From: Thermogemmatispora aurantia
Lineage (GTDB): Bacteria > Chloroflexota > Ktedonobacteria > Ktedonobacterales > Ktedonobacteraceae
Direction: 5' to 3'
NCBI RefSeq assembly: GCF_008974285.1
Contig: NZ_BKZV01000005.1
Coordinates: 124,001-188,000 of the forward strand
DNA length: 64,000 bases
Made by a program: the position numbers and the translations under genes. Below are positions 1 to 64,000 of the stretch, one piece after another (position 1 is the stretch's first letter; each line of letters begins with the position of its first letter). The notes below the pieces were generated by a model that was given only the letters and a program-made list of their open reading frames with translations, was not told where the DNA came from and did not search any database.

Positions 1-1
1 T

Positions 2-2350
2 GAGCTTCCGTCTCAGACGGGGGCTTCCTCCCAACACATCCAGGAAAGCGTCACTGCCTACTCACCCGCTGAACCCCTTTCCGCCTTTTCCACTCCCTCT
101 ACACCACCTGCACAGGAGGCCTTTGCGACGCGGGATGAGGAGCCTTCCCCGCTCATGGAGGGCTTTCTGCCGTTCAGCGAGGGGAATGTTCGCCCCTTCA
201 GTGAGTTCATTGAGGAGTTCCGTCAGGCTGAAGAAGCTCGCCAGGCCGCTACCTTCGAAGCGGTGCACGAGGCTCTGGATGCCCTCAGTACCTTGAATAC
301 CCTGGGCAATCTGACTGCGCCTGCTGAAGATGAGAGCAGTTCCTCTGCTACGTCGTCGGCCTCTGGACTGCTCTCGCCACTCCCTACGGTGGCCATCCCC
401 GGGCGCCTCTCCTTCGTGGAGAGCGGCAGCATGACGACCAGCTCGCCTGCGGCTGGTGAGACGGAGGCTGAGTCGCTGGCGCCGGCCCCTTCCCCTTCCA
501 CCGAGGCCGCCCCAGGGGCAGAAGGCAGCGCTGCGCAGGAGCAGCCTGAGCCGGCCTCTCCTGCCGCCGAAGAGCGCTCGGCGAAGGCTGGGGAGGGCCC
601 ACAGTCAGCGGCCCAAACATCCCAGACTTCTCAGACCCCACCGGCACCTGAGAAGCCAGCGGAACGCCCGCCCTCGCCGCTGCTGCGCCCGGCTACGCGC
701 ATTCGTTTACCCCGCTATGGGCGCCTGCGCGAGCCGTTTGTCGAGGAGCGCCTCCCCTCCGAGAGCGAGAAAAGCACTGAGGAAGAGAGCCAGCCTGCCG
801 CTGCCGCCAGTACTCAGGCTGGCGGCGAGCCTGCCTCTGCCAGCCCGGGGGCAGGCGAGAGTGGCAGCACTGAGACCACGACACCAGCCAGCGAGGAGGG
901 ACAGGTTACCCGCCCCGCACGTCGCTATCGCTTCGATCGCCCAGCAACAGCGGTCAATAGCGCTATGTTCCTGGTGAATTCATCTCAGCAGTCGACGCCA
1001 CCTGAACAGCAGCGCGAGACGGGAGAGAAGCTCGCTGCTTCTGGCACCTCTGCCGTCCAGGAGGAGCGCCGGCCCGAGATTGAGCAGCCCCCGGTGGTTG
1101 CCGCTTCCAACCAGCCCCCCGAAGAGGCTTATCCTCCCTCGTCTCGTGAGATGCTGAACGAGCAGACGGTCGAGGAGCAGCGGGAAAAACAGCAAAACAA
1201 GGATAACAGGCAACAAGAGAAAGAAAAGGAACAGGAGCAGCCGGCTGCCCCTGTGGCATTGCCAGCGCAGCCGACGGCCAACGGCGCCAGGCCGGCGGCT
1301 CAGGAGACCCAGGTTCCTGCCCCTGAAGATCTGCCTCCCCTGGAGTACTCTGAGATTCAGGCGGCCACCTCACGCCGGCGCCGCCGCCGTCGTTCCAAGT
1401 CGGCGGCAGCCGCCTCCGCGCCCGCGCCCGCCAGCGAGCCGACGCCACCCCCGATCGCTCCGCCGCCTACGCCGGTCTCTCCGGTCACTGTGCCGCCCGT
1501 GACCCAGCCGGCGTCGGTATCGATCTCGCAGCCGACAGCTCCTGCCGGACTCTACCATATTATCTCCGGCACTACTATGAACCAGATGAATCTGGGCAAC
1601 GAGTTCGGAGGTCCTTTCATGGCGCCAGAACCTTCGCCCGCACGCGGCAGCGTGGCTGTGCGCGAAGCTGGTGTGCGCCCCTCACGCTCCGATGTGCAGC
1701 GGAACAATGTAGTCTATCCGAATAATCGCGGGAATGACCCGATGGCTCAGTTCGCCAATACGGTCGTGCAAGCTATCCAGTCGCAAACTGACCGCATTGT
1801 GGCCGAACTGCGCCGCACTCATCAGTCGCCGACCAATGTGTCGGTCTCGATCCCCCCTCCGCCTTCGACGGAGCGGGTGGGAGTCTTCGTCGATGTGGCC
1901 AACCTGCTCTACTCTGCGCGTACGCTGCGGCTGACTATTGACTTTGGCAAGCTGCTCGACTTCCTGCGCGGCAACCGCCGCCTGGTGCGGGCCCATGCCT
2001 ACTGCCCGACCAGCCCGCAGCCCGGCGATGAGCAGATGTTCCTGCAGGCCGTCAAGGGCCTGGGATACCGCATTACGACGAAGAACTATAAGACGTTCTC
2101 CAGCGGTGCAAAGAAGGCTGATCTCGATCTAGATCTGTGTATGGACGTGGTGCGGCTTGTGGAAAGCCGGGCTGTTGACTGTATTGTGCTGGTCAGCGGC
2201 GATAGCGATTTTATGCCGATGCTTGATTACTGCTCGGATCACGGCGTGCGCGTCGAGGTGGCTGCCTTCGACGAGGCAATGTCGGCCACCCTGCGCCAAA
2301 GCTGCGACCTGTTCATCAATCTCTCGGTGCTGGAGGAGATCCGCGCCTGA
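2..2350 (+). CDS. NYN (PIN-like) domain protein with long disordered N-terminal region; 5' end outside window
   Basis: The reading frame is open from the first bases of the window with no in-frame stop, and residues before the first ATG (position 155) have the same Pro/Ser/Glu-rich composition. The gene therefore very probably starts upstream. About 620 residues are low-complexity Pro/Ala/Ser/Glu/Gln sequence with one basic patch (eight consecutive Arg near position 1375). The last ~155 residues form a NYN/LabA-like domain: FVDVANLL (Asp codon at 1892), an acidic DLDLDLCMDVV segment and VLVSGDSDFMPML. These supply the acidic cluster expected of a metal-dependent PIN-fold RNase. Family knowledge suggests RNA cleavage or RNA binding; the substrate is unknown. 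The long tail could be a linker or condensate-forming region (inference). A terminator follows. Confidence 0.85.
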   Translation, partial: ELPSQTGASSQHIQESVTAYSPAEPLSAFSTPSTPPAQEAFATRDEEPSPLMEGFLPFSEGNVRPFSEFIEEFRQAEEARQAATFEAVHEALDALSTLNTLGNLTAPAEDESSSSATSSASGLLSPLPTVAIPGRLSFVESGSMTTSSPAAGETEAESLAPAPSPSTEAAPGAEGSAAQEQPEPASPAAEERSAKAGEGPQSAAQTSQTSQTPPAPEKPAERPPSPLLRPATRIRLPRYGRLREPFVEERLPSESEKSTEEESQPAAAASTQAGGEPASASPGAGESGSTETTTPASEEGQVTRPARRYRFDRPATAVNSAMFLVNSSQQSTPPEQQRETGEKLAASGTSAVQEERRPEIEQPPVVAASNQPPEEAYPPSSREMLNEQTVEEQREKQQNKDNRQQEKEKEQEQPAAPVALPAQPTANGARPAAQETQVPAPEDLPPLEYSEIQAATSRRRRRRRSKSAAAASAPAPASEPTPPPIAPPPTPVSPVTVPPVTQPASVSISQPTAPAGLYHIISGTTMNQMNLGNEFGGPFMAPEPSPARGSVAVREAGVRPSRSDVQRNNVVYPNNRGNDPMAQFANTVVQAIQSQTDRIVAELRRTHQSPTNVSVSIPPPPSTERVGVFVDVANLLYSARTLRLTIDFGKLLDFLRGNRRLVRAHAYCPTSPQPGDEQMFLQAVKGLGYRITTKNYKTFSSGAKKADLDLDLCMDVVRLVESRAVDCIVLVSGDSDFMPMLDYCSDHGVRVEVAAFDEAMSATLRQSCDLFINLSVLEEIRA

Positions 2351-2457
2351 ACATCCCTTTGCGGGAAGCACTGGGTGAGCGGTCACCGCTGTGGCCGCCA
2401 GCTTCCTCTGGAAGAACGTTGCAACTACGGCTAACTTGCACAGCATAGCACACCAGC

Positions 2458-2533
2458 AAGGCGGCGAGGAGCAAGGGAAGGAACGACTTACAGCTGTCCA
2501 TCCTCTCTCCTCGCCGCTTTTCTTCTCTTCTCC
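2458..2533 (+). terminator. Intrinsic terminator of the NYN gene
   Basis: CGGCGAGGAG (2462-2471) pairs perfectly with CTCCTCGCCG (2507-2516). AAG/CTT extends the stem past one bulged G. The 35-nt loop is followed by a CU-rich tail (TTCTTCTCTTCTCC). The long loop and CU-rich tail recur in this window. Confidence 0.6.
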
Positions 2534-2644
2534 GCTCTGCTTAGACAAGAGGATCGGCTACTAAGCATGCGCACAACCTCAACCTGCTTGCCGCGGCCCG
2601 GCGCCTGGACCTTGCTGTGTGTGAGATGTCCCCAGCCAGCGGCG

Positions 2645-2826
2645 TATAATTGTCATGGAACCGCTACGAGGCCTGTTCCTTGCCCGGGTGCTATCCCACC
2701 GGAACAGTCAGACGGTGCTGTCCTGGTTTCTTGAGGCTCTGCTTGTCTGTGGGTCGGCAGCTTGCTTTTGGGGATGCCAAAGACAGAAGCAGAGCGTCTT
2801 ATTTGTTTGTATAGCACCACTACAAT
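2645..2826 (+). promoter_or_regulatory. Possible promoter region of the BMP lipoprotein gene
   Basis: The 541-bp gap before the lipoprotein gene contains TATAAT at 2645-2650 and TACAAT at 2821-2826. Neither has a convincing -35 hexamer at 16-18 bp. The second lies 65 nt before the start codon and is the better placed candidate. Apart from the terminator at 2458, nothing else was seen in the gap. Confidence 0.25.
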
Positions 2827-2891
2827 AACAGGAAGAGAGCCTTTCTACTGACACACCAGGTTCTCCGGGGAGAGAAGAAAGGAACGCGCGT

Positions 2892-3977
2892 ATGCGAAAC
2901 GGTGGCATATCAGCCCGCATCGTGGCACTGCTCACCTTATTTAGTATTCTGCTGGCTGCCTGTGGGGGAAGCAACACAGGCAGCACTGGTGGCGGAGGCG
3001 CCACCACCCCTACGGCTCAGACGCCCATCTCGGTGGCCCTCGTCACCGATATTGGTGGTTTGAACGATCGTGGCTTCAATCACTTGGCCTACGTCGGCTA
3101 CACCAAGGCCATGAACGAGTTCCATTTTACGCGCCAGGTGATCGAATCCACAAACCAGGCCGATTATGTCAAGAACTTGACGCTGGCGGCTCGCAGCGCT
3201 GACCTGGTCTTCGCGGTCGGCTTCCTGATGCAGAACGCAGTCGACCAGGTGGCCCATCAGTTCCCCACTAAGAAGTTCGCTATCATCGATGGCTGTGCCG
3301 TTCCTGCGGGTAAGCAGGATTGCGAGGCGCTGCCGAATGTGGCTCCGCTCTTCTTTAAGGAACAAGAGGCTGGCTGTCTTGTTGGGGCCATCGCCGCCCA
3401 GATGGAAGTTGACGGCAAGGCCAAGATCCCCCAGCTGCGCGGCCATAATACGATTGGGGCCGTCGGCGGACTCCCCATTCCTCCTGTCACTCGCTACATC
3501 GCTGGCTACAAGTTCTGCGCTCAAAAGGTCGATCCGAGCATTACGGTGGTGATTAATTATTCCCAGGATTTCGCTGCCACCGACAAGTGTAAGGACGCTG
3601 CTCTCAGCCAGATCAATCAGCACAATGCCGATATCATTTTCCAGGTGGCCGGTGGCTGTGGCGTGGGTGCTCTCGATGCTGCCGATCAGGCAGGGGTCTT
3701 TGGCATCGGCGTTGATGCCGATCAGAACTATCTCCACCCGAAGAGCGTCATTACCAGTGCCCTTAAGAAGGTGGATGTGGCCGTCTACGATACGATCCGT
3801 GATTACGCTCATGGCAAGTTCACGAACAATCCCCCGCGCTTTGATCTGGCCCATGATGGAGTCGGCTACGGTACGCTGAGCAGCGTAGTGCCCGCTGATG
3901 CGAAGAACAAGGCTGACCAGTTCGCCGATCAGATCAGGGCCGGCACGCTGGTGGTTCCTGAGACGATTCCTTCCTGA
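2892..3977 (+). CDS. BMP-family (PnrA-like) nucleoside-binding lipoprotein
   Basis: This 361-residue protein has an n-region and hydrophobic core ending in the lipobox LAAC (Cys24), then a Gly/Thr/Ser linker. It is predicted to be a membrane-anchored solute-binding lipoprotein. The mature part carries BMP-family motifs: VALVTDIGGLNDRGFN near residue 48 and GIGVDADQNY in the C-terminal half. BMP proteins bind purine or pyrimidine nucleosides and deliver them to an ABC importer. The two permeases and the double ATPase encoded just downstream match such a system (Nup/Bmp/RnsBACD type). A strong terminator separates this gene from the permeases, which gives a higher-expressed binding protein its own transcript. 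Exact substrate is not shown by the sequence. Confidence 0.92.
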   Translation: MRNGGISARIVALLTLFSILLAACGGSNTGSTGGGGATTPTAQTPISVALVTDIGGLNDRGFNHLAYVGYTKAMNEFHFTRQVIESTNQADYVKNLTLAARSADLVFAVGFLMQNAVDQVAHQFPTKKFAIIDGCAVPAGKQDCEALPNVAPLFFKEQEAGCLVGAIAAQMEVDGKAKIPQLRGHNTIGAVGGLPIPPVTRYIAGYKFCAQKVDPSITVVINYSQDFAATDKCKDAALSQINQHNADIIFQVAGGCGVGALDAADQAGVFGIGVDADQNYLHPKSVITSALKKVDVAVYDTIRDYAHGKFTNNPPRFDLAHDGVGYGTLSSVVPADAKNKADQFADQIRAGTLVVPETIPS

Positions 3978-4002
3978 CCTGCGTCGTGAGTGGCCCGGGC
4001 AC

Positions 4003-4050
4003 GACCAGATCGAGCCGCCCTCGAACGGCTCGATCTGGTCCTTTCTTCTC
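4003..4050 (+). terminator. Intrinsic terminator after the BMP lipoprotein gene
   Basis: A perfect 15-bp inverted repeat (arms 4003-4017 and 4026-4040, 8-nt loop) is followed by CTTTCTTCTC. It lies 25 nt after the lipoprotein stop codon. Confidence 0.85.
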
Positions 4051-4233
4051 TCGCCGTTGGCCACTCCCGCTCCACTCCTCGCCCCTGAGCTGCGATGGAC
4101 TCCATCCAACCGGCTCCGCTCGGGAGCCCCGCTCCATTGTTAGCCTTGCTCCGTTGTGAGCTATCGTGGCTGCACTCCGGCTGCCAAGGGCTTACTGGCA
4201 CACAGCCTGGTTTTGGTCTTCCTCAGACGCTGC

Positions 4234-4262
4234 TTGTCTCTGCCCTGTGGCAATGCTATCAT
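4234..4262 (+). promoter_or_regulatory. Promoter of the nucleoside permease operon
   Basis: TTGTCT (4234-4239), 17-bp spacer, TATCAT (4257-4262). It lies about 100 nt before the first permease and downstream of the preceding terminator, so the permease-ATPase genes have an independent start. Confidence 0.5.
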
Positions 4263-4365
4263 TACAAGTCAGTTTTTATGTGTCGTAACCGAGCACAGAG
4301 CCTGGCAGAAGGCTAGCCGCTTCTTCCTCCTGCCTGGTGACTGCTGATCTGGGAGGATTCGCTCT

Positions 4366-5757
4366 ATGGCCTTGCAGACTGCTCAACCGCGCTCACCTAC
4401 TCCCCCGGCGTTGGAGACCAGGTCAACCGCCTGGCTGCTCTGGCTGCGCAGGGTTGGCGCCGGGCTAGGGCGTCCGCTGCTAGCCCTGCTCCTGGCGCTG
4501 GTCGCCGGCGTGATTGTAATCATGATTACCGCTTCCGGCTCGCTCGTCGACCGTTTCAATGCCTCCTTGCTGGCCTACGGCTACCTCTTCGTGGGAGCCT
4601 TTGGCAACGCCGCCAATCTCTCATTCTCGCTGGTCAATGTCACCCCCCTCATTTTTACGGGCCTCTCGGTGGCCATTGCCTATCGGGCCCGCCTCTTTAA
4701 TATCGGGGCCGAGGGCCAGTTTGCTGCCGGAACCATTCTGGCGGCGATCGTCGGCCTCAAGTGCTCGACATGGCCTGGCTGGCTGCTGGTGCCGCTGATG
4801 ATCGTGACTGGGGCTTTGGCCGGTGCGGTCTGGGGAGGGATCGTCGGTCTGCTCAAAGCCTGGCGCGGCGCTCATGAAGTGGTGACGACGATCATGCTCA
4901 ACTGGATTATTTTCTATGTCAGTGACTGGCTGGTTTCGGGTCCACTGCAAGCCCCCGGCCAGGCTGATCAGACGCTCTCTATGCCCCCGCAGACGCATCT
5001 CCCGAAACTCTCGGTACTCTACAATCAGACGCTTGGCCATTTCCTTCCCACCATTAGTCAGCCTGAGCAGTACATTGTGGACATTAGTTTCCTCTTCGCG
5101 CTCGTGGCTCTGGTAGCCTACTGGTTCCTGATGACACGCACGACCTTCGGATACGAGACGCGTGTGGTGGGGGAAAATCCTCGTGCCGCTCAGTATGCCG
5201 GGATCTCGGTGAAGCGCAATGTGGTGCTGGTGATGGCGCTGGCTGGTCTCTTTGCCGGCCTGGGAGGGACACTGCAGCTGATGGGACAGTATCCTTACGA
5301 GGTTATCGGCCAGGTATTCCGTAATGATACCACTGGCTTCGATGCAATTGGTGTGGCCTTGCTGGGACGTATGACCGCCATCGGCATCTTTCTGGGGGCC
5401 TTGCTCTTTGGAGGTATGCGCCAGGGTGGCTCTCTGATGCAGTTGAAGGCCAATGTCCCTGGCGACCTGGTCTATATTATCGAAGCGCTGGTCCTCTTTA
5501 GTATCGCTGTCCAGTTCCTCCCGGTAATCCAGCAGACTATCGTTAAGCGCTTCTCGGCGGCACGTCGACCGACGGTGGTGGCTGCGCTCGCCGGTGGCGT
5601 GATCGACCTGGACCAGGAGCCAACCAATGGGGCGGAGGCTCCAACAATGAATGATCCGCTGCTGCCCGGGACCGGGAGAGCCGCCCTGGCTGATGGGCAG
5701 GGACAGGCTCAGACTCCGGCTCAGGAGCGTCAACATCAGCAGAATGGGGAGGCGTGA
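4366..5757 (+). CDS. Nucleoside ABC transporter permease (BPD_transp_2 family), subunit 1
   Basis: This 463-residue integral membrane protein is a branched-chain-type (LivH/RbsC fold) ABC permease, as used in BMP-type nucleoside importers. After a short cytoplasmic N-terminus come about nine hydrophobic segments between residues 35 and 395. Family-typical stretches are IAYRARLFNIGAEGQ and GENPRAAQYAGISV (the loop that contacts the ATPase). The last ~65 residues are hydrophilic, rich in Gln, Ala and Pro, with no obvious function. The start ATG has GGAGG nine nt upstream. The second permease begins three bases after the stop, and the ATPase follows. Confidence 0.93.
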   Translation: MALQTAQPRSPTPPALETRSTAWLLWLRRVGAGLGRPLLALLLALVAGVIVIMITASGSLVDRFNASLLAYGYLFVGAFGNAANLSFSLVNVTPLIFTGLSVAIAYRARLFNIGAEGQFAAGTILAAIVGLKCSTWPGWLLVPLMIVTGALAGAVWGGIVGLLKAWRGAHEVVTTIMLNWIIFYVSDWLVSGPLQAPGQADQTLSMPPQTHLPKLSVLYNQTLGHFLPTISQPEQYIVDISFLFALVALVAYWFLMTRTTFGYETRVVGENPRAAQYAGISVKRNVVLVMALAGLFAGLGGTLQLMGQYPYEVIGQVFRNDTTGFDAIGVALLGRMTAIGIFLGALLFGGMRQGGSLMQLKANVPGDLVYIIEALVLFSIAVQFLPVIQQTIVKRFSAARRPTVVAALAGGVIDLDQEPTNGAEAPTMNDPLLPGTGRAALADGQGQAQTPAQERQHQQNGEA

Positions 5758-5760
5758 AGC

Positions 5761-6711
5761 GTGTTCTGGCCTATCTTTTTACGGGTAATTACCTCTGGCG
5801 ATCTCTGGCAGGCTTCTCTGCAGTTTGCCGCTCTCCTGTTGCTGCCAGCTCTGGGTGGCGTCATCTCGGAGCGCAGCGGCGTGGTGAACATTGCGATGGA
5901 GGGCATGATGTTGATCGGCTGCTACGTTGGGGTGGTGGTCACCCTGGCCAGCCATAGTGTCCTCGTCGGGCTGCTGGCTGCCATCGTTGCTGGCGGCTTG
6001 CTGGCTCTGGTGCACGGTGTAGTCTCAATTCATCTCAAGGCCGACCAGATTATCAGTGGTATTGCTATCAATGTCGCCGCTCTGGGACTGACCAACTACC
6101 TCAATATTGTGCAGACCGGTGGCCAGGGCATCCCCACTCTCGCCTCTAATTTGCGCCTTCCCGTGCTGAACTGGGGGCCGCTGGCGCAGCTCCCCTTTCT
6201 TGGTCAGGTGCTCTTTCAGCAGAATGTCGTGTTCTACGTGACGATCGTCATCCTGGTCGGTCTGCAGTTCCTGCTATTCAGAACGAATCTGGGCCTGCGT
6301 ATCCGGGCTGTGGGAGAGCATCCGCAGGCCGCAGACACTGCCGGCGTCTCCGTACGTCTGATCCGTTATGCCTGTGTTGTCGCCAGCGGCCTGCTCTCGG
6401 GACTGGCAGGGGCTTTCCTGGCCTTGGGCGTGGCTGGCACTTTTAATTCCAATATGACTGCCGGGCGTGGCTTCATTGCGCTGGCGGCGGTGGTCTTTGG
6501 GAAATACACGCCGCTGGGGGCCGCCGGGGCCTGTCTGATTTTTGGCCTGGGCCTGGCCTTAAGCGTACGCCTGCAGGATACGGGCATTGATTCCAATTTG
6601 CTGGCAACGTTGCCCTACATTCTCACCATTATTGCTCTGATCGGACTGGTCGGGCGCACTGTAGCTCCGGCTGCCGATGGCGTGCCCTACGAGCCGGGCA
6701 GTGCCGAATAG
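5761..6711 (+). CDS. Nucleoside ABC transporter permease (BPD_transp_2 family), subunit 2
   Basis: The 316-residue partner permease starts with GTG. Its Shine-Dalgarno GGAGG lies inside the end of the preceding gene, which suggests translational coupling. It has about eight or nine membrane segments and the motifs GGVISERSGVVNIAMEGMM and GEHPQAADTAGVSV, the equivalent of the ATPase-contacting loop in subunit 1. Such importers use two different permeases as a heterodimer. Length and gene order (permease, permease, ATPase) match known nucleoside importers. Confidence 0.93.
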   Translation: MFWPIFLRVITSGDLWQASLQFAALLLLPALGGVISERSGVVNIAMEGMMLIGCYVGVVVTLASHSVLVGLLAAIVAGGLLALVHGVVSIHLKADQIISGIAINVAALGLTNYLNIVQTGGQGIPTLASNLRLPVLNWGPLAQLPFLGQVLFQQNVVFYVTIVILVGLQFLLFRTNLGLRIRAVGEHPQAADTAGVSVRLIRYACVVASGLLSGLAGAFLALGVAGTFNSNMTAGRGFIALAAVVFGKYTPLGAAGACLIFGLGLALSVRLQDTGIDSNLLATLPYILTIIALIGLVGRTVAPAADGVPYEPGSAE

Positions 6712-6746
6712 CAGGCATCACAAGCGCCCGAGGAGGTCAAGGAAGC

Positions 6747-8393
6747 ATGCACGAACAGGACAAGGCGCCTCTCGCTCAGGCAGCAAGTCCAGACCTGGCT
6801 GCCTCACCCTATGCAGTGGAGATGCGCGATATCTGCAAAGCCTGGCCCGGCGTGGTGGCGAACGATCACGTGAACTTGCGCGTCCGGCGAGGCGAGATTC
6901 ATGCTCTGGTCGGAGAGAATGGGGCTGGCAAGACAACCCTCATGAACATTCTCTACGGGCTGGTGCGCCCCGATAGCGGGGAGATCTATATCAACGGTGA
7001 GCGTGTTCATATTAGCGGCCCCCGCGATGCTATTCGCCTCCATATCGGCATGGTGCATCAGCATTTCATGCTCATTCCCCCGCTGACGGTGGCTGAGAAC
7101 ATTGTGCTGGGCCAGGAGCCGGGTGGTCCTTTGGCCGTCTATGATCGACGGCGTGCCCGTGAGCTGGTGCTCCAGCTCAGTGCTCGTTATGGCCTGCCTA
7201 TTGATCCCGATACCCGCATCGAAAAGCTCTCTGTTGGCCTGCAACAACGCGTAGAGATTCTCAAAGCCCTCTACCGGGCCGCTGACATCCTCATTCTGGA
7301 TGAGCCAACCGGTGTGCTGACGCCCCAGGAGACTTATGAGCTGTTCGATGTGCTACGCGCTCTTTCTCGTCAGGGGAAAACGGTCATATTCATTACTCAT
7401 AAGCTGCGTGAGGTGCTCGACCTCACTGATCGGGTGACGGTTCTGCGTCGCGGGCGCAACGTCGGCGAGCTGGTGACTCGCGAGGCGAATCAGGCGGAGA
7501 TTGCACGTCTGATGGTAGGACGCGAGGTTCTTCTGCGCGTTGAGAAACGTCCAGCGCGGCCAGGGCCAGTGGTGCTGCGCGTGGAGAATCTGCATGCCAG
7601 CTCCGATCGGGGGCTGGAAGCGCTGCAGGGGGTCAGCTTTGAGGTGCATGCTGGCGAGATCCTGGGTATCGCTGGCGTGGAAGGCAACGGCCAAAGCGAG
7701 CTGGTCGAGGTCCTGAGCGGGATGCGCCGTGCCACGGCGGGCCGCGTTACCGTTACCCATGCGAGCGGTCAGCAGATTGGCAAAACCTACGACATTACCA
7801 GCATGAATGCGCGCGAGGTGCGTCTCGTTGGGGTGGCGCACATTCCCGAGGACCGGCGCGGCAGTGGTTTGGTGCTCAGCGATACTATTGAAAGCAACAC
7901 TATCCTGGGACGCGAGCGCTGGCCGCGCTTTGCCTGGGCGCGCTTCATCCTGCGTCTAGGCGAGGTTGCTCTGTGGGCGCGACGCCTGGTGCGTGAATTC
8001 GATGTTCGCACACCGAGCACCAGGCTGCCGGTGCGCGCTCTCTCCGGCGGTAACCAGCAGAAAGTAATTGTGGCGCGCGAATTCGCCGCTGATCCACAGC
8101 TGCTGATCGCGGCCCAGCCAACACGTGGCGTCGATATTGGCGCCATCGAGTTTATTCATCGACGTCTGGTTGAGCAGCGTGACGCTGGTAAAGCCATCTT
8201 GCTCGTCTCCGCCGAGCTGGACGAGATCCGCTCGCTATCCGATCGTATCGCTGTAATGTACGAGGGGAGGATTGTTGATATCGTCACGCCGGAGGCCAGC
8301 GAGGAGGAGCTGGGACTGCTCATGACAGGCGGGCGCCCGTCGGGAGCCTCACGAGAGGAAGAGGCGCAGACGACGGGTGACTTGGGAGCATGA
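6747..8393 (+). CDS. Nucleoside ABC transporter ATP-binding protein with two ATPase domains
   Basis: This 548-residue protein has two fused nucleotide-binding domains, as in RbsA, XylG and NupO. The first has Walker A GENGAGKTT (~57-65), signature LSVGLQQR (~160) and Walker B LILDEPT (~182). The second has the degenerate P-loop GVEGNGQSE (~309), signature LSGGNQQK (~431) and AAQPTRGVD in place of a canonical Walker B region. The second-domain degeneracy is normal for the family, so one composite ATP site is probably the more active. It follows the two permeases by 35 nt with a good SD (AGGAGG). It should energise nucleoside uptake with those permeases and the BMP lipoprotein. Confidence 0.94.
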   Translation: MHEQDKAPLAQAASPDLAASPYAVEMRDICKAWPGVVANDHVNLRVRRGEIHALVGENGAGKTTLMNILYGLVRPDSGEIYINGERVHISGPRDAIRLHIGMVHQHFMLIPPLTVAENIVLGQEPGGPLAVYDRRRARELVLQLSARYGLPIDPDTRIEKLSVGLQQRVEILKALYRAADILILDEPTGVLTPQETYELFDVLRALSRQGKTVIFITHKLREVLDLTDRVTVLRRGRNVGELVTREANQAEIARLMVGREVLLRVEKRPARPGPVVLRVENLHASSDRGLEALQGVSFEVHAGEILGIAGVEGNGQSELVEVLSGMRRATAGRVTVTHASGQQIGKTYDITSMNAREVRLVGVAHIPEDRRGSGLVLSDTIESNTILGRERWPRFAWARFILRLGEVALWARRLVREFDVRTPSTRLPVRALSGGNQQKVIVAREFAADPQLLIAAQPTRGVDIGAIEFIHRRLVEQRDAGKAILLVSAELDEIRSLSDRIAVMYEGRIVDIVTPEASEEELGLLMTGGRPSGASREEEAQTTGDLGA

Positions 8394-8575
8394 GCGGAAC
8401 AGGAAAGAGGCCGCGGCTCAACTGGAAGACCCGCCGCTCTTGACCGTGTCTCCTGGCTGTGATCTCGATCCCGTCTAACCTGAGCGGGCAGGCTTCTCCG
8501 CTCTGCCGCGCCGGTTCCAGGGTCTGGCTACCTCCTCCTCGTGGTCTGCCTGAGATGAGAGGCTGCGGACAGGAC

Positions 8576-9772
8576 CTAGTAGCGCAGGCCCAGCACGCGC
8601 AAGAGACGAGCAACGTCGCTGGCGAGGCAGACATCGTGGCTGGCCAGCGCGGCCTGCCCGGTCTCCTGTAGTAGCTGCACCGCCTCGGGCGTCTTCAGGT
8701 CATCATCTAAGAGGGACTCGAAGTGAGCGCGCAGCTCGCTGCTGCTCTCCGTGGTCTCCGCCGGGCAGCCAGCGGCCAGGGCAGCCACCTCCTCGAAAAG
8801 GGCTGCTTGCCGGCTAGCCAGCTGCAGATCGGCAGGGAAGCATTCCCAGGGCTGGCGATAATGGTGATTCAGCAGCAGGAGGCGGATCGCATTGGCGCTA
8901 TACTGCTTCAGCAGGTCGCTGACCAGGGTCAGGTTGCCCAGCGACTTGCTCATCTTCTCTCCCTGCTGGTAGACCATGCCGGTGTGCAGCCAATAGCGGA
9001 CGAAAGGCGCCTTGCCCGTGTAGTGCTCAGATTGGGCGATCTCGCAAGTATGGTGAGGGAAAGCCAGATCGGCCCCGCCGCCGTGGATATCGAGCTGCTC
9101 CCCCAGGTAGTGGAGTGCCATCGCACTGCATTCAATATGCCACCCCGGGCGTCCCGGTCCCCAGGGGCTGGGCCAGGCAGGCTCACCGGGAGCCTGTGCC
9201 TGCCAGAGAACAAAATCCAGTGGATCGCGTTTGCGCCGGTCATCAGGATAATTGCCGCGCTCGTTGGCCACCGCTAGCATGGCGTTGTAGTCGTTGAGGC
9301 CGATGGCGCGCCCCAGAACACCGAAGTCGGGATCATGACGCACATCGTAGTAGACGCAGCCATCGCTCACGTAGGCATAGCCGCGCTCGATCAGTTGCTG
9401 CACTATCTCGATAATGTGTGGAATCTCATCGGTTGCGCGCACGTAGAAAGTCGGGCGGCGGACATTGAGCGCATCCATATCGCGCAGAAACCTCTCGGTC
9501 TCGCGCCTGCCCAGCTCGTCCCAGGGCACACCCAGTTCGCGCGCCTTGCGCAAAATATCGTCATCGATGTCCGTGACATTCTGCACATAGCGCACAGAGT
9601 AACCACGGAATTCCAGATAGCGAATGAGCGTATCGAAAGAAGCGTAGGTGAAGGCATGACCCAGGTGGGTAGTATCGTAGGGAGTCACCCCACACACGTA
9701 GATACGCACATTGTTCCCTTCGAGAGGTACAAACGTCTCCACTCGCTGGGTGAGCGTATTAAACAGCTTCAT
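8576..9772 (-). CDS. Class I cysteine ligase, cysteinyl-tRNA synthetase/MshC family (MshC-like signatures)
   Basis: From the ATG at 9772 (GGAG six nt upstream) the protein has 398 residues, close to MshC (~410) and shorter than typical CysRS (~460). Class I features are present: HLGH at 36-39, KMSKS at 273-277, and zinc ligand candidates Cys27, Cys215, His240 and Glu244. The cysteine pocket reads VCGVTPYDTTHLGHA and the region after KMSKS reads LLLNHHYRQPWE. Both resemble mycothiol ligase MshC more than the CGPTVYDYAHIGNA and THYR-type sequence of CysRS. The anticodon-binding C-terminus is short. It may attach Cys to glucosaminyl-inositol or to tRNA; sequence alone does not decide. It overlaps tatD by 14 bp and shares its promoter. 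Confidence 0.8.
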   Translation of the reverse strand: MKLFNTLTQRVETFVPLEGNNVRIYVCGVTPYDTTHLGHAFTYASFDTLIRYLEFRGYSVRYVQNVTDIDDDILRKARELGVPWDELGRRETERFLRDMDALNVRRPTFYVRATDEIPHIIEIVQQLIERGYAYVSDGCVYYDVRHDPDFGVLGRAIGLNDYNAMLAVANERGNYPDDRRKRDPLDFVLWQAQAPGEPAWPSPWGPGRPGWHIECSAMALHYLGEQLDIHGGGADLAFPHHTCEIAQSEHYTGKAPFVRYWLHTGMVYQQGEKMSKSLGNLTLVSDLLKQYSANAIRLLLLNHHYRQPWECFPADLQLASRQAALFEEVAALAAGCPAETTESSSELRAHFESLLDDDLKTPEAVQLLQETGQAALASHDVCLASDVARLLRVLGLRY

Positions 9773-10553
9773 GGCGTTCTCCAAGACCGAACAGGCGCGT
9801 GGCGTTCGCTGTAGTGATCTGAGCGATTTCGTCCAGCGTCAGGCCCCGGATCTCGGCTAGCTTCTGGGCCACATGCTTCACGAAGAGCGGCTCGTTGCGT
9901 CTGGCGCGCAGGGGCAAAGGGACAAGATAGGGACTATCGGTCTCGACCAGCACGCGATCGAGGGGAACCATGCTGGCGACCGCGGGCAGGGCGTTGCCCG
10001 GGCGGGTCAAAGGGCCAGCGAAGGAGAGCATGAAGCCCTCGAAGGAAAGGCATTCCTCAGCCTGGGCTACATCGCCCGAGAAGCAGTGGAAGACCCCACG
10101 CAGCCCCCGGCCATGAGCACGCAGCAGCTCAATCACATCTTCGTGAGCATCGCGCACGTGGATAATACAGGGGAGGTTGCAGCTGCGCGCAAGCTCCAGG
10201 TGGGCACAGAAGACCGCCCTCTGCACATCACGTGGTGAAAGCATGCGAAAGTAATCAAGCCCAAATTCGCCAATGGCCACCACCTCGGGCGCGCCTGCCA
10301 GACTGCGCAGTTGAGCCTCTACCTCCTCGTTGTAAGAGGTGGCCTCGTGAGGATGCACGCCAACGGCGGCGAAGATCTGACCCCGATAGCTCTGGGCCAG
10401 AGCTAGTGCCGCACGGCTCGACTCCAGATCGCAGCCGGGATCAACAATGCAGCCGATCCCCCCTGCGAATGCGGCGCGCAGCACCGCATCGCGATCTTTC
10501 TGAAAACGGGGAGCATCGACATGGGCGTGGCTATCAACAAGCAACCGCTGCAT
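9759..10553 (-). CDS. tatD: TatD-family metal-dependent hydrolase / DNase
   Basis: This 264-residue amidohydrolase-superfamily enzyme has the full TatD metal set: SHAHVD at the N-terminus (HxH), GEFGLDY (Glu), IIHVRDA (His), FHCFSGD (His) and VETDSPYL (Asp). TatD proteins have 3'-5' exonuclease activity and are linked to DNA repair and nucleic-acid turnover; YcfH/TatD-like genes often sit next to an aminoacyl-tRNA synthetase gene. The start at 10553 was preferred over an upstream GTG because GAGGAAAGG directly precedes it. The cysteine ligase gene overlaps its 3' end. A near-consensus promoter lies about 80 nt upstream. Confidence 0.9.
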   Translation of the reverse strand: MQRLLVDSHAHVDAPRFQKDRDAVLRAAFAGGIGCIVDPGCDLESSRAALALAQSYRGQIFAAVGVHPHEATSYNEEVEAQLRSLAGAPEVVAIGEFGLDYFRMLSPRDVQRAVFCAHLELARSCNLPCIIHVRDAHEDVIELLRAHGRGLRGVFHCFSGDVAQAEECLSFEGFMLSFAGPLTRPGNALPAVASMVPLDRVLVETDSPYLVPLPLRARRNEPLFVKHVAQKLAEIRGLTLDEIAQITTANATRLFGLGERHEAV

Positions 10554-10636
10554 CCTTTCCTCTGTGAACAGGAAGACACGCAAAAAAAAGAAGGGTCAAC
10601 GCTGGCTTGTTCTTTGTCTGTTCAAGAGCTTTCTTT

Positions 10637-10666
10637 AGTATAGTCTATCGCTGAAATGGATGTCAA
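10637..10666 (-). promoter_or_regulatory. Promoter of the tatD-cysteine ligase operon
   Basis: Read on the minus strand: TTGACA (10666-10661), 18-bp spacer, TATACT (10642-10637). The predicted transcription start is near 10630, about 77 nt before the tatD start. The leader contains a run of seven U but no clear hairpin before it. Confidence 0.7.
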
Positions 10667-10791
10667 CAACACGGCGGTGATGGTAGGCGGGCCGGGCACA
10701 CGCGTCCCAGCTCGGGCTGAGTTTTCAGCGGGCTGGGCCGCCTTCAGGTCAGGCCAGGTCAGAACCCTATAAAAAAATACACAGGGAGGCC

Positions 10792-10824
10792 CCAGGCAAA
10801 ATCAGGTGATTACCTGATGCCTGG
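10792..10824. promoter_or_regulatory. Palindromic hairpin in the leader of the GluTR-like gene
   Basis: CCAGGC (10792-10797) pairs with GCCTGG (10819-10824), and ATCAGGT (10801-10807) pairs with ACCTGAT (10812-10818) around a GATT loop. Three A residues bulge between the two stems. It could be an operator or an RNA hairpin; there is no U-tract. It lies 108 nt upstream of the start codon at 10932. Confidence 0.4.
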
Positions 10825-10931
10825 CACTTTGCCATACGCTACGATAAGCAGGAACATCTTGAGCCATGCTGTCAGAGCATGGCATCTGGCACTCGCGATC
10901 AAGAGGATGTTTCTGGAGGAGAGAGAATCGC

Positions 10932-11345
10932 ATGCAGAATCTCGCGCCACAGGTTGTATCAATTGCTGATGCGTGCCTGGGTGGCTTGCACGGTCGTTCC
11001 GCCCTGCTGATTGGACCGGAGGAGCTACGGCGGCCCTTTGTGCAATTGCTGAAGCAAGCTGGTATGCAGTCTATCTATGAGGAAGAGAGTGCAAATCAAC
11101 TGGACAGGCTACTGCCGCAAGTACAGTTGCTTATCAGCATCCCGGCGGCAGCACCTGCCACGCCGCTTATTTCCGCGGCGGCCATTGCCCAGGGGTGCGG
11201 CAGTCGCCAGGTTCCCTTAATCATTTTGGATCTAGCGCGTAGTCCTTCCGTTGAAGAAATGGTCGGCCTGTTGCCCTTTGTCTGCCTCTATACCCCTGCC
11301 GACCTCCAGCGTATTCTCCGCAACAGCTGTGCTAAAGCGAGCTGA
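10932..11345 (+). CDS. Stand-alone glutamyl-tRNA reductase-like nucleotide-binding domain (truncated, degenerate)
   Basis: The 137-residue product starts at an ATG with GGAGGAGAG about nine nt upstream. It aligns by eye with only the NADPH-binding domain of glutamyl-tRNA reductase (HemA). HGRSALLIGPEELRRPF sits where GKxVLVIGAGEMG lies, ILDLARSPSVEEMVG where VDIAVPRDIDPxVG lies, and VCLYTPADLQRI where VYLYDIDDLQ lies. The glycine-rich motif is degenerate (GPEEL instead of GxGEM). The catalytic N-terminal domain with the active Cys and the C-terminal dimerisation domain are absent. It cannot be a working GluTR; binding of a nucleotide or of a partner is possible. The ispH gene follows 120 nt later. 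Confidence 0.65.
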   Translation: MQNLAPQVVSIADACLGGLHGRSALLIGPEELRRPFVQLLKQAGMQSIYEEESANQLDRLLPQVQLLISIPAAAPATPLISAAAIAQGCGSRQVPLIILDLARSPSVEEMVGLLPFVCLYTPADLQRILRNSCAKAS

Positions 11346-11366
11346 TTCTATGGTACCATAAGAATG
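11345..11366. repeat. Palindrome between the GluTR-like gene and ispH
   Basis: TATGGTACCATA (11349-11360) is a perfect 12-bp palindrome starting four bases after the upstream stop codon. ATTC on the left and GAAT on the right extend it past one unpaired A. It has no U-tail, so a protein-binding site is as likely as a terminator. Confidence 0.4.
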
Positions 11367-11465
11367 GCCACAGAAAGTCTTGTCTTGAGGTCCTAGCTGG
11401 CCGCTCTTCTGTTGAGAAAGCTGTCATCTGCCTGCTCCCAGGTGCAGGGAACGAATGAGGACGTT

Positions 11466-12350
11466 ATGGAAGTGATCAAGATCTCTCCCCGCGGCTACTG
11501 CTATGGCGTCGTTGACGCTTTGCAGATTGCTCGTCGGGCTGCCAAAGATCCAATGCTGCCCCGTCCAATCCATATCATTGGCCAGATCGTTCACAATCGT
11601 CATGCCATTGAAGAGCTGACCGCCCTCGGCATCATTACCCTCGATGGGCCGAACCGTGCGGCGATCCTTGAGCAGGTCAAAGAAGGAACAGTGATCTTTA
11701 CCGCGCATGGCGTCTCGCCCCTGGTCAAGGAGCGAGCACGTGAGCGCGGCCTCTACTGTATTGATGCTACCTGTCCTGATGTGACCAAGACCCATGATCT
11801 GGTGCGCGAGCTGGTAGCGGAAGGCTACTATATTCTCTACATTGGCAAGAAAGGACACCCTGAGCCCGAGGGAGTCATGGGAGAGGTCCCGGGCCATATC
11901 AGCCTCATCGAGAGCGAGGCCGACGTCGATGCACTGCAGCTCACGCCCGAGCAGGAAAAGAAACTGGCCATCTCGACACAGACCACGCTCTCGCAATGGG
12001 ACACGCAGCGCATCATCGACTACATCAAGGCCCGTTATCCCCAGGTCAAGGTCTACATTGACATCTGTGCTGCCACACAGCTCAGACAAGAGGCAGTGGT
12101 GCGGCAGGCGAAGGGGGCCGATCTTACGATCGTGGTAGGTGATCCCCGAAGTAACAACACCAACCGTCTTGTGCAAGTCTCAGAAGAGCTAGCCGGCGTT
12201 CCTGCCGTCCGCATCGAAGATCTCTCCGAGCTGAAACCGGAATGGCTCAAAGGCAAGAGGCGCGTCGCGGTGACAGCTGGAGCCTCGACCCCCAGTCAGA
12301 TCACGCGCGAAGTGATCCGTTTTCTTGAGCAATACGAGCCAGAGCCCTAG
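11466..12350 (+). CDS. ispH: 4-hydroxy-3-methylbut-2-enyl diphosphate reductase (last step of the MEP pathway)
   Basis: The 294-residue IspH/LytB carries a [4Fe-4S] cluster that reduces HMBPP to IPP and DMAPP. The three cluster cysteines are visible at Cys12 (PRGYCYG), Cys103 (DATCPDVTK) and Cys201 (DICAATQ). Substrate-binding residues are in [14 protein letters not shown] and STQTTLSQW. Start at 11466 is supported by GAGG five nt upstream; an in-frame codon 54 nt earlier lacks support. The gene follows the GluTR-like domain gene and converges with folD. Presence of ispH indicates the non-mevalonate isoprenoid route. Confidence 0.95.
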
Positions 12351-12547
12351 CGCGGCAGAGCTGCCCTGGTCTGCCTTGGGTGTGGCTCATATGAGGCTGA
12401 GTGAGTGAAACGGGCTGCCGGCCCCTGTCCTCGCTTGGAAGAAGCATCTCCTCTCGCCTCGGCTCTCGCGCCGGCGCTGAGTCGCTGCTCGAGGGGCAAC
12501 CGCCAGGCCGCCTTTGCGCTCTGTCTTGTCCTCCCCGCACAAGACCA

Positions 12548-12583
12548 GGTCCGGGCCTCAACGACGAGGCTCAGGCCCGGACC
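12548..12583. terminator. Hairpin between convergent ispH and folD
   Basis: GGTCCGGGCCT (12548-12558) and AGGCCCGGACC (12573-12583) form a perfect 11-bp stem with a 14-nt loop. Neither strand has a U-tract after it, so termination efficiency is uncertain, but the place between convergent genes fits. Confidence 0.45.
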
Positions 12584-12646
12584 AGTCGCCGCCGGCCAGT
12601 CCTGGAGGCGACATCTTGCTCTTTGCTCCCTCCTCTGCGACATGCT

Positions 12647-13486
12647 TCACTGGGGTCCAAGCAGCGTATGGCGAATCAGCGTCAGGTGGGTTAGAGGGCC
12701 AAGACCACCGGGTACTGGGGTCAGAAATGAGGCCACGCGGGCTACGCTCTCGCGATCGACGTCGCCCACCACCTTCCCATCAACCGTGGTAATGCCGGCG
12801 TCCAGCACCACCGCCCCTGGCTTCACCATCTCGCCGGTGATCAGCCCTGGCTTGCCCGCGCTGACTACCAAAATATCCGCGCTGCGGGTAATCTCAGCCA
12901 GGTCGCGGGTCTGTGAGTGGCAGATGGTGACCGTAGCATCCTCACGCATCAGCGTCAGCGCGATCGGCTTCCCCCCGATATTGCTCCGACCCACGATGAC
13001 CGCATGCTGACCGGCCACGCGGATGCCAGCCTCGCGCAGCACCGTTAGCACCACATCAGCGGTCGAGGGGATAAAGCTAGGAAAGCCGAGCAGGAGATTG
13101 CCGGCATTGCGTGGCCCGAGGCCATCAACATCCTTTTCGGGGCGCAGGACCTCGGTCACCACGCGCTGGCGAATATGGTCCGGCAAAGGCAACAGTAGCA
13201 CGATCCCGTCAGTCGTTGGGGCCTCGCTCAGCGTGGCGACCTCTGAGCGGATCTCCTCCTCATCTACCTCGAATGGGTAGGCCAGCGTCACGCAGCTCAG
13301 ACCAATGTGGCGGCAGGAGCGGACCAACTGGCGGCTGTAGACCTCAGCGGCGGGATCACGGCCAATGATAATTTGCGCCAGGCGCGCCGAGCGGCGGTGC
13401 TGCTTGCGAAACTCGGCTGCCTCCTGCTGTAACTCAGCCATCATGCGTGCCGCCAGGGGGCGGCTGTCGAAGATCGTAGCAGACAT
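12647..13486 (-). CDS. folD: FolD-like methylenetetrahydrofolate dehydrogenase/cyclohydrolase with altered active site
   Basis: The 279-residue protein spans the whole FolD family: folate domain with EVYSRQLVRSC (46-58), DGIVLLLPLP (93-102), PEKDVDGLGP (116-125), the nucleotide loop VIVGRSNIGGKP and the C-terminal PVPGGLGPLT. FolD interconverts methylene-, methenyl- and formyl-THF. Compared with E. coli FolD, whose numbering coincides exactly, the catalytic Lys54 is Leu and Gln98 is Leu, while Tyr50 and Asp121 remain. Loss of the Lys should abolish cyclohydrolase activity; the dehydrogenase may persist. Start at 13486 has GGAGG seven nt upstream. The call to the family is firm; the usual bifunctional role is doubtful. 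Confidence 0.88.
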   Translation of the reverse strand: MSATIFDSRPLAARMMAELQQEAAEFRKQHRRSARLAQIIIGRDPAAEVYSRQLVRSCRHIGLSCVTLAYPFEVDEEEIRSEVATLSEAPTTDGIVLLLPLPDHIRQRVVTEVLRPEKDVDGLGPRNAGNLLLGFPSFIPSTADVVLTVLREAGIRVAGQHAVIVGRSNIGGKPIALTLMREDATVTICHSQTRDLAEITRSADILVVSAGKPGLITGEMVKPGAVVLDAGITTVDGKVVGDVDRESVARVASFLTPVPGGLGPLTHLTLIRHTLLGPQ

Positions 13487-13646
13487 CAAGAAGCCTCCTT
13501 CCTCCACAGGCGAAATCTCCTGGCGTCCATCATACCATAGCCGAGAATGCGGCGCTGCGTCGTTCTACCCTGTGGTCCGGCGCCCAGGATAGAACGACGA
13601 CCAGTAAGCATGGTCGAGAAGGAGAAAGGGAGCGAGGAAGGCGCTT

Positions 13647-14855
13647 TCAGGCCAGCGTCGCCCGCGGCTCTGCCCGCTGCACCAGGAGCAGCAAGAGAAT
13701 GCCAAGCGGCGCCAGCTCCAGGAAGGCCACACCTGCCGTAATGCCCAGGCGACCGGCGATGAGCCCTACAATACTGGGCAAGACCACAGAGAAAGGTGTG
13801 CCCAGGCTCAGCAAGGCTCGACCCGTGCCCGAGCGGCCCGGCAAGCGCTCATAGACCTGGGCCCGGGCCAGCGGGAACCAGGAGATCGAGCTGGCCCCCA
13901 CCACGCAGAGCAGCAGACCGGCCAGCCAGAACGAATGCGTCAGCAGCAAGGCTGTCATTCCGATCAGGGCCACCAGCGCTGAGCCAGCCAGGACCTGGCG
14001 CACTGTCAGTCCCAGTGCCAGCAGCAGCTCACAGATCACCAGACCAGCGAATCCGGAAGCGCTCTCAAATGTAATCAGACTCTCTACCATATCGTCAGAT
14101 AAATGGAGTGTGTCTTGTAGATAGAGTGAAACGAATGAACGATAGACTTCGTCAAGCATCACGGGCAACGTGGCGATCACGACCCAGCCGAGCAGGAGAG
14201 GATTACGCAGCGCCGCCACAAAGCCCTCCGCCAGGAGACCCAGACGCGAGCGCCGCCCCTCGCTGCGCTCCACCTGGGGGAAGCGCAGGGCGCAGGAAAA
14301 CAAGGCCACCACCAACCAGATTGCCGCGGCCAGCCAGCAGAGACTGGCCCAACCCAGAGCCAGCAGCGCAATAATAGTCACCGTCAGCGGGGTCAGAAAA
14401 TCACCCAAATTGCCGATGAAGGCCAGACGCAGCATCGTACGCGTACTGCGGTGGGGATTCTCATCGATCAGCGAAGACTGCGCCGCTCCCAGGGCGATAT
14501 CGTTAGAGGGATAAAGCAAGGCGAACGCTAACAGAATAACGGCGAACGAGCGGGCCAGGCCGGCCAGCACGAACGAGCCAGAGAGCACCAGCAGGCCGCC
14601 AATGACCCAGATCTTCTTCGACTTCCCCAGGTCACTCAGCACGTTGCTCAAAGGCTCCAACACCATTGACATCGCCGCCCCCAGTGTAAAAAGCAGGCCG
14701 ATCTGCGTATAGGTCATCGGTACCTGGTGGCGCAGGAGGGGTAAGCCAATAGTGGGAATGCCCGAGAGCATTTCCTCTAACAGGGTGATGCTAAAAAGTG
14801 TCAAGCGCAGAGGTGAGAGGGAGGAGCGGCCCGAGAAGGCCCGTGTGAAGAGCAT
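13647..14855 (-). CDS. Major facilitator superfamily transporter
   Basis: The 402-residue protein starts at an ATG preceded by AAGGAGG. It has about twelve hydrophobic helices in two halves, separated by a hydrophilic central loop near residues 185-200 (FPQVERSEGRRSR). SNVLSDLGKSKKIWVIGG, between helices 2 and 3, is the family loop-2 signature region. The fold is an MFS permease, most like multidrug or small-molecule exporters, but substrate specificity cannot be read. It is transcribed away from an AT-rich intergenic region shared with the TPR gene. Confidence 0.85.
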   Translation of the reverse strand: MLFTRAFSGRSSLSPLRLTLFSITLLEEMLSGIPTIGLPLLRHQVPMTYTQIGLLFTLGAAMSMVLEPLSNVLSDLGKSKKIWVIGGLLVLSGSFVLAGLARSFAVILLAFALLYPSNDIALGAAQSSLIDENPHRSTRTMLRLAFIGNLGDFLTPLTVTIIALLALGWASLCWLAAAIWLVVALFSCALRFPQVERSEGRRSRLGLLAEGFVAALRNPLLLGWVVIATLPVMLDEVYRSFVSLYLQDTLHLSDDMVESLITFESASGFAGLVICELLLALGLTVRQVLAGSALVALIGMTALLLTHSFWLAGLLLCVVGASSISWFPLARAQVYERLPGRSGTGRALLSLGTPFSVVLPSIVGLIAGRLGITAGVAFLELAPLGILLLLLVQRAEPRATLA

Positions 14856-15293
14856 GAGACCTCCTTCTTTCATGTCTGGCTCCGGGCAACAAGCGGGCGC
14901 CGTGCGATCTGGCTTTGCTGGTAGGGCGCGGCAAGCGCAGATGTGCAGCACCGCTGTCGGCCTTCGCCGTTGCTCCTGTGAGGCATTCTTCGTAGCTAGA
15001 ATTTTCTTGCTACTATTCAGTATACTATAAAATGCAAATATATGCTATTATCTGTAACAAGCTAGCAGTATTATCTGCTCTTTTTATAGAAAGCGGCCTG
15101 TTTTTGTATGGGAGAGGAGGGGGAGATGAGCAGTGAGCCGGGCCGGAGGCTGGGAGAGGAGGGCTAAGTACTTTAGTACCAAAAAGAGAGCTTCAATGCA
15201 GGATTGTAGTAACCTAGTGACAAAATGAAGGTGAACTTGTTGGCAGGTGCCCATTCTGAGTAGAGAAGAGAGAAGGAAGAAAGCGAAGCCCAC
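14856..15293. other. AT-rich divergent intergenic region
   Basis: Between the divergent MFS and TPR genes lies a 438-bp region. The part at about 15000-15080 is markedly richer in A and T than its surroundings, with TATACT, TATAAA and TATTAT boxes. No single promoter could be assigned with a proper -35 partner on either strand. No RNA gene or ORF was recognised. Confidence 0.4.
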
Positions 15294-18200
15294 ATGCCTG
15301 GGAACAGACAGGTTTTCGAGACAGCAATGGATGCCGCCGACCGCTACCGTTGGGATAGCAAGTGGACGGAGGCAGCCCGCGAGTATCAGCGGGCGCTGGC
15401 AGAGTTCCCAGACGACACAGCGGCGCATGAGGGCCTGGGCTTCTGCTATATGCAGACCAAGCAGTGGCAGCAGGCGCTGGATGAATATGAGTATCTGCTG
15501 AAGCGCAAGCCTCATGATATCATTGTGCTAAGCAAAGTCGCCGAGTTGTATGGCTGGTTGAGCAGGCGCGAGGAGGCTTACAATGCCTATCTGCAGCTTG
15601 CTGATCTTTACGCCCAAGCTGGCCAGGGAGCACGGGCGGAGGCCGCCTGGCAGAAGGCGCTTCAGTTCTCGCCTGCTAGCCCTGAACCTCACGAGCGGCT
15701 CGCAAACTACTACGCAGAGAAGAAAGATCTGTCGTTGATGATACAGGAGCGCCTGGCTGCCGCCAGGGGCTATCTGCTCCGAAATGACCTGGCAGCAGCC
15801 CGCGCTCAATGTGAAGAGGTCCTGCGTGTCGATGTCTCCAACGCTGAGGCGCGGTCGCTTCTGGAGCAGATCGCTGGTCTGCCGCAGCGGCCCGCAGGCT
15901 CAGCAGGCTCGCTGGCCGGCGAGGCCCTGGCGGGCGCGCCCTCCGGTGAGGATGGATACGCAGGTCAGGAGGCTTCTTTCACTGGTAGCCCGGTCGCCGG
16001 CCCTGCCGCACCGGGCAACATAAGCGGAGGTAATACTGGCATCATGGGTAACATGGGTAGCGCGGGCAATTTCGGCGGCATGGGGAACCCGGGGCAGGCT
16101 CTCGCCCCTGCAGGCCCCGCTGGCGGAGGAGCAGCTCCGCAGAGACGGATCACGGCAAGCCAGGTTACGGGCATTTTGCGTCAGGCGCAGGCTTTCCAGG
16201 CCCAGGGTCGCTACAACGATGCCATCGATCTCTGTGAGCAGATCCTCGAAAGCGGCTTCGATCGTCCCGATGCTCGCTATTTTCTGGGCTGGCTTTATCA
16301 GGAGCAGAAGCGTTGGGATGACGCGATTCGCCAGTTCCAGATGCTGCTCAATGACCCTGAATACGCGCTTTCTTGCTACTACGCCCTGGGACAATGCTAT
16401 CGCGCGCGCGGCGATCTGCGCACGGCCACCGTCCATTTCGATGAGGCTGTCGACCGCGTCAATCTCGATGCCCTGACGATTGAGGAGGCAGATCAGCTGG
16501 TCCAGCTCTGTCAGGAAGCGGCAGAGGCCCATCGCTTGCTCGGTGAGCAGGAGCAGGCCCTGACAATCTACAACGCGCTGCTTGGCTTCCTGCGCAGCCG
16601 TGGCTGGAGCGACAAAGTCGCTCAGGTGGAGCTGCTCTTGAAGCAGATGCAGAGTGCGCCTTCTTCTCCTCAGCCCAGTACGCCGCCACCTTCCTTGCAA
16701 CAGCAACAGCTGCAGGCTCCCCCAGGACTGCCACCTGAGCAGCCGGCGCCCCCATCCATCCAGGATGCGGCGACCATGATGTTCTCGGTGCCCGGCCCCG
16801 GCCCAGCCGCGGCTCCTCAGCCTCCCGCCGCTCCTGTTGCGCCGGCCCCAGCCGCGGCTCCAGCAGCTCCTGCTCCAGCGCCGGCACCCTCTGCCGCGTC
16901 TGCCGCCGGCGAGTTACCTGACTGGCTGACGGGTATTCTCAATGAGCCTGCGCCAGCACAGCCGGCTCCAGCCGCGGCTCCGGCTGCCCCCGCGCCGCAG
17001 CCAGCGACTCCGGCAGCTCCGCCCCAGTCGCCTACGGCTCCTAATCCACCGGCCCCGGCTTCGTCGGCTTCCTGGCTGACCGATAGCCCAACCCGACAGG
17101 TGGAGCTCCAGCCCCCGGCCCCGGCGGCTCCGCCAGCTCCGGCTCCTGTCCCGGCTCCGGCTCCAGACCCATTCCCTGCTCAGGGCCAGGTGCCGGCACC
17201 ACCAGCGGCTCCGCCCGTTGCCGCCGCTCCGGCTCCCGCCCCCTTGACGCTGGAGCAGCTCAGCCCGGCTTCTCCGACCCCTCCATCTTCTACCAGGGAT
17301 AATGTTGAGGAGCTGCTGAGTAAAATCGCCGGTAATACGGCCCGTGATGAGTCGTTACAGCAGGTGGCTGGCGCCGTGCTCGCCAGCACGGCTTCGCTGC
17401 CCGAAGGCATCCGTATGCAGGTGGTGCGCTCGATGCAGGACATCCAGCGCTACATCGAGCATGGCTTGCTGAATCCTGCCATCGATGAGTGCTTGAAGGT
17501 CATCGAGATTGCTCCCCAGTATCTGGATGTCCATCAAGTACTCTGCGAGATCTATGTGCGCCAGGGCCGCATCGAGCAGGCGATCACGAAATATGCCATC
17601 CTGGTCGATACCTATATCGCCAATGGACGCATCGACGACGCGATCGCTACCTATCGGCGTATCCTGCAGCTGGAGCCGAATAATCTGACCTATCGCATGC
17701 GCCTGATCAATCTGCTCTCCTCACACGGAAACAAGGAGGATCTGCTACGCGAGCGGACTCAAGCCGCCGAGGCGTATCTGCGCCTGGGTTACATGGATCG
17801 TGCTCTCAGTGAGTTGGAGCAGGCGCTGCAGGAAAGCCCAACAAGTGTGCCTACTCGCTTGAACTATGCTCTGGCTCTCCAAAAGCTCGGTCGCTCTCAG
17901 CAGGCAGCCTCTGAGTACCAGCGCGTGCTGCAGGTCGACCCGCGTAATATCGTGGCCCTGGTTCGCTGGCATCTCCTGATGATTACAGGGGCCGCCCCCT
18001 CGGGGCGCGCCTCGGCTCTGGAACTGCTGACCCGCATTCGCTGGCAATTGCGCGGTCAGGGCCAGCGTCATTATGAGGTGGTGGCACGCGAGTATACGCA
18101 GGCCCTCGAATTGCAGCCGGGGAACGCGGATCTCCATTTCTCGCTCGGCCAGATCCACCAGCAGGCCGGCTACTTCGATCGCGCCGTGGCTTCCTATCAG

Positions 18201-19205
18201 CAGGCAACGCGCGATAGTGCGGTAGAGGTCCTGGCCCGTGTGAGTATGGCCCATTGCTTGCTCTCCCAGGGGAAACCCGAGGAGGCTATTCAGCAATTGG
18301 AGCAGGCCCTGCAGTTGGTCCGCCGCTCACCAGCCGCTATGGACCCGACCATCTGGGCCGCTCGCCCTCGCGAGGATGACGAGGAGCATCAGGCCCCCGA
18401 GGTGGAAATCTCTCTCTTGCTGGCCAAGGCCTACCGCCGCGCGGGCAAGGAGGAGCAGATGCAGGCGGTGCTCCGCCGCATTAAGCAGATGACCACCTAT
18501 CAGGATGAAGTGGCTTCAGCTCTGGCCGAGATCTCGGCCCGTCAGGGCGATATCGATAGCGCCCTCCAGGAGTACGCTGAGCTGGCTCGCTACTATCTCA
18601 GTAAACGCCAGGGCGATAACGCTCTCAATGTGCTCAATGAGATGGTGCGCCTGGCCCCCCAGGACCCTCGCGCCCATGCCGAGCTGGCTGAAATCTATAT
18701 TAATCGCGGTCAGCTTGAGGAGGGCATTGCCGAACTGCGCCTGCTGGCCGATATCTATGAACGCCGTAATCAGCGCGGTGAAGCCTCTGAAGCTATGCGC
18801 CGCATTGCCGATATCTACGCCGAAATGGGCAATAATGAGGAGGCTCTGACCTGCTATCGCCGCGCTGTCGACCTCGCTCCTAACGATATGAGCCTCTTGC
18901 GCGAGGTCGTGGCTTTTTGCTGGCGCATCGGTCGCACACGCGAGGCCACCGAGTATCAGACGGTGGTGGCTCGCTACTACTTCGAGACCCATCAGGTCAA
19001 GGAGGCTGTGGCTGCTCTGCAGCAGTTGATTGCCATCGATCGCCATAACTACGAAGCCTACGATATGCTCGGCCAGACCTATCAGTCAGTCGGCGAGTAT
19101 GAGCAGGCGAGCCGCGTGTATAAGAACCTGGCACGCGTGAAGCCCGATAGCACCATTGCCCGCGAGCGCCTGGCCGCTTTGCAGGCGCTGCGCTCTGGTC
19201 AGTAG
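15294..19205 (+). CDS. Giant tetratricopeptide-repeat protein with Pro/Ala-rich central linker
   Basis: The 1303-residue protein has TPR arrays at both ends. Residues ~1-200 and ~285-455 contain helix pairs such as WTEAAREYQRALAEFPDDTAAHEGLG. Residues ~690-1300 contain many more repeats, for example EEALTCYRRAVDLAPNDMSLL. A Gly/Met-rich insert lies near residues 240-285. Residues ~455-665 are almost pure Pro/Ala/Gln/Ser, broken by LPDWLTGILNE-like and ASWLTDSP-like short motifs. No signal peptide or membrane segment is seen. TPR arrays mediate protein interactions, so a cytoplasmic scaffold is likely; partners are unknown. It stands alone and ends at a strong terminator. Confidence 0.85.
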   Translation: MPGNRQVFETAMDAADRYRWDSKWTEAAREYQRALAEFPDDTAAHEGLGFCYMQTKQWQQALDEYEYLLKRKPHDIIVLSKVAELYGWLSRREEAYNAYLQLADLYAQAGQGARAEAAWQKALQFSPASPEPHERLANYYAEKKDLSLMIQERLAAARGYLLRNDLAAARAQCEEVLRVDVSNAEARSLLEQIAGLPQRPAGSAGSLAGEALAGAPSGEDGYAGQEASFTGSPVAGPAAPGNISGGNTGIMGNMGSAGNFGGMGNPGQALAPAGPAGGGAAPQRRITASQVTGILRQAQAFQAQGRYNDAIDLCEQILESGFDRPDARYFLGWLYQEQKRWDDAIRQFQMLLNDPEYALSCYYALGQCYRARGDLRTATVHFDEAVDRVNLDALTIEEADQLVQLCQEAAEAHRLLGEQEQALTIYNALLGFLRSRGWSDKVAQVELLLKQMQSAPSSPQPSTPPPSLQQQQLQAPPGLPPEQPAPPSIQDAATMMFSVPGPGPAAAPQPPAAPVAPAPAAAPAAPAPAPAPSAASAAGELPDWLTGILNEPAPAQPAPAAAPAAPAPQPATPAAPPQSPTAPNPPAPASSASWLTDSPTRQVELQPPAPAAPPAPAPVPAPAPDPFPAQGQVPAPPAAPPVAAAPAPAPLTLEQLSPASPTPPSSTRDNVEELLSKIAGNTARDESLQQVAGAVLASTASLPEGIRMQVVRSMQDIQRYIEHGLLNPAIDECLKVIEIAPQYLDVHQVLCEIYVRQGRIEQAITKYAILVDTYIANGRIDDAIATYRRILQLEPNNLTYRMRLINLLSSHGNKEDLLRERTQAAEAYLRLGYMDRALSELEQALQESPTSVPTRLNYALALQKLGRSQQAASEYQRVLQVDPRNIVALVRWHLLMITGAAPSGRASALELLTRIRWQLRGQGQRHYEVVAREYTQALELQPGNADLHFSLGQIHQQAGYFDRAVASYQQATRDSAVEVLARVSMAHCLLSQGKPEEAIQQLEQALQLVRRSPAAMDPTIWAARPREDDEEHQAPEVEISLLLAKAYRRAGKEEQMQAVLRRIKQMTTYQDEVASALAEISARQGDIDSALQEYAELARYYLSKRQGDNALNVLNEMVRLAPQDPRAHAELAEIYINRGQLEEGIAELRLLADIYERRNQRGEASEAMRRIADIYAEMGNNEEALTCYRRAVDLAPNDMSLLREVVAFCWRIGRTREATEYQTVVARYYFETHQVKEAVAALQQLIAIDRHNYEAYDMLGQTYQSVGEYEQASRVYKNLARVKPDSTIARERLAALQALRSGQ

Positions 19206-19381
19206 CCTGAGCCAGGCCTCTTCTGGCATGGCTCAGATCACTCGCGCTGGGATAAGGGGGAGACTTATCCTGACTCGCTCGGATCGTGGGGGAGATCAAG
19301 ACACCAGAGCTGACCTCTCCTCTACAGCGGGAGAGAGACAGGCAGCTCGCTCTGATGAGCTAAAGCAGCACTCAAGAAAAT

Positions 19382-19425
19382 GGGGATCGGCAGGACCGTA
19401 GGGCCGATCCCCTCTTTTGGCTTTT
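19382..19425. terminator. Bidirectional intrinsic terminator between the TPR gene and femAB-like gene 1
   Basis: A perfect 10-bp stem, GGGGATCGGC (19382-19391) with GCCGATCCCC (19403-19412), is followed on plus by TCTTTTGGCTTTT. On the minus strand it is followed by ATTTTCTT. It can serve both convergent genes. Confidence 0.85.
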
Positions 19426-19466
19426 GCTGGGCCAGATCTCAAAAGACCCGCTAAGAGATGCCCTCT

Positions 19467-20621
19467 CTAGCCCTGCTGAGAGGCACCAGGCAGAGCCACC
19501 TCGGCCTGGTGGGCATCAGCTGATCGCTGCGCCTGGGCTGGCCGTTCCCTTCCCACTGCTGGCTGGGCTTCGGGCTGACGCTGCAAGCGGCTCCGCTGCT
19601 GCTGATCACGCCAGCGCTTCAGGTCCAGTAGACGACGGTAAGCCTGATAGACGAGGGGCTTGTAGGCCAGGTCATGGGTCTCCAGGAAGCGCAGAGGATA
19701 GCCGCCGAAGCCTTGCTTGAAAATGTAGACTCCCCATAGCTCTTGCCCTTCCTCGAGGACGTCGGGAATGCCACGGAAGTTGTAATACCAGCAACCATGC
19801 TCTTTGGCCCAACGGATGGCCGTCCATTGGAGCAGGTGATTGGGCATGCGATTGCGATGTTCGTTTGAGGAAGCTCCGTACATGTACCAGCTCCAGCGAC
19901 CAAAGCGCAAGGCGAGTAGACCAGCGATAGCTTGCCCTTCGTATTCGGCCAGGAAGAGTGCAGCACGGTCGCCTTCGCTGTAGAGGCGCATGACGTCCTC
20001 GTAGTGAGCCTTCTCATGAATGAAGAAGTGATCACGCTCGCTGGTGATGCGGTAGAGGCGGTAAAAGGTATCCAGGTCTGCTGGCCCTTCGCCCCTGCGT
20101 ACACTGACTCCCTTGCGGGTGGCCAGGCGAATGTTATAGCGCCACTTCTCTTTCATGTTGGCCAGCAAGGTCTGCTCGTCGGGGCGGATGTCCAACACCC
20201 ACTCGTGACGGATGTGCATGGCGTAGGGCGTGCGGCGGAAACCGTGCCTGCGCAAGGCGGCCAGCCAGCTCTCATCGCCGTCGGGCACGCTCGGCTCTAC
20301 CTTGAGCATGAAGGCGCCACGCCGCCGGGCCTCGCGGCGCACAAAATCCAGAAGCTGGCCCAGGGCCGGTGAGCTGGGATCGTCAATGACCGGCCCACGC
20401 GGAGCGTAAAAATAGGTTCCCAGCACCGGCAGGCGCGAGACAAGGACGAGCATGGCGGCGCAGAGCTGTCCCCGATCGTCGACAACTCCGGTATACAGAG
20501 CTTCGGCTCCAAGATGAGGGGCCAGCTGCCCCCACTCATAGGACTGGGTAATATTGCAGCAAACCGAGGCAGCTACAAAGTCGTTCCACTGCTGCCGGTT
20601 GCTAATAAGGCGCGCTTCCAT
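19467..20621 (-). CDS. FemAB/FemX-like peptidyltransferase (GNAT fold), paralog 1
   Basis: The 384-residue protein has the double-GNAT architecture of FemAB/BacA-like acyltransferases: ITQSYEWGQLAPHLG near the N-terminus, WVLDIRPDEQTLLANMKEKWRYNIR in the middle (a typical Fem stretch) and GVYIFKQGFGGYPLRF near the C-terminus. Fem proteins use aminoacyl-tRNA to add residues to the peptidoglycan bridge peptide; that role here is inferred from family only. The last ~50 residues are hydrophilic and Gln/Arg-rich. Start at 20621 is the ATG with GAGGGA upstream. A close paralog lies 260 nt upstream on the same strand. Confidence 0.82.
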   Translation of the reverse strand: MEARLISNRQQWNDFVAASVCCNITQSYEWGQLAPHLGAEALYTGVVDDRGQLCAAMLVLVSRLPVLGTYFYAPRGPVIDDPSSPALGQLLDFVRREARRRGAFMLKVEPSVPDGDESWLAALRRHGFRRTPYAMHIRHEWVLDIRPDEQTLLANMKEKWRYNIRLATRKGVSVRRGEGPADLDTFYRLYRITSERDHFFIHEKAHYEDVMRLYSEGDRAALFLAEYEGQAIAGLLALRFGRWSWYMYGASSNEHRNRMPNHLLQWTAIRWAKEHGCWYYNFRGIPDVLEEGQELWGVYIFKQGFGGYPLRFLETHDLAYKPLVYQAYRRLLDLKRWRDQQQRSRLQRQPEAQPAVGRERPAQAQRSADAHQAEVALPGASQQG

Positions 20622-20881
20622 AAATTTTCCCTCAGAGATGGACAGGTGCAACCAATGTTCATTATCTCTCGCTTTATCAGTGCGATCGATAGCAGATCAG
20701 CGCTCACAGGAGAGACAGTTTCGCGCCCCTGGCTCAGGACGATGACCGGCGCCTGACCTCTTCTTCATTTGCTAGGGCCAGCCAGCCGCCTGCTAGAGCA
20801 AAAGCGCCAGCCCCCTCTCCTCTCCACGTTATCGCTGCTTACGCAAGGCTGGTGGCGAACAGGCGTGAGCGAGGAGGGCGC

Positions 20882-22105
20882 TCACTGGCTGGCGCCGGAG
20901 GACGAGGCTGGCTCTGCTGGTCGGGCGCCTTTCTCCTTTTGGCTGTCGCCCTGCGCCGAGGTCTCAGGTCGAGCGGTTTGACCGGCTGAGCCAGGCTTGC
21001 CTCCCTGCCTGCCACGCGCCGCCCGCTCTAGCTCGACTCGCCGCCGCTCGGCTCGCCTGCGCTCGCGCCGAATCTCTACCAGCTTGCTCCAGAGGCGATA
21101 CATCAGGGGGCGATAGACATAGTCCTGCGTTGGCATGTTGAGGCGCGAATAGCCGCCAAAGCCTTGCTTGTATTCGTAGACGCCCCACATCTCTTCTCCA
21201 GGCTCCAGCACCTCGGGAATAGCGCGAAAATCGAAGTGCGTGCAGCCCTGCTCTTTGGCCCACTGGATACAGCGATACTGCAGCAGATAAGCGGCCTTCA
21301 GGTTGCGCTTATGGTTGGCGGTGGCCCCAAACATGTCCCAACACCAATTTCCAAAGCGGATCAGCATCTTGGCGGCCAGGGCCTCGCCTTCGTGTTCGGC
21401 CAGGAAGAGCACCGCATCACCGCGCGTGGCGAACTGACGCAGGATCTCGCGATGGTAGTCTTTGCTGTGGATAAAAAAAGCGTCGCGCTCGCTGGTGATC
21501 TTCAGCAAGGCATAATAGGCGTCAAAATCAGCATCGCTGCTGGCTTCTCGCACGATGACACCCTTGCGCCCGGCCACGCGCACGTTCTGCCGCCAGGTCA
21601 TCTTGAAGTTGGCAAAGAGGGTTTCTAGAGGAGGCCGGATATCCAGCACCCAGCTGCGCCGTGGGTGGACAGCATAGGGGTAAGTACGAAAGCCGAGCGC
21701 GCGGTAAGCACTCTGCCATTGCTCTAGACGCGGGTCATCATCGGCGATGTTGGGTTCGAGGCGCAGCACCACGCTGCCTTCGCGGCGGGCGATAGCGTGG
21801 GCCTCTGTGATCAACGCGGCAAGGGCTGGCGAGTCGGGAGCCTCGACCGTGGGACCGCGGGAGCTGTAGAGCCAGTTGAGCTGCAGACCGGGCAGGCGAA
21901 CGGGAAGCGGCACCGGAGCGACTGAGACCATCATGGCGCCGATCAGCTGGCCTCCTTCCAGTGCGCCCAACCGGTAAATGCGCCCACCAAGGTACTTCGT
22001 TAGCTCACCCCACTCATATGACTGGAGCAGATGCCCACCTGGCTGCGACCTCAGAAAGGCGTTCCACTGCTCTCGATCTGTGATTTCCTGCACAACAACT
22101 GTCAT
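20882..22105 (-). CDS. FemAB/FemX-like peptidyltransferase (GNAT fold), paralog 2
   Basis: The 407-residue paralog of the next gene downstream shows the same order of motifs: LLQSYEWGELTKYLG, WVLDIRPPLETLFANFKMTW, SERDAFFIHSKDYH and GVYEYKQGFGGYSRL. The C-terminal ~60 residues form a charged, low-complexity tail of different sequence from paralog 1. The two genes probably arose by tandem duplication and may add successive residues to a cell-wall cross-bridge, as FemA and FemB do (inference). It lies 26 nt downstream of a GNAT gene and probably shares its transcript. Confidence 0.82.
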   Translation of the reverse strand: MTVVVQEITDREQWNAFLRSQPGGHLLQSYEWGELTKYLGGRIYRLGALEGGQLIGAMMVSVAPVPLPVRLPGLQLNWLYSSRGPTVEAPDSPALAALITEAHAIARREGSVVLRLEPNIADDDPRLEQWQSAYRALGFRTYPYAVHPRRSWVLDIRPPLETLFANFKMTWRQNVRVAGRKGVIVREASSDADFDAYYALLKITSERDAFFIHSKDYHREILRQFATRGDAVLFLAEHEGEALAAKMLIRFGNWCWDMFGATANHKRNLKAAYLLQYRCIQWAKEQGCTHFDFRAIPEVLEPGEEMWGVYEYKQGFGGYSRLNMPTQDYVYRPLMYRLWSKLVEIRRERRRAERRRVELERAARGRQGGKPGSAGQTARPETSAQGDSQKEKGARPAEPASSSGASQ

Positions 22106-22131
22106 GGCAAACGCCTGTCCTCTAACAAACT

Positions 22132-22716
22132 TCAGCTTCCCTTATTGTCTTGATGTAAGTTTTCAAGATATTCGCTTCTAAGTAGGCTGTAGACACGAAC
22201 ATCATGGTATTTGCCGAAGCGCAGAATCGCCTGACGCAGGGTCCCCTCGTATTTAAAGCCAGCCTTCTCATCCGCCCGCCAGCCGCCGATATTCTCCTCC
22301 ATGTCCTGTGTCTGAATACGGTTCAGGTTCAGCTCCATGAAACCATAGCGGATCATCAGTTTGGTGGCCTCGGTACCGTAGCCCTGGCCCCAGACCGCGC
22401 GATCGCCGATGATAATATAGAATTCTGCTGTCTGGTTAATATAGTTAATATCCTTTAAACCAACGAGACCAATCAGGCGATTGTTGCTTTTAAGCGCTAC
22501 TCCAAAGATAATGTGCTTACCATCCCTGTACAGTTGTTCCAGACGCTCCTTAGCACGAGAGTCGCTTGTCGGATAGATCGAAAAATAGCGGCGAATCTCC
22601 TCATCGTTGAGCCAGGTCGCGTAGAGATGATTGTCCTGGGTGGGTTCCAGCGGGCGCAAATAGACGCGCTCGCCGACGAGAAACGGATTCTGGAGCTGGG
22701 CAGTCTCTTCAGCCAT
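22132..22716 (-). CDS. RimJ/RimL-type GNAT N-acetyltransferase
   Basis: The 194-residue protein is a complete Acetyltransf_3 family member. VYLRPLEPTQDNHLYATWLND begins the fold, FYIIIGDRAVWGQGYGTEATKLM carries the acetyl-CoA pyrophosphate loop (QGYGT), and NRIQTQDMEENIGG leads to the last strands. RimJ/L relatives acetylate protein N-termini, amino-sugars or antibiotics; the substrate here is unknown. It is the first gene of a likely unit with the femAB-like paralogs. A structured leader precedes it. Confidence 0.88.
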   Translation of the reverse strand: MAEETAQLQNPFLVGERVYLRPLEPTQDNHLYATWLNDEEIRRYFSIYPTSDSRAKERLEQLYRDGKHIIFGVALKSNNRLIGLVGLKDINYINQTAEFYIIIGDRAVWGQGYGTEATKLMIRYGFMELNLNRIQTQDMEENIGGWRADEKAGFKYEGTLRQAILRFGKYHDVRVYSLLRSEYLENLHQDNKGS

Positions 22717-22747
22717 CGTCTTCTCACTCCTGGGATAGAATGGTGCG

Positions 22748-22799
22748 CGCCACGCCTGCTGTTGAGCGCGCTAACGCTCTGAGGAGATGTGGCGTGGCG
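22748..22799. promoter_or_regulatory. Nested hairpin in the GNAT leader
   Basis: CGCCACGCC (22748-22756) pairs with GGCGTGGCG (22791-22799). Inside, GAGCG (22764-22768) pairs with CGCTC (22775-22779). There is no U-tract. It lies 32-83 nt before the GNAT start, downstream of the GH3 gene. The rest of the 374-bp gap (22717-23090) shows nothing recognisable. Confidence 0.4.
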
Positions 22800-23090
22800 G
22801 GCAGGAGAAACGTGCTAGACCTGTTCTTCGCTGAGCTGAGTATCCTGACACAATCGGCTAGTGCCAGTCCAGTATAGCATAGTCCCCCAAGGCCGACAAC
22901 GCACGGGGTCGGTCTCTAGGACCAGAGGGGTGCACGTGCGCTGGCACTCAGGTTCTTGCCTCTTTGTCTGCCTATCTCTGCCTACTGGCCTGCCGCTCCA
23001 ACTGGCAGGGCGAGAAGGCACTGTCCTGACCGACCATTGCCCGCAGCGCAAGGTCCTCTCGGCTGGCTGGTTTGCTCACCTGCTCTGGCT

Positions 23091-24455
23091 CTAAACGAAG
23101 CGGGGGATGGGCCAGAGATGGTAGTGGATCTTTAAAGCGATGATGCGCGTGACCGAAGCGTCGATGGCGCTCTGCGAGAGCTGTCCGCTGGCCAGGGCCT
23201 GCTTGATAGCAGCCACAGCGTTGCGCAGATCGTAAGAGCTGCGCACCCCCAGGATCATATCGTTGCCCGCCGCCAGAGCCAGGACCACGGCCTCCGGCAG
23301 GTTCCATTTCTTGGCGATACCCTCCATATAGAGCGCGTCGGTGATCACTACACCGTCGTAACCCAGCTCCTGGCGCAGAATGCCCGTCACAATAGTCGGC
23401 GACAGCTCCGCCGGCCAGACAGGGTCAAGGGCCGGCATCAGCAGGTCGGTTGTCATGATCATGCCTGGGTGGTCTAGCGACTGGGGGGACTGGATGAAGT
23501 GTTTGAAAGGCACCAGCTCGGTGCTGTAGATCTGCTCGCGGCTGCGCTTGATCACCGGGAGGTCGGTGTGCGCATCAGTTTGAGCGGCGCCCAGGCCCGG
23601 AAAATGTTTGAGGCAGGCAATGACCCCATCGCCTTGGACAGCGCGCAGGTAGGCCCCGCCGTAGTCGATTACTGACTGCGGCGTATAGCCCCACGTGCGT
23701 AGATACTGATCGGGACCATTGACCACCGGCACATCGACATCGGGGGCCAGGTCGGTGTTCAACCCCAGTGCCTTCAAATCATGGGCGATCCCGTGACCAA
23801 GCGCAGCAGCATTGCTGACCTTGCCCGTCTGGTAGACTTCCAAGGCCCCGGGCCGATGGCCGTAGATATTGTTGATCCGCTCGACAAAACCGCCCTCTTC
23901 ATCCGCTGAAATGAAGAGCGGCATCCAGGCCCGTGCCTGCATATGCTGGATATCGGCCCGTGTCTGCTGGAAGGTACGCATCTGGGCCGCGTACATAATC
24001 ACGCCACCTGCATAGAGATCGTGAATCATCGTCTCCAGATCCGCCGAGTAGGTTATTCCGTAATACTGAACCATGAAGAGCTGGCCGAGCTTTTGGTCGA
24101 GCGTCATGTGGGCCAGGTAGAGACGGGCCAGGGCCTGCTCGTTCATGGCGGCCTCGCGATGACGCAGAGCCTCAACCTGGGCGGGGGTCAACGGATTGCT
24201 AATAAAGGGGCCGGCCAGAAGCGTCTCCTGGAGCTGGCTCATCTGCCGCGGCTGCCACGGTACATCGCCCTTGCCCAACAGGGCCGTCGCCAGAAGCAGT
24301 AGAGTCCCGCCGCTGACCAGCAGGAAACGCAGGGTGGAGAGCGAGCGCCGACGGCAACGAGGCCGCTGTCGAACAGGCATAGCAGCGCTGGCTCCTGCTT
24401 CAGGATGCTCTTGCGGGCGAGGGGCCACCATCGGAGGTTTGCTGTCAGTGAACAT
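23091..24455 (-). CDS. Glycoside hydrolase family 3 (NagZ-like beta-N-acetylhexosaminidase), membrane-anchored, paralog 1
   Basis: The 454-residue protein has a basic N-terminus and one hydrophobic segment (about 43-62), so it is probably a type II membrane-anchored extracellular enzyme. The GH3 barrel carries DEEGG, the motif KHFPGLGAAQTDAHTDLP (~283) with the Asp-His dyad that NagZ-type enzymes use as acid/base, and GVVITDAL with the presumed nucleophile Asp. NagZ-type enzymes remove terminal N-acetylglucosamine from muropeptides; an external form could trim peptidoglycan or chitin oligomers. Its neighbour is a paralog of nearly equal length. Confidence 0.88.
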   Translation of the reverse strand: MFTDSKPPMVAPRPQEHPEAGASAAMPVRQRPRCRRRSLSTLRFLLVSGGTLLLLATALLGKGDVPWQPRQMSQLQETLLAGPFISNPLTPAQVEALRHREAAMNEQALARLYLAHMTLDQKLGQLFMVQYYGITYSADLETMIHDLYAGGVIMYAAQMRTFQQTRADIQHMQARAWMPLFISADEEGGFVERINNIYGHRPGALEVYQTGKVSNAAALGHGIAHDLKALGLNTDLAPDVDVPVVNGPDQYLRTWGYTPQSVIDYGGAYLRAVQGDGVIACLKHFPGLGAAQTDAHTDLPVIKRSREQIYSTELVPFKHFIQSPQSLDHPGMIMTTDLLMPALDPVWPAELSPTIVTGILRQELGYDGVVITDALYMEGIAKKWNLPEAVVLALAAGNDMILGVRSSYDLRNAVAAIKQALASGQLSQSAIDASVTRIIALKIHYHLWPIPRFV

Positions 24456-24600
24456 TGCCAGGAGACTCCTGCATTCAGGTTAGCATTTTCTCTTATTCTA
24501 CTCTAGAGAAGTAAGACAAGTGATATAATTCACAGGTGCCAATCAGCGTACTAAGAGAGCGAATGAATGAGAGAGAAGAAACACATTACTCAGGCAGCTC

Positions 24601-26004
24601 CTAGGCTGAGGGAGGAACCGCGGGCATCAGATGATACTGCATCTTCAGGGCCAGAATGCGCGTCACTGCCTCGTTGACCCGCAGGATCGAGAGCCGTCCA
24701 TCCTGGAGCGCCGCCTTGAGGCCGTTAATCATCGCCAGCGTTTGAGCGCTGCCGGTAGGGCCGAGGAGCATATCGTTACCGGCATTCAGGGCCAGCACGG
24801 CGGCCTCTGGCATGTCCCATTGCTGGGCAATGCCCTGCATATAGAGGGCATCGGTAATCACCACGCCATCGTAGCCGAACTCCTGGCGCAGAATCTGGGT
24901 TATAAAGCGATACGACAGCTCGCCGGGCCAATGCGGATCGATCGCGGGCATCAGCACATCGGTAGACATAATCATGCCCGGGCGCATATACGGATTGGAG
25001 GCGTTTACGAAGTACTTATAAGGGGCCAGCTCGGTCGAGTAAATCTGGCTGACGCTACGGTTATCGGAGGGGAGGGTCTTATGCGCGTCCTCCGTGGTAT
25101 CGCCCAGGCCGCCGGGGTAGTGTTTGATACAGGCGATCAGGCCGTCCTGCTGCATAGCGGCCATAAAAGGGCCGGCGTACTTAATCACATCCTGGGCGGT
25201 CGTACCGAATGTTCGTGTCACCGTGTCATAACCTGGTACAAGCATCACATCGACATCGGGGGCCAGGTCGACGTTGATGCCCAGTGCCAGAAGATCGTGG
25301 GCCATCTTATGGCCCTGTTGAGCTGCATAAGCCACGCTACCCGACTGGTAGATGTCCCAGGCCGATGGGCGCGAACCATAGATATGAGAGAGGCGATGGA
25401 CGTAGGGGCCACCTTCTTCGTCGGTAGAGATCAACAGAGGAATTTTGGCATGCTGCTGCATCAGGGCGATATCATGCTTAGTCTGGGCAAAGCTCTGCAT
25501 CTGAAACTCATAGAGAATGACGCCCCCTGCGTGCAAATTTGTAATCATATTGTCCAGGTCGGGTGAGTAGTAATCGTCAGCGTACTCCACCATAATCAGC
25601 TGGCCCAGCTTCTCATCCAGGGACATCCGCGCCACATAGAGACTCGCGAGCTGCTTGTAGGACATATGGTCGCTCAGATGACGTAAGGCGTTAATTTGAG
25701 CCGGGCTATAGGGGGCAGCGATAAACGGGCCAGAAGAATTACTGGCAAAGGGATCAGATATCACCGAGGAGGGGAGCGGTCCGGGGAAGAGATAGGCCGC
25801 GTTAAAGTAGGCGAAAAGCGCTCCCCCAGCGGTGATGAAGGCCAGCACAAGCATGACAATCCCGAGAAAGAGCCGTAGACGACTGGCGCGCCGCTGGCGT
25901 CGGGAGGGTACCTTCCCCGCTATCTCGCTCTTCCCAGGTAGCACAGCTGGGGTGTCTGCTAAAAAGGTAGCACTTTTGACAGACTTTTTCGAGAACAGAG
26001 ACAT
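24601..26004 (-). CDS. Glycoside hydrolase family 3 (NagZ-like beta-N-acetylhexosaminidase), membrane-anchored, paralog 2
   Basis: The 467-residue paralog shows the same plan: basic N-terminus, one hydrophobic anchor (about 43-66), then a GH3 barrel with DEEGG, KHYPGGLGDTTEDAHKTLP (~293, Asp-His dyad) and GVVITDALY (nucleophile Asp). The loop between KHYPG and DAH is one residue longer than in paralog 1. AGGAG lies five nt before the ATG. It is the first gene of the minus-strand envelope block and has its own promoter. Tandem duplication with retained catalytic residues suggests split substrate range (inference). Confidence 0.88.
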   Translation of the reverse strand: MSLFSKKSVKSATFLADTPAVLPGKSEIAGKVPSRRQRRASRLRLFLGIVMLVLAFITAGGALFAYFNAAYLFPGPLPSSVISDPFASNSSGPFIAAPYSPAQINALRHLSDHMSYKQLASLYVARMSLDEKLGQLIMVEYADDYYSPDLDNMITNLHAGGVILYEFQMQSFAQTKHDIALMQQHAKIPLLISTDEEGGPYVHRLSHIYGSRPSAWDIYQSGSVAYAAQQGHKMAHDLLALGINVDLAPDVDVMLVPGYDTVTRTFGTTAQDVIKYAGPFMAAMQQDGLIACIKHYPGGLGDTTEDAHKTLPSDNRSVSQIYSTELAPYKYFVNASNPYMRPGMIMSTDVLMPAIDPHWPGELSYRFITQILRQEFGYDGVVITDALYMQGIAQQWDMPEAAVLALNAGNDMLLGPTGSAQTLAMINGLKAALQDGRLSILRVNEAVTRILALKMQYHLMPAVPPSA

Positions 26005-26037
26005 AAAGACTCCTGATAGAAACCATGCTGTGTATCT

Positions 26038-26066
26038 ATTATAAAAACGTTATCAACAAATGTTTA
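26038..26066 (-). promoter_or_regulatory. Promoter of the GH3 pair
   Basis: Read on the minus strand: TAAACA (26066-26061), 17-bp spacer, TATAAT (26043-26038). The start would be about 27 nt before the ATG of GH3 paralog 2. Confidence 0.5.
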
Positions 26067-26069
26067 GAA

Positions 26070-27587
26070 TCAAGCATCGTCAGCGCGTTCTGAGCAGGGA
26101 CCTGGGGTTGGTTCCTCCTCCTCTCTCTCTAGTTCTAACGCGCGGGAAGAACGATTTGTTACATCATGGGAGGGGGCAGAGGCGCGGCGTGAGGTCGGGG
26201 GCGGTGCGAAGGCCTCGGTCTCGCTTTCGATATCCATATGGGCCTCTGGGCTGGTTGTTACCGTGGTCGAGGCGGCGTGAGGCAGATGCAGCGGTGCCGG
26301 GGTGGTCTGCCGACGGTGCATGCGGGAAGCGCGCACATTAGGCACTACCAGAGCCGGTTGCAGCGCGTAGTCAAAGATCACCTTAATCGCGCGCGTCTGG
26401 GCTCGCCGCATGGCTGTACTGAGAGCGTGGCGATAGTCAGTCAGGGCGAAGCGGTGGGTAATCAACTGCTCGGGGGCCAGCAATCCCTGGGCGATCAACT
26501 CACAGGCGACCGCAAAAGTTGAGTGGCGGCCTGGCTGCTCTGGCGGCCAATACTCCTGGCCGTGCGTCAGTGAGCCGAGCAGATTCACCTCGCGCGACCA
26601 CACGGGGGTCAAGTCCAGGTGCAAGCGGTGAAGACTGCGACCAACCAGGACGACGGTGCCGCCGGCGCGTGTCCAGCGCAGGGCATCTTGAATGGTCTGG
26701 CTCTGACCCACAGTATCATAGATCACATCGTAGCCGCCCATCACGATCGGCTGGCCGAGAGGTCCACTAACCAGCTCAGCGCCTGTGACGCGCGCCACCT
26801 CGCGATAGCGGTCCTGGGGGTAGATAATATGGCTCGCGCCCAAACGAGTGGCTCGCTCTACCTGGAAGGCGTGACGGGCCATCACACCCACTACTGCCTG
26901 GGGTGCCAGGGCTCGCACCACCTGGAGCGCCAACAGACCAATCGTGCCTGCCCCAATAATGAGCACCCGCTCGTCTGGCTGCGGCGGGCAGCGCAGTACC
27001 GCGTGCAGGGCCACCGCGGTTGGCTCCAACATCACCGCCTGTTCGTCGCTTAGCAATGGCTCCCCCGGCTTCTCAGGCGACTCAGGTAGCTGGAAAAGCT
27101 GGCGCTCGTGAACGAGCATTTCCTCGCTCCAACCCGAGCCGATCTGTGCGGGGCCGGGCTGATAGGCCCGCTCGCAGAGGTTATAGTCACCGGCAGCGCA
27201 GGCCTGGCAAGGCGGCTGCACACCCAAAGTCAGGCAGTGAGGAGCGTACTGCAGCACTACCGTATCACCCACCTGCAAGGTCTGAACCGCATCACCCACC
27301 TCGATCACCTCGCCCACCACCTCGTGGCCCGGGTACAACTGCTGGCCGGCCAGAGCTGCCGCCACCCGCGGATCAACATCAGCAGCAATCAAAGCCAGAT
27401 CGCTGCCGCAGATCCCTGCCAGTCGGTTGCGCACGCGCACCCAGTCGGGGGCTGGCAAAGGACGCCGGGGCAGGTTTTGGACCTGCAGCGGAGCAAACGA
27501 TGAAAAATACGCTCCCCGCCAGAAGTGCCCTAGCAGCGAAGTCACAATCGCCCGTTTGGGGTCAAGATCCAGGGTTGACATCCACAT
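26070..27587 (-). CDS. Zinc-dependent medium-chain alcohol/sorbitol-type dehydrogenase with C-terminal extension
   Basis: The 505-residue MDR-family enzyme has catalytic zinc ligand candidates Cys60 (GICGSD), His88 and Glu89 (GHEVVGEV). A structural-zinc lobe carries Cys118, Cys127, Cys130 and Cys138. The Rossmann motif GAGTIG (212-217) follows. MDR enzymes of this type oxidise or reduce alcohols, polyols or threonine with NAD(P). Residues from ~415 onward are an extra, low-complexity, hydrophilic tail rich in Pro, Ser, Thr and Glu with no recognised domain; typical members end near residue 350-400. Start at 27587 has GGAGGG upstream. It appears monocistronic. Confidence 0.87.
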   Translation of the reverse strand: MWMSTLDLDPKRAIVTSLLGHFWRGAYFSSFAPLQVQNLPRRPLPAPDWVRVRNRLAGICGSDLALIAADVDPRVAAALAGQQLYPGHEVVGEVIEVGDAVQTLQVGDTVVLQYAPHCLTLGVQPPCQACAAGDYNLCERAYQPGPAQIGSGWSEEMLVHERQLFQLPESPEKPGEPLLSDEQAVMLEPTAVALHAVLRCPPQPDERVLIIGAGTIGLLALQVVRALAPQAVVGVMARHAFQVERATRLGASHIIYPQDRYREVARVTGAELVSGPLGQPIVMGGYDVIYDTVGQSQTIQDALRWTRAGGTVVLVGRSLHRLHLDLTPVWSREVNLLGSLTHGQEYWPPEQPGRHSTFAVACELIAQGLLAPEQLITHRFALTDYRHALSTAMRRAQTRAIKVIFDYALQPALVVPNVRASRMHRRQTTPAPLHLPHAASTTVTTSPEAHMDIESETEAFAPPPTSRRASAPSHDVTNRSSRALELEREEEEPTPGPCSERADDA

Positions 27588-27982
27588 AGCGGTAGCCCTC
27601 CACCGCGCATGCTCAGCTCACATGGCCACTCCTACACACAGGAGAGAGCGCCTCTTCTTGCTCACCGGTTGCCTGCCTGCTGCTGTGCACTCCAATGAGT
27701 GGCAGTTACCGTCATAAGCAGCGTTGCAGCGATCGAAGGCAGTGTACCATGTGCACAATGCGCGGTCAATGCTCATCAGACCGTTCACCTGACAAGGGTC
27801 AACCAGCTGGCTCATGGATGAGGCAATGTGTGAGGCCCAGAGCGGCCTGTAAAGGAGCTACCGCTGCCGATCAAAAAGGCGTCAGAGACCACCAGCAAGA
27901 GGACGGGGACCGGGTGGAGAGCGAGGCAGATCCGGGACTGGCCGAAGCCTGAATCAGGCCGGGGCTGAGAGTGGCGATGGTG
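27588..27982. other. Intergenic region without recognised features
   Basis: Between the dehydrogenase start and the end of the histidine kinase gene I see no convincing ORF, RNA or promoter. The short palindrome GCCTGAATCAGGC lies at about 27948-27960, just past the kinase stop. Confidence 0.4.
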
Positions 27983-29332
27983 CTAGGACTCCGTTCCAGG
28001 CGCCGGAGACAGAGGTCGTGTCGGCGAACCGGAGAGGCAGGGCAAAGTCAGGGTGAATACCGACCCTTTATCCGGCTCGCTATGCACGCTCACCTCACCT
28101 TGATGAGCGTGAGCAATCGCCCGGGCAATCGCCAGACCCAGGCCAGCCCCGGGGATCGCGCTGCCATCTGCGCGGCTTGGCGGAATATGGCGACCGCGAT
28201 AAAAACGCTCAAAAATATAAGGCAGATCCTCGGGAGCAATGCCTGGCCCATTGTCAATCACCTGGATCTCACCGCGATCGGCGTGGCGATCAAGGCGGAC
28301 AATCACCTGGCCCTCGGGAAAGGGACGTCCGTACTTCACAGCATTGTCCAGCAGGGCGGCCAGCGCCTGCTTCAGGCGGTCCATATCGCCGTGAACAACC
28401 AGCCTCTCCTGAGTGGCCAGCTCCAATTGAATACGTGGACCCTGCTCGCCAGAGAAGAGACGGGCCTGCTCAACGCTCTCGACCGCCAGCTCCACTAGAT
28501 CCACCGTGCGCACCTGGAGTGGACGACCCTCCTCCAAGCGAACCAGCGTCAACATATCATTGATCAGGCGTGTCATGCGCTCGGACTCGTTCTTAATCAG
28601 ACGCAGAACACGCTGAAGTAGCTCAGGATTCTCCACCGGTCCGCGTAGCAGCACCTCCGAGAGGCCGCGGATCGATGTAAGAGGAGTACGCAGCTCATGA
28701 GAGGCGCTGCTGAGGAGACGCTGGACGCGGGCCTCGCTCTCGTGCTGGTGGGTTGTCGCCAGCTCCACCTGTCCCGCGAGCGCGTTGAGGCTCTGGCCCA
28801 GGCGAGTCAGCTCGTCGGGGGCTGGGGGAGAAGCTGAAGAGGGCAGCAATGCACGCTGGCTGAAGTCCCCCTTGGCCAGTGCCTGAGCGATCCGAGCCAG
28901 CTCCTGCAAAGGACGCAGCAGCAGCGCCGTTGTCAGTACGCTCAAGCTCCCAAGCAGCAGTACCAGTAGCCCATAAGCGCACACGAAGGCGAGCGGCGTA
29001 TTCAGAGACCTCACATGAGTCAGCAAGAAGATCAGCAGAGTCATCAACGCCAGGCCCAAGGCCAGAATCGCGAGCTGCCAGAGAGCCAGGCGCAGACTCA
29101 GACGGTCTAGCGGCAGACGCACAGAAGCAGCCACCAGCGGACCGGCGGTCAGGTGACGCCGCTGAAGAGCAGTCAGTGCCGTGGCCTCAGCCCGATCAGT
29201 CGTGTGGCTGCTGCCCTGCCCTTCTCGAACTGTAGTTCCATCCGCTAATGACTCATTCATCTTCTCGTCATCTGTGGACCCATCGGGAGCTCCTTCCGTG
29301 CGTATCCTCACCGTTCCTCGCTCGGCTGGCAT
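27983..29332 (-). CDS. Membrane-bound sensor histidine kinase (HAMP-HisKA-HATPase)
   Basis: The 449-residue protein has a ~80-residue hydrophilic N-terminus, two hydrophobic segments (~83-107 and ~113-138) with almost no extracellular loop, a HAMP-like linker and the H-box SASHELRTPLTS with phospho-acceptor His212. The ATPase domain has N-box LLDNAVKYG, G1 VIDNGPGI, the F-box and G2 GAGLGLAIA. The near-absence of a periplasmic domain suggests intramembrane sensing or a partner protein. The response regulator ends five nt upstream. The stimulus is unknown. Confidence 0.92.
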   Translation of the reverse strand: MPAERGTVRIRTEGAPDGSTDDEKMNESLADGTTVREGQGSSHTTDRAEATALTALQRRHLTAGPLVAASVRLPLDRLSLRLALWQLAILALGLALMTLLIFLLTHVRSLNTPLAFVCAYGLLVLLLGSLSVLTTALLLRPLQELARIAQALAKGDFSQRALLPSSASPPAPDELTRLGQSLNALAGQVELATTHQHESEARVQRLLSSASHELRTPLTSIRGLSEVLLRGPVENPELLQRVLRLIKNESERMTRLINDMLTLVRLEEGRPLQVRTVDLVELAVESVEQARLFSGEQGPRIQLELATQERLVVHGDMDRLKQALAALLDNAVKYGRPFPEGQVIVRLDRHADRGEIQVIDNGPGIAPEDLPYIFERFYRGRHIPPSRADGSAIPGAGLGLAIARAIAHAHQGEVSVHSEPDKGSVFTLTLPCLSGSPTRPLSPAPGTES

Positions 29333-29337
29333 AACAG

Positions 29338-30096
29338 CTATCCCTGGCCTTTCAGAATATAGCCGACTCCGCGCACCGTCTGGATCAGGCGGGGAGAACT
29401 GGGGGTATCTTCAATCTTCTCGCGCAGGTAGCGCACATACACCTCAATAATATTCGTCTCCCCAAGAAAATCATATCCCCAGACGCGATTGAGGATCGTC
29501 TGACGATCCAGCACCTGGCGCGGATGGGTCATAAAAAGGTGTAACAAATTATACTCTGTGGCGGTCAGCTCGATAGGGCGGTTGCCGCGACGGACCTCGC
29601 GTGTGGCCGTGTTCATCCAGAGGTCCTCGAACTGCAGAATGTGCGCGGAGTCAGGAGAGCCAGGCCGCTCGCCGTGTCCGCTGCGACGCAAGCGGCGCAA
29701 GATGGCGCGTATACGTGCGACCAGCTCCTCGAAGCTGAAGGGCTTTGTCAGGTAGTCGTCGGCGCCGCTATCGAGACCGAGCACTCGATCGCGCACATCA
29801 TCTCTGGCCGTCAGCATCAAGATTGGCACATCGCTTGTCACCGGGTTCTCGCGTAAGCGACGGCAGACCTCCAGACCATCCATATCCGGCAGCATCAGGT
29901 CCAGAATCACAATGTCGGGATCACAGCGCTGTGCCGCCGTCACTCCCTGCTCGCCGTCGGGGGCCGACACCACCTCGAAGCCCTCGTAGTGGAGACCCAG
30001 CTTGATAAACTCGATAATCGACTGCTCATCGTCGATCACCAGCGCCTTGAGGGGCCGTTTCTCCTGATCGGTGCCTTCGTGAACCGCTTGCGGCAT
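29338..30096 (-). CDS. OmpR/PhoB-family response regulator
   Basis: From the start at 30096 the protein has 252 residues. The receiver domain has the acidic pair DDE, phospho-acceptor Asp66 (VILDLMLPDMDG) and Lys in LTKPFSF. The winged-helix DNA-binding domain ends IQTVRGVGYILKG. This ATG is preferred because AGAAGG lies nine nt before it; an ATG three codons earlier (30105) abuts that sequence. The cognate kinase gene follows directly. The promoter is readable 35-60 nt upstream. Confidence 0.92.
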   Translation of the reverse strand: MPQAVHEGTDQEKRPLKALVIDDEQSIIEFIKLGLHYEGFEVVSAPDGEQGVTAAQRCDPDIVILDLMLPDMDGLEVCRRLRENPVTSDVPILMLTARDDVRDRVLGLDSGADDYLTKPFSFEELVARIRAILRRLRRSGHGERPGSPDSAHILQFEDLWMNTATREVRRGNRPIELTATEYNLLHLFMTHPRQVLDRQTILNRVWGYDFLGETNIIEVYVRYLREKIEDTPSSPRLIQTVRGVGYILKGQG

Positions 30097-30129
30097 GGCT
30101 TGCATCCTTCTGTGTGGGATTCAATTTTC

Positions 30130-30158
30130 ATTATAGTTACCACGCAGCAGCAGTGCAA
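30130..30158 (-). promoter_or_regulatory. Promoter of the response regulator-kinase operon
   Basis: Read on the minus strand: TTGCAC (30158-30153), 17-bp spacer, TATAAT (30135-30130). The predicted start is near 30123, which gives a leader of about 27 nt. Upstream, GGGTACA and TGTACCC (30196-30220) form a 7-bp inverted repeat that could be an operator. The rest of the 600-bp gap shows only the toxin-antitoxin promoter. Confidence 0.65.
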
Positions 30159-30626
30159 GGCGTGAGCCAGCAAGGGGCGCTCAGCAAGACAGGCAGGGTA
30201 CACTTTGGGCTTTTGTACCCGTCGGCTGTCTCTCCGCTTACTGTTATCTGAGTAGACCTCGGCCTGGTTGCCAGAGCGGTGACCAGCTGCACCGTGTGTA
30301 TGACCATCTATCCCGGTCTTGAGCCCAAGGGCCTCAGCCGCCTCGCCTCACACACAGCACCCTGACCACGATTCGCCAGAAAGGGAGCCAGTCAGGACAC
30401 TCGCCACAAGGGAGCTTCCACTGTGCCCAGTGCTTGCCGGCTCGATCAAGCTCAGCAGCTTTGGCCGCCACCGTAGGTTTTCCACCTATCCCTCCCACGA
30501 AAAAGGCGATAGAAGAGTTTCAGTAAAAGAACGGAAGTGTCTTGCGTTTTGGCAAAGTGTTTCTCATTGTCTTATCCTGGTTAGTGGTAGCGGTCTTAAA
30601 AAACTCTTAAGAGCGCTGCACATTGA

Positions 30627-30655
30627 TTGACAAGTGAGAGGGGACTCATTACAAT
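30627..30655 (+). promoter_or_regulatory. Near-consensus promoter of the toxin-antitoxin pair
   Basis: TTGACA (30627-30632), 17-bp spacer, TACAAT (30650-30655). The predicted start is near 30662, 38 nt before the antitoxin ATG. Such a strong promoter suits an autorepressed type II module. Confidence 0.75.
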
Positions 30656-30699
30656 GGTATTGATAGAGACGGCTCACGTAATCAGCAGGAGGCAGATTC

Positions 30700-31026
30700 A
30701 TGGCAGTTGTGCATCCCGACTTCTATCGTCATGAGCACCTCGTTCGTAAGTCAATTCAAATTCCGTTGACCCAGCACCAGGAGCTGAAGGCGCTGGCGAT
30801 GGAACTGGACTCCTCCCTCGGGGATGTTGTGGAGACAATTATGGAACTCATGCGCCGGGATAACTACCAGCAACTGCGTCAGGCGATCCTCCAGAAACGC
30901 GAACAGGCCCTTTCCTCCTTGACTCACTCCCTCGATGAGGCGTATGCTTATCTAGGATCTCTCCCTGAAACTCTCGAAGATGCCCGATTTTATTTTGAGG
31001 CCGGGCGCGAAGGTATCGTTGCATGA
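30700..31026 (+). CDS. Putative antitoxin of a MazEF/PemIK-like module
   Basis: The 108-residue protein starts HPDFYRHEHLVRKSIQIPLT, a short strand and helix pattern compatible with a ribbon-helix-helix DNA-binding domain. A charged, mostly helical C-terminus (EQALSSLTHSLDEAYAYLG) could wrap the toxin. The call rests mainly on context: a PemK/MazF toxin gene overlaps its stop codon by four bases (ATGA), and a strong promoter lies upstream. It has no close named relative that I recognise. Confidence 0.6.
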   Translation: MAVVHPDFYRHEHLVRKSIQIPLTQHQELKALAMELDSSLGDVVETIMELMRRDNYQQLRQAILQKREQALSSLTHSLDEAYAYLGSLPETLEDARFYFEAGREGIVA

Positions 31027-31448
31027 GTAATGAGGCCAGGCAAACATCGCCCAGCCCCAGCCATAGCGAGGATTCTGCCAATCGAATACGCGAAATGCCT
31101 AGTCCCAGGCGCGGCGAGATCTGGGATGTTAACTGGTCTCCCGGGCGCGGCGCGGAGCAGCAGGGTATCCGCCCTGCCTTGATCATCCAGAATGATCGAG
31201 GTAACGCTTCCCCCACTTATCCCTTGACGATTGTTGCCTCGATGAGCCGTACAGAGCGTGAACTGCCCCTGCACGTGCGCATCGCGCCAACGCCGGAAAA
31301 CGGATTGACCGACTTCACTGATGTAAAGTGTGAGCAGCTCATGACCATCGAGAAGTCGCGCCTGATCCGTAAACGCGGGAGCATTACGAAGGAGGAACTC
31401 GCGCGCGTCGATATGGCGCTTAAAATCAGCCTTGATCTGCTCTCCTGA
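31023..31448 (+). CDS. PemK/MazF-family mRNA interferase toxin
   Basis: The 141-residue protein has the family's opening RRGEIWDVNWSPGRGAEQQG and RPALIIQNDRGN, then SMSRTERELPLHVRI and the CEQLMTIEKSRL segment. MazF/PemK toxins cut single-stranded mRNA at short motifs and are neutralised by the upstream-encoded antitoxin. About 25 disordered residues precede the fold. The start overlaps the antitoxin stop, as usual for the family. Recognition sequence is unknown. Confidence 0.88.
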   Translation: MSNEARQTSPSPSHSEDSANRIREMPSPRRGEIWDVNWSPGRGAEQQGIRPALIIQNDRGNASPTYPLTIVASMSRTERELPLHVRIAPTPENGLTDFTDVKCEQLMTIEKSRLIRKRGSITKEELARVDMALKISLDLLS

Positions 31449-31919
31449 TCACCAGGAAGGAAGAAAGGAAGGAGGGTAGCTCTGGCAGAAGAGAGGAGGC
31501 CCCGCGGGAGCAGCCTGACGTGGGTCGATCTGCTCTTCCCTCCTGTGGGCACTGGTGGCTTCCATGCTGGAGATTGCTCGTCTGTGTTATGCCTGGCCGC
31601 TTGTCTGAAAGGCGCATCCCCATCTGCTAACCGCTTGCGGCACTGATTGAGGTCGCGTCGCCCTTTGCTGCCAGTCGGTCGGGTCGGTGTCGGTGGATTG
31701 GCGCGCGTACCAGTGACGGCTGCGGCTCTTGCGGCTCTCAAGCAACCCTCAAGCAAGATTGAGATAGCGATGGAGGCCGCGCCTTTTCCTTCTTCTCGTC
31801 GATCCGCTCCTCTTCCTGCTGGCTGACCTCCTTTGCTTGAATTGGCTGGTGTGAGCCAACCGCCAATGTGCTACAATGGAGACCAGATGTTCAGACAAGA
31901 CCGCAGGAGATGATCAGCT
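31449..31919. other. Intergenic region before pdxS
   Basis: The gap is 471 bp. A TACAAT box at 31872-31877, 43 nt before pdxS, may be its -10 element, but no -35 hexamer fits. Purine-rich AGGAGGG (31469-31475) can pair with CCCTCCT (31538-31544) after the toxin gene. No ORF or RNA gene was recognised. Confidence 0.35.
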
Positions 31920-32810
31920 ATGGAGCAGAGAACGGTCGGAACGGTTGATGTGAAGCGCAGCTTCCCAGAGATGCTCAAAGGCGGCGTCATTTGTGACGTT
32001 GTCAATCCCGAGCAGGCCAAGATCGCGGAGGAGGCCGGGGCCGTCGCGGTCATGGCCCTGGAGCGGGTTCCTGCCGATATTCGCGCTCAAGGCGGCGTCG
32101 CCCGCATGACTGACCCCGAATTGATCATTCGTATCAAAGAAGCTGTGACCATTCCCGTCATGGCCAAGTGCCGCATCGGCCACTTCGTCGAGGCGGAGAT
32201 CCTGCAGGCCATTGGCGTTGACTGCATTGATGAATCGGAAGTGCTCACACCTGCCGACGAGCAGTTCCATGTCAATAAGCATTTGTTCTCGGTGCCCTTC
32301 GTCTGCGGCGCGCGTGACCTGGGCGAGGCCCTGCGCCGGATCGGGGAGGGAGCGGCCATGATCCGCACCAAGGGTGAGGCCGGCACCGGTAATGTAGTGG
32401 AGGCAGTGCGTCATATGCGCGCTATCCAGGATGGCATCCGTCGCCTGCAGATGCTTCCCGAAGAAGAGCTGATGACCGAGGCCAAGCGCCTGGGCGCCCC
32501 CTATGAGCTGGTCTGTCAGGTCGCTCGCACTGGCAAACTGCCCGTAGTGAACTTCTCGGCAGGCGGCATTGCTACCCCGGCAGACGCTGCGCTCATGATG
32601 CGTCTGGGCGCCGAAGGCATTTTTGTCGGCTCTGGTATCTTCAAATCCGGCAATCCACTCAAGCGAGCCCGTGCCATTGTACGTGCAACCACCCATTTCG
32701 ATAACCCCCAGATCCTGGCTGAGGTCTCGCGCGACCTGGGCGAGCCAATGGTGGGTATCAATCTCGATACCTTGCCCGAGCAGGAGCTGATGGCCCGCCG
32801 CGGCTGGTAG
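31920..32810 (+). CDS. pdxS: Pyridoxal 5'-phosphate synthase subunit PdxS
   Basis: The 296-residue PdxS condenses ribose 5-phosphate, glyceraldehyde 3-phosphate and ammonia into PLP. The catalytic lysines are visible at Lys83 (MAKCRIGHF) and Lys151 ([10 protein letters not shown]), with Asp26 in CDVVNPEQA. The length equals the family norm. Ammonia comes from PdxT, encoded 231 bp downstream. A strong terminator lies in that gap, so the two subunits may not be made in equal amounts from one transcript. Confidence 0.97.
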
Positions 32811-32852
32811 CTGTTGAAGGGAGAGCTACCTGGGCCTGGATTGTCTCGCCCG

Positions 32853-32912
32853 CTCCGCCGGCTTATCGCCTCACTCGCAGCAGACCGAGGCGGGTCGGCG
32901 GAGTCTCTTTTT
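32853..32912 (+). terminator. Intrinsic terminator between pdxS and pdxT
   Basis: CTCCGCCG (32853-32860) pairs with CGGCGGAG (32896-32903). Nested inside, CGCCTC (32867-32872) pairs with GAGGCG (32887-32892). The tail is TCTCTTTTT. Confidence 0.8.
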
Positions 32913-33041
32913 GCGGCGGGCGGGATGAAAAGCGACGGTCGTAGGCGTTCTCTCTCATCAGAGAGTGTCTGCAGCACAACGAAGGAAGGAGGGGGCGGTG
33001 CAACGGAAGATTGTGGTGACCGGGCACCGCGCAAGTAGACG

Positions 33042-33653
33042 ATGATCCACCATGGACAGGAACGACCGCTGATCGGTGTGCTGGCTCTCCAGGGAGATTT
33101 TGAAGCGCATCTGAAGGCGCTTTCAAAGCTGGGCGTGGCAACACGCGCCGTGAAACTCCCTGAGCATCTGACCGATTTAGATGGTATAATAATACCCGGT
33201 GGGGAGAGCACCACTATCGGCAAGCTGATGATTGATTATGGCCTCGATAGGCCGCTGAAAGCCTTGATTGAGCAGGGTCTCCCCGTCTGGGGAACCTGTG
33301 CCGGCTTGATTCTGCTGGCCAAAAAGACGGACAATGCTCTGGAAGGCCAGCCCTTGCTGGCTGTGATGAACATCACTGTCCGTCGTAATGCGTTCGGTAG
33401 TCAGCGGGAAAGTTTTGAAACTGATCTGTCGATACCCGTGCTGGGTGAAGCACCGTTTCATGCCTTTTTCATTCGCGGGCCAGCCGTTTCGGAAGTCGGC
33501 CCGGGTGTAGAGGTGCTGGCAACGCTCGATGATGGAACCATCGTCGCTGTCCGCGAAGGCAACCGGCTGGGTACCGCTTTTCACCCGGAGGTTTCCAGAG
33601 ATCCGCGATTCCATCATTACTTTCTCCGCCTAGTACAGAGCGTTCGGAAGTAG
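33042..33653 (+). CDS. pdxT: Pyridoxal 5'-phosphate synthase glutaminase subunit PdxT
   Basis: The 203-residue class I glutaminase supplies ammonia to PdxS. The triad is Cys86 (VWGTCAGL), His181 and Glu183 (FHPEVS). The oxyanion-hole segment PGGESTTIG is present. The SD before the ATG is weak, and pdxS is separated by a terminator, so expression may be low or driven by an unrecognised promoter. Confidence 0.95.
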   Translation: MIHHGQERPLIGVLALQGDFEAHLKALSKLGVATRAVKLPEHLTDLDGIIIPGGESTTIGKLMIDYGLDRPLKALIEQGLPVWGTCAGLILLAKKTDNALEGQPLLAVMNITVRRNAFGSQRESFETDLSIPVLGEAPFHAFFIRGPAVSEVGPGVEVLATLDDGTIVAVREGNRLGTAFHPEVSRDPRFHHYFLRLVQSVRK

Positions 33654-33840
33654 AGGCGTGGCGACGCGACCAGGCGGTAGGCCCCGTTACCCGTTCCTTG
33701 CCAGACGACGGAAAACCAGAGACGCAGGGTCGCTCAACGGCGAGAGAACAGGGACCGGACAGACGGGTGCGGGGCTTGGCACGCGCCACTGAGCGTGGAC
33801 GAAGTATAGAGATCTGCCTCTGCTTGGCGCAGGAGCACTG

Positions 33841-34974
33841 ATGATACGACCGGTACCCTATGTTGACCTACCGGGAATCATCTACGCATTAGATCGGCGC
33901 GCCCGCATGCGACAGCGCGCACTGGCGAACTTCGTGTGCTGGCTGGAACCGGTAGAGCACCGTGCTTCATGGCCTCCTCTCCTGCGCAATATCTTTCCTC
34001 TCGATCCGGTAGCACGTACCTGGCTGTGTGAAGATCGCTGGCGCATCTTAGGATTCGCCCAGGTACGCGAGCGCCCATCGGGAACGATGTGGGAGCTGAC
34101 CTATCTGGCCTCAATGCTCCAAAGCGCCTTCTCCGGCGAGGACATCCTCACTGCCCTGCTTGACTACGTCCTGGAGATGGCTGCCTCCCACGGCGTCCTC
34201 CGCGTCTTCGCCAGGGTCGAGGAGTCGCTGCCGGAGCTGGAGCTGTTCGCTCGCAGCGGCTTCCAGCGCTATACGCGCGAATTCACCTATGTCTGGGGGT
34301 GGGAGGAGGAAAATGAGGCTGCTGTGCCCGGCGAAGAAGAGGTGAACGCCTCGCCCAAAACCAGGCAGCCCTCCCCCGGGTTGATCCTCAGCCCCACTCC
34401 AGCCGAGCGCCTGCAGGAGCTGGCCTCGTTGCAGCGCTGGAGCCGTCATCATGTCTGGGGCCTGCACCAGCTCTATCGTGCCGCTACGCCCCAACGGGTG
34501 CAGATGGCCGAGCTGCTGGAGAATAGTGAAGAGTATGCTCGCCTGCTCGTCGGCTCGCAGCGTTCAGGACTCCTGCCGCTTGGACGCAGGTGCGAGACCT
34601 ACGTCTGTGACGTGGGGGTACGTCTGGGCGCCTGGCTTCAGTTGCGCCGGGGGCGTGGCACAAGGCCGCATCAGCTCTCGCTGATTGTTCACCCAGAGTA
34701 TGCCGATCTGGCTGAGCCGCTCGTTCGCTTCGCCTGCCAGCGTCTGCTGGAGAGCGACAGGCGCCCCATCTATTGTCAGGTGCGCGAGTATGAGGGCGCC
34801 GTTATCAATGCCCTGCGCGCCAGCGGCTTTGCTCCAAAAACCACCAGGGTCTTGCTTGTGCGCCACATGGCCTATCTGGCTGTGAGACAGCGCGTCGTTC
34901 CTGCATTAGAACAACGAGTAATCTATGGCGTGAAGGGTCTGGGTACGGCCAACTCACGCCAGACTATGAGGTGA
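33841..34974 (+). CDS. Protein with two GNAT-like acetyltransferase domains
   Basis: The 377-residue protein appears to be a fusion of two GNAT-like domains. The N-terminal half has [25 protein letters not shown] and [17 protein letters not shown]. The C-terminal half has a strand-helix plan ([21 protein letters not shown]) ending [20 protein letters not shown]. An acidic linker near residues 155-180 joins them. The classical acetyl-CoA loop (Q/RxxGxG/A) is not clear in either half, so catalysis is uncertain. The gene overlaps the start of the R3H ATPase gene by four bases (GTGA), which indicates coupled translation and a shared pathway. Confidence 0.65.
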
Positions 34975-36836
34975 TTAAACTGTCTATGCACAATGCGATC
35001 ACTGACGATCTGGAGGCTCTGCTGGAGGCTCTTCCTCCCAGCATCCACGAAGCGGTCGACCGCCTGGAGAACCGCGGTGAGCTGCTAGAGATCGTAATGG
35101 ACCTGGGGCGTTTGCCCGAGGCCCGCTTCCCGGATGGAGAGGTGATCCTGAGCGACCAGCCTATCACCTATGCCGATCTCGAATACGTAGTCGAACGCAT
35201 CGGCGAGTTCGGCGATGATAACCGCGCTGGCATCGAGCGCACGCTCCACCGCATCAGTGCCTTGCGCAATCGGAAGGGGCGTGTAGTCGGCCTGACCTGC
35301 CGCATTGGCCGCGCGGTGTTAGGCAGCATTGCCCTGATCCGCGATATCGTCGAGCAGGGCCAGTCGATTCTGATCCTTGGTCGCCCGGGCGTAGGCAAAA
35401 CGACGCTGCTGCGCGAGATCGCTCGCGTGCTGGCCGATGAGGCCAATAAGCGAGTGGTGGTGGTCGATACCTCCAACGAGATTGCCGGCGATGGCGATAT
35501 CCCTCATCCCGGCATTGGGCGCGCGCGACGGATGCAGGTGGCTCATACCTCGATGCAGCATGCGGTCATGATCGAGGCTGTGGAAAACCATATGCCCCAG
35601 GTGATCGTGATCGATGAAATTGGTACGGAGCTGGAAGCGCAGGCGGCGCGAACGATTGCAGAGCGTGGCGTCCAGCTGATTGCCACGGCGCACGGCAATT
35701 CGTTGAGTAACTTGCTGGTCAATCCGACGCTCTCCGACCTGGTGGGTGGTATCCAGACGGTGACGCTCGGTGATGAGGAGGCTCGCCGCCGCCATACGCA
35801 GAAGAGCATCCTGGAGCGTAAGGCTCCGCCAACCTTCGATGTGGTCGTGGAGCAGCAAAGCTGGCAGGAGCTGATCGTTCATCGCGATGTGGCGGAGACG
35901 GTGGACAATCTCTTGCGTGGCCAGCCGGTGATTGCCGAAGTGCGGACACGCGATGAGGAGACAGGACGGGTTTCAGTGCGCCGCGTGACGATCGGCGGCA
36001 TGGAGCTGCCGGCCTGGGGCGGCGGCTCCGGCTCGTTCGCCGGACGCCAGGGGGGCTACCTCCCTTTCGAACGCTCGGCGGGCGGCTGGAACAATCTGCG
36101 CCAAATCGGTCAGGCGACCTGGCGCGACGTCGCCACGGCTGATCCTTTGCGCCGCAACGGGCAGTCGCTACTGCCAGCGCTCGCCCCCAGCGGCCTGGCG
36201 GCCAACCTGCGCCGCTCGCCCTCCGGCCTGGTGACCCTGAGCAATACCGCGCCAGCTTTGACCTCGGAGGAGGTTCTGGCAACCGAGGAGGAGGCTCAAC
36301 AAGCCGTCGCTCCCTCTCCTCCCCAGCCGATCCGCATCTATCCCTTCGGGGTCAATCGCGATCGCCTGGAACAGGCTGCCCGCCAGCTCGGGGTGCCTGT
36401 GATCATTACGAAGAATGAGAATGAGGCCAATGCCGTTATCACGCTCAAGAATTACTATCGCCGTCAGCCCGAGCGCTTGCAACAAGCCGCCGATGATCAG
36501 AAGACGATTATTATTCTGAAGAATAATACGGTGGCCCAAATGCAGCATGCCCTGGCGCGCATCTTCGCCCTCCCCGAGGAAGAGGATGACGAGGGCGGCT
36601 CCGGCTCGTCTGGCTCGCTAGCAGGACTGGCTCAGGATGAGGAGACTCGGCGCGCTCTCCTGGAGGCAGAGGACGCTATTCATCGCCTCTTGAACAATGG
36701 GCTGACAGCCGCCGAACTGGCCCCCGCTAATGCCTATGTGCGCCGGCTACAGCATCAGCTCGCCAGCCGCTATAATCTGTTCTCGCGTAGTCGGGGCAAG
36801 GAGCCTAATCGGCGCGTGAAGATCTTCCGCAGTTAA
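34971..36836 (+). CDS. AAA/SpoIIIAA-like ATPase with C-terminal R3H domain (Ycf45 family)
   Basis: The 621-residue protein has an N-terminal helical part, then a RecA-like ATPase with Walker [10 protein letters not shown] (137-145), [14 protein letters not shown], and Walker [11 protein letters not shown]. This ATPase resembles SpoIIIAA and the Ycf45 proteins of cyanobacteria and plastids. A low-complexity linker (~330-450) follows, then an alpha/beta segment and a C-terminal R3H single-strand nucleic-acid-binding motif (RRLQH). The role is probably nucleic-acid handling. GTG at 34971 overlaps the GNAT stop; the ATG at 34986 is an alternative start. Confidence 0.85.
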
Positions 36837-37016
36837 GGGATAACGCAACGCTATAGCACGGCGCGGCACGGGTCCACTCGTCTCGCTTATTCGCTGGCTC
36901 GCTCGCAATGCTGGCTGGAGCCTGGTGAAAAGGCGATGAGTGGCCCTCTGCCGCGCCGCACTCTGTCTGGCTGCCGTCGGGCCTTGAGGCAGACTCGCCT
37001 CTCTCCCCTTATCCTC

Positions 37017-37046
37017 TTGCGCTTCACGCTAGCGCTGCGCTATAAT
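37017..37046 (+). promoter_or_regulatory. Promoter upstream of the ilvA leader
   Basis: TTGCGC (37017-37022), 18-bp spacer, TATAAT (37041-37046). The predicted start is near 37053, which gives a leader of about 260 nt before ilvA. Confidence 0.5.
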
Positions 37047-37069
37047 AGCCCCAATTCGGAGGAGGAGAA

Positions 37070-37090
37070 ATGAGTGGCAGGCGAGCCTGA
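37070..37090 (+). CDS. Six-codon leader ORF (MSGRRA) with very strong SD upstream of ilvA
   Basis: ATG at 37070 is preceded at two nt by the repeated purine run GGAGGAGGAG and followed by only five sense codons and TGA. It begins about 17 nt after the predicted transcription start. The peptide has no Thr, Ile, Val or Leu codons, so it is not a classical branched-chain attenuator peptide. It may be a translated minimal uORF, or only a fortuitous SD-ATG. Downstream, CAGCGC and GCGCTG (37187-37204) form a 6-bp hairpin. Confidence 0.3.
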   Translation: MSGRRA

Positions 37091-37311
37091 CCCGTCAACA
37101 GCTGATAGGAAGCAGGCAGACCGGTCAATCTGGCGAGGCTGCGGTTGGCTCGTGCTTGTGAGGGAGAAGATCAGTCGCTCGCGCTCCAGCGCAACGCCGC
37201 GCTGAGGGCAGAGGTAAGGTCGAGAGAGGAGAGAGGCCAGGGAGAGAAGGAAGGAACCAGCCACAGTGCTGTGGTCAGGTCCAACATTCTGTGAAAGGAA
37301 CTGCGCTACCT

Positions 37312-38637
37312 ATGCGTGTTGTGAACGATGATCATGCCACCGGTACCGGCGAGCCCGCAGATAGGGGAGGAACGCCTTCGGCCACTCCTGCTGCTGTCCT
37401 GTCGTCCTCTACAGCTCTCCCCGTGACGATCGCCGATATCTGGGAGGCCTATAAGCTCCTGAAACCGTTGCTGCACCATACTCCGTTAACCCCCTCGCGC
37501 ACGCTCCGGGAGATGACCGGGGCCGAGGTCTATTTGAAGGCCGAGAATATGCAGCGCTCTGGCTCGTTTAAGGTGCGTGGGGCGAGCTTTAAGCTCTCAC
37601 GTCTGAGCGAGCAGGATTATCAACGCGGCGTGATTGCGGCCTCTGCCGGCAACCATGCTCAGGGCGTGGCCATTGCCGCGGCCCAGCATAAGATCCCCTG
37701 TACGATTGTGATGCCAGAGACCGCCCCCCTGGCCAAGGTGATGGCGACCCAAGGCTATGGGGCCGAGGTGGTGCTGCATGGCTTTACTTACGATGATGCT
37801 TATCAGCGCTGCCTGGAGCTGCGGGAGCAGACGGGGGCTACCTTTATCCATGCCTTTGATGACCCCGATATCATCGCCGGTCAGGGAACGCTTGGCCTGG
37901 AGATGCTCAGCGATCTCCCCGATGCCGATGCCATCCTGGTCCCCATCGGCGGCGGGGGCTTGATTGCTGGCATTGCCATCGCTGCTCGCGCTTTGCGTCC
38001 CAATATTACGATTATCGGCGTGCAGGCCGCGGGCGCCCCTAGCTGCCGCAGCTCGCTTGATGCGGGCAAGCCGCTGGAGCTGCCGGCCATTACAACGGTG
38101 GCCGATGGTATCGCGGTCAAGCGGCCCGGCGAGCTGACCTTCTCGGTCATCCAGCGCTTGGTCGACGACGTGGTCCTGGTTGACGATGAGGCGATTATCA
38201 GCGCGGTCCTCTTCCTCATGGAGCGCTGCAAGATGCTGGTCGAGGGAGCGGGTGCTGCCGGCGTGGCAGCTCTGCTGAGTGGCACCGTCAAACTGCCGGG
38301 CAAAAAGGTGCTGGTTCCTCTTACGGGCGGTAATATCGACATCAACCTCGTGGGCCGCTTCATCGAGCATGGCCTGGCCGCCGCCGGTCGCTATTTTGTG
38401 ATCCATACCCGTCTGGAAGATCGTCCAGGCGAGTTGATGCGCTTCCTGGGTATCATCGCCGATATGCGCATCAATGTGATCGACGTGCGCCATCAGCGCA
38501 TATCAAGCCATCTTCCGATCATGCAGCGCGAAGAGACGCTGACGCTAGAGACGCGCGATCGGGCGCAGTGTGAGCAGCTGCTAGAGCGTCTGCGGGCTGC
38601 TGGCTACGTGGTGGAAGAGGCGCAGTCGCTGGATTGA
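37312..38637 (+). CDS. ilvA: Threonine ammonia-lyase (threonine dehydratase), PLP-dependent, with ACT-like C-terminus
   Basis: The 441-residue protein deaminates threonine to 2-oxobutyrate, the entry to isoleucine synthesis, or works catabolically. The PLP lysine is Lys87 in SGSFKVRGA, and the glycine loop PIGGGGLIAG binds phosphate. After ~350 comes a regulatory ACT-like region (LEDRPGELMRFLGIIADMRI). The length is that of the short single-ACT type, between catabolic TdcB and biosynthetic two-ACT IlvA. The ATG at 37312 (AAGGAA 11 nt upstream) is preferred over a GTG at 37291. The first ~38 residues are a non-conserved extension. Confidence 0.93.
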   Translation: MRVVNDDHATGTGEPADRGGTPSATPAAVLSSSTALPVTIADIWEAYKLLKPLLHHTPLTPSRTLREMTGAEVYLKAENMQRSGSFKVRGASFKLSRLSEQDYQRGVIAASAGNHAQGVAIAAAQHKIPCTIVMPETAPLAKVMATQGYGAEVVLHGFTYDDAYQRCLELREQTGATFIHAFDDPDIIAGQGTLGLEMLSDLPDADAILVPIGGGGLIAGIAIAARALRPNITIIGVQAAGAPSCRSSLDAGKPLELPAITTVADGIAVKRPGELTFSVIQRLVDDVVLVDDEAIISAVLFLMERCKMLVEGAGAAGVAALLSGTVKLPGKKVLVPLTGGNIDINLVGRFIEHGLAAAGRYFVIHTRLEDRPGELMRFLGIIADMRINVIDVRHQRISSHLPIMQREETLTLETRDRAQCEQLLERLRAAGYVVEEAQSLD

Positions 38638-38968
38638 GCCAGGCGTGTGCGTGTGGCGCTGCCGTTTGATCGCTGGTCCCTGGGCCAGGCCAGCATCGGC
38701 GACTGTTCTGGAGCTGGTCGTAGCTGGGCATCCTCTCCTCATCGCTGCGCAGATTCTCCTCCAGAATGCCCTGAGCGCCGCGTTCAATCCTGTGAATGAA
38801 TGTGGTCGGAGGGGCATTCTGGCCATCGGTGGAAGTCGGCTGCGGAGCGTTGGCGCAGCAATCGTGAGGGACCTGGCAAAGGCGTGGGTGGTCTTGTTCA
38901 CTACCTTTATCCTTCTCGTCCTAGTTTCCGGCTCTATTCCAGGAGAAGTCCCTTAATGGAGGAGCCAA

Positions 38969-38997
38969 TTGCTATGCTTTGTCTGCTCCGCTATAAT
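38969..38997 (+). promoter_or_regulatory. Promoter of the FHA-ABC transporter gene
   Basis: TTGCTA (38969-38974), 17-bp spacer, TATAAT (38992-38997). The predicted start is near 39004, a 76-nt leader. The rest of the 442-bp gap after ilvA shows nothing else. Confidence 0.55.
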
Positions 38998-39079
38998 GGC
39001 TGGCGAGTGTTCATCCAGAAATGAGCAAGAGACTGCAGCGAGATCAAGTAGTTAAGAGAAGGAGCCGGGGAGAAAGATC

Positions 39080-42000
39080 ATGGATGCTGTCAACAGTTCG
39101 CCGGGCCTGGCCACCCTGCGTTTTCTGACAGGCCCCTTGGCGGGCACGACGGTGCAAATCGCCAAAACGGTCACTACCCTTGGACGCGAACCGAGCAATG
39201 ATATCGTGATTTCCGACCCGACGGTTTCGCGCCAGCATGCTCGTTTGCTCTGCGAGAACGGGACCTGGATCATCGAGAAGCTAAGTCCTCAAAATACGCT
39301 GACCGTCAACCAGCGACAGGTGCAGCGGGAGACCATACATGATCGAGACACTATTGGGCTTGGGCCAGGAACTACCTTTCTCTTGCTACTAACGGCAGGG
39401 CAAGCGGGAGGTAGCAGTGGCAGTGGTGGAAGTGCTGAGAGAGTCTCGCCGGTTGCCAGCGGGGGAAGAGCAGTCGCTGGGGAGGTCAGGCAGCCACAGC
39501 CGCAGCCGCAGCCAGTGGTGGCGCCGACGCCCATTCCAGTCTCAGGGCCGGGCGCAGTGCCTGCCGGAGCGGTACCGGTGACAGGTGAAGAGGGAACTGA
39601 GCGTGTTGATTCTGAACTCTTCAAGGCTCAGCTGGCAGCGATGGCAAGTGCGAGTGCAGGGGCTCCCCAGGCCCAGGGCGTGCCGTCGCTGGAGATCAGC
39701 AGCAACGTACGGCAGGAAAAGCGGGTCTATCCACTCAATAAGCCGGTCATCAACATTGGACGTGATCCCTCCAACGATATTGTCATTCCGGAGCCGATCA
39801 TCTCGGCCTTCCATGCCCAGATCGTCTTTGACGGCAACCAGCCCTATATTGTCCATCCGCATCCGGCGCGCGGGCGAACGCTCAACGGCCTGCTCTATCG
39901 TGGCCAACGGATTCGCGGCGACGAGCAGTTTCGCAAGCCGCTAGAGCGAGGTGATATTTTCCGCATTGGTGACGAGCATGGTACCCTGGTCACCCTGGCC
40001 TACAACGATGGCAGCGGCCAGGTACAGGAGATGCTGCCCGAGATCCATCCGGTCCCCCTGGGTGCGCCTGTCATCACGATCGGGCGCCATCGCGATAACA
40101 TGCTGGTGCTCAGCCATCCCCAGGTCTCGGGCCATCATGCTCGTCTGGAGCGCCTTGCCGACGGCAGTTATCGTATCGTCGATCTTGGCAGTACCAACCA
40201 TGTCTATGTCAACGGGCAGCGCGTGGGTCAGCGCCTCCTGATGCCCGGCGACGAGATTCGCATCGGCCCCTTTAAACTGGTCTATACCGGTACGGAACTG
40301 ACGCAGCACGACGAGAGCCGCAGCATTCGCATTGATGCTCTGCATCTGAAGCGCTACGGCACACATCACATGCTGCTACTGCAGGACATCTCACTGGTGA
40401 TTCCGCCGCGCAAATTTGTCGCCGTGGTCGGCGGCTCGGGGGCCGGCAAATCGACGCTGATGGATGCTCTTAACGGGTTGCGACCAGCCGAAGAGGGGCT
40501 GGTCCTCTACAACGGGCAGGACTACTACAAGAACCTGGCCGCCTTCAGTACGCAGCTGGGCTATGTTCCCCAGGATGACATTGTCCATCGTGACCTGACG
40601 GTGGAGCGTGTGCTCTACTACGCCGCCAAATTGCGCCTGCCTGAAGATTTCACTCACGAGCAGATTCAGAAGCGCATCGAAGAGGTGCTGGAAGACGTCG
40701 AGATGACTCACCGACGCCATCTCCTGGTGAGCAAGCTCTCCGGCGGCCAGCGCAAGCGCGTCTCGATCGCTATGGAGCTGCTGGCGAATCCCAGCGTCTT
40801 CTTCCTGGATGAGCCGACCTCGGGGCTTGATCCCGGGCTGGACCGCAAGATGATGCTGCTGCTGCGTCGCCTGGCTGATAAGGGCCACACCATTATTCTG
40901 GTGACACATGCGACGACCAATATCAATGTCTGTGACTATATCTGTTTTCTGGCCCCAGGCGGCTATCTGGCCTACTTTGGGCCACCCGAGGAGGCCAAAC
41001 AGTTTTTTGGGCGCAGCGACTTCGCGGAAATCTACAGCCTCCTGGAACCAACCGACGAAAATCCCAACGTGCCCCAGCAGGCGGCAGAGCGCTTTAAGCA
41101 GTCAGCCGATTATCAGAAGTATGTGGCCATGCCGCTGAGCACGGGCCCGGCGAGCCGCCTTAATCAGCCGGTTACTCAGACTGCCGCTGTCAAACCGCCG
41201 AAGCGCGGCAATCCCTGGCGGCAGTTCTGGCTGCTCTCCTTCCGTTACCTGGAATTGCTCAAGAACGACGTTGGGAACCTGCTCATTCTGCTCCTACAGG
41301 CGCCAGTGATCGGCCTGATCCTCTTCTTCCTGGCCGGGCACGGCACTTTTGATTCGAGCAGCATCGCCAATTGCCAGACGAATCCGCCGCCGTCGGGCCT
41401 GCCTGCTATTCCGATCACGGTGCCTAATGGCAACAAATATGACTGTCAGAACGTCGTGAATGCTTTGCAGACGCCCCAGGGTCAGGCACTACTCGCCCAA
41501 AAAGGGCTGACCGAGGACCAGGCGCTGAACTACTATATTACTCCTGGCTCGGGCGGCGATGCGCAGAAGATCCTCTTCATCATGGCTTTTGCCGCTGTCA
41601 TGTTCGGCTGCATCAATGGGGCGCGCGAGATCGTCAAAGAGGCACCCATCTATCGGCGCGAGCGGGCAGTAAACCTGGGCATCATCCCCTATATGTTCTC
41701 CAAGATCGCCGTGCTGGGCCTGCTCTGTCTGCTACAGAGCCTGGTGCTGGTGGTGATGGTCGATCTGAAGGCTCCCTTCCATCAGGGGATCTTCCTGCCT
41801 GTCGGACTGGAGATCTACATTACTATGGCCCTTACCTCGCTGGCAGGCCTCATGCTGGGACTGACCATCTCGGCTATTGCCCCCAATAATGACCGGGCGA
41901 TGAGCTTCGTCCCAATTGTGCTCATTCCCCAGGTCATTTTCTCGGGAATCATCTTCTCCCTTCAGGGACCACTCTTGCAATTTCTGGGGGCCTTCTTTGC

Positions 42001-42229
42001 CGCTCGCTGGGCGATGGCAGCTCTCGGCTCCTCGATCGGGCTGCATGGCGATAAGTTGGGGGCCGACGGTTTCTCCTATCATGGGACGCTCTTCCCGACC
42101 TACGACGGTCATAGCCAGGCTGAGGCAGTCTTCCATTTGCTCTTGACCTGGTTTGTCCTGGCGCTGATGAGCGTCATTCTTGCCCTGCTGATCGCCTACT
42201 TCCTGAGACGCAAGGATGTGCGGCGCTAG
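39080..42229 (+). CDS. ABC-2/ABCG-type transporter with three N-terminal FHA domains
   Basis: The 1049-residue protein combines signalling and transport. FHA domain 1 is at ~13-100 (LGREPSNDIVI, VSRQHA), FHA 2 at ~215-300 (IGRDPSNDIVI, ISAFHA) and FHA 3 at ~328-405 (IGRHRDNMLVL, VSGHHA). A Gly/Pro/Gln linker separates 1 and 2. The ABC domain has Walker A GGSGAGKST (~449), signature LSGGQRKR (~552) and Walker B FFLDEPTSGLDPG. Six or so membrane helices with an extracellular insert (~765-830) end the protein, as in ABCG half-transporters. FHA domains bind phosphothreonine peptides, so control by Ser/Thr kinases is likely. Cargo is unknown. Confidence 0.92.
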   Translation: MDAVNSSPGLATLRFLTGPLAGTTVQIAKTVTTLGREPSNDIVISDPTVSRQHARLLCENGTWIIEKLSPQNTLTVNQRQVQRETIHDRDTIGLGPGTTFLLLLTAGQAGGSSGSGGSAERVSPVASGGRAVAGEVRQPQPQPQPVVAPTPIPVSGPGAVPAGAVPVTGEEGTERVDSELFKAQLAAMASASAGAPQAQGVPSLEISSNVRQEKRVYPLNKPVINIGRDPSNDIVIPEPIISAFHAQIVFDGNQPYIVHPHPARGRTLNGLLYRGQRIRGDEQFRKPLERGDIFRIGDEHGTLVTLAYNDGSGQVQEMLPEIHPVPLGAPVITIGRHRDNMLVLSHPQVSGHHARLERLADGSYRIVDLGSTNHVYVNGQRVGQRLLMPGDEIRIGPFKLVYTGTELTQHDESRSIRIDALHLKRYGTHHMLLLQDISLVIPPRKFVAVVGGSGAGKSTLMDALNGLRPAEEGLVLYNGQDYYKNLAAFSTQLGYVPQDDIVHRDLTVERVLYYAAKLRLPEDFTHEQIQKRIEEVLEDVEMTHRRHLLVSKLSGGQRKRVSIAMELLANPSVFFLDEPTSGLDPGLDRKMMLLLRRLADKGHTIILVTHATTNINVCDYICFLAPGGYLAYFGPPEEAKQFFGRSDFAEIYSLLEPTDENPNVPQQAAERFKQSADYQKYVAMPLSTGPASRLNQPVTQTAAVKPPKRGNPWRQFWLLSFRYLELLKNDVGNLLILLLQAPVIGLILFFLAGHGTFDSSSIANCQTNPPPSGLPAIPITVPNGNKYDCQNVVNALQTPQGQALLAQKGLTEDQALNYYITPGSGGDAQKILFIMAFAAVMFGCINGAREIVKEAPIYRRERAVNLGIIPYMFSKIAVLGLLCLLQSLVLVVMVDLKAPFHQGIFLPVGLEIYITMALTSLAGLMLGLTISAIAPNNDRAMSFVPIVLIPQVIFSGIIFSLQGPLLQFLGAFFAARWAMAALGSSIGLHGDKLGADGFSYHGTLFPTYDGHSQAEAVFHLLLTWFVLALMSVILALLIAYFLRRKDVRR

Positions 42230-42290
42230 CTGATCGGGCGGCAACTGATTCGCCACCGTCATAAAGCCCGCGCCAGATGACGCGAGGCGC

Positions 42291-42328
42291 CCTTCGCTCT
42301 CCTCATCTACCAGATCGGAGAGCGAAGG
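42291..42328 (+). terminator. Hairpin after the FHA-ABC gene
   Basis: CCTTCGCTCTCC (42291-42302) and GGAGAGCGAAGG (42317-42328) form a perfect 12-bp stem with a 14-nt loop. No U-tract follows, so it may stabilise the 3' end rather than terminate. Confidence 0.5.
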
Positions 42329-42485
42329 AATAGCAAGGAACAGCGAGAAACGACGGCAGGATATCGGGCATAAAGGCGAAGAGGGGCGCATGGTACTTCT
42401 TGGCATCTTGCTTGATCGCACTTTTCACCTTATGTTATTGTAACAATGTTCTTATCCGGGTACACCCGGGCCAGTTCTGGGAACA

Positions 42486-43874
42486 ATGAGTGAGCGAGCG
42501 AGCGGACGGGCAACAGGGAAAGTGTTACTTAACAGGCGTATTATCGTCGGCATTTGCGGAGGAATCGCCTGCTATAAGGCTGCTGATCTGGTGAGTAAGT
42601 TGCAGCAGGCGGGTGCGCTCGTTGATGTGATCATGACGGAGCGCGCTGAAGAGTTTGTACGTCCGCTGACGTTCGCCGCTCTGAGTCATCGGCCCGTCTA
42701 TAGCGATCTGTGGCAGGCGGCAGAACATGCCGCCGAGTTGCACATTGAGCTGGCGCGCGCTGCCGAGCTGCTGGCGGTGGTGCCGGCCACGGCCAATACG
42801 ATTGCCAAACTGGCTCACGGAATCGCCGATAATTTGCTGACGGCGGTGGCCCTGGCCACACGGGCCCCGCTCTTGCTGGCTCCGGCGATGGATGCTGAGA
42901 TGTATGAGCATCCGGCGACGCAGGCGAATCTAGCCCTGCTGCGTGAGCGCGGAGCCCATGTGGTCCCACCAGAGGTGGGGCATCTGGCTTCCGGGGCGAT
43001 CGGCCCCGGGCGACTGCCAGAGACGCCCGTTCTGCTGGGGGCTGTGCGCTGGCTGCTGGGCCGTACTGGCGACCTGGCGGGTCGGCGCGTCGTTGTTACT
43101 GCCGGCGGCACCCGCGAGCCAGTCGATCCGGTCCGCTTCCTGGGGAATCGCTCTTCCGGGAAGATGGGCTTTGCTCTGGCCGCTGAGGCCCTGGCCCGCG
43201 GCGCTCAGGTGCGGCTGATCTCCGCCCCAACGGCGCTGACTCCTCCCTATGGAGCGGAGTTTGTGGAGGTGGAGACAACCCTCCAGATGCTGGAGGCTGT
43301 CCGCCAGGCCGTAGCAACCGCCGATGTATTGGTGATGAATGCGGCAGTGGCCGATTTCCGTCCCGCTGCCCCAGCGCCGCGCAAGATCAAGAAGGAGGAG
43401 CTTAGGGCCGATGAGGGCGCGCGCGCTGATGCCCAGGCTGAGGCCGAGGAGGTGCTGACGCTGCGCCTGGTGCGCAATCCCGATATCTTGCAGGAACTCA
43501 CACACCTCTCTGCCGCACAGACGGATACTGCTGCTGCGGCCCGCTCGGCGCCAGCCCCGCTGGCAGAGGTGTCTGGGTCGTCACCCTCGCGCTCGTCGGA
43601 AACGCCTGCTCGCCCACGCCGCCTGATCCGCGTTGGCTTTGCCGCCGAGACCCATGACGTGCTCTCCTACGCCCGGCAGAAGCTGGCGCAGAAGAGCCTG
43701 GATCTCCTGGTCGCCAACGATGTGACTCGCCCCGATAGTGGCTTCGGCTCCGATACCAATAAGGTCTATATCTTCCACGCCGATGGCGGCTTGGAGGAGC
43801 TGCCAGTCATGCCGAAGGAGGAGGTCGCGGCTGCCATCTGGGATCGGATCGTCCCTTTGCTAGGGACGAACTAA
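42486..43874 (+). CDS. coaBC: Bifunctional phosphopantothenoylcysteine decarboxylase / phosphopantothenate-cysteine ligase
   Basis: The 462-residue CoaBC performs two successive steps of coenzyme A synthesis. The N-terminal flavoprotein CoaC half has GICGGIACYKA and the active-site His86 (LHIELA). The position usually AMN reads AMD (Asp136), and the flap LASGAIGPGRL has Ser169 where E. coli has catalytic Cys158. The C-terminal CoaB half has TAGGTREPVDPVRFLGN, NRSSGKMG, MNAAVADFRP, KIKKEE and ANDVTRPDSGFGSDTN. A low-complexity insert (~335-375) lies inside the CoaB part. The Asp and Ser variants occur in other bacteria to my knowledge, so activity is probably kept. Confidence 0.94.
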   Translation: MSERASGRATGKVLLNRRIIVGICGGIACYKAADLVSKLQQAGALVDVIMTERAEEFVRPLTFAALSHRPVYSDLWQAAEHAAELHIELARAAELLAVVPATANTIAKLAHGIADNLLTAVALATRAPLLLAPAMDAEMYEHPATQANLALLRERGAHVVPPEVGHLASGAIGPGRLPETPVLLGAVRWLLGRTGDLAGRRVVVTAGGTREPVDPVRFLGNRSSGKMGFALAAEALARGAQVRLISAPTALTPPYGAEFVEVETTLQMLEAVRQAVATADVLVMNAAVADFRPAAPAPRKIKKEELRADEGARADAQAEAEEVLTLRLVRNPDILQELTHLSAAQTDTAAAARSAPAPLAEVSGSSPSRSSETPARPRRLIRVGFAAETHDVLSYARQKLAQKSLDLLVANDVTRPDSGFGSDTNKVYIFHADGGLEELPVMPKEEVAAAIWDRIVPLLGTN

Positions 43875-43953
43875 GTTGGGAGGACGTGGCTTTGTGATGG
43901 GTGCTTTGCTCTTAGAATTGTTGGGTACACGGAGTACGCAGGAGGAGTCCGCT

Positions 43954-44334
43954 ATGGAACGCAGTGCTAGTGCTGGTTTCGAAGGCATCGCTCAGCTGCT
44001 GCTGGAGCAGAAGAAATTGATGGAGGCCCTGGAGGCCGAGAACCGCGAGCTGCGCCGCCAGCTCGCCGATCTGCGCCGCGGCATCGGGATCGCCGTGGTG
44101 ATCGAGGGAAAGACAATTCAGCTGGCTACTGATCAGCCAATGGCTCAGTCTCAGGCCGCTCTGCAAAGTTTGCAGAATCTCCAAAGCACTCCTGTGACGC
44201 CGAGTGCAGCTCAGAATGCCAGTTACCCCTCTCAGCCTATGCGCCAAACTGGTAGCCAGCAATCGGTGAATCTGAACGAGAAGCGGGAGAATGGGAACAA
44301 TCGCAGCCCGCTTGCTGATAGCTTCGTTCTCTAG
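43954..44334 (+). CDS. Small coiled-coil protein of unknown function downstream of coaBC
   Basis: From the ATG at 43954 (GGAGG eight nt upstream) the product has 126 residues. The frame is open 78 nt further upstream, but with poorer initiation sites. Residues ~8-45 are strongly heptad-patterned (LLLEQKKLMEALEAENRELRRQL), so a coiled coil is likely. A short strand-like segment (IGIAVVIEGKTIQLA) follows, and the C-terminus is a Gln/Ser/Asn-rich disordered tail. I recognise no family. It follows coaBC by 79 nt and may be co-transcribed. Confidence 0.55.
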   Translation: MERSASAGFEGIAQLLLEQKKLMEALEAENRELRRQLADLRRGIGIAVVIEGKTIQLATDQPMAQSQAALQSLQNLQSTPVTPSAAQNASYPSQPMRQTGSQQSVNLNEKRENGNNRSPLADSFVL

Positions 44335-45499
44335 CTCGCCCGGTTCTATCCAGCTTGACTGTCCTGGTCAGTTGGCTGACTGGCTGGCTGGCTGACCGTC
44401 GGTGAGACTCTGACAAGAACCTGGCGCTGCGCTCGTGAGCTGTGGTTGACGGTCAGAAGAAAGCACGCCGCGCGCTGCCTGTCCGCATGCCAGGTAGGCG
44501 GACTGTTTCCTGCTCTGGCTTGCATCTGTGTGCCGCGCCGATGGTCGCTGTTGAAGAGGCGGTCGCTGGCGGAGACCCTCAGCGGCTTCTCGTGGTCCTG
44601 TAGATCAGTTGTCTATTCGGTCCCGCGTCGCGTTGGCCCGCGGTTGAGGGTCTCTTTGCCTTTGTTTTGTGGGCGCTGACTCAGTTTGCGCCTCTTACGC
44701 TTGCGCCGCTAACAACGCCAGGCTCCAGGCTGGACAGAGCTGGCCCTGACCTCGCCGCTTCCTGCTATGCTCTGGCATTGTGTGCGACTCTGACTCGGCT
44801 CTGCTCTGATGGCAGGCCAAGCTGGAGAAAGGAGGGATCTGTTACCCATGAAGCTGGTGCGATCTCTCCTCCTCCACCTCCTCCTCTCGTTCTTCTTCTT
44901 GGCCTCCCCTTCTTGCTCCTGACTCGGTCCCCCTTCACTCTATGCCTGGTGGGAAGAACTGCGCTGGGTGGATAGATATGTTATCATCTGGCACACAGGC
45001 CCGGCCCGGTAATGCGTTCTTGAGTCCACGGCTTTTCTTGCGTTTATATTTCTCAGAGGAGAGCATGCCATTTTGTGGATTCGGGGTGTCCTCTGCCTTC
45101 CTGGACTTGTTTACTGTGACACTGCTCTGAGAGTGGGTACAGTGGGAGAGGGCGCTATCGAAGAAAAGGACCAGCCGTGTGTGAGTAGCCTGCTGTCAGT
45201 GATCAGCTCGCTTGTCTCTCTGCCTATCTGCCTGTCGGCTGAGCTGATACCTTGCCTGATGCCTGGTCTGCTACTGATACCTTAACAGAGAGGCGTGTGG
45301 CAGAAGGCGTATAGCCAGGGCCCGAATCTGAGAGAAAGCAAGGGAGCAGGACAGCGACGGCTGTGCTGCGATGCTCTTTGTGAATTGTGAGAGGCCGGGC
45401 AGGAACGAGCAATGTGCTCCCTCCCCTGCGCGGGGCTAAGCTGGCTCGTGTTATCTCTCGCCTGACCTCTTTGAACCTACCACCAGGGAGGATTTGGTG
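44335..45499. other. Long intergenic region (1165 bp) with no confirmed gene
   Basis: This is the largest gap in the window. It begins with a short CTGG/GGCT microrepeat (~44376-44396) between weak complementary arms. It contains one Leu/Phe-rich small ORF (44848-44922). A second (45065-45130, 21 codons) has GAGGAGA upstream and a possible promoter TTGAGT-17-TTTATA at 45020-45048. No tmRNA, RNase P, SRP or 6S signature was recognised. Confidence 0.4.
44848..44922 (+). CDS. Possible 24-residue hydrophobic small protein
   Basis: ATG at 44848 has AAAGGAGGG nine nt upstream and encodes a basic start (MKLVR) followed by a Leu/Phe core and a Ser/Cys end, like an isolated signal peptide. The SD segment GGAGGGATC (44831-44839) can pair with GATCTCTCC just inside the ORF (one G-U), which would hide it. 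The coding DNA is a pyrimidine tract, which alone yields Leu, Ser and Phe codons, so this may be chance. Confidence 0.2.
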   Translation: MKLVRSLLLHLLLSFFFLASPSCS

Positions 45500-46492
45500 A
45501 TGATCTGTCCCCGTTGTCAAAGTCAAGTCGCCGATGGGGTCCGTTTCTGCGGTACCTGTGGAATGCCGCTACAGCCGGCGGGAAGAACGCCCGCACCGCC
45601 CGGCTCCCCTGTACCGCCGGGTGCACCAGGTGATCCCTATAGTGCTCCTCAAGGGGGATTTGTGCCTCCTAATCAGTACGAGGAGTATGGCAGCAGCCCC
45701 TTTGGCAATGCTGTACCACGAGCCGAGTTGCACAACCCGCGCGGCCCCCTTCAAGTAGCCGACATGAGCATTTCCATTGAGGGCGAGCTGGTTCCGGTCG
45801 TTGATATCATGCTCGGCAGCCAGATGCCCGTCTACTTCGAGCACCATATTCTGCTCTGGAAGCATCCTGGTGTTCAAATTGGCTTCAAGTCTCTCAAAGG
45901 GGCGGCCCGTCGCTTCTTTGCCGGCCTGCAGATTTTCCTGACTGAGGCTTATGGACCAGGCAATATTGCCTTCTCGCGGGACTCAGTGGGCCAGATTGTG
46001 GCGCTCCGCCTCCAGCCTGGTCAAACCGTCGAGGTGCGCGAGCATCAGTTTCTGGTCGCTACCGGCAATATTGAGTACGACTTTACCTTTGTTCAGGGGA
46101 TCTCCAATATCCTGTTTAGTCGTACAGGGTTCTTTATCGATCGTTTTACTGCTATTGGTAGTGAAGGTATCTTGTTGCTTCACGGATACGGCAATGTCTT
46201 CGAGAAGATGCTCGCACCAGGTGAGGCGCTGGATATCGAGCCGGGAGCCTGGCTTTGGAAAGATCCTTCGGTCCAGATGACCGTGACGACCGTGGCTGGC
46301 TCGCAGCGCGGCGGGGGCATTCTAGGGGCCATTGGCGGGTTTGTGGCGGGTGCCTCGATCACGCTCAATCGCTTCATTGGTCCGGGCCGGGTGGGAATTC
46401 AGTCCATGACATACCATCCACCGCAGTATGAGGGATCTCCCCAGGCTGGAGGCACCAGCAACTTTGGCGGTCTGGGCAGCCTCTTCAGCTAA
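45500..46492 (+). CDS. AIM24-family (DUF124) protein with N-terminal zinc ribbon
   Basis: The 330-residue protein starts with a zinc ribbon (Cys3, Cys6, Cys17, Cys20), then a Pro/Gly-rich linker to ~residue 80. The remaining ~230 residues are the AIM24/TIGR00266 beta-rich fold: LLWKHPGVQIGFKSL, ILLLHGYGNVFEKML, EPGAWLWKDPSVQM and a Gly-rich hydrophobic GGGILGAIGGFVAGAS. AIM24 relatives are of unknown biochemical function; the mitochondrial one affects inner-membrane organisation. Start at ATG 45500 uses GGGAGG upstream. A long-stem terminator follows. Confidence 0.85.
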   Translation: MICPRCQSQVADGVRFCGTCGMPLQPAGRTPAPPGSPVPPGAPGDPYSAPQGGFVPPNQYEEYGSSPFGNAVPRAELHNPRGPLQVADMSISIEGELVPVVDIMLGSQMPVYFEHHILLWKHPGVQIGFKSLKGAARRFFAGLQIFLTEAYGPGNIAFSRDSVGQIVALRLQPGQTVEVREHQFLVATGNIEYDFTFVQGISNILFSRTGFFIDRFTAIGSEGILLLHGYGNVFEKMLAPGEALDIEPGAWLWKDPSVQMTVTTVAGSQRGGGILGAIGGFVAGASITLNRFIGPGRVGIQSMTYHPPQYEGSPQAGGTSNFGGLGSLFS

Positions 46493-46528
46493 ACTGACCG
46501 GGCTGCCTGACTGAAGTGCGCGGCGCGA

Positions 46529-46665
46529 GAGTCGGGCCAGGGAGCTGCGCACCAGCAAGCCGGGCGGGGAAGGATAGATGGGCGGAGCAATGCCGGCTGC
46601 TGCTATCTCTTCCGATCACTGCTGAAGGCCTTCTTCCCTGGCCCGGCTCCCCCTTTCTTGTCTCG
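46529..46665 (+). terminator. Long-stem, long-loop terminator-like structure after the AIM24 gene
   Basis: CGGGCCAGGGA (46533-46543) pairs perfectly with TCCCTGGCCCG (46635-46645). GAG/CTC plus one G-U extend the stem to 15 pairs. The 91-nt loop holds a second stem of ten pairs, GGAAGGATAG with CTATC-T-CTTCC. The tail is CCCCTTTCTTGTCTC. It lies between convergent genes and may be a terminator or a small structured RNA. Confidence 0.5.
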
Positions 46666-46744
46666 TCTGCCTCAGAGCAGCCTCCTGCCGATCTCTCTGC
46701 TTCTGTGTTATCTCCTCTCTTGAGCGTCTGTGGCACCTTCAGAA

Positions 46745-47398
46745 CTAGGAGCTTGCTCGTCCCTGGTCCTTATCGCGGCTCATGCGCAGTACCTTGAGCA
46801 TGTATTGCTCCGAGTTCAGATAGTAGGGGTTGCGTTTGATATATTTCCCGACCACGGAGATAGGATGCAGCTTGAGCAGCTCGGCCACCAGGCCGGGCAT
46901 CAGCTTGTTATGGTCATAGTGCATCAGGGCGATAATGGGCGCATTCTGGAAAGTGAAAACGGCGTCAGAGGCTGCTTCATACTTGAGGATCTGCTCCGGG
47001 GTCGCCGCGTCGCTGGTGAGCCAGCTCATGTCAATTGAGATGCGTACAGCCTTCCAGCCTTCGCGCAGCGCCTGGGCGATAAAAGTCTGGTGAGAGGAGA
47101 GCAGGAAATAGGGATCAAAGCGGGAGCCATTGGCGAGGAAGCTCTCCCGCTCCTCATGCAAGACCAGTTGTCCGCTGGCGAGCGCGGCATTGACATCGAT
47201 GTTCAGACTGGCTAATTCCTCTCGCAGCTCCTGAACCTGGGCGGGCGCGGCGGCGAAGAGGCACTTTTCCGAGGCCGTCAGACCGACTCGGAGGAGGCGC
47301 GCCGTCACACCAGGAATCTCCGACACTTTGCGGTAGAGCTGGCAAATGTGCGAGCCGGGAGGAATGCGCTCAGATTTGCCCTCAACACTAAGATCCAT
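46745..47398 (-). CDS. MEDS-domain (DcmR-type sensory) protein
   Basis: The 217-residue protein starts at the ATG at 47398 (GGAGG five nt upstream). It is a stand-alone MEDS domain, the sensory module first seen in DcmR and methanogen regulators. It opens PPGSHICQLYRKVSEIPGV and contains GLTASEKCLFAAAP, WKAVRISIDMSWLT and a late APIIALMHYDHNKL. No DNA-binding domain is attached. Ligand is unknown; the family occurs in systems sensing C1 or halogenated compounds or controlling anti-sigma networks. It overlaps the small membrane protein gene by 11 bp and is the last gene of the NUDIX operon. Confidence 0.8.
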   Translation of the reverse strand: MDLSVEGKSERIPPGSHICQLYRKVSEIPGVTARLLRVGLTASEKCLFAAAPAQVQELREELASLNIDVNAALASGQLVLHEERESFLANGSRFDPYFLLSSHQTFIAQALREGWKAVRISIDMSWLTSDAATPEQILKYEAASDAVFTFQNAPIIALMHYDHNKLMPGLVAELLKLHPISVVGKYIKRNPYYLNSEQYMLKVLRMSRDKDQGRASS

Positions 47399-47753
47399 AC
47401 CTACCTCCACGGCCTTCTTCTGCTGTCTGGCGTCTCTGACTTAAACGAGCCTGCCGCTCCTGGCGAAGCTGTGCGGCTCGATTATTCGTGGCGATGACGA
47501 CCAGGCTTAAGAGGCCGAAGACCATCACACCTGATAAGAACGTAATGAGTACCAGTAGAACGATATGCTGCGGAGAGAAACCGAGGAGCAGGGACAGGAC
47601 GAGCGTCAGCAGCGTCATGGACACGGGGACAACCAGTGCCCAGGCGATGATGATGCGCAGGCTCTGTTTGATCGTCAGCGCCTCTCCGCCGCTGTAGGGG
47701 AAGAAGATCCGCCGAAACAGGGAATAGCGCACGTGCTCTTGTTGCTGTTGCAT
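47388..47753 (-). CDS. Small membrane protein with two transmembrane helices
   Basis: The 121-residue protein has two hydrophobic segments (~32-56 and ~62-88). A Gln-rich N-terminus precedes them and a basic, Arg/Gln-rich C-terminal tail follows (QLRQERQARLSQRRQ). No named family was recognised. It sits four nt after the NUDIX stop and overlaps the MEDS gene, so the three genes are surely co-translated. It could anchor or signal for the MEDS protein (inference). Confidence 0.7.
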   Translation of the reverse strand: MQQQQEHVRYSLFRRIFFPYSGGEALTIKQSLRIIIAWALVVPVSMTLLTLVLSLLLGFSPQHIVLLVLITFLSGVMVFGLLSLVVIATNNRAAQLRQERQARLSQRRQTAEEGRGGRYGS

Positions 47754-47757
47754 AGGG

Positions 47758-48441
47758 CTAACAAGATCCTTCCTGCCGGTGCCGCTGTTGTAGCCAGCGT
47801 TGCAGAATAGCCTCCGCCTGGTAGAGAATATTGACCTCGTTCTGGTACGTCAGGAGACGGCAGGCCTCACCCAGGGAGAACCAGCCCACCCGGTCGTACT
47901 CGTGATCGTGCAGCGTGATATCGCCACCAATGGCCTCTAGCAGGAAATGACGTACCTGCTTATGATAGCGGATATGGTCGCGCACAAAGCGATACGAGAT
48001 CGTGCCGATGTAGGCGATCAGGCGCACTTGCAGGCCCGTCTCCTCCTGCACTTCGCGCAAAGCTACCTGCTCGATCGTCTCGCCGGCGTGCGGCGTCCCT
48101 TTCGGCAGGACCCAGATCCCCGGGTGGCTACGACCAACGAGGGCCACTTCAATACTCATGCCTTCGCTCCCAACCAGCCCCCTGAAATTGCGTACCGCTT
48201 TCCCCTGAACGGATCGCTGTCTGGCGTAGTGCTGTTGTTGCTGCTGTAGCTGCTGCTGCCTTTGAGCTAGCGGGGCTGGTGCAGGAACCAGGCGGAAGAC
48301 CACGCCTCCGGCTGAGTACGCGCGCAGCGTACGATGGTGCTGATAGCGGTCCCAGCCCCGAGCTGTTTCCTCTCTATGCCATCGCAACTTCGCCCCACTC
48401 CTCCTTACTGCGAATACTGCTGCTGACTGTCGCGTGCGCAT
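47758..48441 (-). CDS. NUDIX hydrolase with Gln-rich insert
   Basis: The 227-residue protein has a complete NUDIX box at 115-137 (G-x5-E-x7-REVQEETGL), so it should hydrolyse a nucleoside diphosphate linked to X, with Mg2+. The domain starts at AYSAGGVVFR (~41); a poly-Gln insert (60-72) and linker split its first strands. The N-terminal ~35 residues look unconserved. ATG at 48441 lacks a good SD; TTG at 48387 lies 12 nt after AGGAGG and is an alternative start. It heads a NUDIX/membrane/MEDS operon behind an attenuator-like leader. Confidence 0.85.
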   Translation of the reverse strand: MRTRQSAAVFAVRRSGAKLRWHREETARGWDRYQHHRTLRAYSAGGVVFRLVPAPAPLAQRQQQLQQQQQHYARQRSVQGKAVRNFRGLVGSEGMSIEVALVGRSHPGIWVLPKGTPHAGETIEQVALREVQEETGLQVRLIAYIGTISYRFVRDHIRYHKQVRHFLLEAIGGDITLHDHEYDRVGWFSLGEACRLLTYQNEVNILYQAEAILQRWLQQRHRQEGSC

Positions 48442-48459
48442 CCTGGCCAGCTAGCCAGC

Positions 48460-48496
48460 AACAAAAGAATTGGGCGCGACCTGAGAGAGTCGCGCC
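48460..48496 (-). terminator. Intrinsic terminator in the NUDIX operon leader (attenuator candidate)
   Basis: On the minus strand GGCGCGAC (48496-48489), loop TCTCTCAG, GTCGCGCC (48480-48473), then CAATTCTTTTGTT. It lies between a near-consensus promoter and the first gene. It could also end the upstream UroD transcript. Confidence 0.7.
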
Positions 48497-48526
48497 GCGT
48501 ACTGATACCTGCCAGAGCATTGACGC

Positions 48527-48568
48527 AGCGCGAAACCTCTTCCTGTAAAGGGAACAGGTTGCGCCGCT
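48527..48568 (-). promoter_or_regulatory. Leader hairpin competing with the NUDIX terminator
   Basis: On the minus strand AGCGGCGCAACC (48568-48557) pairs with GGTTTCGCGCT (48537-48527), with one bulge and one mismatch. The alternative inner hairpin is CCTGT/ACAGG. Its TCGCGC (48533-48528) is exactly complementary to GCGCGA of the terminator's 5' arm, so the two structures exclude each other. Confidence 0.5.
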
Positions 48569-48580
48569 CCTTATCGTGGC

Positions 48581-48609
48581 AGTATAGCGAATGCCTTGAC
48601 ATGTGTCAA
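48581..48609 (-). promoter_or_regulatory. Consensus-like promoter of the NUDIX operon
   Basis: On the minus strand TTGACA (48609-48604), 17-bp spacer, TATACT (48586-48581). The -35 lies inside the perfect inverted repeat CTTGACA-TG-TGTCAAG (48595-48610), a possible operator. It overlaps the stop codon of the UroD-family gene. The start is near 48574. Confidence 0.75.
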
Positions 48610-49607
48610 GACAGCATCCGTCGGACAGCCTCCAAATTTCCGGAAGGTACATCGGGGGGAACAGCGCAGCCTGGAGCCAGGATAAAGTGCTCGCCGTTGG
48701 TCAGCTCCAGAGCGTGTTGTACCTCCTCTTGCACTTGATCGGGGGTACCGGTGCGCAGGACAGTCTTTTCACTGATGCCGCCCATCACTGCTTTACCCGA
48801 GCGGCGTTTCCCCTCACGCAGGTCGGGATTCCCCTCCAGGGTGGCGGCCCAGCTAATCGCGTGGACGGGGTAGTTCGCCAGCAGGTCAAAGTAGATGCGA
48901 GGGCCACAGTTGTGTAGAATCGTAAACTTGCTGCGTCCCTTGATGGCATCCAGGAATTCCAGATCATACTGCTCACCAAACTCGCGGTACTGGTCCTGGG
49001 TGAGTAAACCCTCACGAGCCCAACCATTGGTGGCGTAGAAGATGCCACTGGCGCCCTCTTCCATACAAGCGATGGCAAAGGTGGTAAAGGTTTCCAGGAT
49101 AGTCCGCAGGCCGGTATGAAGGGCCTTGCGATCTTCACGCATGCTATGCAATACCGCCTCGGTGCTGTTGCCGGCCAGATACTTGGCCACGCCCAGTGGG
49201 CAGAAAATCGTCTGTACAAAGTAGGCATCGTTCCCGAGATGGTATTTAATGAGCTGCAAGGCACGCAGCTGCTCAGCTAAGGCTCCCTGCGTCGGCTCCA
49301 GCGGACGCAGCCGCTTCCAGTCTGCGGTACTTTTGATAGGAGTATCCTCGAAGACCGGCGGCTTGTATTTGTCGCCAGAGGGACGCACGCGGACCTTCCA
49401 GCCTTCGACGTGGTAGGAGGCACGCGGATTCACCTTCAGGAAGTCCCAGTCGTAGCGCGTGAAGTTCTCAATCATCGCCTCCACAAATGTCTGCACGTTC
49501 CATTCGCGCTCGTAGTCATGCCCCCACATACTCACCGGTACACGATCGACCGGCTTACCGCGCAAGGCGGCGTCAACACGTTCCTTCTTATTCAAGGTCT
49601 TTCCCAT
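48606..49607 (-). CDS. Uroporphyrinogen decarboxylase (URO-D) superfamily protein, probably a methyltransferase-type member
   Basis: The 333-residue protein spans the URO-D barrel: RVDAALRGKPVDRVPVSMWGH at the start, DWDFLKVNPRASY, EEGASGIFYATNG, FTILHNCGPRIYF and GGISEKTVLRTGTPDQVQEEV. HILAPGC-type ends (EHFILAPGCAVPPDVPSGN) are typical of the family. The RxPxWxMRQAGRY motif that binds the substrate in true HemE is replaced, so heme synthesis is unlikely. The closest known roles are MtaA/CmuA-like methyltransferases, which move methyl groups to or from corrinoids or thiols. The substrate is unknown. Confidence 0.8.
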   Translation of the reverse strand: MGKTLNKKERVDAALRGKPVDRVPVSMWGHDYEREWNVQTFVEAMIENFTRYDWDFLKVNPRASYHVEGWKVRVRPSGDKYKPPVFEDTPIKSTADWKRLRPLEPTQGALAEQLRALQLIKYHLGNDAYFVQTIFCPLGVAKYLAGNSTEAVLHSMREDRKALHTGLRTILETFTTFAIACMEEGASGIFYATNGWAREGLLTQDQYREFGEQYDLEFLDAIKGRSKFTILHNCGPRIYFDLLANYPVHAISWAATLEGNPDLREGKRRSGKAVMGGISEKTVLRTGTPDQVQEEVQHALELTNGEHFILAPGCAVPPDVPSGNLEAVRRMLS

Positions 49608-49780
49608 CCCCTCTAGACAAGATCACTAACTTGGATATAAACCATGCCTACAGACAGACAGTTCTGGATAGGCAGCGCAGCGGCTTGTACGCTACCCATG
49701 CGTTCCATTCACTGCCGAGCGAGTCGTAGTGCGGTGCACGGGCCATAACCACAGGGCTGCGCAGCGGCCACGCTGCTGGC

Positions 49781-51790
49781 TTATAGCCCCAGCCGGGCCG
49801 TCAGCTGATAGCGGACTGGGAGCGAAGTGGCAACTGCCCAGGCGGAGATGACCAGAACGACCCGGCTGACCTTCCTGCCAAAGTCCGGGATGGTCACACT
49901 GGCCTGACCACTGGCTAGGTCAACTGGGAAACGGCGAACGCTGAAGTCCTGGCCCTCATAGACCAGGGCCTGCACACTATAGTGTTCCGGTAGAACGTTT
50001 GCCGAGCGGATAAAGCCGTGGCTGACCCAGCCGTTGTCATTGACCAGGTTATCCTCGAAGTGCAGCTCTGGGATACGTATCCAGGCTAGGGCAAAGCCCT
50101 GGCGATTAACCGCATCATCGGTGACCTCCTCAAAGCGCAACTGGATACGCTGGCCGGCGTAGGGGGTCAGGTCGACCTGCTCCTCGACCCATTGTGGACT
50201 GCTTCCGCCGCTGGTTCCGGTGTAGCCGTAACCCCAGTTTCCCCCATTGGGGTTACTGGCCGTTGTGTAGCGTCCGGGCAACGTTGTCCAGTTGATGCCG
50301 TCGGTCGAGGCTTCTACAAAGGCATAATCGTAGTCACGTTCCAGATCAAACCAGGCGGCAAATTGCAGGGTGACGTGCTTGCCTTTGAGTGTGCTCAGGT
50401 CGAAGGAGCGAGTCAGGGTACTATCCATATTATCATATCGATTGCCCCACCACTCATAGTGTGAATGGTAGGGCGTGTTCGCGATAATGGGAGTTGTGGG
50501 TGTGCCGTTAAAGGTCAGGGTCAGGGTGCCTGTCTGCCCTGCCGGCTCGAAGGTGTAGTACTCTGCTGCGTACTGATGAATGCTGTTGAGCATGGTAAAG
50601 GGATAGCTGCTGACTTGCTGCGACGGCACGGGGGTTCCGACCTGGATGGTGGCATAGCCGTAGTCTCCCTTGTCGATGCTATAGTCCTGAACGACATTGG
50701 CGAGATACCACTTATTTACTACGTCATCGAAACGGTCCTTATAACCATGACGGGCGAGGACATGGTCAAAGCTGAGGGGAGGATCAGCGGGGTCGCTCAG
50801 CAGCTCTTTGAGAATGGGGTAGCCACCATAGTGCTCGGCGAAGTAGGCCAGGAAGAGGTAGGCTGCTCCATAGTGGTCTAAGACCGCTGGCATATCGTCG
50901 CTCCAGTCGGTGAGTTGCGTATTGGGATGAGAGAGAAAAGCGCCGTCGGCGCCGTCTACGGGGAAGCCGTTGATGTGTTGAGCCAGCAAGGACATTCCTT
51001 CATTGATCCACGCTGGATCGCTGGGATGGAGATGCCAGTGAATCATGTGCTGAAATTCGTGGGCCAGGGTACTGTTGTAATCAGCTGTCCCCGGCAGCAT
51101 GGTATCGAGGTCGATGTAGATCATCTCGCGCTCATTGCTGTAGGGATTGATGGCCGTTGGGTACTCGTCGGCGGATGAAAAGTAGCCGCCGACACCGTTG
51201 CCCAGGCCCGCGGCGTTCAGGATGGTCAGGTGCACATCATCGTCGATGCCTGGCTGCCACTCGCTGCCAAAGATGGCGTGCTCGCTGGGATAGATGCGCT
51301 CTTCGAAGAGGTCGGCGGAACTTTTAAGGGCTGTCAGACTGGCGCTTTGGTCGTCCTCGACGTACATGTACACATGAGGAGTGAGGTAGAGCAGCCGGGC
51401 CCGAATGCGTTGATAGCGGTGCGTGTCCAGATTGAGAAGCCAGAACTGGTCTTCCTGGCCAAGGTGCGCGTTGAGCGGTGTGCTGCGCCCGTGCTGCGAC
51501 AGTGGCTGCGGGCTGTGCAGCTTGAGACGCTGCGCCAGGCTGTAGAGATCACGCGGCGGGTGAGCTGCCGTTGTAAGCAAGTGCTCGGCTTGCAGGAGCG
51601 CTGACAGGTTCTGGGGCGTCGGCGACGGCTTCAGACCGACGGTGACGTCGCCGGACGCCGGTGTCTTGACTGCGGCGGCATTGCCAAAGGGAACACAGGC
51701 GCTCGCTGTAACCGCTAGCGTAAGTAGCAGAGTCAGTAAGCCCAGCCATTCGCGAAGAAGCAAGAGACTACCCCGAACCCGTTTGCACAT
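49781..51790 (-). CDS. Secreted or lipid-anchored zinc metalloprotease with C-terminal beta-sandwich region
   Basis: The 669-residue protein has a signal peptide ending at ASAC (possible lipobox, Cys32). The catalytic motif is HEFQHMIHW, giving His244, Glu245 and His248, with WINEGMS (Glu264) as the likely third zinc ligand, a gluzincin arrangement. The C-terminal ~300 residues look like immune-inhibitor-A-type beta-sandwich modules, with FAAWFDLERDYDYAFVEAST and YAGQRIQLRFEEVTDD. M6/InhA-like proteases degrade extracellular proteins. The response regulator gene ends six nt upstream and its kinase lies beyond, so expression is probably controlled by that pair. Confidence 0.85.
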   Translation of the reverse strand: MCKRVRGSLLLLREWLGLLTLLLTLAVTASACVPFGNAAAVKTPASGDVTVGLKPSPTPQNLSALLQAEHLLTTAAHPPRDLYSLAQRLKLHSPQPLSQHGRSTPLNAHLGQEDQFWLLNLDTHRYQRIRARLLYLTPHVYMYVEDDQSASLTALKSSADLFEERIYPSEHAIFGSEWQPGIDDDVHLTILNAAGLGNGVGGYFSSADEYPTAINPYSNEREMIYIDLDTMLPGTADYNSTLAHEFQHMIHWHLHPSDPAWINEGMSLLAQHINGFPVDGADGAFLSHPNTQLTDWSDDMPAVLDHYGAAYLFLAYFAEHYGGYPILKELLSDPADPPLSFDHVLARHGYKDRFDDVVNKWYLANVVQDYSIDKGDYGYATIQVGTPVPSQQVSSYPFTMLNSIHQYAAEYYTFEPAGQTGTLTLTFNGTPTTPIIANTPYHSHYEWWGNRYDNMDSTLTRSFDLSTLKGKHVTLQFAAWFDLERDYDYAFVEASTDGINWTTLPGRYTTASNPNGGNWGYGYTGTSGGSSPQWVEEQVDLTPYAGQRIQLRFEEVTDDAVNRQGFALAWIRIPELHFEDNLVNDNGWVSHGFIRSANVLPEHYSVQALVYEGQDFSVRRFPVDLASGQASVTIPDFGRKVSRVVLVISAWAVATSLPVRYQLTARLGL

Positions 51791-51796
51791 GGTCGC

Positions 51797-52516
51797 TTAG
51801 CCCTCCAGTTCCTTGAAGCGATAGCCGACGCCCCGCTCCGTCAAGATGTATTGGGGGTGAGCAGGGTCTTTCTCGATCTTCTGCCGCAGATAGGTAATGT
51901 AAAGCCGAAGATAGTGAGCCTCGTCTCGGTATTCACGCCCCCAGACTTTGGAGAGCAGCGTCTCATGGGTGAGAAGGCGCCCGGCGTTGTTGACGAGATG
52001 GTAGAGCAGACGGTATTCGGTAGGACGCAGGGTGACCTTCTGGCCACGGACAATCACCTCGCGCCTGGCAAAGTCGATCTTGAGGTCCTTGTCGACAACA
52101 ATTTCGGTCTTGCGCGCCGGCGGCGGCATGAATGCACGGCGCAACAAGGCCCGGATGCGCGAGAGCAGCTCGCGTGGACTGAAGGGCTTGGCGATATAGT
52201 CATCGGCTCCCAGGTCCAGGCCGCGGATGCGGTCGTGTTCGTCCTGGCGCACTGTCAGCATGATCACCGGAACGGTCGAGACCTCGCGGATCTGGCGCAG
52301 AGTCTCAAAGCCATCCATGTCTGGCATCATGACATCAAGAACAATGAGGTCAGGCAGGTTTTCGCGCAGTTGCTCCAGGGCCTCCTCTCCACTACTTGCC
52401 TCCAACACGTGATAGTGCTCTAACTCTAGATTCATACGCACAAGATCGCGGATACGTGGCTCATCGTCAACAATGAGAATGGTGATATCACGATGATCGA
52501 AATTTTCCTTCTCCAT
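51797..52516 (-). CDS. OmpR/PhoB-family response regulator, linked to metalloprotease
   Basis: The 239-residue regulator has a receiver domain with VDDE, phospho-acceptor Asp61 ([11 protein letters not shown]) and [12 protein letters not shown] winged-helix domain ends [14 protein letters not shown]. Its closest relatives by style are KdpE-like regulators. It begins two nt after the kinase gene and is followed six nt later by the metalloprotease. Phosphorylation by the upstream kinase is inferred from order. Confidence 0.93.
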
Positions 52517-52518
52517 AT

Positions 52519-54171
52519 TTAAAACACCACCATAGGCAGTTGCGCCTTCTCCTTGCGAGGCAGGCTGAACGAGAATGTCGAGCCTTGATGGAGCGCACTT
52601 TCTACCCAGATCCTTCCTCCGTGAGCCTCAATGATAGCGCGGCAGATATAGAGGCCGAGGCCGGCGCCCGGGCGTCCAGACGTCGACGGGTGATTGATGC
52701 GCTGAAAGCGCTGGAAAAGCCGCTCCTGATCGCGCAGGGAGATGCCCATGCCCTGATCGCTGACGCTCACGATCACCTCATCGCCCACAGTGGAGCAGCT
52801 CACCGTGACCGTGCGCTGCCGAGGTGAATATTTAAGCGCGTTGTCCAGCAGATTCTCCAGTACCTCCTCGATGCGGTCGCGGTCGGCCATAACCAGCGGC
52901 AGGTTGGGCGGGAGCTGCACCTTGATGTCGAGATCGGGACTTCTGGCCTGGAAGCGTCGCACGACGCCCTGAATCAGGGGCTCTAGATCCAGGGGAGCGA
53001 TCTCCATATGCAGGCCACCAGCTTCGATGCGCGAGGCGTAGAGAAGATTCCCGACCAACTTATTGAGACGATCGGCCTCCTCTTCGATCGCGAGGAGGCG
53101 CGCGCGCAGTGTCTCGCGATCAAAACTAGCGTCGGCACGGGCCAGCGTTGAGGCGTAGCCCTTGATGATGGCAATCGGCGTCTGCAGCTCATGGGAAATG
53201 ACCGAGATGAACATTGAGCGCTGCTCTTCTTGCTCGCGCTCGCGGGTGATGTCGCGCACGGTCAGGATACCGTTCATCGGCTCGCCGCGCGCCGAGTGGA
53301 CGCAGGAGGCCGAGACGCTCACGCTGAAGCGCTGGCCATCGCGTGCGGTGATCTGGATCTCGCGATTGACCACGGGCTTACCGGCAAAGGCTTGGAGAAT
53401 GGGTGAGTTCTCCAGTCCCAGATCGTTCCCTTGCCGATCCTTGGGGCGCAGCACATCATAATAAAAGCGGCCCAGCACCTCGCTTTCACGCCATCCTGTC
53501 AGGCGCTCCATCGCCGGATTGAAATCGATGATGCGGAAGGCATGGTCGACGGTGAGGATGCCATCGGTGCTGTACTGGAAAATAGCGGCCAGGCGCTCCT
53601 GCTCGCGTACCAGCGATTGCGCCTTGAGAGCGAAGCGCATACTGGCGGCCAGTTGGGCGCGGAAGAGCGCGAAGCGGATCTCATCGTTCTCCAGGCAAGA
53701 GCTGCTTTCGGTGGGGCGGAGGTAGTGCAGCATTCCCACCAGGCCGCTCTGGTCATGGAGAATCAGCGAGCAGCGCTCATACTCCTGGGTCTGGCGGCGT
53801 TGGCCAGGGTTGGAGCTGTCGAGGCGCTGGCCGCTACGGGCCTGGGAGGTGACGCTCTCGGGGTCAGTGTCAGGGCCAATGAAATCGGCAAAGAGGTCCA
53901 GCTCATCCAGCAGCGAGGAGGGCAGGCGCTCAACTACAAACGGTCGGGCTGGTGTGGGCAACGAGCCGCGTTGGATGTGCTCCAGCAGGCTTCCCACCGC
54001 TGCCTCATTGATCTGATAGACGGTATATTCTTCGCTGCTCTGGGGATCAAAGGCTTCGTTGGCCACTACGAAGAGGCCGGCCTCCCCACCCAGGAGGCGA
54101 ATAGCGCTCCCGATAAGAATCACAAGTTGGCCATGCAAGTCCTTGAAGTGCTGCGTCAGGGATCGGGACAT
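52519..54171 (-). CDS. Soluble PAS-domain sensor histidine kinase
   Basis: From ATG 54171 (GGAG six nt upstream) the protein has 550 residues and no membrane helix. The first ~190 residues resemble a GAF-like sensory region. A PAS domain follows (~195-310: [21 protein letters not shown]). The H-box is [10 protein letters not shown] with His327, then the ATPase domain has [18 protein letters not shown] and [10 protein letters not shown] cytoplasmic kinase with GAF and PAS suggests an internal redox, ligand or light-type signal; cofactor-binding residues are not identifiable. The operon order is kinase, regulator, metalloprotease. Confidence 0.92.
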
Positions 54172-54261
54172 GGCAGGCTCCGACAAAGACAGAGACAAGG
54201 CATGTATCTGGGTACAGAGCGGGGCCGGCAGGGGCAGGTTGGCGCAGCTCCCTGCCGGGGA

Positions 54262-54290
54262 TTGTCAACGTTCGGTGTCAGTGCTATTTT
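54262..54290 (+). promoter_or_regulatory. Promoter of trmD
   Basis: TTGTCA (54262-54267), 17-bp spacer, TATTTT (54285-54290). The start is near 54297, 21 nt before the ATG. Confidence 0.55.
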
Positions 54291-54317
54291 AACACAAAGC
54301 CTTCAGGTAGGACAGAG

Positions 54318-55046
54318 ATGCACATCGACATCTTCACGCTCTTCCCGGCCATGTTTGAGGGGCCGTTTTCTGAAAGCATCCTCAAGCGTGCACGCGAGCG
54401 TGGTCTGCTCTCGATAGCCTTGCACAACATTCGGGATTTTACGACCGATAAGCATCACGTTGTCGACGATTATCCCTATGGTGGCGGCGTTGGCATGGTC
54501 ATGAAACCCGAGCCGATTTTCGCCGCGGTCGAGGCCGTCTATCAGGGCGGGCCTATCATTCTGCTTACACCCCAGGGCCGCCTGTTCAACCAACAGATTG
54601 CGCGCGAGCTGGCTCGCGAGCCGCGCCTTTCTCTGATCTGCGGCCACTATGAGGGGGTGGACGAACGCGTAGCTGAGCATCTGGCTACCGATGAACTCTC
54701 GATTGGCGATTATGTGCTCACCGGTGGCGAGCTGCCGGCCATGGTAGTGGTGGATGCTGTGGCCCGCCTTATTCCCGGTGTTCTGGGCGACGATGCCTCA
54801 ACGCATGAAGAGTCGCACAGCGACAATCTGCTGGAATATCCTCAATACACCCGTCCGCCTGAGTTCCGCGGCTGGCGGGTCCCCGAGATCTTGCTCTCCG
54901 GCAACCACGCCCAAATCGCGCGCTGGCGACGGAAGGAGGCCCTGAGACGCACGAAGCGCCGGCGTCCTGATCTTTTTGCCAGGCTTGATCTGAGCAGCAA
55001 AGAAGATCAGAAGCTCCTTAAGGAGCTAGAAGCTGAAGGCTGGTGA
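54318..55046 (+). CDS. trmD: tRNA (guanine-37-N1)-methyltransferase
   Basis: The 242-residue TrmD methylates G37 of tRNAs with a G36, preventing frameshifts. The trefoil-knot SAM site is visible: [41 protein letters not shown]. The tail matches family length. In many genomes trmD sits in rpsP-rimM-trmD-rplS; here it stands alone with its own promoter, divergent from a kinase gene and convergent with ftsK. The 3' end of the gene holds the perfect palindrome AGCTCCTTAAGGAGCT. Confidence 0.97.
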
Positions 55047-55121
55047 GTTGCGCCTGGCCAGCTCAGCACCGGCCTTCGCCGATCCTCTCCTGTCTGGCAC
55101 GAGGCACCCCGGCGCCGCTGC

Positions 55122-58100
55122 TTATTCCTCGTCAGCGCCCTGCTCCTCGTTGGCGGCTGCGCGCGGCTCGCGTAGCTGGCGCTCTTGCTGGCGTCGCAGG
55201 GCCTCTTGCCTGGCCCGCTCCTCGGCGATAATCTCTTCGACCTCGTCAGCCATCGTGCGTCCCTCGCCTTCGTGGCGACCTCCACCGACGCTCGGGCGGC
55301 TCTCCAGGACCTCGCGCGCCCGCCCACCGCTCTCTTGGGGGCCGATGATGCCGTGAGCTTCCAGCAGGTCGATCAGACGGGCCGCTCGGGCATAGCCCAC
55401 ACGCAGACGTCGCTGCAGCAAAGAGATGGAGGCCCGGCCATACTCGCGTACTACCTGTTCGGCCTGCTCCAGCAGCTCGTCGTCCAGCGTGGATTCTTCG
55501 GCCTCCTGTTCATGAACCTCCCAGCCAGGTTCAACCTCTGGGCTGCCTGCTGGACGATGCTGGGACGCCTGCTCTTTCCAGTAGGTGACCAGGCGCTCGA
55601 TCTCTTCATCGGCGACAAAGGCTCCCTGGATGCGCTCCGGCTTGCCGGCATCGGCGGGCAGATAGAGCATGTCGCCCCGTCCAAGCAGGCGCTCCGCTCC
55701 CCCCATGTCGATAATGGTCCGTGAGTCAATAGCTGAGCTGACCATAAAGGAGATACGCGTTGGAATGTTGGCCTTGATCAGACCGGTGATGACGTCGACC
55801 GATGGACGCTGTGTAGCCACCACGAGATGGATGCCCGTAGCCCGGGCGAGCTGAGCCAGACGACAGATCAGGCTCTCGACTTCCTCGGGGGCTGTCATCA
55901 TCAGATCGGCCAGCTCATCGATAATGATGACGATGGAAGGTAAGTTCTGGAGTGAGTTATCTCCGCGGGCCAGCCGCTCGTTGCGCAGCTTGCGATAGCT
56001 ATCGAGATTGCGTACACCCAGTCGGGAGAAGAGGCGATAGCGACGCTCCATCTCGTGAATCGCGTTCTTGAGCAGCCCCACCACCGTATCGACCTCCGTC
56101 ACCACTGGCATCAGCAGGTGGGGAACGCCGTTGTAGTGAGTCAGCTCAACCATCTTAGGATCGACGAGCAGCAGGCGCAGATCATCGGGCGTGGCCTGCA
56201 TCAGGAAGGTGGCGATGATGGCATTGATGCAAACGCTTTTGCCAGCGCCCGTAGCCCCGGCGATCAACAGGTGGGGCATACGCGCCAGATCGCCAACGCG
56301 GACCGCGCCAGCGACATCTTTACCCAGGGCCACCGCCAGCTTGGACTTGGCCCGCGCGCTCTGGTATTCCTTGCTCTCCAAGACCTCGCGCAGCGTCACC
56401 AGGCGGCTATTTTTATTAGGAATCTCGACGCCGACATAGGGCCGGCCCGGCACTGGGGCCTCCATGCGAATCGAGCGCGCTTCCAGTACCAGCGCCAGAT
56501 CGTTCTGCAGGGCCATGATGCGGCTCACGCGCGTGCGCGATTCATAGACAATATTGCCGGAGGCGTCACGCACGGGAACCAGGCGCCCTTTCTCGTCAGG
56601 CTGCATGGCCGGCTTGCCCGTGGGGCGAATCCCGAAACGAATAACCGTAGGGCCGATACTGATGTCTTCAGGTCGCACCTCGGCCTCAACGCGGAAGCTG
56701 CGCAAGGTATCCTGGATCAGCTTGGCCAGGGCTACTGTATCTTCGCCCAACATCTGCAGCTTCATATCTTCGGGCCGATTGAGCAGGCTCAGGTCCGGTA
56801 GCTTCCAGGGAGACGAGGGCAAGGGTTGGCCTCCGCTGCGCGGCTGCGACCGCCTCCCCGCCTCCGCGGCTGGCTGACGCTTCAGAGGATTGGGTGTGAG
56901 CGGCTCCATCTCTGGCAGATTAGGGACAACGTCTTGCGCGGAGATGTGCAGCGGCTGCTGGGGAGGCCGCTCGCTGTTGAAGGGCAGCGGCTGCTGCTGC
57001 GCGCCACGTGTGGCGGCCTGATACTCCTGGCGATTCAGCGGCTTAGGCGGCGGATGCGGGCCGCGAAGAAGAGAGCCAGGCTGGTGCCGGTGGGTCGCTC
57101 TGTCATCCTGGCGATCATCGTCGCTTTCGAAATCTGGCTCGAACTCGATGATATCCTCATCTTCCCCGCTCATCGCTGGCTCTGATCCATCAGCGGCTGA
57201 GCGGGCCGTCCCGGCGCGTGTCCCATTGGGGGCTCTTTCATCCCCTCTGGAGTCAGCTCCGGCCTGGGCCTGACCGCTATAGCGGCTATAGCGGGGGCGC
57301 TGGCCGAGAAAAGGCGAAGGGCCGCGGGCACCCTCGCCACTGCTGGCGCGAGCAGGACGCTCCACGTGGTCGGCGAAGAGCCGGCGCACAAAGCGGGCGG
57401 CGGCCAAGATGTGCCCGAAGGTGATGCGGAAGGTGACAATGCTGACCAGGACCATCAGGCCCAGGATCAGAATGTGACCGACAGCAGCTGGCCAATTGCG
57501 CAGGGGCCAGGTCAGGAGAGCGCCAACAAATCCACCGGTCTCCCCTCCAAAAAGGAGCTGGCTTTCGGCCAGGACCAGCAGCCAGAGTAGGGCCAGCCCG
57601 CCTACCAGCGACCAGCGCAGCAGACTGCGTCGGAGCAGGCCCTCGATCAGCAAGGTCCCGGCCAGTACCAGCAAACCGAGAGCCAGCACGTAGGCCGACC
57701 AGCCAAAGAAGGTTATAAAGAAGGCGTGGAACTCTTTCAGAATGAAGGCCTGACGAAAGATCGTCAAGGCACTGAGCAGAAGCAGGGAGAGCAAGAGCAG
57801 GATCAAGCTGTAAAACTGCTGCTGCTGATGGGGTTCAAGGCGCTGCCACTGGTCGCGGAGCCAGTGAATAAAGCGCTCGTCCCCCGTCTGGTCAGCGGGG
57901 GGGGAAGACGGGGCTGAAGAAGCTTTGCGTCCAGATGACCGGGAACCAGCCGAGGCGCGCTTTGGAGCCTGCCGGGCATTAGCAGGCCCGGGGGTCCGTT
58001 GCTCGACGCGGACGCGGCTGGACCCGACGGCGCCTGCGGCAGCGCTGGCCCGCGCGGTCCGCCTCGCCTCTACGCCCGGAACAATGCGCTCCTTGCGCTG

Positions 58101-58124
58101 ATTCTTCTGATCGCTGGCAGCCAT
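55122..58124 (-). CDS. ftsK: FtsK/SpoIIIE-family DNA translocase
   Basis: The 1000-residue protein begins with a ~90-residue basic, disordered region. About four membrane helices follow at ~110-235. A long linker rich in Gln, Pro and Arg runs to ~500. The RecA-like motor carries Walker A GATGAGKSVCINA (~618) and Walker B VIIIDELADLM. The gamma winged helix (ISLLQRRLRVGYARAARLIDLLE) follows, and the protein ends in a ~70-residue charged tail. FtsK pumps chromosome ends through the division septum and activates dimer resolution. It is upstream-flanked by a 650-bp gap with a structured element. Confidence 0.95.
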   Translation of the reverse strand: MAASDQKNQRKERIVPGVEARRTARASAAAGAVGSSRVRVEQRTPGPANARQAPKRASAGSRSSGRKASSAPSSPPADQTGDERFIHWLRDQWQRLEPHQQQQFYSLILLLLSLLLLSALTIFRQAFILKEFHAFFITFFGWSAYVLALGLLVLAGTLLIEGLLRRSLLRWSLVGGLALLWLLVLAESQLLFGGETGGFVGALLTWPLRNWPAAVGHILILGLMVLVSIVTFRITFGHILAAARFVRRLFADHVERPARASSGEGARGPSPFLGQRPRYSRYSGQAQAGADSRGDERAPNGTRAGTARSAADGSEPAMSGEDEDIIEFEPDFESDDDRQDDRATHRHQPGSLLRGPHPPPKPLNRQEYQAATRGAQQQPLPFNSERPPQQPLHISAQDVVPNLPEMEPLTPNPLKRQPAAEAGRRSQPRSGGQPLPSSPWKLPDLSLLNRPEDMKLQMLGEDTVALAKLIQDTLRSFRVEAEVRPEDISIGPTVIRFGIRPTGKPAMQPDEKGRLVPVRDASGNIVYESRTRVSRIMALQNDLALVLEARSIRMEAPVPGRPYVGVEIPNKNSRLVTLREVLESKEYQSARAKSKLAVALGKDVAGAVRVGDLARMPHLLIAGATGAGKSVCINAIIATFLMQATPDDLRLLLVDPKMVELTHYNGVPHLLMPVVTEVDTVVGLLKNAIHEMERRYRLFSRLGVRNLDSYRKLRNERLARGDNSLQNLPSIVIIIDELADLMMTAPEEVESLICRLAQLARATGIHLVVATQRPSVDVITGLIKANIPTRISFMVSSAIDSRTIIDMGGAERLLGRGDMLYLPADAGKPERIQGAFVADEEIERLVTYWKEQASQHRPAGSPEVEPGWEVHEQEAEESTLDDELLEQAEQVVREYGRASISLLQRRLRVGYARAARLIDLLEAHGIIGPQESGGRAREVLESRPSVGGGRHEGEGRTMADEVEEIIAEERARQEALRRQQERQLREPRAAANEEQGADEE

Positions 58125-58450
58125 TCCCGCTCCGTCTGCTCCTCCCGTGAGCTATACAGGCGATCCTCTCTCATGCATTCGCTAAAAGAGGGGCACTCTT
58201 CTTCCTCCCCAGCAGCGCTTGGGCCGAGATAGCGCGTGCCAGAGTTCTATAAGCAACACCAGTATGATAGCGCAGATGTTCCAAGGGCGCAAGTGGGGAG
58301 ATGGCGGCTCGGCGCGACCGGATCGGCGCTCAGCGGACAAGAAGAACGCGGTTTGTGCGGCTTCTGCGACTGACGCTGGGTAGGGGGTGAGCTGATTCTC
58401 TGGCACGACCACGGCAGCAAGCCAGAATCACGGGCGGGCACGATGGCGGT

Positions 58451-58565
58451 AAAAAAAGAGAGAGCGCACAGACGAGAACTGGTAGGTAGAAGCACAGAGC
58501 AGAGAAGGGATCGAAGCTATCATCTCCATGCTAAGCTGACGAGCCGCCTCGTGGTGCGCTCTCTC
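58451..58565 (-). ncRNA. Candidate structured RNA or long-loop terminator between rnj and ftsK
   Basis: GAGAGAGCGCAC (58458-58469) and GTGCGCTCTCTC (58554-58565) form a perfect 12-bp stem. On the minus strand it encloses 84 nt, including the hairpin ACGAG-GCGG-CTCGT, and is followed directly by seven U. TATACT (58576-58571) ends five nt before the stem's first base, as a -10 box would, but no good -35 is present. It is either the RNase J terminator or a ~115-nt RNA. The rest of the gap 58125-58773 shows nothing. Confidence 0.4.
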
Positions 58566-58773
58566 CCTTCAGTATAAGCAGAAGCTGTCGCAGGAGCATC
58601 GGTGATCTGTCACAGAATTGTCGCAAAGAAGGAAGAGGGGGACAAAGTGCAGCTAGCCACTACGGAGCGAGCCGTGGATTCAGAGAGCGGGGTGGCGCGG
58701 GAGAGGCGAGAGGCAGAGGCCGACGACCGGCAGATCGTGCGGCGGCTCTCGCGCACCCCGCGCTTGTTCCGGC

Positions 58774-60435
58774 TTAGACCTCCATCACTACTGGCAGGAC
58801 CATAGGCCGACGATGGGTCTTCTCGTAGAGGAACTCGCTGAGCGTGTGCTTGATCTTATCCTTTACAAAGGACCAATCGGAGGCGTGGCCATTGAGGCCA
58901 ATGAACGACTCCAGCACTCGCTCGCGCGCACTCGCCAGCAGCTCCTCAGCATCACGCATATAGACGAAGCCACGCGAAATGATGTCCGGTCCCGCCAGCG
59001 GGCGCCCAGTCTCCTTATCGACTGTCAGGACAGCCATCAGGATGCCATCCTGAGCCAGGACCTGGCGATCGCGCAGCACGATCTGGCCGACATCGCCTAC
59101 GCCCAGGCCATCGACATAGACATTGCCGCAGGAGACATGGCCAACCGCATGGATCGCGTTCTTCGTCACCTCGATCACATCTCCATCCTCGGCGATCACA
59201 ATGTGATCTGCGGGGATGCCCAGCGAGGCGGCCAGCTTCGCATGGAGCATCAGCTGGCGATACTCACCGTGGATCGGCACGAAGAACTTCGGTCGGATCA
59301 TGCTCAGCATTAGCTTCAGCTCTTCCTGTGCGGCGTGGCCAGAGACATGCACTGGCGAGACGCCCTGATAGAAGACCTCAGCTCCCTGACGGAAGAGATT
59401 ATTGATCGTGCGATTGACCATCTTCTCGTTGCCTGGTACCGGCGTGGCAGAGAGGATCACGGTGTCGCCCGGCTGGATGCGCACGAGACGATGGTCCTGA
59501 TTGGCAATGCGTGTCAGAGCCGAGGTCGGCTCGCCCTGGCTGCCGGTACAGATGATCACGATGCGCTCAGGCGGCAGCTTGTTGATATCCTCGGCGCGGA
59601 TCAGCGTGTGCTTGGGGATGTTCAGATAGCCCAGATCGATGGCCATCTGGACGTTGCTCACCATACTGCGCCCGACCAGAGCCACCTGACGCCCGTAGCG
59701 CACGGCTGTGTCGACCACCTGCTGCACGCGCGAGATCAGCGAAGCGAAGGTGGCGATCAGGATACGCCCGGGGGCATTGGCAAAGATCTTGTCGAGCGAG
59801 TCACTGACCACACGCTCCGAGGGGGTATAGCCAGGCGACTCCACTCGCGTGCTGTCGCCCAGCAATACCAGAACGCCCTCCGTACCAATGCGCGCCAGTG
59901 TTCCAAAGTCTGCCGGCTGCCCATCGACTGGCGTATGGTCGAATTTATAGTCACCGGTGTGCACCACGGTGCCGACGGGCGTGTGAATCACGATACCCAC
60001 TGCATCAGGAATGCTGTGATTAACGTGGAAGAACTCCGCGGTGCACTTGCCCAGTTTCACCTTATCGCCCGGAGCTACCATCTTAACGATGGCGCGATCC
60101 TGCAACTTATGCTCCTTCAGCTTCACCTGGATCAGCCCCTGGGTCAGACGGGTGGCATAGACGGGAGGAAAGTCGAGCGCGGGAAGGACATAGGGGAGAC
60201 CACCGATGTGGTCCTCATGGCCGTGGGTGATCAGAATAGCCCGGATACGCTGCTTTTTGTCCTGGAGATAGGTCGTGTCCGGTATCACTAGATCAACCCC
60301 AAACATCTCATCGTCAGGAAACATCAACCCCGCGTCAACGATGATGATGTCCTCACCATACTCGATCACCATCATGTTCTTTCCGACTTCCCCAAGCCCA
60401 CCCAGGGGGATAAGTCGAATTTTTTCCATTGTCAA
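58774..60435 (-). CDS. rnj: Ribonuclease J
   Basis: The 553-residue metallo-beta-lactamase/beta-CASP RNase has the metal motif HGHEDH (71-76), IPDAVGIVI, VLLGDSTRVE, ICTGSQGEP and VHVSGHAAQEELKLM, then the RNase J C-terminal part. RNase J has 5'-3' exonuclease and endonuclease activity in mRNA decay and rRNA maturation. Start is TTG at 60435 (AGGAGG 11 nt upstream) or ATG at 60429. The long AT-rich leader holds an 8-bp hairpin. Confidence 0.95.
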   Translation of the reverse strand: MTMEKIRLIPLGGLGEVGKNMMVIEYGEDIIIVDAGLMFPDDEMFGVDLVIPDTTYLQDKKQRIRAILITHGHEDHIGGLPYVLPALDFPPVYATRLTQGLIQVKLKEHKLQDRAIVKMVAPGDKVKLGKCTAEFFHVNHSIPDAVGIVIHTPVGTVVHTGDYKFDHTPVDGQPADFGTLARIGTEGVLVLLGDSTRVESPGYTPSERVVSDSLDKIFANAPGRILIATFASLISRVQQVVDTAVRYGRQVALVGRSMVSNVQMAIDLGYLNIPKHTLIRAEDINKLPPERIVIICTGSQGEPTSALTRIANQDHRLVRIQPGDTVILSATPVPGNEKMVNRTINNLFRQGAEVFYQGVSPVHVSGHAAQEELKLMLSMIRPKFFVPIHGEYRQLMLHAKLAASLGIPADHIVIAEDGDVIEVTKNAIHAVGHVSCGNVYVDGLGVGDVGQIVLRDRQVLAQDGILMAVLTVDKETGRPLAGPDIISRGFVYMRDAEELLASARERVLESFIGLNGHASDWSFVKDKIKHTLSEFLYEKTHRRPMVLPVVMEV

Positions 60436-60504
60436 GGTAACAAAAACCTCCTAACCACACTCAAGCATGAGTATGCCCACTCTTTGCTTTTGAGATATAT
60501 GTCG

Positions 60505-60528
60505 ACTCCTGTCTCCGCCAACAGGAGT
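60505..60528 (-). promoter_or_regulatory. Hairpin in the RNase J leader
   Basis: ACTCCTGT (60505-60512) and ACAGGAGT (60521-60528) form a perfect 8-bp stem with an 8-nt loop, about 70 nt before the start. The surrounding 60536-60620 is AT-rich and probably contains the promoter, which I could not assign. The rest of the 486-bp gap to 60921 shows nothing. Confidence 0.4.
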
Positions 60529-60921
60529 TATAGCCAAATACAGAAAAGTCCAGGCGACGTTGAACTATCAAAAATACACACTATTCGGATCTTTTATTCT
60601 ATTAAAAGTCTAGCATATTCGATGCGCAAAGACAAGGAAGAGCTACGCGCTAGCGACTGACGCTCGGCAGCCGTCTCTTGCCTTCGCCGCCATCGGTTTC
60701 CTGTTCCAGGCTCCGTTAGGAGTGGGTCAGGTCGAGTGGGGGCGGGCCGGAGGGGCTTCTCGCCGTGGCTATCTCAGCTAGCGAGCAGACAAGAAGGAAT
60801 CTGCGCACTACCGCTGGCCAACCTGTCGGTCTCTTGAGGTAGCCAGCCACTGAGCCAACCCGTCCCTACGATCTTATATCGGCCACTTTCTTCTTTTTCT
60901 GCAAACTAGAACACTTGTCTA

Positions 60922-62067
60922 TTAACGGATATTCCCTAGCAGGGCGCGGGCGATCACCACCCGCTGAATCTGGTTAGTGCCTTCAAAGATCTGGGCCACC
61001 TTCACATCGCGCATATAGCGCTCGACCGGGTAATCTCGCACGTAGCCGGCACCGCCCAGGACCTGGACCGCATTCGTTGTGACTTCCATTGCCACATCGG
61101 TGGCGAAGCACTTGGCCATCGAGGCGTACATACTGGCATTCTGCTCGTGGTCCAGCTTATAGGCAGCCTCATAGACCAGCAGGCGAGCGGCCTCGATCTT
61201 CATGGCCATATCGGCCAGCATAAACTGCACAGCCTGGAAGGCGCCGATCGGCTGGCCGAACTGCGTTCGCTGGCAAGCGTAGGAGCGAGCGACCTCGAAG
61301 GCGGCCTGGGCCACGCCCACGGCAATAGCGCCGATATTGATGCGGCCTCCATCCAACGACGAGAGGGCGATTTTGAAGCCCTGGCCCTCCTCGCCCAGGC
61401 GCTGACCGAGCGGAATGGGGCACTGCTCGAAGATCAGCTCCCGCGTGGGAGAGGAGCGTAGGCCCATCTTGCGCTCAGTTTTCCCGAAGCGGAAGCCGGA
61501 AGTACCTTTCTCGACTACAAAGCAGCTGATTCCCTGTGAGCCGCGTACTGGACTCGTACGGGCCATCACCAGGTAGAGGTCAGCCTCGCCTCCGTTGGTG
61601 ACCCACATCTTGGTGCCATTGAGCACATAGTGATCGCCGCGACGCTCGGCGCGACACTGAAGGCTGGCTGCATCCGAGCCGGCGCTGGCCTCGCTGAGAG
61701 CAAAGGCCCCGAGCAACTCGCCGCGGGCCAGGCGCTGGACCCAGCGCTCGCGCTGCTCCTCGTTACCAAAGCGAGCGATGGAGCCAGCTACCATGTTATG
61801 CACCGATAGGCCGACAGCGGTAGCCATATCTCCCCTGGCCAGTTCTTCATAGACCAGGGCGGCCACGGTCCGGCTCAGGGCACTGCCCCCGTATGTCTCA
61901 GGGATTGTCATGCCCAGCAGGCCCAAGGTGGCCATTTTCAGGTAGACTTCGCGCGGGAAATACTCCTGTTCGTCCCACGTAGAGGCGTGGGGCGTAATCT
62001 CCTGTTCTGTAAAGCGACGGACGGTGTCGCGAATCGCTCGTTGCTCCTCGTTGAGATCGAACTGCAC
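60922..62067 (-). CDS. Acyl-CoA dehydrogenase
   Basis: The 381-residue flavoenzyme introduces the trans-2,3 double bond into acyl-CoA during fatty or branched-chain acid oxidation. ALSEASAGSDAASLQ and MWVTNGGEADL contact FAD and substrate. The C-terminal IFEGTNQIQRVVIAR carries the usual catalytic Glu. The start is GTG at 62067 with AGGAG six nt before. Short-chain or branched-chain specificity (Bcd/IVD-like) is plausible from length but not proven. No electron-transfer flavoprotein gene is nearby. Confidence 0.94.
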   Translation of the reverse strand: MQFDLNEEQRAIRDTVRRFTEQEITPHASTWDEQEYFPREVYLKMATLGLLGMTIPETYGGSALSRTVAALVYEELARGDMATAVGLSVHNMVAGSIARFGNEEQRERWVQRLARGELLGAFALSEASAGSDAASLQCRAERRGDHYVLNGTKMWVTNGGEADLYLVMARTSPVRGSQGISCFVVEKGTSGFRFGKTERKMGLRSSPTRELIFEQCPIPLGQRLGEEGQGFKIALSSLDGGRINIGAIAVGVAQAAFEVARSYACQRTQFGQPIGAFQAVQFMLADMAMKIEAARLLVYEAAYKLDHEQNASMYASMAKCFATDVAMEVTTNAVQVLGGAGYVRDYPVERYMRDVKVAQIFEGTNQIQRVVIARALLGNIR

Positions 62068-62698
62068 TGCTAGCTCCTGTTCTACTACTGGTTTCGGCTC
62101 GCCATCGATAGGCAGGGAAGAGCCGGAGCCAGCGAACGAACGCCCTTACTCTTGCTAGCTGGCACTGGCTGGCGCAGACCGGGCAGAGAAAGACGAGCAG
62201 GCCGGGGTGAAGCGGCAGGCGAGGTATAGTGCGCCGGACAGGCTAAGCGCCACTGCATCGCCTGCACCGGACAGGCGGGTAACCTCTGCCGGTCTCTTCA
62301 TCATTATAGCAGTCCTGCAACCAGGTGCCGTTGGTGGCTGCCGGCGCGAGGAACGGAGCGGGGCAAGACGAGCACCAGGCTCGCCCAAAACGCTAGGCTT
62401 GACACCGGCGAGCTATCCGTTCTGCGCAGGCAGCGAGCAGTGCGCCAGAGGGCAGGGAGAGACTGACAGGCCGGCGGGCGACGGGGCGGGTATGTAACCG
62501 CAGGGCCGCAGGCATCTGGCTGACGTGTTTCCTGCTGGGTCCAGCCAGGGTGCCATGAACGCTAAGCCGGGCAGCTGATCAGGCCAGACATGCGGGCTAC
62601 TCTGCTGAACCAATCTCGACACGCAAGACAGCCAGGCAGCACCACTGTCCTTACTGTTGCGCTCTGGGCGTCGCGTCACGCCCTGCACAATACGGCAA
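62068..62698. other. Intergenic region upstream of the acyl-CoA dehydrogenase
   Basis: The region holds a minus-strand TATAAT box (62309-62304) without a good -35. The decamer CCGGACAGGC occurs twice (about 62234 and 62268). No ORF or RNA was recognised. Confidence 0.35.
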
Positions 62699-62725
62699 GC
62701 CCCGGCGTTCCACGACTGCCGGGGC
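62699..62725 (-). terminator. Terminator-like hairpin after tRNA-Thr
   Basis: GCCCCGGC (62699-62706) and GCCGGGGC (62718-62725) form a perfect 8-bp stem just past the tRNA 3' end. The minus-strand tail is TTGCCGTATTG, only moderately U-rich. Confidence 0.5.
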
Positions 62726-62730
62726 AGCGG

Positions 62731-62803
62731 AGCCGATGGTCGGACTCGAACCGACGACGACTCGCTTACAAGGCGAGTGCTCTACCAGCTGAGCTACATC
62801 GGC
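62731..62803 (-). tRNA. tRNA-Thr (anticodon UGU)
   Basis: The minus strand folds into a full cloverleaf: 7-bp acceptor GCCGATG/CATCGGC, D-stem GCTC/GAGC, anticodon stem CTCGC/GCGAG with loop CTTGTAA (anticodon TGT), five-base variable loop, T-stem GTCGG/CCGAC with TTCGAGT. Discriminator is U. The 3' CCA is not encoded. Confidence 0.95.
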
Positions 62804-62879
62804 CTCTCATCTCACTCGCTTGAGCGCTCTCTGCTTTGCTCGCTGGGATACCCTCTGGTTACTTTCTTCTGTGCTCTCT

Positions 62880-62908
62880 ACTATAGCACAATGGGGCTGA
62901 GATTGCAA
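62880..62908 (-). promoter_or_regulatory. Promoter of tRNA-Thr
   Basis: On the minus strand TTGCAA (62908-62903), 17-bp spacer, TATAGT (62885-62880). The start is near 62873, 70 nt before the mature tRNA. Confidence 0.7.
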
Positions 62909-63100
62909 GAGAGGAGGAGGAAGAGGGCGTAACGCTGCGCGAAGTGTAAAGGCAAGCCGGAGACAGTCGGAGTGTCGCCAGGTCAGGCGACGAAGCTGGT
63001 AGGTGGCATGGTATCTTACTTTAAAGTTTCTTTACATATCCGTCATACTTTTCTGAACTCTTCTCTGTATACTTGAGCAGCGACCGGGTATCCTCCAGTA

Positions 63101-63164
63101 GGGAAGGTGGCCTGCCAAATCTCCTGCCACCGGTGGTTCTTGCATGGTGGCAGGCCACCTTCCC
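63101..63164. repeat. Long palindromic element with alternative pairings
   Basis: A perfect 17-bp inverted repeat (63101-63117 with 63148-63164) encloses CCTGCCACC (63123-63131). That segment can pair instead with GGTGGCAGG (63146-63154), overlapping the right arm. CCACCGGTGG (63128-63137) is itself palindromic. There is no U-tail. It lies ~300 nt before a response regulator gene. Confidence 0.75.
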
Positions 63165-63266
63165 CTGCTGCGACCAATAAGCCTGGCTGCCAGAGGTAGT
63201 GGTAGTGGTCGGGGGCGTCTTGTCCGGCCCGGCCTGGCCTGGAGGAGGGGCCTGCTGCCTTGCCAA

Positions 63267-63300
63267 TGAATGTCTGGTTCTAGTGAATGTCTGGTTCTAG
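63267..63300. repeat. 17-bp perfect tandem direct repeat
   Basis: TGAATGTCTGGTTCTAG occurs twice head to tail (63267-63283 and 63284-63300), 163 nt before the response regulator start. It may be a paired regulator-binding site. Confidence 0.8.
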
Positions 63301-63462
63301 CCTGCCATGACCTATTACCGGGCTTCACAGCCTCAAGCGCAGACAAGGCGGGGTAGATGAGACAAAGGGACGCTGAAAGCAGATGGTAAGGCGTACTCGA
63401 TGCGCTCGCTAAGCGCAGCGCCTTCCCTGGCTGCCTTGTGAGGAGATGCCAGAGCTGAGCAT

Positions 63463-64000
63463 ATGAGATTGCTGGTCATTGAAGACGAGCCTGATATCGC
63501 ACACGCGCTCGCGAAGGGGTTGCGCCAGCGTGGCTATGCTGTAGATGTCGCCTACGATGGGGAGCGCGGTTGCATGCTGGCCGAAGTCAATGACTACGAC
63601 CTGGTTGTTCTCGATCTCAATTTACCCGGCCTCGATGGCCTGGAGGTGTGTCGCCGCCTCCGCGCACTTCGTCCCGCTTTGCTCATCCTCATGTTAACTG
63701 CCCGCAGTAAGCCGGATGAGCGTGTGGCCGGCTTAGAGCTAGGGGCTGATGATTATCTGGTCAAGCCCTTCTACTTCGCCGAGCTGGTGGCTCGTATTGG
63801 GGCCTTGCTGCGCCGCGATCTCCGCGGGCGTGAGCCGCTCCTCTGCTACGCCGATCTGAAACTTGACCCGGTGGCGCGCGTGGTCTGGCGGGGTAATCAG
63901 CGCCTCTCGCTGACCGGCAAAGAGTTCGGCATTTTGGAATATCTGATGCGCCACCAGGGCGAGGTCGTCAGTCAGGAAACGCTCCTTGAGCACGTTTGGG
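63463..64000 (+). CDS. OmpR/PhoB-family response regulator, 3' end outside window
   Basis: The frame runs open from ATG 63463 to the window edge (179 codons). The receiver domain has IEDEPD, phospho-acceptor Asp51 (VVLDLNLPGLDG) and DDYLVKPFYF. The winged-helix domain begins LCYADLKLDPVARVVWR and is cut off at the EHVW segment. The SD is weak. The upstream 500 bp hold a tandem repeat and a large palindrome. A kinase gene probably follows outside the window (inference). Confidence 0.9.
   Translation, partial: MRLLVIEDEPDIAHALAKGLRQRGYAVDVAYDGERGCMLAEVNDYDLVVLDLNLPGLDGLEVCRRLRALRPALLILMLTARSKPDERVAGLELGADDYLVKPFYFAELVARIGALLRRDLRGREPLLCYADLKLDPVARVVWRGNQRLSLTGKEFGILEYLMRHQGEVVSQETLLEHVW

Follow-up and report, generated by a model that had tools for sequence, protein, structure and literature searches.

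A FolD paralogue with leucine at sites 54 and 98 in Thermogemmatispora aurantia, a probable dehydrogenase-only enzyme

The window, by which we mean the whole 64,000-nucleotide stretch of the Thermogemmatispora aurantia genome analysed here, encodes a FolD paralogue on its minus strand at 12647..13486. The open frame runs from an ATG at 13486 through 279 codons plus the stop, and the plus strand of the same segment is interrupted by stops. In the source genome it is found at G000:C5:136650-137486 (100% self-match). A likely ribosome-binding site, AAGGAGG, can be read at 13494..13500 on the minus strand, 7 nt 5' of the ATG, and this spacing favours the ATG at 13486 over the GTG at 13507 as the start. 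Tail to tail with folD lies a gene at 11412-12350 on the plus strand, whose product we take to resemble IspH and whose relatives are also found near this type of folD in the window's family. Elsewhere in the window two related-looking genes stand side by side at 19467-20651 and 20882-22105 on the minus strand, and their products presumably resemble FemX/FemAB-type transferases.

The window protein belongs to the FolD superfamily. The profile search gave 86.8 bits for PF00763 (cut-off 32.8, E 1.6e-24) and 187.1 bits for PF02882 (cut-off 27, E 1.8e-55). The AlphaFold model has a pLDDT of 93.2 and a pTM of 0.89. Among the 50 matches listed it agrees with FolD-family crystal structures at TM scores of 0.85-0.94 by query length, and with 1b0a at 0.89 by the same measure. 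The sequence is 38% identical to E. coli K-12 FolD (L086), and close named relatives are those of Thermogemmatispora tikiterensis (97%) and T. carboxidivorans (95%). None of the best 25 of the 30 matched NCBIfam FolD models reaches its own cut-off (top score 282.2 bits vs 421); all of these 25 call the protein bifunctional, which is the usual default annotation of FolD.

The active site has lost both residues by which a bifunctional FolD is recognised. We aligned the protein with E. coli FolD and found no one-sided gap over the first 235 residues, so that the E. coli numbering applies unchanged, as the first-pass annotation of this DNA had claimed. In this register codon 54 (TTG, 13325..13327, minus strand as for all codons below) gives Leu for the catalytic Lys54 of bifunctional FolD, and codon 98 (CTG, 13193..13195) gives Leu for the Gln98 of FolD generally, just as that annotation had read them. 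A third polar loss had escaped it, namely Ser47 to Ala at codon 47 (13346..13348). In what follows we call this copy and its clade type B, the other FolD of the same genome and its counterparts type A, and the aligned sequences with lysine at site 54 Lys54 rows; the conservation counts omit type B rows of 200 aa or less, which drops that of genome G003, and type A rows of 150 aa or less. Site 47 is Ser in canonical FolD (human Ser49), in 41/41 type A rows and in 47/47 Lys54 rows, and Ala in 32/33 type B rows.

The residues expected to hold the folate and the cofactor are still in place. Tyr50 (13337..13339) and Asp121 (13124..13126) are kept, again in agreement with the earlier reading; the 33 type B rows carry Tyr (27), Phe (5) or Ile (1) at the former site, and 34/34 carry Asp at the latter. 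The NADP site, which had been described as intact, is so at the three predicted contacts of the NADP 2'-phosphate, whose role is given in PMC3368264: Arg167 of the GRSN motif (12986..12988; human Arg173), conserved in 34/34 type B rows, and His190 and Ser191 of the CHS motif (12914..12919; human His196 and Ser197), with His in 34/34 rows and Ser in 31 and Thr in 3 of the 34. Four further positions are invariant marks of type B. Gly171 (12974..12976) is found in 34/34 type B rows vs Val in 39/40 type A and 46/47 Lys54 rows; Ser209 (12860..12862) in 34/34 vs Ala in 39/40 and 43/47; Ala230 (12797..12799) in 34/34 vs Val in 39/39 and 42/47. Residue 263, in E. coli numbering, is Leu in 34/34 type B rows.

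Neither a sequencing error nor a shifted alignment explains the missing lysine. In the type B rows longer than 200 aa (n=34, window included) site 54 is Val or Leu in 34/34 and site 98 is Leu in 33/34, and a sequencing or frame error is rejected since the relatives carry the same residues. The gap-free first 235 residues rule out a shift that masks a lysine, as do the six lysines of the protein (28, 118, 173, 212, 222 and 238), none of which is close to site 54 in the sequence. A structural alignment placing another lysine at the site had been named in the first-pass annotation as evidence that would count against it; the model matches FolD crystal folds, and a substitute lysine is not expected there.

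Mutants of the E. coli enzyme give some idea of what such replacements may do. According to passages of PMC5688156, K54N retains ~19% of the dehydrogenase activity with undetectable cyclohydrolase, and Q98H retains ~8% of the dehydrogenase and an estimated 1% of the cyclohydrolase. By analogy, these values support the earlier statement that the window protein should be at most a dehydrogenase, or have a new role. The two mutants are carolacton-resistant laboratory selections with reduced activity and concern the same two sites, whereas in the window protein aliphatic residues have taken these sites naturally and long ago. Q98H lost 92% of the dehydrogenase activity, so Leu98 could cripple the window protein. 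PMC3368264 describes Lys and Gln as jointly favouring hydride transfer. Passages of a later computational study (PMC9173628) report no noticeable catalytic role for the lysine in the dehydrogenase step and do not settle what it does in the cyclohydrolase step. With the base of that step unsettled in this source, one could argue that the window protein still hydrolyses methenyl-THF via another residue and is bifunctional after all; we consider this hardly probable at all, given that no lysine lies near the site and that cyclohydrolase activity was undetectable in E. coli K54N.

The source genome encodes a separate FchA-type protein, and no canonical FolD was found in it, a pair of findings on which the first-pass annotation had proposed to check its reading. 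The sole other FolD found in this genome (94.7% complete) is the type A copy on contig C2, which is 45% identical to the window copy and has Tyr50, Ile54, Gln98 and Asp121; with Ile54 in this single other copy found, we reject the idea that the genome encodes a canonical FolD at another locus. Its scores also stay below the cut-offs of the best 25 of the 31 matched NCBIfam models (top 323.1 vs 421). Directly upstream, overlapping the folD start by 4 bases, is an FTCD_C gene (protein P0003; PF04961, E 4.5e-61). The FTCD partner domain PF02971 has no match anywhere in the genome, and P0003 has the FTCD_C domain without that partner, as FchA does. Its best structural relative is the methenyl-THF cyclohydrolase 7vg4 (E 6.5e-33), and the only NCBIfam family it matches is the FchA equivalog at 189.4 bits; as this is below the cut-off of 275, P0003 could be a cyclodeaminase. 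The annotation had also proposed a search for fhs, and Fhs has no match in the source genome or in any of 47 genomes of the class Ktedonobacteria, by which we reject Fhs as the source of formyl-THF.

Our analysis suggests, with a probability of about 0.7, that the window protein is a monofunctional NADP-dependent 5,10-methylene-THF dehydrogenase and that FchA performs the cyclohydrolase step. The folate would be held via Tyr50 and Asp121 and NADP via Arg167, His190 and Ser191. With Leu54, Leu98 and Ala47 the protein would not hydrolyse 5,10-methenyl-THF, and the FchA-type cyclohydrolase, encoded at the other locus beside the type A folD, would take over that step. In passages of PMC5688156, E. 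coli K54N is described as surviving slowly without cyclohydrolase since the step can be spontaneous, and hence FchA need not be essential. As for the order of events, an early FolD of the Chloroflexota may have lost Lys54 in a lineage that had FchA, and the Lys54-less gene may then have been duplicated at the base of the Ktedonobacteria. The type A copy would have stayed beside fchA, and the type B copy, now elsewhere, would have lost Gln98 and Ser47 as well.

The pairing of FchA-type genes with type A folD recurs in the class. We found FolD in 46 of the 47 class genomes and exactly one FTCD_C gene in each of 40. The alignment of Ktedonobacteria FolDs that had been suggested in the first-pass annotation has lysine at site 54 in 0/76 rows read there, with 1 further row not read. 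Each of the 40 FTCD_C genes precedes a type A folD in the same orientation, and an FTCD_C gene is found beside 0/35 type B rows. Type A occurs in 42 genomes (in one as a fragment only) and type B in 35; 31 genomes have both, 11 have type A without type B and 4 the reverse. Six genomes, all drafts of 58-89% completeness (G004, G008, G010, G017, G045 and G046), have FolD with no FTCD_C match. Four of them also have no type A, and the piece of type A in G017 sits at the edge of its contig; both would be expected were the gene pair to lie in an assembly gap. The draft G045 is an exception to the pairing, with a type A folD (Ile54) and no FTCD_C within 1.5 kb upstream.

The type B copies form one clade (SH-aLRT 100) of four families, which joins type A with a support of 91. 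This topology points to a duplication, close to the root of the class, of a gene that was already without Lys54. The window copy has dN/dS values of 0.07, 0.05 and 0.06 against three relatives, the third with saturated dS, and type B is thus under strong purifying selection; a pseudogene is rejected on these values, and the earlier remark that the gene is not simply decaying stands. A related idea is that type B is a weak and redundant spare dehydrogenase in the course of being lost, and indeed the search found no type B in 11 class genomes in which type A is present. We regard this as quite improbable in view of the same low dN/dS values, of a single clade of four families that dates back almost to the origin of the class, and of an intact frame with a good ribosome-binding site.

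We compared the surroundings of type B in 34 loci, many of whose stretches end at contig ends, and found an ispH-like gene in 13 and a TPR gene in 13, all of them in the window's own family. Several of the further shared frames are antisense to folD, and no metabolic neighbour of type B is clearly conserved across the class in these loci.

In part of the class a division of labour by cofactor is possible between the two copies. In families f3 and f4, 12 of the 40 type A rows have Ala for Arg167 and Ile or Val for Ser191. All 12 genomes with such an altered type A carry type B, and type A keeps the Arg and the Ser in all 11 class genomes without type B (Fisher p 0.017, with kin treated as independent). 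The pattern suggests that a genome can do without type B only if its type A accepts NADP, and the altered type A looks NAD-linked. The Ala at the Arg167 site is not diagnostic by itself, as E. coli FolD also has Ala there. Both copies of the window's family keep the NADP residues, so a cofactor split does not explain the two copies in the source genome.

An alternative reading of type B is that it has been repurposed, either as an NADP(H)-linked oxidoreductase acting on another folate, a pterin or an unrelated substrate, or as a binding partner. Ser47, Lys54 and Gln98 have all given way to small or aliphatic side chains, with near fixation at 47 and 98 across the four families. Positions 171, 209, 230 and 263 are invariant, the gene does not adjoin fchA, and it seems dispensable, since no copy of it was found in 11 of the genomes that have type A. 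On the other hand the folate-holding residues persist (Asp121 in 34/34, Tyr or Phe at 50 in 32/33 type B rows), type B is kept wherever in the class type A has lost the NADP contacts (12 genomes), and 30 of 76 sole FolDs elsewhere in the phylum are also without Lys54 and Gln98. We therefore hold repurposing to be unlikely. Its more specific form, in which the losses of Ser47, Lys54 and Gln98 and the fixed changes of the cofactor domain led to a neofunctionalised NADP(H)-linked oxidoreductase with a substrate other than 5,10-methylene-THF, seems to us slightly less likely again; if it were true, the Ktedonobacteria would have a line of folate or pterin chemistry yet to be described, and the protein is predicted to be insensitive to carolacton under this reading as well.

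The loss of Lys54 extends over much of the phylum. We searched 151 Chloroflexota genomes and found FolD in 145, FTCD_C in 116 and PF02971 in 64. Eighteen of the 145 FolD-bearing genomes are class members, and the 127 others form the table outside the class, for which the list of fused FTCD genes was compiled by eye from match coordinates. Only Lys54-less FolD together with a separate FTCD_C gene is found in 80 of the 127, and the same without any FTCD_C in 2 (G166 and G173). A Lys54 FolD occurs with no or only fused FTCD_C in 38 and with a separate FTCD_C in 4; two genomes without FTCD_C have a Lys54 and an Ile54 copy in tandem, and in one (G170) the site was not read owing to an alignment gap. 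Outside the class a separate FchA-type gene is thus present in 80/82 genomes with only Lys54-less FolD vs 4/44 genomes with a Lys54 FolD (Fisher p 9e-26, with kin treated as independent). Among the four, PF02971 immediately adjoins FTCD_C in G062 and G138, which therefore look like split FTCD of histidine breakdown, and the FTCD_C matches of the remaining two are weaker (3e-30 and 2e-22).

These counts do not represent ~80 independent events. In a quick tree of 126 FolD rows (LG+G4, SH-aLRT only, reduced from 219 by removing near duplicates and any row not longer than 230 aa), nearly all the Lys54-less FolDs fall in one clade and three changes at site 54 suffice. Most simply, Lys would have been lost once, lost again among the tandem copies and regained in G160, gain and loss being indistinguishable by this method. 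The first-pass annotation was right that the window protein is unusual at sites 54 and 98, but the protein is not a lone oddity, the loss of Lys54 being old and spread across much of the phylum. In class and phylum together the Lys54-less rows have Ile, Leu or Val at site 54 in 166/166 (two genes counted twice), and hence the site is not under free drift. Among 76 sole Lys54-less FolDs with a separate FTCD_C outside the class, site 98 is other than Gln in 30 and Leu in 5; if sole copies work, the double change is compatible with a working dehydrogenase.

Several other FolDs of the phylum have unusual sites. Those of G173 (L293) and G166 (L294), genomes without an FTCD_C match, are very divergent, with Phe50, Leu54, Val98 and Glu121. 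Nine Lys54-less FolDs (L246, L255, L264, L266, L279, L282, L286, L288 and L289) have Glu at the pterin-binding Asp121. G148 (L192 and L183) and G098 (L194 and L185), which have no FTCD_C match, each carry an Ile54 folD in tandem with a Lys54 folD; these perhaps encode a dehydrogenase and a cyclohydrolase-competent partner. L232 of G160 is a Lys54, Glu98 FolD within the Lys54-less clade, in a genome whose sole FTCD_C shares its reading frame with an FTCD domain, and a return to the bifunctional state is possible.

The separation of the two steps between FolD and FchA is already known. The phylum-wide extent of it, the double-changed paralogue and the cofactor pattern were not found in print in the literature searched, and at the level of titles and passages we found no paper on Lys54-less FolD in Chloroflexota. 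If the dehydrogenase-only reading is true, the label "bifunctional" is wrong for much of the Chloroflexota. The phylum would then offer a natural set of dehydrogenase-only FolDs with a variable site 98, in which the separate roles of Lys54 and Gln98 could be addressed, and a two-paralogue system for the NAD/NADP split in one-carbon metabolism. The K54N dehydrogenase of E. coli is completely insensitive to carolacton, a natural inhibitor of FolD (passages of PMC5688156), and so the Lys54-less FolDs of the phylum are predicted to be naturally insensitive.

The nearest known systems resemble the window protein in different respects. The bifunctional enzymes, E. coli FolD and the DC domain of human MTHFD1, have in common with it the Pfam domains, the fold, the length, Tyr50 and Asp121, and its NADP 2'-phosphate residues are as in the human enzyme; it differs from them in the replaced Ser47, Lys54 and Gln98 and the fixed changes at 171, 209, 230 and 263. 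Yeast Mtd1 (PDB 1edz) is a dehydrogenase without cyclohydrolase activity. It matches the window protein only weakly (E 9.6e-7), and the likeness is in monofunctionality. For Clostridium perfringens, Aluri et al. (2016), a paper cited in PMC7219735 that names Fhs in its title, reportedly described a dehydrogenase-only FolD and a separate FchA. This would likewise be a case of two proteins for dehydrogenase and cyclohydrolase, as predicted here, whereas the source genome has two FolD copies and no Fhs match. Passages of other papers mention a separate FchA in some organisms (PMC7219735), fhs-fchA-folD clusters in acetogens (PMC10213532) and a monofunctional methylene-THF dehydrogenase of Peptostreptococcus productus (PMC6443876), the last being similar by this description.

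Outside the Chloroflexota Lys54 can persist in the presence of an FchA-type gene. We searched for FTCD_C in the genomes of 30 out of 80 FolD loci, 27 of them non-Chloroflexota, and found a Lys54 FolD together with an FchA-sized FTCD_C gene in 5/27; FTCD_C is in a long frame in two more. In four of the five, no FolD was found near the FchA gene in the stretches fetched around it. No FTCD_C-like frame lies beside 72 Lys54 loci within flanks of up to 4 kb, and among the same 80 loci the sole one with such an adjoining frame is L065, a Chloroflexota locus with Ile54. The fifth genome, that of a Peptococcaceae member (G185), has a Lys54 FolD (L017) and a second FolD (L305), which takes a long branch of unsure placement in the tree and is distant in sequence from the window protein. 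L305 adjoins the FchA gene and has Asp47, Ile for Lys54 and Phe for Gln98; in this single outside case read, a Bacillota locus, the linkage to fchA goes with the loss of Lys54.
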